Assembly (NCBI GenBank): GCA_021806205.1
Contig: JAJZXX010000251.1
Coordinates: 1-33,337 of the forward strand
DNA length: 33,337 nucleotides
DNA from: Bacillota bacterium
Lineage (GTDB): Bacteria > Bacillota > Sulfobacillia > Sulfobacillales > Sulfobacillaceae
Direction of reading: 5' to 3'
A program made the translations under genes and the position numbers. Below, piece by piece: positions 1 through 33,337 of this stretch. Below the pieces are notes generated by a model. That model was given only the letters and a program-made list of their open reading frames with translations. It had not been told where the DNA came from and ran no database searches. Within the stretch, counting starts at the first letter, position 1. Every line of letters starts with the position of its first letter.

Positions 1-125
1 GGGCGGACACGACGTCGCAGCCGGGCATTCTGTATTTGATGGCGGCGCTCATCTATCTGATTCTGAGCTTAGTGATTGGGCGGATGGGGGCCGTGCTGGA
101 GCGGCGGGCCGCCGCCTATCGCTAA
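1..125 (+). CDS. Amino-acid ABC transporter permease, C-terminal fragment
   Basis: The window opens inside a reading frame whose codons begin at position 3 and stop with TAA at 123-125. The last 40 residues include a hydrophobic helix (ILYLMAALIYLILSLVIG) and a basic tail (RMGAVLERRAAAYR). This matches the final transmembrane helix and 'LERR' tail typical of polar amino-acid ABC permeases of the HisM/GlnP type, which carry amino acids across the cytoplasmic membrane with a periplasmic-type binding protein and an ATPase. The start and most of the gene lie upstream of the window, so the substrate cannot be told. Other small integral membrane proteins cannot be fully excluded. Confidence 0.6.
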   Translation, partial: ADTTSQPGILYLMAALIYLILSLVIGRMGAVLERRAAAYR

Positions 126-501
126 AGTATCGCCTCTTCATGGAGTGAATCGCAACAATGTAGCCGGAATAGGCCGATGAAGTAAGCTGAACCTTCCCAG
201 GGGCTTTAAAATCCGGGATTTTAAAAAACGTGCACCGTAACCACTGGTCCCTCTTGGGGGGCCTTCCCGTTGCGGCTTTTGTCGGCGCCCCGAGCTTCTA
301 TGTCCAGATTGTGACAGGTGCGGTGCTTAATTTTATGTACCGGATCCTCCCGTGTGGGGCTCTGCCCGACAGTTTTGGCAACGACATCCTGATGCGGTCA
401 TGATAGCGAGTCTAGCCTTTTGATAATGGTCAAGTCCACGTTGGCGATGGCGGCGTCTGATGTATAATCGCAACGCACCCTAATGCATCGGGCGTGCTAT
501 C
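126..501. other. Intergenic region with a perfect AT-rich inverted repeat
   Basis: No gene is supported here. At 205-225 there is a perfect 10-bp inverted repeat, TTTAAAATCC and its complement separated by one G. It is not followed by a T-run on the plus strand, so it is not a clean intrinsic terminator for the permease gene. A short open frame from GTG at 230 to TGA at 403 encodes 57 hydrophobic residues that I do not recognise and would not call. A promoter for the next ORF is listed separately. Confidence 0.5.
441..468 (+). promoter_or_regulatory. Candidate sigma-A promoter before the GNAT remnant
   Basis: TATAAT at 463-468 is a perfect -10 box. TTGGCG at 441-446 is a partial -35 box at 16-bp spacing. 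It lies about 35 bp upstream of the GTG at 502 and could drive the GNAT remnant and the methyltransferase together. Confidence 0.4.
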
Positions 502-807
502 GTGAATAGGTATCTCGAAGGGACTCTGGCCTATCTCAGACCCTGGGAGCTAGAGGATGTCGTCTGGTTGTATCAGGGCGTCAATAACGTGCAAGGCCGA
601 AGACTGACGGGTACGCCCAGCGCATTTAGTCGGGTTCAGACTGCGGAGCACATTGAGCGGCAGTCATGCGCTGGTGGGACGACTGATTTAGGCGCTCACA
701 GCGCCCGATCGGGATCCTGCGTTGGGCTACCGCGTGAAACGCGGAACGGATACGGGACTGCCGAATTGATGCGGCTTGGGCGTCTCAAAACGAATTTGCA
801 CGGGTAG
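502..807 (+). pseudogene. GNAT acetyltransferase remnant
   Basis: The first 55 or so residues from GTG 502 read like the N-terminus of a GNAT N-acetyltransferase: 'LAYLRPWELEDVVWLYQ', then 'RRLTG' and 'TAEHIE'. This is the usual order of β1, α1 and the loop in RimJ-type members. After that the frame loses similarity. A short 'RNGYGTAELMRL' resembles the acetyl-CoA pyrophosphate loop motif (GxGxGTEAL), but the intervening core is missing. At 101 residues it is well short of the roughly 170 expected. I infer an internally deleted or frameshifted gene. It ends seven bases before the methyltransferase start, so the two may once have been co-transcribed. Confidence 0.5.
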
Positions 808-813
808 GAGGGC

Positions 814-1572
814 ATGTTGAGCATGAATTACCGGGAGATTAACGCATCTGTTGTTGACGGGTGGGTCGAGGGCGGCTGGGAATGGGGGACGCCGATTTCT
901 CACGAAGTCTATGTGAAGGCGACCGAAGGTGAGTGGAATGTCGGACTCACCCCGACAAAATCGGTGCCTAAAGAGTGGTTTCCCGATTTCACCGATTCAA
1001 AAATCTTGGGTCTTGCTGCAGGTGGCGGACAACAAATGCCGGTATTTGCGGCCCTAGGTGCAGAATGTACCGTGATGGATTATTCCCAAAGGCAGTTAGA
1101 CAGCGAATTCACGGTGGCCACACGGGAAGGATATTCCATTCGAATCGTTAAGGCCGATATGACACAACAATTTCCGTTTGAGGACGCGTCATTCAACCTG
1201 ATCTTTCACCCCGTCTCCAATTGTTATATCGAAGAGGTATTTCATGTTTGGACCGAGTGTCATCGCGTGTTGAGGAAAGGCGGTCTACTCATTGCGGGCA
1301 TGGACAACGGCATAAACTACATATTTGACGAGGCGGAAACCACTCTCAAAACCCCACTCCCCTTTAACCCGTTACGCGATAGCCGACTCTATCAGGAGTG
1401 TATGGAGAATGATCTGGGAATTCAATTCTCCCATACACTTGACGAACAGATCGGCGGACAATTAAAAGCAGGCTTTCTTTTGACGGACCTTTACGAGGAT
1501 ACCAATGGTATCGGCCGATTGCACGAGTATCATGTGCCGACGTACATTGCGACTCGATCCGTTAAATGGTAA
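814..1572 (+). CDS. Class I SAM-dependent methyltransferase
   Basis: This 252-residue protein has the Rossmann-fold SAM methyltransferase layout. Motif I is seen as ILGLAAGGGQQ (about residues 64-74), an acidic residue after β2 in 'CTVMDYS', 'VKADMTQQFPFEDASFNLIF' covering motifs II and post-II, and 'CHRVLRKGGLLIAG' as motif III near the middle. This Methyltransf_11-like pattern is typical of small-molecule methyltransferases. Nothing in the sequence or neighbours fixes the substrate. The start ATG at 814 follows GTAGGAGGGC; an in-frame ATG at 823 is an alternative. It follows the GNAT remnant closely on the same strand. The protein appears cytosolic and complete. Confidence 0.85.
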   Translation: MLSMNYREINASVVDGWVEGGWEWGTPISHEVYVKATEGEWNVGLTPTKSVPKEWFPDFTDSKILGLAAGGGQQMPVFAALGAECTVMDYSQRQLDSEFTVATREGYSIRIVKADMTQQFPFEDASFNLIFHPVSNCYIEEVFHVWTECHRVLRKGGLLIAGMDNGINYIFDEAETTLKTPLPFNPLRDSRLYQECMENDLGIQFSHTLDEQIGGQLKAGFLLTDLYEDTNGIGRLHEYHVPTYIATRSVKW

Positions 1573-1852
1573 TGCGTTTGCGATAATACTCTGCTAAGTA
1601 ATCGTTGCCGGCCACGGCACGGCGCATATCCCGGTCCGTATTTTTTGACGGTTGAACATCATGCGGCAGACCGGGAATGTTCCCGAGTTTCTTGGGGCAT
1701 AGGGATTGCGAGGCACCGGGCCGGCGCAATCGACGCGATGGCGTGGGCCTTTCCGTCCCCGCGGCATTACGCCTTAACTTGCGCAAGAAAGTCGCTTTGA
1801 CCAGGACAAATGCCGCCTCATGTCATATGAGACGGCGTTGGCAGGGTATCGC
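1573..1852. other. Intergenic region with no clear gene
   Basis: Two plus-strand and minus-strand open frames cross this stretch but neither has a good ribosome binding site. The minus-strand frame at 1562-1786 ends in a protein-like stretch (NTDRDMRRAVAGNDYLAEYY) that could be a leftover of a lost gene. I do not recognise it. The region also holds the terminator of the secreted-protein gene. Confidence 0.4.
1812..1836 (-). terminator. Stem-loop terminator of the minus-strand operon
   Basis: The arms GCCG-CTCAT and ATGAG-CGGC form a 9-bp stem interrupted by one C/A mismatch around a 5-nt loop. On the minus strand the stem is followed by ATTTGTCC, a weak U-tract. It sits 17 bp past the stop of the secreted-protein gene. 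Confidence 0.5.
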
Positions 1853-2794
1853 TTACTTTTTGGTGAGCACCATGAGATTGAGGTTCCCGTCCCGCTCCCG
1901 GATGACTAGTACCCGGGCACCTGGATGGATGTCTTTAAGCTGAGGCGCTTTGTGACCCATCCAGCGCACCTGGGCTGGATGGTTGAGCGGGATGGTTACC
2001 GTGCCGAGATGGTTGGTGAGTGTCAGATCTTGCGGTGAAATTGCGACGACTTGTCCCGCGGTGCCTCGCTCCAGGGCACGGGCCCATCGCTCCATATGGT
2101 CAGGCCATACCATCAGTACATGCCGGGTCAGCGGATCGAGACTGGCGATGACGTTCTGACCGGGGGCGAGTGCGCTTAAGTGTTGGCGCAGATGGCCTGG
2201 AAGATCTTTGAGGGAATAGGTGAGGGTTCCGTAATCATCCGATTTCAGGGTGAGTGCATTCGCCGACGCCGACTGAACCGTTGAGTGCGCCATCAGCGGC
2301 ATCGCCGCGACGGCGCTGGCATCCACCTGGTGAGGACCGATGGCGGACCCAAAAACTAGGACACGGTCCCCGGAATGCCATTGCGTCATCCCCAACAGTT
2401 CTGGATTGGAACCCGTTAACGTGGTGGTGCCGCTGCGCTTGGAGGTTACGGTCCAGGTGGACCCGGACTGTGCCAACTTGCCATAGATCTCGGGGTGAAC
2501 GACCACCAAGGGACGGATGTCGGGTTCTTGGAAGAGTGTCACCCGCTCTCCGGGCCGGAGAATTCCCCGGGTCGCCGGGTACATAGCGGCTTTAACCCCA
2601 ATTTGGCTCATTGCCAATTTTTGTTCCACGCCTTGAGCATGCTTGACCACAAGCGTGGTGGGTGTTACGGCGCTCACCGTTTCCGTACTAGTCGGCCAAT
2701 GGGAAATCGGGCGTACCTGGGCGGACGCGGGCAGCGATATCGCTGCGCTCAAGGCGGTGGTGGCAACGAGTATCAGCCAGTGAATTTTTGTCAT
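1853..2794 (-). CDS. Secreted repeat protein of unknown function (DUF5666-like)
   Basis: This 313-residue protein starts with a clear Sec signal peptide: a basic N-end, the hydrophobic core WLILVATTALSAAISLP and an 'ASA' cleavage site near residue 25. The mature part is built from several β-rich blocks of about 60-70 residues that repeat a pattern such as 'VSAVTPTTLVVKHAQG', 'VVAISPQDLTLTNHLGTVTIPL' and 'GARVLVIRERDGNLNLMVL'. This recalls the small β-barrel DUF5666 family of extracytoplasmic proteins; the assignment is by pattern only. It starts 81 bp after the sensor kinase on the same strand, behind a GAGGAGG site, so it may be a target or partner of that two-component system. Confidence 0.65.
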   Translation of the reverse strand: MTKIHWLILVATTALSAAISLPASAQVRPISHWPTSTETVSAVTPTTLVVKHAQGVEQKLAMSQIGVKAAMYPATRGILRPGERVTLFQEPDIRPLVVVHPEIYGKLAQSGSTWTVTSKRSGTTTLTGSNPELLGMTQWHSGDRVLVFGSAIGPHQVDASAVAAMPLMAHSTVQSASANALTLKSDDYGTLTYSLKDLPGHLRQHLSALAPGQNVIASLDPLTRHVLMVWPDHMERWARALERGTAGQVVAISPQDLTLTNHLGTVTIPLNHPAQVRWMGHKAPQLKDIHPGARVLVIRERDGNLNLMVLTKK

Positions 2795-2875
2795 GCGCTA
2801 CCTCCTCGTAAAGTGGATTGGGAGGTAGTATGTCCCGATTCGCGGAGAAAGTTCCATCCCTGCATAAGATTGGGC

Positions 2876-4282
2876 TTAGGGTTGCAAGGGTTGGTCCGAA
2901 GCCAGAGGCAGGCTGACGTCAAAGCGGCAGCCGTGAGGGGAGACGGGGGTCACTACAATGTGGCCGTGTTGTGCCTCAACAATACTGTGGGCGATGGATA
3001 GGCCCAGACCGCTGCCGCCGGAACGAGACGTTCGCGCGCGATCGCCCCGATAGAAGCGGTCAAAGATGTGCGGCAGATCATCGGGGTGGATGCCTGGGCC
3101 ATTGTCTTGGACGCGAATCACGGCTTCATTTTGCTGCTGGAAAATGGTGATGCGTACTTGGGTGTCCGCCGGAGTGTAGCGCTGCACGTTGTCCAAGAGG
3201 TTGACCAGCACTTCGGTAAGGCGGTCGGGATCCACCGAGGCCACCATCGGCCCGGCGTCAATCGAAACTTCCCGCGGCCTCACCAGATCGCGAATCTCAG
3301 GGGTCAGTTCCCGAATCCAGTGATGAAGGGCCAATGGAGTCAGCGAGATTTGTGCGCCCGGCGCACTATCCATGCGCGAAAGGGTCAAAAGCTGATGGAC
3401 CAGCCGTCCCATACGCTGGCCTTGGGCGCGAATGGCCGCGAGCCCCCGCTCTTGTTCTTCGGGGGTTAACTCACCCCGTGACATCAAATCGAGAAAGCCG
3501 GTAATCGCAGTAAGTGGTGTGCGCAACTCATGAGATGCATCGGCGACAAAGCGGCGCATTTGATCAGATAGGGCCTTTTCTTGGGTGAACAGTGTTTGAA
3601 TGGCTTCCGACATGCCGTCGATGGACTCACCCAAATCGTGCAGCTCTAACGGCGCATCGTCAATCCGGGTGGTGTGGCCGAATTCGCCGGCGGCGATCCG
3701 CTGCGTGCTTTCGCGGATTTTCTGCAGTGGCACTAAAGTTTGGCGCACCGACAGCGATCCCAGCCAGCCAGCCAGAATGAGCGACAGGGACGCCAGAACC
3801 ATATAGAGCTCCGCGTCACGACGCAAAATATTGTGGATAGGCCGCGTTGAAGACAAAAGCCAGACATAGCCGCTCGGGTAATATTTATTACCAATAACAT
3901 GGTCGACCACCACTCGCCCTTGCCACAAGAAATATGGCCGATTGTAAAGGGGGGGGATACGGGAGTGCAAAGACGCCGACTTGGCAATGATTTCCCCCAG
4001 CCCATTGGTGATGACCACATCCACGCCCGGCGCCCGCAGTCTTGAGACCAATACCTGGGCGATATGGGCGAATCCTGCGATGCCGTGTGACGCCAGATTA
4101 TGATGGACAATCGGGGTAAGTACATAAATTTCGTGAAGCAGAGTGCTAGCAGTGGAGGAGAACAGTACTTGGCGCAGGATTAAGTACTGACTAACACCCA
4201 CCACAAAGAGCAACACGGCCAATAGTATGACCTGGCGCCCGATCAATTGGTCTAAGAGGGTGCGGCGTTTGGTGTCTTTCAC
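2876..4282 (-). CDS. Membrane sensor histidine kinase
   Basis: The 468-residue protein has the full order of an OmpR-partner kinase. There is a transmembrane helix at about 18-38, an extracytoplasmic sensor domain of about 120 residues, a second helix at 159-179, then a HAMP linker. The HisKA motif VADASHELRTPLTAI has the phospho-acceptor His251. The HATPase_c boxes are N (NLLDNVQRY, N365), G1 (DNGPGI, 393-398), F (FDRFYRG) and G2 (GSGLGL, 423-428). It should autophosphorylate and pass phosphate to the regulator encoded 2 bp upstream in the same operon. The sensor domain has no motif I recognise, so the signal is unknown. Start ATG at 4282. Confidence 0.93.
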   Translation of the reverse strand: MKDTKRRTLLDQLIGRQVILLAVLLFVVGVSQYLILRQVLFSSTASTLLHEIYVLTPIVHHNLASHGIAGFAHIAQVLVSRLRAPGVDVVITNGLGEIIAKSASLHSRIPPLYNRPYFLWQGRVVVDHVIGNKYYPSGYVWLLSSTRPIHNILRRDAELYMVLASLSLILAGWLGSLSVRQTLVPLQKIRESTQRIAAGEFGHTTRIDDAPLELHDLGESIDGMSEAIQTLFTQEKALSDQMRRFVADASHELRTPLTAITGFLDLMSRGELTPEEQERGLAAIRAQGQRMGRLVHQLLTLSRMDSAPGAQISLTPLALHHWIRELTPEIRDLVRPREVSIDAGPMVASVDPDRLTEVLVNLLDNVQRYTPADTQVRITIFQQQNEAVIRVQDNGPGIHPDDLPHIFDRFYRGDRARTSRSGGSGLGLSIAHSIVEAQHGHIVVTPVSPHGCRFDVSLPLASDQPLQP

Positions 4283-4284
4283 CG

Positions 4285-4959
4285 CTAGTCTCCGAGCCGA
4301 TAGCCAAACCCTCGTACTGTCTGGATGAGCGATTTTGCACGATCGTGGATTTTGTCGCGCACGGAGGAAATGTGAACCTCTACCAGATTATCGTCGCCGG
4401 GGAAGTCATAACCCCAAACATGCTGCAAAATTTGATTTTTGGAGAGCACCCGACCGGGATTCAGCAAGAGATAGCGGAGGAGTTCATATTCTTTGGCGGT
4501 TAGTTGGATGAGCGCGCCGTGGGCCGTGACCCGGTGGCTCACGTCGTCCATGCGAATTTCTTGAAATTCCCATACACGGGTTTCATTGGTGTGGATGCGC
4601 CGTAGACCGGCATTGATTCTGGCAACTAATTCGTCGAAATCAAACGGCTTGATCAAATAGTCGTCAGCTCCGTCGTCAAGTCCTTGAACCCGGTCACTGA
4701 CCGCGTCGCGCGCAGTCAGCATGAGAATGTAAAGGTTGGGATCTTGACGCAGCCGCCGCGCCAACTGAAATCCATCATCACCGGGCATCATGATGTCGAC
4801 GATGGCGGCATGCGGGGAAAAGGCCCCAATTTGCTCGAGGGCCTCTTGGGCGTCGGCTGCCGTTTTGATTTCAAATCCGCGGTGGCCGAGGCCGATCGCC
4901 AGCAAATCCCGGATGGACTCTTCATCATCCACGACCAAAATACGCAGTTTGGCCGCCAT
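4285..4959 (-). CDS. OmpR/PhoB-type response regulator
   Basis: From ATG at 4959 the product is 224 residues. The receiver domain shows the acidic pair D11-D12, phospho-acceptor D55 (AAIVDIMMPG), T82 and K104 (YLIKPFDF). The C-terminal half is a winged helix: 'LTAKEYELLRYLLLNPGRVLSKNQIL' and 'VEVHISSVRDKI', ending 'IQTVRGFGYRLG', all family hallmarks. The open frame extends further upstream to 5064, but the 4959 start begins directly at the receiver strand and overlaps the upstream gene's TAA by one base, which suggests translational coupling. It should act as a DNA-binding transcription factor controlled by the adjacent kinase. Confidence 0.93.
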   Translation of the reverse strand: MAAKLRILVVDDEESIRDLLAIGLGHRGFEIKTAADAQEALEQIGAFSPHAAIVDIMMPGDDGFQLARRLRQDPNLYILMLTARDAVSDRVQGLDDGADDYLIKPFDFDELVARINAGLRRIHTNETRVWEFQEIRMDDVSHRVTAHGALIQLTAKEYELLRYLLLNPGRVLSKNQILQHVWGYDFPGDDNLVEVHISSVRDKIHDRAKSLIQTVRGFGYRLGD

Positions 4960-5351
4960 TACCGCGTCTGATCGAGCGGATGTGAAGACATGAAGTACTC
5001 TCCCGTATCCCACCCGGCTCGTGCAATCACCCGATCGAGTAAATGCCGATCTTGGTCTAGCCATTCGACTTCGTGAGCAAAGTCGGGGGCGGGGTCGGGT
5101 AGGAACTCGCGAAAGTGGGTATGCAACGAAATCCGCACGTTAAGGTGAGCTGCGACCTTGTTGGCCTGATCCACACTGAGTTCACTAAATGGTTTTTCTT
5201 GGCCCAGCACGGCCGCTGTAATATCTAATTCATCCACAAAGTTTTTCGACTGGACGGCATGATATTGGTCCACTAACTCGTTCATCCGGTGTTCTTGATT
5301 CTGTGTGATCGACCGATCCGGTGCGTAGCCCCAGGAACGCAAGAACGGCAT
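4959..5351 (-). CDS. Hypothetical protein, first gene of the two-component operon
   Basis: I do not recognise this 130-residue protein. It has no signal peptide or membrane segment, is rich in acidic and histidine residues ('RISLHTHFREFLPDPAPDF', 'EVEWLDQDRHLLDRVI') and is probably soluble. ATG at 5351 is preferred over the one at 5357 because GGGGAGG ends directly at the latter and is correctly spaced only for the former. Its TAA stop shares a base with the regulator's ATG, so the two are translationally coupled. That places it in the signalling operon, possibly as an accessory or output protein, but no function can be given. Confidence 0.65.
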   Translation of the reverse strand: MPFLRSWGYAPDRSITQNQEHRMNELVDQYHAVQSKNFVDELDITAAVLGQEKPFSELSVDQANKVAAHLNVRISLHTHFREFLPDPAPDFAHEVEWLDQDRHLLDRVIARAGWDTGEYFMSSHPLDQTR

Positions 5352-5500
5352 GGTCATCCTCCCCTAGTCAGCGGCCTTGATCGGCCACCCTTCTCATCTA
5401 TTGTGCTATTTCCCGCACCCTCTGTCTAGTGGTGAGACTTTCAACCCAAACTCTCGGGTTGGGATAGTGATGAGAACCCAGACAGTGGTGCTGGTGTCTC

Positions 5501-6105
5501 TTAAGGTTGAAACACCCGCTTAACGATTCCGTCAGCGCGCTTGGAAAGCAGTCGGTACCCTTCTTCAGCGTCGCTTAGGGGCATATGGTCACCACCCGTC
5601 CAGAGTGGACTTCACCACGCGAGTGGGGTCCTCGGTGGTTTGATTAGGTTTTTCTACGGCCGGATTGCTTTGATCCAAGGCCTAAAATCCCACCGCATCA
5701 ATCGCGGCGCCTGCCCCGTCCAAGGCCTCCGGGCCTGGATATAAGCGGACTCGACGTAATTCCCGGATTTGTTCATCGGCTTGCCTGTTAAAAAGTTTAT
5801 GGGGATTGCACCTAAATCTTTTGCTAGGGACACTCTTTCGGGGACCTGGTCCACGCAAAATACCCGGTCCGCTCCCCGCAAGGGCGCTAAGGACTGTAAA
5901 AAGCCCAATCGGGCCAGCGCCAAAGATGGCGACGGATGGGGGAGCCTGGACACGCGCCAAATCAGCGGCATGCCACCCTCCTACGAATGAATCGGCCAAC
6001 ATGAGTAAGTCGTCTTCGTAGCCATCTAGGGGGCTGCCTGGCAGTGGAATGCAATTGGCGTCTGCATAAGGCGCAACAACCGACTCGGGGTGTATTCCGG
6101 GAAAA
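5501..6105 (-). pseudogene. Zinc-dependent alcohol/formaldehyde dehydrogenase pseudogene
   Basis: Pieces of a medium-chain dehydrogenase resembling glutathione-independent formaldehyde dehydrogenase lie in order in different frames. 'APYADANCIPLPGSP' and 'LMLADSFVGGWHAADLARVQ' run from about 6090 to 5945. The NAD-binding motif 'VAIFGAGPIGLF' follows in the same frame. Then 'RGADRVFCVDQVPERVSLAK' and 'DLGAIPINF' appear in another frame. 'EQIRELR', 'AIDAVGF' and a C-terminus 'MPLSDAEEGYRLLSKRADGI' ending at TAA 5501-5503 appear in further frames. At least three frameshifts are needed, and the N-terminal catalytic domain with the zinc ligands is missing. An IS200-like element lies immediately beyond the missing end and may have caused the truncation. 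Confidence 0.8.
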
Positions 6106-6190
6106 TGGCCTTTACCTCAAACGCTGCTCCAACTCGCCCGGGCCTCCTGCTGAGGCACTCGGCGATTTTGCCTTGGGCACCTTTGACGCG

Positions 6191-6210
6191 CCCACCCCAA
6201 TAGGGGTGGG
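6191..6210. repeat. Perfect hairpin upstream of tnpA, candidate IS left end
   Basis: CCCACCCC, a four-base loop AATA, and GGGGTGGG form a perfect 8-bp stem about 95 bp before the tnpA start. IS200/IS605 elements carry subterminal hairpins that the transposase recognises, so this may be the left-end hairpin. It lacks the bulged base common in that family, and a terminator-like role is possible. Confidence 0.35.
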
Positions 6211-6304
6211 CAACATGAGTACCCGATCCTGGAGAAAACCGTCGTTTCTTGCAGGGAACACCTGCTTTCTTGACGAACCGTTACGTCTATTGTACGCTTG
6301 GCCT

Positions 6305-6721
6305 ATGGAACCTTCAAGCGACTATCGAACCGGCAGACATTGTGTCTTCAACCTGCATGTGGATTTGGTCTTTGTGGCAAAGTATCGGCGGTTGGTCTTC
6401 ACGAAAGAAATCCTCGAGGACTTGCGGACGATCTTTTCCGATGTGTGTCAGGACTTCGAAGCCACCTTGAAGGACTTCGACGGCGACCGGGATCATGTGC
6501 ATTTACTGATCACATATCCGCCGAAAGTCGCGATTTCTCGACTAGTCAATAGTCTCAAGGGTGTTTCATCCCGTTTGATCCGTAAGAAGCACTATCCGAG
6601 CATTGAGCGGGCACTGTGGGGTGGCAGCCTCTGGTCGCCGAGTTATTTCGCCGGATCGGCTGGTGGAGCACCCCTGTCGATCATCAGGCAATTCATCGAG
6701 CAACAAGACACCCCGGATTGA
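6305..6721 (+). CDS. tnpA: IS200/IS605-family TnpA transposase (Y1 HUH)
   Basis: From ATG 6305 the product is 138 residues, the usual size of IS200/IS605 TnpA. It shows 'HCVFNLHVDLVFVAKYRR' at the N-terminus, the HUH motif 'DHVHLLI' (His64, His66) and a tyrosine at 114 in 'SPSYFAGSAGGAP', the position of the catalytic Tyr. Such enzymes move single-stranded DNA by forming a 5'-phosphotyrosine link. The open frame extends upstream to 6044, but that part is not transposase-like. No tnpB or accompanying guide RNA gene is visible, so this is either an IS200-type element or a reduced IS605. The protein looks intact. Confidence 0.9.
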   Translation: MEPSSDYRTGRHCVFNLHVDLVFVAKYRRLVFTKEILEDLRTIFSDVCQDFEATLKDFDGDRDHVHLLITYPPKVAISRLVNSLKGVSSRLIRKKHYPSIERALWGGSLWSPSYFAGSAGGAPLSIIRQFIEQQDTPD

Positions 6722-7004
6722 CACTTACGGGGTCAGCGCCTTATGACCGGAGGAAATCCCCCCTGAACGACGGAGTTTTGCGGCCGCATCTGATAAGCTA
6801 CGGCTTTCATGCGGCCATCTTCTTTTGGCTGGGTGCCTTTCGCCTATACCCATGCCCAAAAAAGCTGGGTGGTTTATGCTGGCCGGGGTATGGGGGCCGC
6901 GCGATCAGAATATGCCCCGCGGCGGTAAATGAGAATGCCCTGGAACTCGTCCTGGGCATCCGTCTCAAGGTATAATAAACGTAAACCCCAGAGGGGGTGC
7001 GTTG
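6722..7004. other. Flank of the IS element
   Basis: No gene is supported. An 8-bp inverted repeat, GGCCGCAT at 6782-6789 with its complement about 19 nt later, could be the right-end hairpin of the IS. A TATAAT at 6971-6976 lies shortly before the antitoxin gene, with no good -35 box at standard spacing. Confidence 0.35.
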
Positions 7005-7202
7005 ATGGCATTGTCAAAGGCTCGCGAAGTCCTGTGGTCGGTTGTGCAGGACCTCCCCGACGACTTGGTGGATGAGGTGGCCGAATTCGTGCAATTTCTC
7101 CGCCTGCGGCATATTGTTGCGGACACGGCCATTCTTTCGGAAGCTGCGCTGGCGTCTGCGGCGCTGGCTCCAGACGAGGATGAGGCATGGAAAAGCTTGT
7201 AG
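7005..7202 (+). CDS. Small antitoxin-like protein (DUF2281-like)
   Basis: This 65-residue protein begins at ATG 7005, seven bases after GAGGGGG. It contains 'LPDDLVDEVAEFVQFLRLR', the hallmark helix of DUF2281/VapB-type antitoxins, and an acidic tail 'APDEDEAWKSL' like those that wrap the toxin. Antitoxins of this kind are normally followed by a toxin whose start overlaps their stop. Here the next start codon (7187) does overlap, but the following frame is short. The function is inferred from the motif and from that layout. Confidence 0.65.
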   Translation: MALSKAREVLWSVVQDLPDDLVDEVAEFVQFLRLRHIVADTAILSEAALASAALAPDEDEAWKSL

Positions 7203-7291
7203 AGGGCGATACCGTCGTCGTGTCCGAATTGGAAACTCGCGAACGAAGGTTGGCGGGGCATGCGTACCGACGATTGGAGGGTGGATCGTGA
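7187..7291 (+). pseudogene. Truncated MazF/PemK-like toxin start
   Basis: A 34-codon frame starts at ATG 7187 inside the antitoxin gene. Its first residues, 'MEKLVEGDTVVVSEL', resemble the N-terminal strand of MazF/PemK endoribonuclease toxins (typically 'GDVVVVPFP'). The similarity then stops and the frame ends at TGA 7289-7291, against about 110 residues in a real toxin. That stop overlaps the GTG of the next gene, forming GTGA, so it may still serve as a coupling ORF. The toxin identity is tentative because only about 15 residues support it. Confidence 0.4.
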
Positions 7292-8334
7292 CTCATGGTT
7301 CTAATGGATCGCCTTCGAGGCGTAAAAAGGCGGGGAAGTTTCAGAGTACCGGATCGGGGCCGAGGACCGGTAGAATAACAACAGCAGCATCGGAGTGGGA
7401 AACGGTACAGGCGTGCATCAATAGTGATTGGGAAACGCAGGGGTTAGCAACAATCCATCTGCTGCAGCGCCAGCGCAATGCTCTCGGTCAGTTTCGTCTG
7501 GCTCGATTTTTGGTTGATGTGCAAGATGACGGGTTAAAGGAGGCGTCGCTTGATCTCGGCGTGCCGCCTAACACGATGGACCTCATTGTCGAAACATCCC
7601 AAAAGCACCGCGTGGCGGTTACTCCATGCCCAACGGATTTGGTGCACCAACTGGTATTGGGTGGCATCGTGTGGGCGCGCCTACAGGAGACTCGTATTCC
7701 CGCTGAGGCGCTATCCACCGTCGACGCAGTATGGGGCAAGATGCCTGACTTGGGCGACTCCCAACTAGGGATGTTCGGACAGCGAGCCGATCCGAGAGTT
7801 CCGGTGGATGGCGATTTGCCTCTGCCGTCCCAGAAACGGGCCAAAGCGAAGAGTGCATCCAAGGCGCGTCGTCGAGTCGGTCGTTCGCGCCAGATGACGG
7901 GCGCGATCATTCCTTTTCACGAGCTCTTGCCCGATGTCAAAGACGGCCTCACCTTGATGGTTGAGGGGGACCATGACGTACCGGACGGAACCTATGGCTT
8001 TTATGAAGGGTATTGTGGGGACATCGATTGCGATTGCCGGATCATCTATTTGTTTGGGGTATCGGTGCGGCGCCCCCAGTCAATCCTGGCCTCGATTACA
8101 TTGGGGTTCGAGTCCGAGACCTTCTATCGCGAGTGGATAGGAGGAGGACCCGATGATTGGGTACAGTCCCTCAAGGGACCAGACTTGATGGCGATGGCGC
8201 CCCAAAGTTCCATTGCGGCCGGCCTGTTACGATTGGTGTCGCCCTATTTGGATGAGCGGCGCTTGAACCGTTTCAAGCAGCACTACTTTTTATTCAAAAG
8301 AGTCTTGGCTCAACAATCCGGGGCGCCCGAGTGA
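7288..8334 (+). CDS. Conserved-type hypothetical protein with YC..DCDCR motif
   Basis: The product is 348 residues from GTG 7288, which follows GGAGGG at good spacing. The frame is open back to 7042, but that part overlaps the antitoxin gene and is low-complexity Arg-rich. The N-terminal part (to about residue 190) is helical and contains 'DLVHQLVLGGIVWARLQE'. A basic linker 'KRAKAKSASKARRRVGRSR' separates it from a C-terminal domain with 'YEGYCGDIDCDCRIIYLFGV'. The clustered Cys residues (CxxxxCxC) look like a metal site and resemble uncharacterised bacterial proteins with a YC-D-CDCR signature. No function is known to me. Its start overlaps the stop of the truncated toxin ORF. Confidence 0.65.
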   Translation: MTHGSNGSPSRRKKAGKFQSTGSGPRTGRITTAASEWETVQACINSDWETQGLATIHLLQRQRNALGQFRLARFLVDVQDDGLKEASLDLGVPPNTMDLIVETSQKHRVAVTPCPTDLVHQLVLGGIVWARLQETRIPAEALSTVDAVWGKMPDLGDSQLGMFGQRADPRVPVDGDLPLPSQKRAKAKSASKARRRVGRSRQMTGAIIPFHELLPDVKDGLTLMVEGDHDVPDGTYGFYEGYCGDIDCDCRIIYLFGVSVRRPQSILASITLGFESETFYREWIGGGPDDWVQSLKGPDLMAMAPQSSIAAGLLRLVSPYLDERRLNRFKQHYFLFKRVLAQQSGAPE

Positions 8335-8835
8335 ATTATGGGGTGCGAGTATGGCCATTGGGCCGGCCGGATGACAACGGCCCGGATGCAGACGCGTAAG
8401 GGGTGGGGACTAAGCTGTGCCCAATGGGTCGCGCTGGAAGCGTGGCGCCGAGGCGTTCGTGGAGAGCTTTCGTCCATGATCGCAATGTAAGGCACCAATC
8501 GCGAAGATCTGGAGATCCTGCCAAATGCTTGGGGAAATACGCTACATGGCGCGGAACGTCTGCCCGGACGGAAAATCCGTAGGGGGACGGCGGCGGGGGA
8601 TGTTGAACACCGAGAGTCGCGGCCGTTATTGTTGTGACATGGAGATAGCTGGGCAAAAGCCAACGACGGTCGCTCGTTGTGCAAGCGGTCCATACGTCAC
8701 TAATTGTCATAAGTCAGCAACAATCTTTGTTGAAGACCTGCGAGTGGATCGGATCGCCCCGGCTTTTTTGTTGGCAGAGGGTCCGCTATACTAATTGCTG
8801 GGACATTCCCACAAATCTTGGGGGAGGGACGTAAC
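8335..8835. other. Intergenic region, no supported gene
   Basis: Several overlapping open frames occur on both strands but none has a convincing start site or a protein-like composition; they are mostly Pro/Arg-rich GC-driven frames. A TATACT at 8787-8792 may be the -10 box of the superoxide dismutase gene, without a good -35 box. I see no RNA gene. Confidence 0.4.
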
Positions 8836-9435
8836 GTGGCTGAAAAGCGTGATGTTCGGGATCTGAAGTCGTCTTGCTTAACGATGGATGGCATTAGCAA
8901 GGAAGAAATTGACCAGCATTATGGGATTTTGTACAAGGGCTATGTGAACAAGCTGAACGAGATTCGTGGCAAGATGGAATCGGTCGACTATGCCGCGGCT
9001 AACCAATCCTATAGCGAACTCCGAGGTCTGAAGACGGAGGAGGTCTTTTGCCTTAACGGAACCAAGCTCCATGAGTGGTACTTTGACAACCTCGGTGGCC
9101 AGGGAGGACAAGCCACGGGGCGAATCTTAGAACTCATTAACCGGGACTTTGGCTCCTATCAAAAATTTGAAACGGAGTTCAAGGCGACTGGTCTGGCGGT
9201 GCGCGGCTGGGTGGTGCTCGCTTACGATCTGGATGACCAAAAACTCCACATTTACGGGCAGGACGCCCACAATGTGGGGGTGCCCTGGGGAGCCTATCCG
9301 CTGCTCATCCTGGATGTCTATGAGCATGCCTACGGCATAGACTATGGGGTCAAGCGTGCTCCCTATTTAGATGCTTTTATGAAGAATGTGGATTGGAACG
9401 AGACCAACGCACGGTTGGCCAAGTACCATATCTAG
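8836..9435 (+). CDS. Superoxide dismutase, Fe/Mn family
   Basis: The 199-residue protein carries the family's metal-ligand set: His28 (DQHYGILYKGY), His79 (KLHEWYFDNLGG), Asp160 and His164 (LDVYEHAYGIDYG). It also has the active-site 'RGWVVLAYD' and 'WGAYPLL' regions. It converts superoxide to oxygen and hydrogen peroxide in the cytosol. The N-terminal helix is atypical: the common 'HHxxHH' cluster is reduced to 'HYGILYKGYVNKL'. GTG at 8836 is preferred over TTG 8818 because GGGGGAGGG lies just before it. It is a single gene closed by a strong terminator. Whether iron or manganese is bound cannot be told. Confidence 0.9.
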   Translation: MAEKRDVRDLKSSCLTMDGISKEEIDQHYGILYKGYVNKLNEIRGKMESVDYAAANQSYSELRGLKTEEVFCLNGTKLHEWYFDNLGGQGGQATGRILELINRDFGSYQKFETEFKATGLAVRGWVVLAYDLDDQKLHIYGQDAHNVGVPWGAYPLLILDVYEHAYGIDYGVKRAPYLDAFMKNVDWNETNARLAKYHI

Positions 9436-9452
9436 TCGGACGGCGATAACAT

Positions 9453-9482
9453 AAAAATCCCGGGAATTGTTCCCGGGATTTT
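9453..9482. terminator. Bidirectional intrinsic terminator
   Basis: A perfect 13-bp stem (54-66 pairing with 70-82 within 9400-9499) with loop TTG has A-runs on the left and T-runs on the right. It lies between the convergent superoxide dismutase and SPFH genes and can terminate both. Confidence 0.9.
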
Positions 9483-9496
9483 GCCTTAACTTTCCG

Positions 9497-10456
9497 CTAG
9501 TCTTTAAGCCCTTGGATGGCGGTAATTATTCCGGCGAGATTTTGCAACTCGGCCGGCAACACGATCTTGGTTGACGGTGACTGTCCGATGGCGGCGAGCG
9601 TTTCCATCTGCTTTAACTGGAGTACCGTGCGCATGCGTTCATCGTTCCACCCGTGTTCCCGATCCTCGGCGAGATCTAACATGGCGCTATTCACCACTTT
9701 TACAGCTTGGGCCTGGGCCTCGGCCAGGCGCATGACGGCTTGCGCCTCCCCTTCGGCTTCCATGGCGCGGGTCTGCCGTGTGGCTTCGGCCCGCAAGAGC
9801 AATGACTGCTTTTCGCCCTCGGCCCGGGCGATGGTCGCTTGACGTGCCCCCTCCGATTCTAAGATGGCCGCCTCTTTGGCTCCTTGGGCTTGTTCGATGG
9901 CGGCCAGCTTGTTGGCATCCGCCTTTTTTTGCGCTTCCATCGCTTGCTGCATTTCTTTAGGCAAGTCTACCTGGCGAATAGAGGCTTGCACGATGCGAAT
10001 GCCCCACCCTCCGGTAGCCTCGTCCAGTTCTTGACGAAGTTTGGCGTTAATCTGTTCGCGGTGCGTCATGACGTCGGCCAGCTTACGCTGACCCACCTCG
10101 GAACGCAGCGTGGAGGATACAATATTTTTAATGGCCACTTCGGGATTTTGAATCTCATAGGCAAAAAGTTTGGCGTCAATCACTTGATAGATGAAATAGG
10201 CGTCGATGACCGGAGAGACGTTGTCTGCCGTGATCACGGGTTCCGGGGCGAGATTAATGGTGACCGATTTTGTGCTGATCAGTTGGACCGAATCAATCAG
10301 CGGCCATTTAGTCACCATGCCAGGCGGTGCTTCGCGTTGAAATCTGCCCATACGTTGTACGAGCCCCAGCGATCCCTGCGGCACGACCCGAACCAAACCG
10401 CGTACCACGGCTCCGATTACGACAACGGCCACTACAATATCTACGACCGTGTACAC
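9497..10456 (-). CDS. SPFH/band 7 membrane protein (stomatin/paraslipin type)
   Basis: The 319-residue protein starts with a single hydrophobic segment (about residues 4-22, VDIVVAVVVIGAVVRGLV) followed by 'RVVPQGSLGLVQRMGRF', the typical start of an SPFH domain. 'STLRSEVGQRKLADVMTHREQIN' and 'GIRIVQASIRQVDLP' are family signatures. A long Ala/Glu/Gln-rich coiled coil of about 100 residues follows. These proteins form large oligomeric membrane scaffolds, often linked to membrane quality control. It is encoded 5 bp after a short NfeD-type gene, the classic partner arrangement. Confidence 0.9.
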   Translation of the reverse strand: MYTVVDIVVAVVVIGAVVRGLVRVVPQGSLGLVQRMGRFQREAPPGMVTKWPLIDSVQLISTKSVTINLAPEPVITADNVSPVIDAYFIYQVIDAKLFAYEIQNPEVAIKNIVSSTLRSEVGQRKLADVMTHREQINAKLRQELDEATGGWGIRIVQASIRQVDLPKEMQQAMEAQKKADANKLAAIEQAQGAKEAAILESEGARQATIARAEGEKQSLLLRAEATRQTRAMEAEGEAQAVMRLAEAQAQAVKVVNSAMLDLAEDREHGWNDERMRTVLQLKQMETLAAIGQSPSTKIVLPAELQNLAGIITAIQGLKD

Positions 10457-10461
10457 ATTGA

Positions 10462-10677
10462 TCAGATCCTTTCTGGGAGAACCGCGAGGATAAGGCTATC
10501 ACGACCCATGACCAACACGTCGGAACCTGCCGGAATGGGTTCAAGCCAATTGGTCTCGGCCGACCACAATTGCCCGGCCACTTTAATCACACCGCGGCCG
10601 CGTTGGTCGGCCGGGATAGTTTCCACAACCACCCCGGTTTGCCCGATAAGGCGATCCAAAGCTGACTGATAGCTCAT
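10462..10677 (-). CDS. Short NfeD-type protein (OB-fold domain only)
   Basis: This 71-residue protein matches only the soluble C-terminal domain of NfeD: 'LIGQTGVVVETIPADQRGRGVIKVAGQLWSAE', then 'GSDVLVMGRDSLILAVLPE'. The five-stranded OB-fold 'G.v.v.G..W.A' pattern is clear. It lacks both the membrane helices and the ClpP-like protease of full-length NfeD. It lies 5 bp upstream of the SPFH gene, and NfeD OB domains are thought to bind SPFH partners, so a small adaptor role is a reasonable inference. Start ATG at 10677. Confidence 0.85.
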   Translation of the reverse strand: MSYQSALDRLIGQTGVVVETIPADQRGRGVIKVAGQLWSAETNWLEPIPAGSDVLVMGRDSLILAVLPERI

Positions 10678-10741
10678 GAAAATCCCTCGCTCGCTTCTAT
10701 CATACTCTCCTGGGCCTAGGGCATCGAGCCTCTGGTGTCAA

Positions 10742-11803
10742 TTACCGGGGAAGCACCAGTCTGGTAAGTGGCTGAACCTTAGGGGATCGCGCCTGGCCGA
10801 TGTAGGGAAGTCCGAATCCGGCCTCGATGGTTTTCAAGAGGCTGTAATGATCGGCCCAGATCTTCACGTGGGGAGGCTGTATTTTTCCCGGGATGATAGC
10901 GATTAGCGGAACGGATCCCCCACCCACGGGAATGAAAAGGGTATGGGGGGGTTGGGGCCCTGCCTTAAGCCAGTTTTTCCAGGCGATGATATTCCATAGA
11001 TGCCGGGGCGTTTGGGACTCGTCCCAGGTGATGAAAATCACCGAATGCCCGGTAAATGCCCGGGAATGGGTGATCTCGGGGATGAGTCGGGCCAAAAACG
11101 CGTTCCCCATTCGGACCAAAGCGTCGGGATGATTCGAAGGGCAGCCTTTTGAGCCTACGGGCTGTCCATGCATATCGCTGCATAAATTGGGGGTGATAAA
11201 GACGAAGCGCGGCACGCGGCCAAAGGCGAGCTCGCGCGTGAGGGTGTGCAGGGGTACTAGGTGGACTGTACCGGACTGGGCAATTTGGGGGAACAACATA
11301 AACGGATCATGCTTTTTCGCATAGAGTGCGTTCTTGGGCATGAGGACCGGATTGGTGCCGGGTCGTTCGGGGTACCAGTTGCCCGAGTAGCCGACTTGCG
11401 GGAGGCTCTGCATGACGGCTTGCCAGCTAATGTGATGGGTTGTCAACTGATTGGCAAGAGTGACACCGTCAAAGGTTTGGTCGGGATTGTCACTATGGGT
11501 GTGGTGGGTGCTGCCGGACAAGAGTGCCACATAGTTGGGCAGGCTGACATGCGTGACACCGTAATACGAGGAATCATAGCCATCGAGCCGGATGAGCTGG
11601 TGGATATAGGGTGCTAAGGCGGGTGGCATGGTACCCAGTGAATGATTTTCCATCATAATCACAAAAACCTGGTTGAGCCGGGGTGTCGGGGGCTGTGACG
11701 CCACGTGCCGGGATGGGCGAACGATCAGATAACCCCACAGTGCCAGGAGTATCAGTGCCACAATACCGCCAATGGCCACGGTCCGGCGTATCACAGTTTT
11801 CAC
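10742..11803 (-). CDS. Exported phosphoesterase (phospholipase C/acid phosphatase family)
   Basis: The 353-residue protein begins with a membrane anchor or signal segment (IGGIVALILLALWGYLIV). It continues with 'VFVIMMENHSLGTMPP', the metal-binding motif that opens the PF04185 phosphoesterase domain. 'HVSLPNYVALLSG' contains the expected nucleophile region, followed by 'FITPNLCSDMHG' and 'IFITWDESQ', which supply later metal ligands. These enzymes hydrolyse phosphate esters outside the membrane; the exact substrate is unknown. No lipobox is seen, so it is probably membrane-tethered. Its first codons overlap the stop of the broken FAD oxidoreductase gene. Confidence 0.88.
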   Translation of the reverse strand: MKTVIRRTVAIGGIVALILLALWGYLIVRPSRHVASQPPTPRLNQVFVIMMENHSLGTMPPALAPYIHQLIRLDGYDSSYYGVTHVSLPNYVALLSGSTHHTHSDNPDQTFDGVTLANQLTTHHISWQAVMQSLPQVGYSGNWYPERPGTNPVLMPKNALYAKKHDPFMLFPQIAQSGTVHLVPLHTLTRELAFGRVPRFVFITPNLCSDMHGQPVGSKGCPSNHPDALVRMGNAFLARLIPEITHSRAFTGHSVIFITWDESQTPRHLWNIIAWKNWLKAGPQPPHTLFIPVGGGSVPLIAIIPGKIQPPHVKIWADHYSLLKTIEAGFGLPYIGQARSPKVQPLTRLVLPR

Positions 11804-12147
11804 GAAGCAAACCCCTTTTGGGTGATAAGGCGCGCAGTCGACAACGGGGGAAAGATCGGGCGGCCGTCAACCACCTGGTCGAGCGCGTCAAGGAGCTTTA
11901 ACGGATGAATCATGGCATCATCTGGGAAAAACACCCCGAGATCGAGTTCCAGACGCCTAAAGGGACCACCGTTTCGTCCGCTGGCACCATATCCAGCAAC
12001 CTCGCGGTCAACCAGCATGACTTTAAGGACGGAATCCTTGAGCCATCTCCCCGTATAGCCTGCGCCAATAATGGCCACATCAGAGGTATGATGGCCCCGA
12101 AGGGCAGGAAACGGGTGGATTTCATACTGTTGCCAAAAACCTGGCAT
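11800..12147 (-). pseudogene. FAD-dependent (DAO-type) oxidoreductase with internal deletion
   Basis: The frame from about 12147 begins 'MPGFWQQYEIHPFPALRG', the usual N-terminus of glycine/D-amino-acid oxidase-type proteins. It continues with the FAD motif 'SDVAIIGAGYTG' and 'AGYGASGRNGG'. After that it jumps to 'FFPDDAMIHPLKLLDALDQ', which belongs much further along the family's sequence. It stops at about 116 residues where about 430 are expected. Even the FAD helix is shortened: 'GAGYTGRWLKDSVLKVMLVD' has lost several residues. I infer several deletions. The stop overlaps the next gene's ATG, so the remnant may still be translated and coupled. Confidence 0.75.
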
Positions 12148-12283
12148 CGAGTTTTTAGCTCCTTGACGAATGAATGTTAGGGATATCATAGCCGTATTGA
12201 AGGCGGCAAACCACTCCAAGTCGTTGCTCTTCTGGGGATAGGCCAGTACCATGGTAACAAAGCCAGTAAAGGAGAGCCGGCTT

Positions 12284-13036
12284 GTGAGTCAGGAATGGAC
12301 CTTAGAAAGCCTGGAACAGTATTTAGTCTCGAAAACTCACCATAAGAAGCCGGGACTGCCGGCGTCGGATAAGCGTGCCTTGGTGATCCAGTTGACTCCC
12401 ACCGCCCAACAGTGGATTCCTGGTCTCTTGGTCTCGTCAATCCCCGCCGCCCGCGAAGTGGCTGCCCAATTGATTGGCCCCTTATGGATGGCTATGCCCG
12501 AGTACTCCGAGTTGGTGGTGCGATTAGCGGGCGATCCCGATTGGGAGGTACGCGAGTGGGCGGTATCCCCTTTGGTTGATCGGTATCGGGCAGATCCGGC
12601 TAGTGCGTGGGGGCTGTACCAAAAATGGGTGAAAGAGGGACCCGACGTGATTCAGCGTGCTTTGGCGGTGGCCATCAAAGTCTTGGCCAAGGTTCGCGAC
12701 CTTCCGATCGAGCCGCTCATCGCGCTGGTGGATGGGCTGGTTGCCGTTGAAGCAGATTTCGTCAGAAGAAATTTGGGTCCCTTTTGCATTGGGGCTTCCC
12801 TGTTGCCGAACTATCCCGAGGAGACCTTGCGTCACCTTACGGGGTGGGTCGGACAAGCCTCCTGGGCGGCGCGCTGGAACGCCGCGGCTGCCTTTACTGC
12901 TAAGCGGTCGCACCCGTTATTGGTGAGGGCGGCCGATTTCATTGGTCCTCTGGAAAATGACCCCGATATCCGGGTCCGCCGGGCCGCTTTTCGAGCGTTG
13001 CGCCTGTCCGGCTTGAGAGATTGCTATAATCGATAG
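12284..13036 (+). CDS. HEAT-repeat-like protein
   Basis: The 250-residue protein, from GTG 12284, is almost wholly helical. It contains repeated units such as 'VVRLAGDPDWEVREWAVSPLVDRY', 'RWNAAAAFTAKR' and 'ENDPDIRVRRAAFRALRLSG', with the D..VR..A pattern of HEAT repeats and DNA-alkylation-repeat proteins. An AlkD-like role in binding damaged DNA is possible, but I cannot identify catalytic residues, so only a helical-repeat scaffold is claimed. GTG 12284 is preferred over ATG 12251 because AAAGGAGA sits seven bases before it. It lies 19 bp upstream of the metX-like gene on the same strand. Confidence 0.7.
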   Translation: MSQEWTLESLEQYLVSKTHHKKPGLPASDKRALVIQLTPTAQQWIPGLLVSSIPAAREVAAQLIGPLWMAMPEYSELVVRLAGDPDWEVREWAVSPLVDRYRADPASAWGLYQKWVKEGPDVIQRALAVAIKVLAKVRDLPIEPLIALVDGLVAVEADFVRRNLGPFCIGASLLPNYPEETLRHLTGWVGQASWAARWNAAAAFTAKRSHPLLVRAADFIGPLENDPDIRVRRAAFRALRLSGLRDCYNR

Positions 13037-13055
13037 GAATATGGGGAGGTGGACC

Positions 13056-14159
13056 ATGACGCCCTCAGTGGTGCAAGAGCCGTGGCCTTGGCAGGCTCAT
13101 CAGGGATTTCCCTGGGATGGGGTGCACTATTTTCATGGTCAAACACCACTCGTCACCGATGGGGGTGCGCACCTTAACGAATGGGGGCTGGTCTACGAGG
13201 AGTGGGGGCCATCCACCGGCGAGCCGGTCGTGATTTTTCATGCTTTGACCGGAGACAGCCACGTCGCGACCCACCATGCGCGTGGACCTCTGGGGTGGTG
13301 GGAGGGGGTCGTGGGACCGGGTGCCGGATTGGACACCAATCGGTTTCACGTGCTGTCTTTCAATGTGCTGGGAGGCGCCATGGGGTCGACCGGACCGTCG
13401 TCGAAAGATCCCGAGGGCCGCCCCTGGGGAAGTCGTTTTCCGAACCTCACGCTGTTCGACATGGCTCGTGCTGCCCACGAACTGGTGGCCGGGTGGCGCG
13501 GCGACCGGGTGCGCATTATTGGAGGCTCGATGGGTGGAATGCTGGCTTACGCATATGCAGCCCTCTACCCCGACGAAGTGTCCGCGGTGATGGCGGTGGG
13601 CGCCCCCATCGCCCATGGGCCCTGGGCGATTGCCTTTCACACGATTGGCCGTCGGGCAATCGTCAGTGACCCGAATTTTCGGGGCGGCGACTACTACGAA
13701 GGCCCCTATCCGGAGTCGGGACTGGCGATTGCGAGAATGGCTGACATGGTTTCCTATCAACATCCTGAGTCGATGGCCCACAAATTTGGGCGGGGTCTTC
13801 AGCCGCCGGAATTTGACGATTTTCAAATCACCTCCTATCTGCACTACCAAGGCCAAAAATTGGTCAACCGGTTTGATGCGAATACGTATCTTACCCTCAC
13901 CCTGGCGATGGATGCCTTTAGCCTGTCCCCAGATTATCTGGCCACCCTCGCTAAGACGCCCATTTGGATGGTGGGCATGCTGAGCGATGTGCTCTATTTT
14001 CCCCAGGAACTGGAGGCGCATCGCGATGTGCTGACCCAGGCGGGCGTGTCAACGCGCTTGGCTTGGATATCCGGGCCTTGGGGGCACGACACCTTTTTAG
14101 TCAATCAGGAAGCGAGCAGTGCCATGGTGGCGGAATTCCTCGAGAATAGCGCGACATAG
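13056..14159 (+). CDS. metX: Homoserine O-acetyltransferase-like α/β-hydrolase
   Basis: The 367-residue protein fits MetX: 'GLVYEEWGPSTGEPVVIFHALTG', 'VLSFNVLGGAMGSTGPSS' (the family's N-GG..GSTGP signature) and the nucleophile elbow GGSMGGM with Ser158. Asp311 (MLSDVLYFP) and His344 (GPWGHDTFL) complete the triad. MetX transfers an acyl group to homoserine in methionine synthesis; serine acetyltransferase relatives share the fold, so acceptor and donor are not certain. GGGGAGG precedes ATG 13056, making it better than ATG 13041. A cysteine synthase gene lies 5 kb downstream, but the two are not in one operon. Confidence 0.85.
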   Translation: MTPSVVQEPWPWQAHQGFPWDGVHYFHGQTPLVTDGGAHLNEWGLVYEEWGPSTGEPVVIFHALTGDSHVATHHARGPLGWWEGVVGPGAGLDTNRFHVLSFNVLGGAMGSTGPSSKDPEGRPWGSRFPNLTLFDMARAAHELVAGWRGDRVRIIGGSMGGMLAYAYAALYPDEVSAVMAVGAPIAHGPWAIAFHTIGRRAIVSDPNFRGGDYYEGPYPESGLAIARMADMVSYQHPESMAHKFGRGLQPPEFDDFQITSYLHYQGQKLVNRFDANTYLTLTLAMDAFSLSPDYLATLAKTPIWMVGMLSDVLYFPQELEAHRDVLTQAGVSTRLAWISGPWGHDTFLVNQEASSAMVAEFLENSAT

Positions 14160-14204
14160 GGCGGCGATTCCTGGGAAGGTTAGAGGATGAGGAGGAGTCA
14201 TCCC

Positions 14205-14654
14205 GTGAAGCATCGGCGCTACCGTATCGAAACCCCCGGGCATTGCTACGTGGCGAGCCATCTGGAGTGGGGCGAGCACCTTTTGAAGTTTTGGGGCCGG
14301 GATGAAAAAGGACAGCAGCGCGTGCTGTCTATCCCTTATCACCGGGTCCGCCTGATCGAAGAGATGGATGGCGCGGCTTCACCTCGCCGCCGGCGCCCGC
14401 GCCGTGTCATAACAGGAAAACGGCTCTATCGTGGCGAACCCTGGGGTCATATGCCGGAGGTGAATCATGTCCGATCCGATACAGCCCCCCAAAACCTATC
14501 ACGATCGTCAGGGCAACCCCTATTGGGTGCGCGACGCCATTCCCGACGATGGGCCCATTCTGGTGGATCTCCTGACGCAGGTGGGCCTGGAAGAGATTTA
14601 TATCGCGGACGACGGCGCGGGACTGACCGCCGAACAAGAATCCCGTCTGATTGA
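14205..14654 (+). CDS. Small hypothetical basic protein, possibly frameshifted
   Basis: GTG 14205 follows a strong GAGGAGGAG site. The first 80 or so residues look like a real protein ('KHRRYRIETPGHCYVASHLE', 'RVLSIPYHRVRLIEEMDG', then a run of Arg/Pro) but match nothing I know. The frame does not stop before the GNAT gene at 14467 and runs 188 bp into it with low-quality sequence. Either the genuine gene ended near 14460 and has lost its stop through a frameshift, or the long overlap is real. I favour the former. Confidence 0.4.
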   Translation: MKHRRYRIETPGHCYVASHLEWGEHLLKFWGRDEKGQQRVLSIPYHRVRLIEEMDGAASPRRRRPRRVITGKRLYRGEPWGHMPEVNHVRSDTAPQNLSRSSGQPLLGARRHSRRWAHSGGSPDAGGPGRDLYRGRRRGTDRRTRIPSD

Positions 14655-15015
14655 ACAGCGCAATCCCGAGGTGCAGTGCATTCTAGTCGTTGAGCAAAAA
14701 GGGCAAGTGGCGGGTTCTTTAGAGATGATTCGGGGTGTCATGACCAAAAATCGCCACACCGCCATATTTGGCATGGCGCTCTTTCCCGAGTTTCGCAGCC
14801 GGGGGTTGGGCCGGGGTCTTTTACAGCAGGCTGAAGCCTGGGCCAAGGCGGTCGGGGTCCTTAAAGTATCTCTGGCCGTGTTCGCGACGAATCATCAAGC
14901 CAGAGCTCTTTACCGGGCGCTGGGATATCAGGAGGAAGGCCGGCGACAAGCCCAATACCTTATCCAAGGCGTCTATGTTGACGAACTCTGGATGGCTAAG
15001 TGGCTTAGTTCGTGA
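14467..15015 (+). CDS. GNAT-family N-acetyltransferase
   Basis: This 182-residue protein has a complete GNAT fold: 'VRDAIPDDGPILVDLLTQVG' (β1-α1), 'CILVVEQKGQVAGSLEM' (β2-β3), 'IFGMALFPEFRSRGLGRGLL' (motif A, with the acetyl-CoA pyrophosphate loop RSRGLG), then 'VSLAVFATNHQARALYRALGYQEEGR' (motif B). It should transfer an acetyl group from acetyl-CoA to an amine, most likely a small molecule or protein N-terminus, in the cytosol. The start ATG follows GGAGGTGAATC. It converges with and overlaps the next minus-strand gene by 11 bp. Confidence 0.9.
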   Translation: MSDPIQPPKTYHDRQGNPYWVRDAIPDDGPILVDLLTQVGLEEIYIADDGAGLTAEQESRLIEQRNPEVQCILVVEQKGQVAGSLEMIRGVMTKNRHTAIFGMALFPEFRSRGLGRGLLQQAEAWAKAVGVLKVSLAVFATNHQARALYRALGYQEEGRRQAQYLIQGVYVDELWMAKWLSS

Positions 15016-15565
15016 GCGATTCGACCATGTCCCAAAAGTCGCTGTCGGAAGCCGGCGACTCGCTGGCATATTGGGTCGCCCGGACGGCCGTCGTTTGCAT
15101 CTTGGCCGTGTAAAAGAAGAATGCTTCTTGGGACTCAATGCTGTGATCCCCGTCATCGTCATCGTGATTCCACAGCGATGCAAAGGCGAAGGCGTGCAGC
15201 AGGGTGCGTAATTCGTCCTCCTGTGCTTCCCACTGGGAGGCTATCAGTTCTTCCAGTATTTCTTGGCGCGTACCCACCCACGGCGCCCCGTCCTCCAGCC
15301 GATGGCTTATGGCGTGTAGGGTATTGTCGCGATGCCGCTGCTTAAGTGCCAACCAGTCAATAGTGGACTGGGGCGCCTCCATGACCGGGGCATCGTGATA
15401 GTCGCGTTTAGTCCATCCGGCACCGCTCAATGCTAATATTTCATCCAACGTCAAATGGGTCTGGGACACTGCGCCGAAAAGCGGTCCCTCGCGAATGAAG
15501 TCTTGTGCGACACGTTCCTTCAGATCGTTGTCCAGCCCCAGGTCGATATGTTGTTCAAAAGCCAC
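15005..15565 (-). CDS. Hypothetical protein, acidic
   Basis: I do not recognise this 186-residue soluble protein. It is rich in Asp, Glu and His, with a notable 'WNHDDDDGDHSIESQEAFFFY' stretch and several predicted amphipathic helices ('RQEILEELIASQWEAQEDEL'). It has no signal peptide, membrane helix or known catalytic motif. It begins at ATG 15565 shortly after GAGGAGGCG on the minus strand. Its 3' end overlaps the GNAT gene. The good ribosome binding site and lack of frame damage support a real gene. Confidence 0.6.
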   Translation of the reverse strand: MAFEQHIDLGLDNDLKERVAQDFIREGPLFGAVSQTHLTLDEILALSGAGWTKRDYHDAPVMEAPQSTIDWLALKQRHRDNTLHAISHRLEDGAPWVGTRQEILEELIASQWEAQEDELRTLLHAFAFASLWNHDDDDGDHSIESQEAFFFYTAKMQTTAVRATQYASESPASDSDFWDMVESLTN

Positions 15566-15916
15566 CTCATCGCCTCCTCATTTCAGTATAACCACCGGTG
15601 CAAGCCTTCGTGCATCGGTCCGTAGTGTGGGATCGGCCTGTCTGGTCCCCGGCGGAATCAGCGACCAACTGGTGGCGTAACCGGGGCGAGTGATTAAGCA
15701 CCCAGGTGGTTTTGCCGCGGGGCACTTGCGCCATTCATTGTCACCGGCCTTTCCCCTTCGAATCATCATATTACGCCTTAGACATGATTTCTCGAGCGTA
15801 AACATGGTATCTTGAATAAAAAGGCCTTGCTCGGTACGCTCCCTAGTGATCGAGGCGGCTTCTCACTACGTCTTCGGACTGGTGCGGGCATATGAGGTCA
15901 GGGAGGTGATCCGGGG
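15566..15916. other. Intergenic region before the cobalamin genes
   Basis: No gene is supported. Because cbiB follows, I looked for the cobalamin riboswitch boxes (the AGCCAGGAGACC box and the GCCACTGT core) on both strands and did not see them. Small GC-rich hairpins are present but none is terminator-like. A GGGAGGTGAT ribosome binding site at its end serves cbiB. Confidence 0.4.
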
Positions 15917-16915
15917 ATGTGGTGGGGCCACTTATTCTCCCTGTGGACCGGGCTCGGCCTGGCAGCCTGGATTTTGTTGGCCGCCGTCATTGATCTGATG
16001 ACGGGTGATCCGCTCTGGTATTTTCATCCAGTCCGCCTTATTGGCCATCTCGCGATTGGACTTGAAAATGTCATACGCCGCCGTCAGTGGCCGAGACTAT
16101 GGCTGCGTATCGCCGGCGCGATCATGACGGTGTTTGTGGTGCTATTGGCTTTGGCGTTTGTGTCCACAATTCTTTGGCTAGCCAAAGAGGTGTCTATTTG
16201 GCTCTTTTTACTGATGGTGGTGCTCTGGACTTATTGGGGGTTGGCCATCCGCGGTCTGACAGACGCCGCACTCTTAGTCTATCGACCCCTAATCACGAAC
16301 CAGTCGAGCGAAGCTCGGCAATGGCTGCAATATTTGGTGAGCCGCGACACGGCCAGTTTATCTCATGATGACATGATCCGGGTGACCATCGAAACGGTCG
16401 CCAGCAATACCTGCGATGCGGTGATCGGGCCCCTCTTTTACACATTTTTAGGAGGCCCAGCTTGGCTTTGGGCCTATAAGGCGGTGAACACGATCGATTC
16501 GATTATTGGACAGCATAGCGGGAGGCGGGATGATTTAGGGTGGTTTGCCGCGCATTTGGACGAATGGGCGAATTGGATTCCGGCCCGCTTGTCGGGCCTG
16601 GCAATTAGCGTCGCGGCTTCCATGGAAGGTCGGTTTCGCCAAGCCTATAGCACCATGCGCGTGGACGGACGCCGCCATCCCACACCCAATACGGGTATTT
16701 CTGAAGCAGCCATGGCAGGCGCTATCGGTGTCTCGTTGGGGGGTCCCAACGTATACGATGGCGTGGTGGCCTTGCTCCCCACTTTGGGGGTGACGGAGCG
16801 CCCGGTTCACCCGACAGCCATTATTCATGCCATTGCAGTAAGCTGGCGGGCTATTTTAGTGGCCGCCATGACGTTTACGGTCATAGCCGTGGTTGTGTCG
16901 GGGCGGTGGTTATGA
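15917..16915 (+). CDS. cbiB: Adenosylcobinamide-phosphate synthase
   Basis: This 332-residue integral membrane protein has the CbiB/CobD family signatures. They include 'AAVIDLMTGDPLWYFHPVRLIG' near the N-terminus, 'LVSRDTASLSHDDMIRVTIETVASN', 'DAVIGPLFYTFLGGP', 'YKAVNTIDSIIGQ' and 'TPNTGISEAAMAGAIGVSLGG' near the C-terminus. It attaches the aminopropanol arm to adenosylcobyric acid in the lower-ligand assembly of B12. Four or more membrane helices are visible. Its TGA overlaps the ATG of cobS (ATGA), so they form one operon. The name CobD is used for the same enzyme in some bacteria. Confidence 0.93.
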   Translation: MWWGHLFSLWTGLGLAAWILLAAVIDLMTGDPLWYFHPVRLIGHLAIGLENVIRRRQWPRLWLRIAGAIMTVFVVLLALAFVSTILWLAKEVSIWLFLLMVVLWTYWGLAIRGLTDAALLVYRPLITNQSSEARQWLQYLVSRDTASLSHDDMIRVTIETVASNTCDAVIGPLFYTFLGGPAWLWAYKAVNTIDSIIGQHSGRRDDLGWFAAHLDEWANWIPARLSGLAISVAASMEGRFRQAYSTMRVDGRRHPTPNTGISEAAMAGAIGVSLGGPNVYDGVVALLPTLGVTERPVHPTAIIHAIAVSWRAILVAAMTFTVIAVVVSGRWL

Positions 16916-17634
16916 ATAATCCGCGTACGGTCCTCGCGCTCTTTACGCGTATCCCCGTGGGACGGATTAGTACCTGGGGACACTACACCGCGGCCTGGTT
17001 GTGGCTGCCGGGGATTCTCGGCGGCATTGTCTGGTACCTGGCCTTTCAACTCTTCGGGTCCACCGATATTGGCATGATTGCGGCGGTGGGCGGTGAGGCG
17101 GTCCTGACGGGCGGCATTCACTGGCGGGGTTTCGTGAAAATTTTTGATGCCTGGACGGCCAAACCGACTGAGCGCAGCCAAGTTCGGAGCCAATGGGGTG
17201 CCGGGGCTGTCGGCATCCTGTTTGTGGTCCTAGCGCTTATGGCACTAGGAACGCTGTGGCAGCATGGAGGAGCTTTGGTTCCGATAGTCTGGATGATGCC
17301 GCCTTTATGGGCTCGGGCCTTGGCGGCATGGGCGACCACCTGGCGCCGAGTGGACGATTCGAGTGCCTGGATGGCCCGATTGGCCCGTGAAACCAATCTG
17401 GGTTCAGGGGCTTGGATTACGTTGGCCGTTGCCCTGGTGTTCGGGGCGGTGGCCTTAGGCTTTCAGGCGATTAATGTGTTTGGTGGCAGCCTAATCATTG
17501 TGGGACTCTTTTTGTGGTGGGGTGTGCGACTGTTTCGCGGGATGAACGAAGAGTTGCTCTTGGCATCGGTGATTCTGACCGAGATTGTGGCGCTCTATCT
17601 CATTATCATTTTCATGCCGGTGGCTGTGTTTTAA
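16912..17634 (+). CDS. cobS: Adenosylcobinamide-GDP ribazoletransferase (cobalamin synthase)
   Basis: The 240-residue hydrophobic protein begins 'MNNPRTVLALFTRIPVGRI', matching the N-terminal 'F.TRIPVG' motif of CobS. It also has 'GGIHWRGFVKIFDAW', close to the family's 'GGLHLDGLADTADA' motif, with acidic residues that would bind Mg2+. It joins the GDP-cobinamide to α-ribazole in the last steps of B12 synthesis, in the membrane. ATG 16912 shares ATGA with cbiB's stop, better than GTG 16906. The canonical D-rich motif is altered here (H-W-R-G-F), which departs from well-studied CobS proteins. It converges with the next gene by 4 bp. Confidence 0.85.
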   Translation: MNNPRTVLALFTRIPVGRISTWGHYTAAWLWLPGILGGIVWYLAFQLFGSTDIGMIAAVGGEAVLTGGIHWRGFVKIFDAWTAKPTERSQVRSQWGAGAVGILFVVLALMALGTLWQHGGALVPIVWMMPPLWARALAAWATTWRRVDDSSAWMARLARETNLGSGAWITLAVALVFGAVALGFQAINVFGGSLIIVGLFLWWGVRLFRGMNEELLLASVILTEIVALYLIIIFMPVAVF

Positions 17635-18134
17635 TTGGCGCGCTGCACCATTTCGACATAGTTGGGCCGCTTAAGATCCACCACGTAGCCTCCTGAAACC
17701 CGTACCAGGTTCTCGGGAGTCAGGGCCACCCACACGGCGGGGTCGCCCGCAGCGGCCCACACGTAAGGTTCGTGCATGAGATCGTCATCGACAAAAATAG
17801 GCATTTGGTGGGATTGGCCTGCAGGCGGCGAGCCATAGACATGGGTACCGCAGAGCGCCGAAATTTCCGTAGGACTGGCAGGGCGCACGTCGTACCCAAA
17901 CCACTTTTCCAGTTTGCTGAGATCGGGTCGATTCACCGGTGTGTGCAAGACGACGACAGGACGCGAACCGCACCAATAGACAGACACCTCTACCATCTGG
18001 CGGATATTAGCCTGGAGTTTGGCCGCCGCTTGGTACACCCCACGCGTCAGGTAATGAAGGTGCCGTCGATCGACTAGGGGAATTTCTCCGCTATCAATCA
18101 TTTTGAGAAACGGGAACTCGATGTCTAAGGGCAT
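17631..18134 (-). CDS. YbaK/EbsC-type aminoacyl-tRNA deacylase
   Basis: The 167-residue protein matches the YbaK/ProX domain. It carries 'VEVSVYWCGSRPVVVLHTPVNRPDLSKL', 'EISALCGTHVYGSPPAGQ' (the family's G.v.P.G loop) and 'MPIFVDDDLMHEPYVWAAAGDPAVWVALTPENLVRVSGG' in the right order. These enzymes remove wrongly attached amino acids from tRNAPro or related tRNAs. The usual catalytic Lys is not plain to see, so activity is unconfirmed. ATG 18134 follows AAAGGAGC. It lies convergent with cobS and divergent from gatD. Confidence 0.85.
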   Translation of the reverse strand: MPLDIEFPFLKMIDSGEIPLVDRRHLHYLTRGVYQAAAKLQANIRQMVEVSVYWCGSRPVVVLHTPVNRPDLSKLEKWFGYDVRPASPTEISALCGTHVYGSPPAGQSHQMPIFVDDDLMHEPYVWAAAGDPAVWVALTPENLVRVSGGYVVDLKRPNYVEMVQRAN

Positions 18135-18237
18135 GATGTTGCTCCTTTAGCGAATGCTATAGTTAGCTTATGCGGTTAAGCCTTACTGGGTCAACAAATT
18201 GTTCCCCATTTCGACATCACTAAAGGGGGGCACATCT

Positions 18238-18972
18238 CTGTTAAGACGCCTCGGCATTCTGCATTTATACCCCGACAACATGAATTTATACGGGGACAGA
18301 GGCAACGTGTTGGCTTTGGCCCAGCGCGCGCAATGGCGGGGCATCGACAGTCGCGTGATTGGCCGGGAAGCTGGGCAGCCGATTGATTGGGATGCGGTGA
18401 ATCTGGTGTTTATGGGCGGCGGGGAAGACTCGCATCAGTCCCGCATCGCCAACGATTTTTTGGAGTTGGGACCGGAATTAGTGGCGCGCCTTCAGACGGG
18501 GCTTCCCATGCTGGCCATTTGTGGTGGTTATCAACTGTTGGGAGAATATTATAAAACAGCGGATGAGGTAAAGCTTCCGGGGTTGGGATTTCTTGATGTG
18601 AGAACCGAATCGGGGTCATCCCGCGCGATTGGTGACGTGGTCATCGAGACCCGGTTGGCCTTGTCCCCGGCCACGATTGTTGGGTTTGAAAATCATGGCG
18701 GCCGCACCTATTTGGGTGAGAAGGCCGCACCCTTGGGCACGGTGCGCTTAGGGCAAGGGAATAACGGGACTGATGGTACCGAAGGAGCGGTGCAAGGGCG
18801 GGTCATTGGAACCTATCTACACGGTTCGCTATTACCCAAAAATCCGCATTTAGCCGACGTTTTAATCGGTTGGGCGCTGGCGCATGCGGGTGTGACGGAG
18901 TCCTTGGAGCCGCTGGCGGGTGACGAAGAGATGGCCGCTCATCGCACAATTGTAGCCCGCGCTCCAAAATGA
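18238..18972 (+). CDS. gatD: GatD-type glutamine amidotransferase (lipid II amidation)
   Basis: The protein fits GatD, the glutaminase subunit that with MurT amidates D-Glu in lipid II. It shows 'LGILHLYPDNMNLYGDRGNVLAL' at the start, 'LVFMGGGEDSHQ', the catalytic Cys in 'MLAICGGYQLLGEYY', and His in 'VIGTYLHGSLLPKNPHL'. CobQ/CobB-type cobyric acid synthase domains share the fold, but the length (about 245) and the start motif favour GatD. AAAGGGGGG at 18222-18230 is correctly spaced for CTG at 18238, an unusual start codon. The frame is open back to TTG 18199. MurT, its usual partner in the same operon, is absent from this window. Confidence 0.8.
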   Translation: MLRRLGILHLYPDNMNLYGDRGNVLALAQRAQWRGIDSRVIGREAGQPIDWDAVNLVFMGGGEDSHQSRIANDFLELGPELVARLQTGLPMLAICGGYQLLGEYYKTADEVKLPGLGFLDVRTESGSSRAIGDVVIETRLALSPATIVGFENHGGRTYLGEKAAPLGTVRLGQGNNGTDGTEGAVQGRVIGTYLHGSLLPKNPHLADVLIGWALAHAGVTESLEPLAGDEEMAAHRTIVARAPK

Positions 18973-19067
18973 GGTGGTAAAGAGTGGCGTTGGTGATATA
19001 CTAAAGGACAACGACAACGGCTCATGGTTGGGGAATCGCTCCGGACGCGATAGAGGAGGAAGCCAAC

Positions 19068-19298
19068 GTGGATATATTTTCTCCGATTCATATCATTATT
19101 TTATTAGTGATCGCACTACTCGTCTTTGGGCCTAAACGACTTCCAGAAATTGGTTCAGGCCTTGGCAAGAGTATCCGGGAGTTTAAGCATTCCATGAACG
19201 GGATGATGCAGCAGGATCAGGAACCGCCCAAGGATGCCCCAAGTGGTACCGAGTACCCTGCACAAATAGTTATTCGGGACGACAGCCCGCCCAAATAG
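19068..19298 (+). CDS. tatA: Twin-arginine translocase subunit TatA
   Basis: The 76-residue protein has the TatA plan. There is a membrane helix at about 7-20 (IHIIILLVIALLVFGP), the 'FGPKRLPEIG' hinge, then an amphipathic helix 'SGLGKSIREFKHSMNGMM' and a polar tail. TatA oligomers form the pathway that exports folded proteins with twin-Arg signals. GTG 19068 follows GAGGAGGAA. No tatC is present nearby. Confidence 0.9.
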   Translation: MDIFSPIHIIILLVIALLVFGPKRLPEIGSGLGKSIREFKHSMNGMMQQDQEPPKDAPSGTEYPAQIVIRDDSPPK

Positions 19299-19316
19299 GG
19301 ACCGCTGGAGAGGTGG

Positions 19317-19338
19317 AGGGAACCCGTCAGGGTTCCCT
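19317..19338 (+). terminator. Stem-loop after tatA
   Basis: AGGGAACCC and GGGTTCCCT form a perfect 9-bp stem with loop GTCA, 18 bp after the tatA stop. The following T-tract is short (TATGCAT), so it may be a weak terminator or an mRNA-stabilising stem. Confidence 0.6.
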
Positions 19339-19361
19339 TATGCATGTGAGGGGGATTAACG

Positions 19362-20321
19362 ATGGCCGACATTGCCCAGTTTGTGGGACAGACGCCGATG
19401 GTCGCCTTGACGGTCTTGTCGGAACGATATGGGACGCCGGTGTGGGCCAAACTGGAGTCACGCAACCCGGGTGGCTCGATTAAAGATCGGACGGCATTTG
19501 CCTTGCTTCAAGACGCCATCAAAAAAGGGCAGGTCCACGACGATACCATCATTATCGAGGCTACCTCGGGTAATACCGGTATTGCTTTGGCCATGGCCTG
19601 CGCCTCCCTAAAGCTAAGGCTGGTCGTATTTATGCCCGAGGGACAAAGCTTAGAGAGAAAGCAACTATTTTGGGCCTATGGCGCCACTGTGATCGAAACG
19701 CCGCAAGCCGAGCGCACCGGCGGGGCGATTCAAAGGGCCAGAGCGCTGGCCTCGGAACTAAAAGAGGGACTGATGTTGGGCCAGCATGAAAACCCGGCCA
19801 ATCCCGAAATTCACCGCGTCACCACCGGTCCAGAAATTTGGGAAGAGACCCATGGGATGGTTCGGACCTTTGTGGCTGGAGTGGGCACGGGAGGTACGGT
19901 AACGGGTGTGGGTCAATATTTGAAGGACAAAGATCCATCCATTCAAATTATTGCGGTAGAGCCCCAGGGGTCGGCCGTGCTGTCCGGACAGGCATCGGGA
20001 AGCCATCAGATACAAGGAATTGGGGCGGGCTTTGTCCCGGATATTCTAGATCGCGCCGTGATTGACCGCATTGTGGCCGTGCCGGACGGCGGGGCGTTGG
20101 AGTCAGCCAGAACTCTTCCTCAAACAGAGGGAATTTTAGCTGGACTTTCTTCGGGTGCGACGTACTGGGCTGCCGAAGCGCTATTAAAAGAAGGGTATTC
20201 CCACGTTGTCGCCATTTTTGCGGATTCGGGTGAACGCTATCTCTCGACCAGTCTCTATCGCCCCACCAATGACGCCTGGCTGCGCCAACGCGTTCCCGCA
20301 TACTTTGACAAACTATCGTAA
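19362..20321 (+). CDS. Cysteine synthase (O-acetylserine sulfhydrylase)
   Basis: The 319-residue PLP enzyme shows all family motifs: 'NPGGSIKDR' with the PLP-binding Lys41, 'EATSGNTGIALA' (68-73) for the substrate carboxylate, 'GVGTGGTVTGVG' (175-179) for the PLP phosphate, and 'LAGLSSGAT' near 265 for the pyridine nitrogen. It makes L-cysteine from O-acetylserine (or O-phosphoserine) and sulfide. Its length and 'ERKQLFWAYGATVI' fit the CysM/CysK group; I cannot choose between them. ATG 19362 follows GAGGGGGATT. It directly precedes the tRNA-Sec gene. Confidence 0.93.
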   Translation: MADIAQFVGQTPMVALTVLSERYGTPVWAKLESRNPGGSIKDRTAFALLQDAIKKGQVHDDTIIIEATSGNTGIALAMACASLKLRLVVFMPEGQSLERKQLFWAYGATVIETPQAERTGGAIQRARALASELKEGLMLGQHENPANPEIHRVTTGPEIWEETHGMVRTFVAGVGTGGTVTGVGQYLKDKDPSIQIIAVEPQGSAVLSGQASGSHQIQGIGAGFVPDILDRAVIDRIVAVPDGGALESARTLPQTEGILAGLSSGATYWAAEALLKEGYSHVVAIFADSGERYLSTSLYRPTNDAWLRQRVPAYFDKLS

Positions 20322-20344
20322 ACCGCATATTATCAGAGAGGTTT

Positions 20345-20440
20345 GGGGGTAGGTGGAGGCTTGGTGCCTTCCTTGGACTTCAAATCCAATGGCCGGCTTT
20401 AGAAGTCGGCGGTGGGTTCGATTCCCACATATCCCCGCCA
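20345..20440 (+). tRNA. selC: Selenocysteine tRNA (anticodon TCA)
   Basis: The 96-nt gene includes an encoded CCA. The acceptor is 8 bp (GGGGGTAG with ATATCCCC; one G-U and one terminal mismatch). The D arm is AGGC-TTGGT-GCCT with outer pairs possible. The anticodon stem TTGGA/TCCAA holds the loop CTTCAAA, giving anticodon TCA. The long variable arm is a 6-bp stem (GCCGGC with GTCGGC). The T arm is GTGGG-TTCGATT-CCCAC. The 8-bp acceptor, long variable arm and TCA are diagnostic of tRNA-Sec, so this organism should decode UGA as selenocysteine, with SelA and SelB genes elsewhere. Its 3' end is also a plausible attachment site, since mobile-element genes begin directly after it. Confidence 0.95.
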
Positions 20441-20449
20441 AACTCAAGT

Positions 20450-20473
20450 CCCGCAAGCGATTGCGGGTTTTTT
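20450..20473 (+). terminator. Intrinsic terminator after tRNA-Sec
   Basis: CCCGCAA and TTGCGGG form a 7-bp stem around GCGA, followed by TTTTTT. It starts 10 bp past the tRNA CCA and terminates the tRNA transcript. Confidence 0.9.
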
Positions 20474-20684
20474 ATTTGACGCACTATATCCCCAAACCTG
20501 CTCCCCAACCATGCCGACATCCACACAACCATCCACATGAACAGACAGACAGGGCCATACGCCAGCGATATCCAGCACGCGGTGTGAACACCATCGGACC
20601 CGTCCCAAGCAAATTGTCTCCCGATCCACACACTCGATCCACAGCGAGAAAGGACGGCAGGCGCACCGTCCCTTTCGTGATGGC
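20474..20684. other. Non-coding start of the mobile-element region
   Basis: No gene is supported. A 6-bp stem (GGACGG/CCGTCC at 20652-20671, flanked by AAA and TTT) may end the minus-strand repressor transcript. If the tRNA is the attachment site, the element's left end lies in the first bases of this stretch. Confidence 0.4.
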
Positions 20685-21398
20685 TCAGTCATCACCTTGC
20701 GGGTCCACGTGTGCCAGGCGCCGCCCGACGGCCAACCACAACTCCCGGTCCGTGACGGGCAAAGCGGCCAGAATCGTCAATGCCGCCGCTGCGGCGTTGA
20801 GACTACCGGCTTCACCAGTTGCGGTAGTCAGCGACAATGAGGGAGCGCGCGCCGCATTCACGCGACGGTTGCTCGGCTCGGTGCCAGCAAAATTCTCCGG
20901 CAACGCCTCGCCGGTCTCTGGCCAGGCGGCGAGAAGATCAGACACATGATTCACCGGATCGGCGATAGCGCGCAAGCTGGCCAGTTCCTTGGCCCACCAC
21001 CATATAGCGGCCGCATAATCTGGCACAATTCCGTTGGCTCCCAGCGCCTCGTCCGGGAGTTGTAGTTCAAAGCCTGACACCACAGGCTGAGGATCAGCTG
21101 TGATCGTACAGGCTTCTCGCCACCGATCGGCCGCCGGACCCGCATGACCCCCCACTGCGACAACCAAATCCTCGACGATCCGCGTGGCATCGTCAACGCT
21201 CGAAACGCGTGGAAACGGGCAGATCGCAAACGTTGCCCGGACCAGACGTGGACTCACACCGCGAGGGCTCGACGGGCTCTCGATCAGGGCAATGGACCCG
21301 CGTGTGACGCCGATCGGCTGTGCCAAGCGGCCTTGCGAAAACCCGTGATGTAGCCGGAGTACTTTAATCAGATATCCTGGGGAGTATTGAACAGCCAT
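20685..21398 (-). CDS. XRE-family HTH regulator
   Basis: From ATG 21398, 7 bp after AAGGAGGTG, the product is 237 residues. The N-terminus is a Cro/C1-type helix-turn-helix: 'LIKVLRLHHGFSQGRLAQPIGVTRGSIALIE' (about residues 9-40). The rest is a helical domain I do not recognise, with an Ala-rich stretch near the C-terminus. It is transcribed away from a small excisionase-like gene with a palindromic operator in the 191-bp gap. That arrangement is typical of the repressor side of a mobile-element switch. Two tandem CCTTCATAC repeats overlap its ribosome binding site (21410-21431) and might be autoregulatory sites. Confidence 0.75.
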   Translation of the reverse strand: MAVQYSPGYLIKVLRLHHGFSQGRLAQPIGVTRGSIALIESPSSPRGVSPRLVRATFAICPFPRVSSVDDATRIVEDLVVAVGGHAGPAADRWREACTITADPQPVVSGFELQLPDEALGANGIVPDYAAAIWWWAKELASLRAIADPVNHVSDLLAAWPETGEALPENFAGTEPSNRRVNAARAPSLSLTTATGEAGSLNAAAAALTILAALPVTDRELWLAVGRRLAHVDPQGDD

Positions 21399-21516
21399 CT
21401 CTAGCACCTCCTTCATACCAGTCCTTCATACAGCACTATAACTATAATACAACATTATCGGCATTTGCACCAGAAAACTACGTATCAAACTAACAAAAAG
21501 AATAGCGTACTACACC

Positions 21517-21545
21517 TTTACAGGCAGAACATCTAGCAGTATACT
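21517..21545 (+). promoter_or_regulatory. Sigma-A promoter of the excisionase-like gene
   Basis: TTTACA at 21517-21522 and TATACT at 21540-21545 are 17 bp apart, close to consensus. The -10 box is part of the operator palindrome, so a repressor bound there would block RNA polymerase. The start codon is 45 bp downstream. Confidence 0.7.
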
Positions 21546-21556
21546 AGTGGTATACT
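21538..21556. promoter_or_regulatory. Palindromic operator AGTATAC-N5-GTATACT
   Basis: Two perfect 7-bp arms, AGTATAC and GTATACT, flank TAGTG. Each arm holds a GTATAC palindrome. The site covers the -10 box of the rightward promoter. It is a likely binding site of the divergent XRE repressor. Confidence 0.65.
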
Positions 21557-21589
21557 CAATTAACGAGTAAGAGAAAGGGGGTTACGACG

Positions 21590-21772
21590 ATGACAAGCAC
21601 AACGGACGAACCGCGTTTTCTCAAAGTAGCGGAGGTGGCAACGATTTTGCGGGTGAGCCGACCCCACGTGTACCAGTTGATCCATGACGAAGTGATCCCG
21701 GTCGTGCGGCTGGGCGATACCTTACGCATCCCGCGCCGCTGGCTCGACCAGCAGCTTGAGATCACCGAGTAG
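21590..21772 (+). CDS. Excisionase/MerR-like small HTH protein
   Basis: This 60-residue protein reads 'LKVAEVATILRVSRPHVYQLIHDEVIPVVRLGDTLRIPRRWLDQQLE', the winged-helix HTH_17 pattern of excisionases and AlpA-type regulators. Such proteins bend DNA at attachment sites or start element gene expression. The start is preceded by AAAGGGGG. Being divergent from the XRE gene and close to the putative attachment site fits an Xis or activator role. The integrase it would assist is not in the window. Confidence 0.8.
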   Translation: MTSTTDEPRFLKVAEVATILRVSRPHVYQLIHDEVIPVVRLGDTLRIPRRWLDQQLEITE

Positions 21773-21816
21773 ACAACCAGCTAACAACAAATCCTCCCGA
21801 CCAACTCACAGTGTCC

Positions 21817-21830
21817 GCCCCACGTGGGGC
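21817..21830. repeat. 14-bp perfect palindrome upstream of the DUF927 gene
   Basis: GCCCCACGTGGGGC is self-complementary. It lies between the excisionase-like gene and the DUF927 gene and may be a protein-binding site or an mRNA hairpin. Confidence 0.5.
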
Positions 21831-21931
21831 ACAGGAGGCACCGACCGACAGCCGCCGGCACGGGACAACGCACACAGAGCAAGGTACATAGTACATAGCG
21901 CAAAGGAGCGAGGAGGCATGTCCAATTCAGT

Positions 21932-21962
21932 GGAGGCACCGCCGGAGGTGCCTCCCAGGAGG
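21932..21962 (+). promoter_or_regulatory. Leader hairpin beside the DUF927 ribosome binding site
   Basis: GGAGGCACC and GGTGCCTCC form a perfect 9-bp stem (loop GCCGGA, 21932-21955), directly before the AGGAGG site at 21957-21962. A second AGGAGG with ATG 21918 opens a reading frame through the hairpin. A translating ribosome could melt the stem, so translational control of the helicase is plausible. Confidence 0.45.
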
Positions 21963-21970
21963 CATAACCG

Positions 21971-24148
21971 ATGGAGGAAAACGAAAACCCCACCGGCTTC
22001 ATCGGCGGGGAGACATCCAGTACACATAACATTAATAATAGTATACCACAAGCCGAACCGGCAGACAATCCCTGGGTTGAGGCATTGTCCGATCAGATTC
22101 AGTCGTCCGACAGCACGACGCTCATTGAGATCCTGTTCGCCCCGGATATCCTCGATGAATTGAACGTACTGGAAGCGGCCAACCCCGGCACTTACATGCG
22201 GATTCGACAAGCGTGTCAAGCCCAAAAAATCCCCGTGGGGAAGCTCGAAGCGGCCATGCGCGAACGCAAGAAGGCTACGGAACGCGCTCGCGCGGAGGGA
22301 GCCGCCGAAGCTCGACGACAGCAGTTTTACGCAATGCAAGGCAGCATGGGCCTCCCGCTCCCTGCGGGGTGCGCGATTCCCGCAGGGTACCGTGTGGAAC
22401 CCGGGGAAACAGCGAAAGTCGATCCGGAGGTGGGGTCTATCGCGATTGCGCCCGCAGGATTAGCGATTCTTACGAAATACTGCGACATCGACACGGAACG
22501 GACACACGTGCAAATCGGTGCATGGTTTGATGGCGCAAACACATGGCACACCGTGGACGTGCCGCGTCAAACCATCGCCAACACAACGCAAATCGTGGGC
22601 CTCGCGGACTACGATTTTCCGATCAACACCCTCAACGCAAAATCGGTCATCGAATATCTTGCCGGGTACGAAACAAAAAACCGCCGTGCGATTCCGACCC
22701 AACAAACCTCGGGGCACCTCGGATGGCAAGTGAGCCATGGACGGCCTTTAGGATTCTTGGCCGGCCCGGAGACGTGGATCGGCCTCAAACCCGGCGAGGA
22801 CGTGCGATTTCTGCCAGCAAACCCCGGTGACGGGCAAGTCGCGGAAGGCTTTACGAGTGCTGGCGACGTGGACGCCTGGATACGCGAAGTCGGCCTGCCG
22901 ATTCTTCAATACCCGAAAGCCGCCGTGGGGCTCTTGACGAGTTTCGCAGTGCCCATGCTCACGGTGCTCCATCATCCCAATTTCGTAGTGGACTTCGCGG
23001 GCGTAACGAGTCAGGGTAAGACCACCGCGCAACGGGTCGCGGGAAGCGTGTGGGGCAATGTAGACGAATCGGAACCCGAACGCAACGTGATTCAATCGTG
23101 GAATGTGACGCAGGTTGGGGCCAGTGAAATGGGTCGAATTTTGAGTGGACTTCCGATGATCATGGACGACAGCAAAACGGCGCGGAATGACAAGAGTGTC
23201 ACGCAAACGCTGTATCTCGTCACCAACGGCAAAGGTCGGGCCAAGGGCGCGAAAGAGGGCGGCATGAAAGCGGCCCCGACGGTGAAGACCATCCTCATTT
23301 CCAGTGGAGAAAAGCCCATCACCCAGTTCACCAAGGACGGCGGCATTCGGACACGGGTATTGGTGGTGGAAGGCTCCCCGTTCGGCGTGGTGGACGACGC
23401 GAGCCGGATTATGGTGCAACGCCTCACGACCAGTTGCGCCGACCACTACGGTGTGGCGGGACCGACATTCGTGGAGTGGCTAGTGAACCACCTGGCGAAC
23501 GACTGGAAGACGTGGACGCAGGCCTACCACACCGCCAAGACGCACTACACCAGCCAGGCCCAGTCGGCCGGGAAAGGACGACTCATGGCCCATCGGGCCT
23601 TCTTGGAGACAGCGGCAGCGTTAGTCGGACAAGCGTTGCCCGACTTGGCGCGGGGGATTCAAGCGTTGTTGCAGAGCCCCGACTGGGACGACCTCTGGAC
23701 CGCAATGACCGCGCAAGCGGGCGACCCGCTGGACGCCCAACTCGCACTGGAACAACTCGGCAGCTGGATGCAGAGCCACATTGAGCTGTTTGAGGGACAA
23801 CGCAATCCCGATGCCTTTGCGCCAACCGAATGGCTCGGGAAGTGGACGGACGATCAAATTGCGGTGTTCCACCATGCGGTGGATCACCAACTCCAGGAGT
23901 GGGGCTATGACCCGCAAGCGATCATCGCGCAGTGGCGGTCCAAGGGGTGGCTATGCCCGGGAGAAGGTCGATATCTCAACCCAAAAATTACCATCATGGG
24001 TCAACGGGGACACAATGCGTATGTATTATCGGCTACAGGGAAGACCATCGCCTTGACGAATTCAGAATCTACAACATGGGATGACGATGCAGAAGAAGAA
24101 GTAGAAGTGGTGCAGCAAGGCCAAGAAGACATGGCTTATCCGTTTTAA
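21971..24148 (+). CDS. DUF927-type replicative helicase-like protein
   Basis: The 725-residue protein fits the DUF927 family found in phages and integrative elements. The N-terminal 110 residues are helical and charged. The core has 'HLGWQVSHGRPLGFLAG', then a Walker A-like 'GVTSQGKTT' (344-352, Lys350), a Walker B-like 'LPMIMDDSK' (Asp399-Asp400) and 'KTILISSGEKPI' as a sensor strand. 'GGIRTRVLVVEG' supplies candidate arginine fingers. Such proteins are thought to be ATP-driven DNA helicases paired with primases. ATG 21971 follows AGGAGG by 8 bp. It precedes a large iteron array and, 2 kb on, a primase gene, supporting a replication role. Confidence 0.8.
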   Translation: MEENENPTGFIGGETSSTHNINNSIPQAEPADNPWVEALSDQIQSSDSTTLIEILFAPDILDELNVLEAANPGTYMRIRQACQAQKIPVGKLEAAMRERKKATERARAEGAAEARRQQFYAMQGSMGLPLPAGCAIPAGYRVEPGETAKVDPEVGSIAIAPAGLAILTKYCDIDTERTHVQIGAWFDGANTWHTVDVPRQTIANTTQIVGLADYDFPINTLNAKSVIEYLAGYETKNRRAIPTQQTSGHLGWQVSHGRPLGFLAGPETWIGLKPGEDVRFLPANPGDGQVAEGFTSAGDVDAWIREVGLPILQYPKAAVGLLTSFAVPMLTVLHHPNFVVDFAGVTSQGKTTAQRVAGSVWGNVDESEPERNVIQSWNVTQVGASEMGRILSGLPMIMDDSKTARNDKSVTQTLYLVTNGKGRAKGAKEGGMKAAPTVKTILISSGEKPITQFTKDGGIRTRVLVVEGSPFGVVDDASRIMVQRLTTSCADHYGVAGPTFVEWLVNHLANDWKTWTQAYHTAKTHYTSQAQSAGKGRLMAHRAFLETAAALVGQALPDLARGIQALLQSPDWDDLWTAMTAQAGDPLDAQLALEQLGSWMQSHIELFEGQRNPDAFAPTEWLGKWTDDQIAVFHHAVDHQLQEWGYDPQAIIAQWRSKGWLCPGEGRYLNPKITIMGQRGHNAYVLSATGKTIALTNSESTTWDDDAEEEVEVVQQGQEDMAYPF

Positions 24149-24224
24149 CAACCTCTCCGACGATAGAGACTCCATAACAAAACATGGAGTCTCTTTTTGT
24201 GGAGACCTGTTTTTTGTGGAGAGC

Positions 24225-24327
24225 TGTCATACAAATACAGCAGATGTCATACAGCCTGTCCTACAGATCGTCATACAAAAATCTCCGAAAATCGCATGGT
24301 TACGCCATTCGTCATACATGTCATACA
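24225..24327 (+). repeat. Left half of iteron array, TGTCATACA repeats
   Basis: Six copies of the 9-bp motif lie in the same orientation: TGTCATACA at 24225, 24245 and 24319, TGTCCTACA at 24257, and CGTCATACA at 24269 and 24310. Spacings are 20, 12, 12, 41 and 9 bp. The last two are directly abutting. Such repeats are usually binding sites for an initiator or regulator protein. Confidence 0.85.
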
Positions 24328-24446
24328 TTTTTGCGCATCACTGTCTTATATATCGAAAGACAATGCAAGGATATAGGTTGGGGCATCCAGTACAAGAAGG
24401 AACACTATATTCCTTTCCGCCTCACGTGACGTAGTGGTAAAAAATA

Positions 24447-24550
24447 TGTATGACTTGTATGACAGTATCTAAGAAACCGCATAACCCCGCGGGGTTGCGG
24501 GATCGGGGATGTATGACGATCTGTAGGACAGGTGTATGACATGTATGACA
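24447..24550 (-). repeat. Right half of iteron array, inverted copies
   Basis: Six copies in the opposite orientation: TGTATGACT at 24447, TGTATGACA at 24456, 24533 and 24542, TGTATGACG at 24510 and TGTAGGACA at 24522. Counting outward from the core, copies 3 to 6 carry the same variants in the same order as the left half. Positions 24510-24542 and 24244-24277 form a 33/34-bp near-perfect inverted repeat differing by one base. Confidence 0.85.
24483..24496. repeat. Perfect palindrome AACCCCGCGGGGTT
   Basis: A 14-bp self-complementary sequence inside the right half of the array, in its 54-bp gap. It has no counterpart at the mirror position in the left half. Confidence 0.6.
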
Positions 24551-24947
24551 GTACCTTTCTCCCTTACGTAAGTAACTATCCTAAATCCATGAATAGGAAG
24601 GGAGAAATGGTGGATCAGATGGTTCGGGATCTATCCTGGATGATCGTTGTTTTGGTTTCTTCTGACATTATCCTAATATTCTGATTTTATGACTGCATCT
24701 CCGACCCCCTGCCGCACTTTCACACGTTACTGCGGCGCAGAGCCGACGCAACCGTTCGCCGGACGGTCGCTGGTCTTTCCCATACCCACATTCTGCTATT
24801 GCTGGTAAAGATTAGGCTCATGTTGAAAAATGTCGGAAAAAATTTTCGGTACAGTGTATCTGGAGTCTCTAGAGTATCATCCTGTTTATTCCGTTTCTGG
24901 TGTTTTTTGACGAAGGACGCAACTCGGCGCTACTCTATTAATGGGGC

Positions 24948-24991
24948 GCAAAACGGGTGCAAAACTGATGCAAAACGGGCGCAAAGCGGGC
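24948..24991 (+). repeat. Four tandem 11-bp repeats (GCAAAACGGGY)
   Basis: GCAAAACGGGT, GCAAAACTGAT, GCAAAACGGGC and GCAAAGCGGGC follow one another without gaps. One repeat per helical turn is typical of iterons bound by an initiator. The period is not a multiple of three, which argues that selection is on the DNA and not on the open frame that crosses it. Confidence 0.7.
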
Positions 24992-25062
24992 GAAAGGCCC
25001 GGATCTGCCCGGACGATGAAAAATTTAAAGAGCGGACATCTTAAAAACTCGGGGGAGGCGAA

Positions 25063-25902
25063 GTGAAAGTGGGATGGGCACGACCAAGTGAAGTGGAGGA
25101 AGCTCTAGGGGCATTCCATTCCGCGCTGAAGCGCGGAATGCACGAGGAAGAAGCGTTTTCGATTTTGCCCGAGCTATCGCGCAATCATCGCAAAACGTTG
25201 ATGGCGATTCTACGCAGGGAAGGGATCAAATCCAAACATCCCGGCGGCGGGCACGGGGACCAGCGCGACGTGCTAACCCGACAGGTCCGCGAAATCGCGC
25301 AAAATGCCGCTTTGCAAATCCGATCCCTCAAGCGCATCATCCGAGAAGAATCGAAAGCCCAGGGAACCCTGCTATCCCGGGACGAAAAGGAACTCCTGGT
25401 CGACGCATTCCACTCCTCTCCCGGACAGAAACTCAGCATGAACCATCTTTATCACGCGCACTCCGCGACTGCTCATATTGTGTCGCGACTCGAAAACGCG
25501 CGACAAGAGTCGGAGGACAACGCCCGGTATGTCGAGGAACTTCGATTCGAAGCGTTGATGAAAATCGAAGAGTTGCTGGAGCGGGCAGCCGCTCCGGCGG
25601 CGATCAGCGCGAAGCACATGAGCTATGCTATCCGGGCACTCGGCATCCGATACAGCGAGCCTCCCACCTCATCCGGATGGAAGGGCGAACGCCAGCCCCC
25701 GGGTGCCATCCCCATCGACCTCGACGGCGACGACGATCTGGCGTGGCGCACCGAAAACCCCGAAAACATTGCCCAGCGCCGCTCGCATCGATCCGGAAAA
25801 CGATGGTCTCCCCGAGGGAGCGCCGATGGCCGAGCGCTAATGTGGCATGCTCTGGTAATGATTGGCGTCGCGGCAGCGACGATCATGATGTTGGGGCGGT
25901 AA
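25063..25902 (+). CDS. Hypothetical helical protein with C-terminal membrane anchor
   Basis: I do not recognise this 279-residue protein. The N-terminal half is charged and helical and includes 'LSRNHRKTLMAILRREGIKS', which could be an HTH-like segment, then long amphipathic helices around 'SRLENARQESEDNARYVEEL'. A disordered, charged linker follows. The last 20 residues form one membrane helix (MWHALVMIGVAAATIMML). GTG 25063 follows GGGGGAGG. Placement between two origin-like repeat regions and the primase suggests a replication or segregation role at the membrane, which is inference only. Confidence 0.6.
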   Translation: MKVGWARPSEVEEALGAFHSALKRGMHEEEAFSILPELSRNHRKTLMAILRREGIKSKHPGGGHGDQRDVLTRQVREIAQNAALQIRSLKRIIREESKAQGTLLSRDEKELLVDAFHSSPGQKLSMNHLYHAHSATAHIVSRLENARQESEDNARYVEELRFEALMKIEELLERAAAPAAISAKHMSYAIRALGIRYSEPPTSSGWKGERQPPGAIPIDLDGDDDLAWRTENPENIAQRRSHRSGKRWSPRGSADGRALMWHALVMIGVAAATIMMLGR

Positions 25903-25990
25903 AAAAAGTGCGGGCATTTAATCTGATTACGTCCTGCTAATTTTTGGAATTATTTTGTTCGCCGCATCGCCCCGTTAGGCTTTCTTTTGT

Positions 25991-26020
25991 GCCCCCGGTC
26001 ACTGGACCGGGGCCTTTTTT
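25991..26020 (+). terminator. Intrinsic terminator
   Basis: CCCCGGTC and GACCGGGG pair around ACTG, extended by further GC pairs, followed by TTTTTT. It lies about 90 bp after the membrane-anchored protein gene. Confidence 0.85.
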
Positions 26021-26048
26021 GTATAACCCACGTTAGATTCTCTTCCTC

Positions 26049-26080
26049 GCGCCTCCGGGAAAAGTCCGGGGCGCTTTTTT
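26049..26080 (+). terminator. Second stem-loop terminator
   Basis: GCGCC-CCGG and CCGG-GGCGC pair with a bulged T around GAAAAGT, followed by TTTTTT. It is just upstream of the primase gene, so the primase must have a promoter of its own or depend on read-through. Confidence 0.8.
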
Positions 26081-26134
26081 GATCGGTGGGTGTCGATGTC
26101 CGCACCGAATCCCATTAGCAGGAGGTTGTGTCCC

Positions 26135-27265
26135 ATGAACTGGAATCATCTCAATCCCGCCGACATTCGGACCACGTGGGATCTCGTGGCCACCGATGCG
26201 CCGGTGGAACTGCGTGTGTTGCGGCGGGATGGCCCGCCGAGCCTGGGACGCTTTACCCAGGCGGAAGCCTTTGAACAAGCCGTGCGCCAGGCGGATGCAC
26301 AGCCCGATACGACAGGAATCTATGTCGCGCTGAATCCCCTGCGCCCGGATGCGCCCTGGACGGGGCGGTTGAACATCCTCCGCACCGGGGGACAGGCCGC
26401 CAAAGATGGCGATATTGCATCGCGCCGCTGGCTCTTGGTGGATCTGGACCCTCGCCGTCCGGCGAAGACCAACGCGACCGATACGGAGCGTCAAGCCGCG
26501 TTTGAGAAAGCCGGCCAGATTGGTCGGACTCTTCGCCATCTCGGATGGCCCGATCCGGTGCAAGCCACATCCGGCAATGGCGCACACTTGCTCTACCGAG
26601 TCGATCTGGAAAACTCGCCGGATTCTACCTCCAAAATTCAGACGGTTCTGAAAACGTTGGCGACGCGGTTTTCGGATGAGTCGGTGGATGTGGATAGCTC
26701 CGTGTTCAATGCGAGCCGGATTTCCAAGATCTATGGCACCACGCCCAAAAAAGGGGAGCAATCAACCGACCGACCATTTCATCCGGCGCAAATTCTGGTC
26801 GCCCCGCCGCGACTTGTGCCCGTACCCTCGCGGCTGCTGGATTCGCTGCCGGCGATTCTTCTTCCGCCGGATCAACGCCCCCCCATCATCGTCCCGCGAC
26901 ACTGGAACGTGGCGCAGTCATCCCTCGCTCCGGTGGAGGATGACGCCATCCAGACATTCGCGCAGCTGCTCCGAAAGTGGGGAGTGGAGGTAACGGGACG
27001 GCCGACGCGGGGGTGGATCCCGGTGCGGTGTCCCTGGGAGCGCGAGCATTCTGGATCGAGCGGCCGTCCTCTGGAAACCGCGATCTCCCTGGCGGCCGAT
27101 GGGCGTCCCGGATTCAAGTGCTTTCACGCGCATTGCTCGGATCGGCACTTTCGTGATTTTGCCAAAATTAACCACCTACCGATCTCCTCTCGCCGCCCTC
27201 CGTTGCGACGAGCGGTCGGACACGGACACTCAGCGCACTGCGAAACCGAAGACGAGTGGGAGTGA
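26135..27265 (+). CDS. Primase of the archaeo-eukaryotic (RepB-like) superfamily
   Basis: From ATG 26135 (after AGGAGG) the product is 376 residues. The N-terminal domain shows the primase-polymerase motifs: 'RRWLLVDLDPRRP' with Asp103 and Asp105 as metal ligands, 'ATSGNGAHLLYRVDL' with His151, and 'VDVDSSVFNASRISKIYGT' with a third acidic residue and Arg195. The C-terminal part has a CHCC-like zinc site: 'VRCPWEREH', then 'GFKCFHAHCSDRHFRDF'. This arrangement is common in replication proteins of phages and integrative elements. It should synthesise primers for element replication alongside the DUF927 helicase. Confidence 0.85.
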   Translation: MNWNHLNPADIRTTWDLVATDAPVELRVLRRDGPPSLGRFTQAEAFEQAVRQADAQPDTTGIYVALNPLRPDAPWTGRLNILRTGGQAAKDGDIASRRWLLVDLDPRRPAKTNATDTERQAAFEKAGQIGRTLRHLGWPDPVQATSGNGAHLLYRVDLENSPDSTSKIQTVLKTLATRFSDESVDVDSSVFNASRISKIYGTTPKKGEQSTDRPFHPAQILVAPPRLVPVPSRLLDSLPAILLPPDQRPPIIVPRHWNVAQSSLAPVEDDAIQTFAQLLRKWGVEVTGRPTRGWIPVRCPWEREHSGSSGRPLETAISLAADGRPGFKCFHAHCSDRHFRDFAKINHLPISSRRPPLRRAVGHGHSAHCETEDEWE

Positions 27266-27285
27266 AAGGAAAAGGAGGTATTCGC

Positions 27286-27492
27286 ATGTCCATTTTGCCG
27301 GAAAGACTGGCCGAAAAGACAATGCTCGATACGGTTGATTTGTCACTGATTCTGAACCAGCCGATCGCCACGATCCGGGGGCACCTTCGTGCAGGCCGCA
27401 TCCCCGGTGCGATCCGAATTGGAAAAAACTATCGCGTGTCCCGCGTCATTTTTGAGGATGCGGTCCGCAATGGATGGTGCGTCCCCGAGTAG
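27286..27492 (+). CDS. Small HTH DNA-binding protein
   Basis: ATG 27286 follows AAAAGGAGGT and yields 68 residues. 'LDTVDLSLILNQPIATIRGHLRAGRIPGAIRIGKNYRVSRVIFEDAV' is the HTH_17/excisionase-type winged helix, the second of this kind in the element. It starts 20 bp after the primase stop, so it is probably co-transcribed. It may be a regulator or a second excision/recombination directionality factor. Confidence 0.75.
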   Translation: MSILPERLAEKTMLDTVDLSLILNQPIATIRGHLRAGRIPGAIRIGKNYRVSRVIFEDAVRNGWCVPE

Positions 27493-27574
27493 AGCCTCCC
27501 TCTTCTCGTGATACTTAGTTCCTTTTCTGATCGGGGGTTTTTTATTAGAAGGAAAAAAAGGAGCGTGAATTCGG

Positions 27575-28519
27575 ATGAAAATTGCGATCGACGCCGGACA
27601 CGGCTACACGAAAGCGCTGGCCGCGAGTGGGGCGCGCGTGCTGTTCCCGAGCCTGATTGCCCCCGCGCCGAAGGGCGGTATAGACCTAGGCGAGTGGGAA
27701 CGACACAGTGAACGGGGACGGGTGGTGCTGGATGACCAGGAGTTTGTGTACGGGGAGTCCGCGCGCCGCCTGGCTACGCCGTTGTGGAGTCGGGAAAAGG
27801 CGGCCGATTCGGATGCGGCGCGTTTTATCTTGATTGCGGTCGGGCTCCTCGGAGCCGTCGGCCCCGTGCAAATTGCCGTCGGCCTGCCGCTTAGTTGGTT
27901 TGCGAGCCAACGCAAGGAATTCAAAGTGGCGCTCATGGGATATGGTGCCCGAATAGCCTTCCCCGAGCAAGGTATAGGGAGCCAGCGCATCTGGATTGAT
28001 GCGGTGACGGTGTTGCCCCAAGGCGTCGCCGGGGCAGCCGCCACCTTGGGGGCGACTGTCAGCGCCGTTCCAGAGTCGTGGATCGTCTTGGACATTGGCT
28101 ACCGTACCTCGGATTTTTGTTGGCTCGACCGAGGCGAGCAGGGCAAGTTGGATTTCGAACGCGAGCGGGCGGGCACATTAGAAATCGGCTACCACGACGT
28201 CGTGGAACAAGCCCGCCAAGAACTGGAACGTACCTATCATCTGCCCTTTCGCGAAGCCGAACTCGAATCGGCCCCGACGGTGATTGTCCGCGGACAACTG
28301 GTGGATGTCAGCGCGTTGCGGCACATGGCCACTCGGGCCGTCGCCCAACGGATGGCGCAAGAATTACAGATCCGGTTGGGGGATGGTCTCGACCGGGTGA
28401 CGGGTGTCTTGCTCGTCGGCGGCGCGGCGGAGCCATTCGCGGACCACTTTCCTTGGCCGACCCACGTGGCGAATGATAGCCAATGGGCGAATGCCATTGG
28501 TTACTTGGCCGTTCTCTAA
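27575..28519 (+). CDS. ParM-like actin ATPase (plasmid segregation)
   Basis: The 314-residue protein has the actin-fold ATP motifs: phosphate 1 'IAIDAGHGYTKA' (3-14), phosphate 2 'WIVLDIGYRTSDF' (about 168-180) and the adenosine motif 'LLVGGAAEPF' (279-288). It belongs with ParM/StbA and the ALP group. It would polymerise into filaments that push sister copies apart. GGAGCGTGAATTCGG precedes the start. A small ParR-like gene and palindromic repeats follow, completing a type II partition layout. Confidence 0.88.
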   Translation: MKIAIDAGHGYTKALAASGARVLFPSLIAPAPKGGIDLGEWERHSERGRVVLDDQEFVYGESARRLATPLWSREKAADSDAARFILIAVGLLGAVGPVQIAVGLPLSWFASQRKEFKVALMGYGARIAFPEQGIGSQRIWIDAVTVLPQGVAGAAATLGATVSAVPESWIVLDIGYRTSDFCWLDRGEQGKLDFERERAGTLEIGYHDVVEQARQELERTYHLPFREAELESAPTVIVRGQLVDVSALRHMATRAVAQRMAQELQIRLGDGLDRVTGVLLVGGAAEPFADHFPWPTHVANDSQWANAIGYLAVL

Positions 28520-28539
28520 AGCACCTTGCGCGTCACCAT

Positions 28540-28564
28540 GAAAGCCTTTCCCCATAAGGCTTTC
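28540..28564 (+). terminator. Stem-loop between parM-like and parR-like genes
   Basis: GAAAGCCTT and AAGGCTTTC form a perfect 9-bp stem around TCCCCAT. There is no T-run after it, so it may attenuate or protect mRNA more than terminate. Confidence 0.5.
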
Positions 28565-28584
28565 ACTGGATTTGACAGGCAAAT

Positions 28585-28635
28585 GTGACGTCACCGTCCG
28601 CAAAAAAGATGGATGACGGATTCGTGTGACGTCAC
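28585..28635. repeat. Duplicated GTGACGTCAC palindromes, candidate centromere
   Basis: Perfect 10-bp palindromes sit at 28585-28594 and 28626-28635, 41 bp apart (about four helical turns), with partial TGACG copies near 28613 and 28684. They lie between the ParM-like and ParR-like genes, where a parC-type centromere or ParR operator could be. Confidence 0.65.
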
Positions 28636-28717
28636 TTTTACGCTTGAATTGCTTGAGATCCCTTGCGCCGCAATGTGTCGAGGGTGACGCACAAAATGCA
28701 GAAAAGAGGGGAGAGCC

Positions 28718-29002
28718 GTGGGAAAGTATACGGTGCGGATTCGTGATCCCCGTCTCGATCGGGTTCTCCAGGCTTTACCCGCCGGACAGCGGAATGCGCA
28801 GATCGAGCGGGCCTTACGGGCGCACTTCTTGCCGGGGGGATTGGCCGACCTAGTAGAGCGATTAGATGCGATGATCGCGAACAAAGCATTCATTGATCGC
28901 CCGACCGCACCCGCTGACCGCGCATTTACGCCGTCAGTCACTCCGGCTGTCACCGATGGAATGCAGATGGCGCTGGGAAAACTGGTTGACGATGACGACT
29001 GA
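28718..29002 (+). CDS. ParR-like small DNA-binding protein
   Basis: GTG 28718 follows AGAGGGGAG. The 94-residue product starts 'GKYTVRIRDPRLDRVLQALP' and continues 'RNAQIERALRAHFL', a strand-helix-helix pattern consistent with a ribbon-helix-helix domain, then a flexible tail ending DDDD. In type II partition systems such an adaptor binds the centromere with its N-terminus and ParM with its C-terminus. I infer that role from location and fold pattern; sequence identity to a known ParR is not claimed. Confidence 0.65.
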   Translation: MGKYTVRIRDPRLDRVLQALPAGQRNAQIERALRAHFLPGGLADLVERLDAMIANKAFIDRPTAPADRAFTPSVTPAVTDGMQMALGKLVDDDD

Positions 29003-29203
29003 ACTACCAGCGGTCCCCCATTCCCCCGACCGTCCGGCCCCACGCTCCGCAAGGCTTCGCGTAAGCCGGACCGTCTCCCCCCTTCCCCATGGTCCGAGAC
29101 CCGGCCGGGGAAGAGCCGTGGACAACGCACCTCGGGAAATTTTACCGAAGTCGGTCTCGGCCCAGCCATCTTACACACAGGATAAGGGGGATCTGACCCC
29201 ACA

Positions 29204-29222
29204 CCCGTGGCAGTGCCACGGG
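29204..29222. repeat. Perfect inverted repeat CCCGTGGCA-G-TGCCACGGG
   Basis: Nine-base arms around a single G. Inverted repeats of this size beside a relaxase operon are typical of relaxase recognition sites, though a transcriptional role is also possible. Confidence 0.6.
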
Positions 29223-29251
29223 GAAAACCTTTAAGTAGTGCGGGTTTGAGG

Positions 29252-29369
29252 CGTGTGACACGTCCCCCAAGTCGTGGGGTAACAGACCCAATTGCCAGTC
29301 GATTCCTGGGGGATGGCTGACGCGAGATTGGCTCTATATCAACGTTTGGGTCGTGTCACACGTCCCCCA
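29252..29369 (+). repeat. Two 18-bp direct repeats CGTGTNACACGTCCCCCA
   Basis: Copies at 29252-29269 and 29352-29369 differ only at the central base of the CGTGTNACACG palindrome and are exactly 100 bp apart. The second lies just upstream of the first mobilization gene's ribosome binding site. They look like operators of the ribbon-helix-helix protein encoded there or relaxosome binding sites. Confidence 0.7.
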
Positions 29370-29394
29370 TATCACGAGAAAGGAGATGGTAACT

Positions 29395-29862
29395 ATGGCA
29401 GATACTGCCACTCGTAAACGAGACCCGGACGACCTGTTGCAAATCCGTGTGTGGATCACTCAGGCCAAATATGATCAGCTCAAACTCCGCGCCCGCCACC
29501 ATGATAGCTCAGTCGCCGCTGAAGTGAGGGCTCTCATGGACGCTGGCGAACAACGCACCGGTGCGGCCGAACAATTGGAGCGCAAGTTGGATTCGGTGAT
29601 GAACTATCTTACGAGCCACTTGGAGCCGCTCGCCTTTATTGCCGCGATGGACGCAGCCTTCAGCCGAGAGTCGTGGCGACTCCAGTTTTATGGTTCGCGT
29701 CCGGCCGACGCCGAAACTGTCGACCGCCAAATGGGCGAGCGGGCAACCAAACGGATTCGGCGCAAGCTCCACCAACTGCCCGATCCGACCGAACAACAGC
29801 CGAAGGACGATAAAGACGATAAAGAGGAAGGAGAATCCGATGACGAAAACGACGGAGCTTAA
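29395..29862 (+). CDS. Relaxosome accessory-like protein (ribbon-helix-helix type)
   Basis: ATG 29395 follows AAAGGAGATGG. The 155-residue product has an N-terminal 'LLQIRVWITQAKYDQLKLRARHHDSSVAAEVRALMD', the strand-helix-helix pattern of MobC/NikA-like proteins. A helical middle and a highly acidic tail (DDKDDKEEGESDDENDG) follow. Such proteins bind the transfer origin, help the relaxase nick it and repress their own operon. The two 18-bp repeats upstream are candidate binding sites. Its end overlaps the next gene by 23 bp. Confidence 0.65.
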   Translation: MADTATRKRDPDDLLQIRVWITQAKYDQLKLRARHHDSSVAAEVRALMDAGEQRTGAAEQLERKLDSVMNYLTSHLEPLAFIAAMDAAFSRESWRLQFYGSRPADAETVDRQMGERATKRIRRKLHQLPDPTEQQPKDDKDDKEEGESDDENDGA

Positions 29863-30265
29863 AATCCGGTTGCCCGTCGATATGGCCGCAGCGGTTCGGA
29901 CTCTAGCCGGTGACCGTGACCAAAGCATGAATGCTTATGTCACGCGGGCGATTCGCACCCAACTGATTGCTGACGCCACGGCAATGGAGGCCGGTAGCCT
30001 GATGGCACTGATCGAACAGGCCAACCAACCCCTGACCCGCTCAGCAAACTTTGCCGCTGTCCACGCCGCCGCGACCCTGGCTTTCGTGCGCGAATGGGCG
30101 AAAGATAGCTACATGGTAGCGGGACTGCCCGAAGACATGGCTCAGGAGAAAGCACAACTGTTAGCTGAAAATGCGTTGGACGAGGCGTTGGCCGTGTTCG
30201 AAGATCCCCGCACGCTCCATCAGTTCGGCTGGATCGAACGGCCAGACGACGACACCGACACCTAA
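29840..30265 (+). CDS. Second ribbon-helix-helix-type protein
   Basis: From ATG 29840 (after GGAAGGAGAA) the product is 141 residues. The N-terminal 'ELKIRLPVDMAAAVRTLAGDRDQSMNAYVTRAIRTQL' is an Arc/MetJ-type ribbon-helix-helix. The rest is helical with an acidic C-terminus. It overlaps the preceding gene and is 31 bp upstream of the relaxase, so all three are likely one transcript. Two adjacent ribbon-helix-helix genes may form a heteromeric relaxosome factor, or one may regulate the other. Confidence 0.7.
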   Translation: MTKTTELKIRLPVDMAAAVRTLAGDRDQSMNAYVTRAIRTQLIADATAMEAGSLMALIEQANQPLTRSANFAAVHAAATLAFVREWAKDSYMVAGLPEDMAQEKAQLLAENALDEALAVFEDPRTLHQFGWIERPDDDTDT

Positions 30266-30296
30266 TCTCGTGATTACAAAGAAAGGAGATTCTATC

Positions 30297-32462
30297 ATGC
30301 CAGCTCAGCCATTTATCATGCGTCTGCATTTTTACCTGCCGACCGGGACGGGCTTGCACAGCCTCGCCAGCGGAGCGCACCACGTGGCCTATGCTGGATC
30401 GAAAGAAAAGGCCGAGCTCATGATCGGAAGGCTGCTGGCCGAAAGCAACCGCAACAGTCTCGAAAGCGCCGCCATTCACGCCCGGTACGCGGGCGAGCGC
30501 GAAGGCTCTCTCGGCTACTTCGGCTCGATGGCCGACGATCCGAAAGGCGCGCAAAAAAGCATTCTTGCGGCCCAAGGCCCCGTGTGGCGGGTGATCAACA
30601 CTGTCGGCGAGGCGGACGCTCTAGCGATGGGCGGCGACCTGACCACCAAAGACGGCTGGGAACGAGCGTCAAAGCCCGTCGTGACCAAGATGATTAAAGA
30701 ACTCGGTCTCGACCCCGCGAAGGTGCAATGGATTGCCGCCGCTCACCGACACCAAAAGCACGAACACAACCCGCATATCCATTTGCTGATTTGGGAGACT
30801 GGAGAGGAGCCAACCCGCAAAACCGGCGAATGGTCGGATGCCGAACGCCGGGCCATTCGCAAGGCGTGGATCAGTGAGCTTTACCGTCCTGAGCGCCAAG
30901 TGTTGGGGAAGGAGAAAAGCGAGGCCCGGACCGAGGCCCGGAGCGCGTTGATTGACTTGGTAGCCCGCAAAAACGAAATGCAAGGATTCAATCGCGAGCT
31001 TACCACCCGCCTGGCCACACTGGGCAAAATGCTCCCGGGTCGAGGCCGGCTGGCTTACGCCTTTATGCCCCCAGAGATCAAAGCGAAAACAGAAGAAGGG
31101 ATCCGCTGGCTCTGGGATCAGGACCCCGGCCTCAAAACGCAACATGATCGGTATCTCGAAACCGCCGAGCGCATGGGCACGTTCTACTGGCACCAAGACC
31201 CCGAGAAAACGCAAAACACCCCCGGACGCCAAGAGGCCTTGGACCGGATTCGCCAAAACGCTGAGCACGATCTAATCCAACGCTTGGCCGCACCGATTCT
31301 TCGAGCGGCCCGCCAGCAAGCGTGGGCGATAGCCCGAGATGAGTACCGCGAAGCCAGCGCCAGTGTCCGGGTATTTTTGCGCGACGAGACCCAGGCAGAG
31401 CGATTAGACCCGTGGATTCGGCGGTTCAAGCGGGAAGGTTCGACTGACGGCGCATTGATTGATCTCGTGAGGTCGGCGAGGAATTGGCCTGAACGTGACC
31501 AATGGCTAGAAGATTGGCTAGCAGCATCGGAAGAATTATCCGAGTGGGCCGGCGGCGAGACCGGACTGCAGGCATGGGATACCGTGATCCAGTCCGTGGT
31601 CCAGGGAGCGGCAAGACAACGCCAGCGGGAAGAGTTGGCCGAGCAGTGGGAGAGCATTGTCAACGATCCCGACCACCCCGAGATCAAAGATCGCCTGTGG
31701 GCTATCGCGGAGGAATACGCCACGTCGGCCCGGACGACTCACGATTGGATCAGTGCGGTGGAAGCATATCATGTCACCCTGCCGACACTATCCTTGGCCG
31801 GCGGCGACCTCGCTGACCAGCGATTTGCCCGACACCTGGCGCACCACGTGGAATGGCTCGATGAACATCGGGCGATTGCCGCCGTGGTCAGCCGGGCTGA
31901 CCTGCGCCGGGCCCGCACAGACCCGGACGCGATCATTGATCGGGTGATTCGCGAGAGTCCGACACTTCAAAAACTGTGGGACACCGCGGGGATTACCGTA
32001 AATTGGCAACGCCCGTTTACCTACCGATATGCGCATGATAATGCCGATGGCGAGTGGGAATTCACCGAACGAGAATTTAAGACTCGCACCGGTGCTTTGT
32101 TATCGGCCACCTTTTCCGATCGGTTCGAGGCGACGGCCTTCGCGGCGATCTGGCCACCAGCCGAACCGCCACCGGGCATTCAAGCCAGCATGTTTGACCG
32201 CGAGTCACATCGGCAAGAGCAAGAGCAAGCCCGCGCGGCCTTGCGAGAGCGTGTGGGCAAGCATATCACGAGTATCGGCTATGAGTGCGGCGTCTATCGT
32301 CGTGCGTCCGGCCCGGATCTGATTGGCGCACTCCACCGGATCATGTGGCGAGCCGAGCACGATGCCCGCGCGACGGCTTACTGGCTGGCCGAGTCCCAGT
32401 GGCAACGGAAGAAAGCCGAATCCGCGATCGCCCGGTCGGCCGGCCAAGAAATCGCGCAGTAA
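30297..32462 (+). CDS. MobL-family relaxase
   Basis: From ATG 30297 (after AAAGGAGAT) the product is 721 residues. The N-terminal 170 residues match MobL/MobP relaxases: 'HARYAGEREGSLGYFGSMAD', 'GPVWRVINTVGEADALAMGGDL', then the metal-binding histidines 'AAHRHQKHEHNPHIHLLIW' (His150, His160, His162). The catalytic tyrosine is probably Tyr64 or Tyr74. The enzyme nicks the transfer origin and pilots the strand. The C-terminal 450 residues are a long helical, charged region I do not recognise; MobL proteins are usually shorter or carry other domains. Confidence 0.85.
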   Translation: MPAQPFIMRLHFYLPTGTGLHSLASGAHHVAYAGSKEKAELMIGRLLAESNRNSLESAAIHARYAGEREGSLGYFGSMADDPKGAQKSILAAQGPVWRVINTVGEADALAMGGDLTTKDGWERASKPVVTKMIKELGLDPAKVQWIAAAHRHQKHEHNPHIHLLIWETGEEPTRKTGEWSDAERRAIRKAWISELYRPERQVLGKEKSEARTEARSALIDLVARKNEMQGFNRELTTRLATLGKMLPGRGRLAYAFMPPEIKAKTEEGIRWLWDQDPGLKTQHDRYLETAERMGTFYWHQDPEKTQNTPGRQEALDRIRQNAEHDLIQRLAAPILRAARQQAWAIARDEYREASASVRVFLRDETQAERLDPWIRRFKREGSTDGALIDLVRSARNWPERDQWLEDWLAASEELSEWAGGETGLQAWDTVIQSVVQGAARQRQREELAEQWESIVNDPDHPEIKDRLWAIAEEYATSARTTHDWISAVEAYHVTLPTLSLAGGDLADQRFARHLAHHVEWLDEHRAIAAVVSRADLRRARTDPDAIIDRVIRESPTLQKLWDTAGITVNWQRPFTYRYAHDNADGEWEFTEREFKTRTGALLSATFSDRFEATAFAAIWPPAEPPPGIQASMFDRESHRQEQEQARAALRERVGKHITSIGYECGVYRRASGPDLIGALHRIMWRAEHDARATAYWLAESQWQRKKAESAIARSAGQEIAQ

Positions 32463-32463
32463 T

Positions 32464-32490
32464 CCCGACCCTCACTGGTCGGGTTTCTTC
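32464..32490 (+). terminator. Terminator-like hairpin after the relaxase gene
   Basis: CCCGACC and GGTCGGG form a 7-bp stem around CTCACT, followed by TTTCTTC. It lies 2 bp after the relaxase stop and may partly separate it from the coupling protein gene. Confidence 0.7.
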
Positions 32491-32521
32491 ATTTATAAAG
32501 TATAAAGGGGGTTGAAAACAC

Positions 32522-33289
32522 GTGAACCAACAAACCGCCAAAGCTCTGATCGGCGGGGCCTTCGGCGCGATTCCGGCTTGGGCGATCGGCATGGAGTTGG
32601 CCGACGTGACGGCGGGCGTCATTGAACCCATCGCCCGGCACATGAAAGCCGCGAAGGCGTCTGGCCACCCCGGTTTCAGCGGTGTCGGCACCATTTGGCA
32701 TGGATGGGTCAGTAGCCATGCCTACCTGCCGACGCACTGGGGTGTCCTCTTGGGCCACCCGGATTTGCTAGTCGGCGCGTTGGGGTTGGGTTGCCTCGCC
32801 GGGGGATTGGTCGCGCTCAAATCGGCCAAGTCGAGTGGGATCAGTTTCTGGGGCGGACCCGCCAGCGCCGGCAAGGGCCAATACGGCACCGCGCACTGGC
32901 GAGTTCCCAAGAGCCTCAACGAGAGCTACCAACGATGGAGTGCCCCGGTAATCAAAGACAAAAAGGCCCTGGCGCTCAAGACGGTCGATGAGATCCGCAC
33001 AGACGCCGACGCGATTCACGCCAAGTGGGTCAAGAACGGACAAAAAGGTCCTGAGCCCACCATGCCGAAAGTCGGATTGCTGGTTGGGCTCGACACTGAG
33101 AAAAACCCGCTGGCTGGCTGGATTTTAGAGCGGGACGAACATGCGCTGATTCTCGGGTCCACCCGGAGCGGCAAGACGCGCCGCCTCATTATTCCGAGCG
33201 TGGGCATTATCGGGTCCACGGCCACGGAGAGCCTCGTTGTGACAGACCCCAAAGGTGAGCTCGTGCGCGTTGTTCCTACACAGCGCTAA
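32522..33289 (+). pseudogene. VirD4/TraG coupling protein, interrupted after Walker B
   Basis: GTG 32522 follows AAAGGGGG. The frame encodes 247 residues of a type IV coupling protein. There are N-terminal hydrophobic segments (about 8-24 and 83-99), 'GTAHWRVP' (the family's start of the ATPase part), Walker A 'LGSTRSGKTRR' (212-219) and Walker B 'LVVTDPKGEL' (242-247). The natural product, about 600 residues, would continue 'Y..TA'. Instead the sequence switches at 33263 to GTGCG and reaches a stop at 33289. The start of the interruption looks like a group II intron, so the gene may still be functional after splicing if its second exon lies beyond the window. Confidence 0.75.
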
Positions 33290-33337
33290 GGAGTAATCCT
33301 TAACTAAAAGTAGGCAGTGGATACCCACTGAACTGTA
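33263..33337 (+). mobile_element. Possible 5' end of a group II intron (window-truncated)
   Basis: The insert begins exactly after the Leu codon of 'DPKGEL' with GTGCG, the group II intron 5' consensus. Short stems follow: GCGC/GCGC (33266-33285 region), TAAGGA-GTAA-TCCTTA with a GNRA-type loop, and CAGTGG/CCACTG. This fits domain I of such introns but is only 75 bp, with no reverse transcriptase or domain V in view. Confidence 0.5.

Follow-up and report, generated by a model that had tools for sequence, protein, structure and literature searches.

A mirror-arranged iteron array downstream of a DUF927 helicase gene as a probable replication origin of a putative Sulfobacillus conjugative element

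Related replication origins and the layout of the array

Classical iteron plasmid origins consist of direct repeats next to an AT-rich region. SaPI origins are located just 3' of rep (PMC7581432, PMC6092414), and the SaPI/PICI origins are made up of two iteron sets around an AT-rich region (PMC6092414). According to the literature on SaPI/PICI elements and their SCC relatives, Rep, apparently in the form of two hexamers, uses its C-terminal domain to bind the iterons, and plasmid replication is driven by pri-rep-ori. Cch, a DUF927 protein, is related to SaPIbov1 Rep, and no SCC origin had been known prior to the work on Cch2 (PMC7581432).

We analyzed a contig stretch of 33,337 nt, referred to as the window, in which an earlier note, made from the sequence alone, had described twelve 9-bp iterons, six facing each way, at 24225-24550. 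This description is accurate: there are exactly 12 TGTCATACA-type iterons with at most one mismatch, six per strand, and all of them face inward across the core. The entire window contains 13 such matches (at most one mismatch) versus 3.8 expected, a number reached in 0 of 100 shuffles of the window. The core between the inner iterons, previously given as 120 bp, measures 119 bp and has a GC content of 40% compared to 57% for the window. The features of the region are as follows, with identities given relative to L003, a Sulfobacillus benefaciens contig.

24165..24194, + strand: intrinsic-terminator-like hairpin (11 bp stem, T tail) in the interval between the helicase gene and the array
24225..24327, + strand: left arm with six iterons pointing inward (an outer cluster of four, a gap of 32 bp and an inner pair spaced 9 bp), 96% identical to L003; iteron starts 24225, 24245, 24257, 24269, 24310, 24319
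24244..24277, + strand: 34-bp block, inverted repeat of 24510-24542 with one indel
24278..24309: left gap between the outer cluster and the inner pair, conserved, with a weak second motif
24328..24446: core, proposed melting region; inner ends 24328-24349 and 24422-24446 conserved, middle diverged
24447..24550, - strand: right arm with six iterons pointing inward (an inner pair spaced 9 bp, a gap of 45 bp and an outer cluster of four), 97% identical to L003; iteron starts 24447, 24456, 24510, 24522, 24533, 24542

The symmetry of the array is real for some of its properties and incomplete for others. If T, C and A denote the first base of NGTCATACA and V denotes TGTCCTACA, the variants read outward from the core are T,C,C,V,T,T in the left arm and A,T,C,V,T,T in the right arm, so that copies 3 to 6 do carry the same variants in mirror order (C,V,T,T), as had been claimed. 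The chance of at least four of six variants matching in mirror order is P = 0.083 and that of positions 3-6 all matching is P = 0.017; by itself, the mirrored variant order is modest to weak evidence. The near-perfect inverted repeat between 24244-24277 and 24510-24542 was also reproduced (97% identity), and the 23-nt exact inverted block common to both arms is rarer than the variant order, being equalled in only 4 of 2000 spacer-shuffled arms. The start-to-start spacings, on the other hand, mirror each other only in part (outward, 9/41/12/12/20 on the left and 9/54/12/11/9 on the right). The mirror symmetry proposed earlier thus holds for orientation and for variants 3-6, but not fully for spacing.

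Apart from the iterons, the gaps 24278-24309 and 24465-24509, as well as the gaps of other arrays, contain a second motif, often resembling CCnGAAAnC..CCTTG..CAAGG. It is similar between the arms in both directions, since left and right gaps are alike both when mirrored and when compared directly (mean z 1.6 and 2.2, a difference that is not significant). The idea that gaps generally form hairpins was rejected, as the mean fold z was only -0.5 over 47 gaps.

The array begins 77 bp downstream of the DUF927 helicase gene (stop at 24148, first iteron at 24225). It had been placed between this gene and a primase gene; the helicase is indeed upstream, but the next substantial gene is an ORF for a 279-aa protein (25063), and the primase-like ORF follows only after it (26090). 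As in SaPI/PICI rep-ori, the array lies immediately 3' of an initiator gene, here one whose product is homologous to SaPI Rep, and has two iteron sets with an AT-richer core between them; unlike there, all twelve copies face inward. PT1028, a SaPI-like PICI, has the same inner pairs, gaps and outer clusters, although its iteron is AGTTCCC rather than TGTCATACA. Classical iteron origins share with the array the multiple short repeats and an initiator as the binder, the latter being our proposal for this locus. However, instead of repeats in a single orientation there are six iterons on each strand, which oppose each other from the two sides of the core, and the initiator is itself homologous to hexameric helicases.

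The neighboring helicase and the carrier element

The gene preceding the array encodes a DUF927 protein with a Cch-type C-terminal domain:

21971..24148, + strand: DUF927/Cch-type initiator helicase, SaPIbov1 Rep-like, 725 aa (PF06048, 2.8e-29; PF18662 'Cch helix turn helix', HTH_56; both above cut-offs)

A PDB profile search with 34 relatives matched just two solved structures, 8tch (1e-109) and 5dgk (2.3e-46), which are the SaPIbov1 replication initiator (Rep) and the SCCmec Cch helicase, respectively. The AlphaFold model obtained from the alignment of 34 sequences (pLDDT 86.8; a single-sequence model with pLDDT 38 was discarded) was compared with known structures using VIA-align. Homology to SaPIbov1 Rep extends over most of the helicase length (8tch, Z 34.2, residues 136-698). 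The Cch helicase of SCCmec pattern 1 (5dgk, Z 32.9) is likewise a DUF927 AAA+ helicase with the Cch HTH domain, and both top matches span about residues 127-700, including the C-terminal domain. The next fold rows are MCM cores (Z 13.3); the rows below the top two represent the common MCM AAA+ core and imply no closer relationship. The AAA+ motor motifs, by our own reading, are visible in the helicase alignment (Walker A GKTT, Walker B DD). Judging by the modeled fold, the helicase belongs with the MCM-like initiator helicases SaPIbov1 Rep and SCCmec Cch. It differs from SCCmec Cch in scoring far below the cut-off of the NCBIfam Cch1 equivalog NF047345 (68.7 bits versus 700) and in its surroundings, as no ccr large serine recombinase was recognized among the window proteins searched, which represent an incomplete element; one serine recombinase domain is present on another contig (C134). 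The genome also contains a decayed second DUF927 helicase (L019, contig C159, 9817-10934), 61-71% identical and interrupted by TAG and TGA stops. No array was detectable at this copy, which is a remnant of a related element.

The most likely binder of the array is the C-terminal HTH domain of the adjacent helicase (about residues 590-662). The XRE, small HTH and 279-aa proteins, which had been put forward as candidates for footprinting, are less likely in this role.

Further features of the element carrying the array are listed below.

20345..20440, + strand: tRNA-Sec gene marking the left limit of the element, apparently its integration site (ARAGORN, Rfam)
21590..21772, + strand: excisionase-like helix-turn-helix protein (TIGR01764, 43.5 bits, above cut-off; HTH_17)
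25063-25902: 279-aa protein, no family match except a weak ANTAR-like stretch; hydrophobic C-terminus
26090..27265, + strand: primase-like protein with weak LigD Prim-Pol similarity, candidate priming partner (PF21686, E 0.0023, below cut-off; phrog_3228 helicase-primase, E 0.002)
27575..28519, + strand: actin-like plasmid segregation (ParM-type) protein (PF17989, 4.9e-17; PF21522, 3e-15; phrog_691, 1.3e-27)
30171..32462, + strand: MobP3-like relaxase (NF041499, 9.9e-37, 127 bits, cut-off 150)
32522..33289, + strand: VirD4/TraG-type coupling protein, N-terminal part, near the contig end (PF02534, above cut-off; NF045973, 3.3e-11)

The chromosomes of relatives are homologous to the window up to about 20457. 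The contig stops within the element and does not reach its right end. Partial copies of the 3' part of tRNA-Sec also lie at other sites in genomes of the genus, that of the window among them, which fits the expectation for a used integration site. The carrier differs from SaPI/PICI elements in encoding a relaxase and a coupling protein, and genes for phage packaging were not recognized among the proteins searched in the part of the element on the contig. No integrase was recognized in the window, the contig ending within the element. Considering the relaxase, the VirD4-type protein and the tRNA-Sec limit together with these gaps in the gene set, we regard the carrier as a putative integrative conjugative or mobilizable element rather than a PICI or an SCC element.

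Several copies of the tRNA-Sec 3' part, 65-92 bp long, are located away from the tRNA gene (L079, L080-L083), two of them 4.9 kb apart in L083; from their sequences, tRNA-Sec looks like an integration hot spot in the genus. Exact copies of a terminator-like 27-bp sequence that follows tRNA-Sec (20451-20478) are present at several genomic positions as well as in L003.

Conservation and recurrence of the plan

The nearest relative of the locus is L003, whose helicase is 80% identical and whose array has the same variants plus a thirteenth copy. All iteron bases (108/108) are identical between the two arrays and the spacers are 92-94% identical, whereas the middle of the core is 61% identical, close to the value for helicase third codon positions that served as the neutral yardstick (60.5%). 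The 22-25 bp at the inner ends of the core are again conserved (100% and 92%). Gene conversion could homogenize the arms within an element but not between elements, and therefore selection on both arms is the simpler reading. The comparison of the two sequences thus supports the earlier suggestion that the array is maintained by selection.

When the region is aligned with homologous elements, a check that had been recommended, the repeats persist in L003, and more diverged helicases keep the plan with changed iterons. Helicases from the same bacterial family with 34-38% protein identity are followed by arrays of other iterons such as TGCCCCAC or TGTTACTAC, and the helicase of a Geobacillus plasmid (31% identity) is accompanied by TGTCACAAC arrays. 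We surveyed 94 DUF927 loci from genomes, plasmids, phages and viral contigs with a 7-mer detector that looks for tandem pairs facing each other at a distance of 75-135 bp and flanked by additional copies, and requires at least 10 copies. An earlier 8-mer mirror score had missed AT-rich cases such as PT1028, and the plan-based score was used in its place. The mirror plan with at least 10 copies was found in 33 of the 94 downstream regions, compared to none of 91 control stretches taken from upstream and 7 of 3760 shuffles; as the form of the detector was chosen after several arrays had been seen, the claim rests on these controls and not on absolute scores. PT1028 (the positive control), phages, the Geobacillus plasmid and plasmids of Streptomyces are among the positives. 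At this threshold, the plan is not seen at about two thirds of the loci, some of which may be explained by divergence, truncated loci or a motif missed by the detector. Viral contigs scanned with the helicase alone yielded no close relative, and the exact 21-bp array pattern was absent from them.

Across the surveyed arrays, the modal total is 12 copies and the modal count per arm is six (24 of 52 arms), which is a mode and not a fixed number. In the common plan, the copies are spaced 9 bp in the inner cluster and 10-12 bp in the outer cluster, and the start-to-start gap between the clusters is near 32, 43 or 54 bp; the outer copies point inward in some elements and outward in others. The spacing at L124 is nearly mirror-perfect (9 and 43, followed by 11 and 10 in one arm and by 10 and 11 in the opposite arm). 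The earlier note considered the symmetry to be unusual. This is not supported for the present initiator family, in which it is expected: SaPI/PICI origins have two flanking iteron sets (PMC6092414), and the same plan lies downstream of many DUF927 helicases. The origin type is known from SaPI/PICI, while its spread well beyond PICIs and the 6+6 numerical regularity are added here.

Origin function and alternative explanations

We consider it highly probable that the array is a replication origin of a mobile element, recognized in cis by the helicase encoded just upstream. Our analysis establishes the array and how well it is conserved, what the helicase is and which fold its model has, and that the plan is associated with DUF927 helicases; binding, melting and replication are inferred from relatives. 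The origin role proposed in the earlier note is well supported and very probably right, given the identity of the helicase, the position of the array and the plan in relatives; what counts against it is the only moderate AT-richness of the core and the share of surveyed DUF927 loci, about two thirds, at which the plan is not seen. Taken together, our analysis leads us to conclude that the array is very probably a rep-ori of the SaPI/PICI kind on a putative conjugative element next to tRNA-Sec.

Other explanations would have to account for the same observations. A regulatory looping site, with the arms serving as operators through which the XRE or a small HTH protein controls downstream genes, is improbable. 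The element does encode several HTH proteins, and spaced inverted operator sets can loop. However, no sigma-70-like promoter was found in the array or beside it, the hairpin terminator after the helicase gene fits the end of an operon, and the plan tracks the DUF927 helicase across elements with diverse neighbors. Less probable again is an origin of transfer or a relaxosome accessory site for the MobP3-like relaxase. The presence of this relaxase and of the VirD4-type protein would agree with it, as would one weak fold row in which a short segment matches the relaxosome accessory protein of pCW3, but the array adjoins the initiator gene, is 5.6 kb away from the relaxase gene and has counterparts of the same plan in PICIs, phages and small plasmids typed as non-mobilizable.

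The symmetry might also have been left behind passively when one arm was duplicated in inverted form, and itself serve no selected function. Both arms do share the 23-nt exact and the 34-bp near-exact block, spacers included; yet they are 96-97% conserved between two elements in which neutral sites are about 61% identical, and elsewhere the same plan is built from different iterons. We consider a mere relic less probable than either a looping or a transfer site. Least probable of all is a parC-like site at which the actin-like ParM system would act in partition. Such sites can consist of repeat arrays, and the ParM-like gene is 3 kb downstream, but the array lies beside the helicase gene in an inward mirror layout, and the plan also occurs at helicase loci without an annotated ParM neighbor.

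If the array is a replication origin, the C-terminal winged-helix domains of the helicase would bind the iterons, and each inward-facing arm of about six sites would position one hexamer, so that two hexamers would face each other across the core. They could jointly constrain and melt the core and then unwind in both directions, with synthesis primed by the nearby primase-like protein or by host enzymes. We infer one iteron per helicase subunit, six per arm suiting one hexamer; in the proposed mechanism the sites are mirrored because their inward polarity loads two opposed rings. It is conceivable, though we advance this only tentatively, that the mirror array represents a geometric template common to DUF927/Cch initiators. 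Such a template would have about six iterons per arm, one per hexamer subunit. About 3, 4 or 5 helical turns would lie between an inner pair or triplet, spaced 9 bp, and the outer cluster, and two facing rings would assemble around a core roughly 85-120 bp long. The plan would then belong to an initiator family present in phages, plasmids, conjugative elements and satellites and would not be special to PICIs.

The locus provides a mobile element of the acidophile Sulfobacillus with a concrete candidate origin, from which replicating vectors for these bacteria could be built. The recurrence of the plan beside DUF927 helicases in plasmids, phages and a putative conjugative element links it to the initiator. 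The survey also yields numerous natural variants on which to study how two opposed rings are set up on DNA by a self-loading, MCM-like helicase.

Two minor observations concern the region following the array. In L003, a 322-aa relative of the 279-aa protein is encoded just downstream of the array. In the window, four to five direct 11-bp repeats GGGCGCAAAAC in a single orientation (24944-24992) are located 70 bp upstream of the gene for the 279-aa protein; they were not seen in L003 and are possibly an operator of this gene or a coding repeat.
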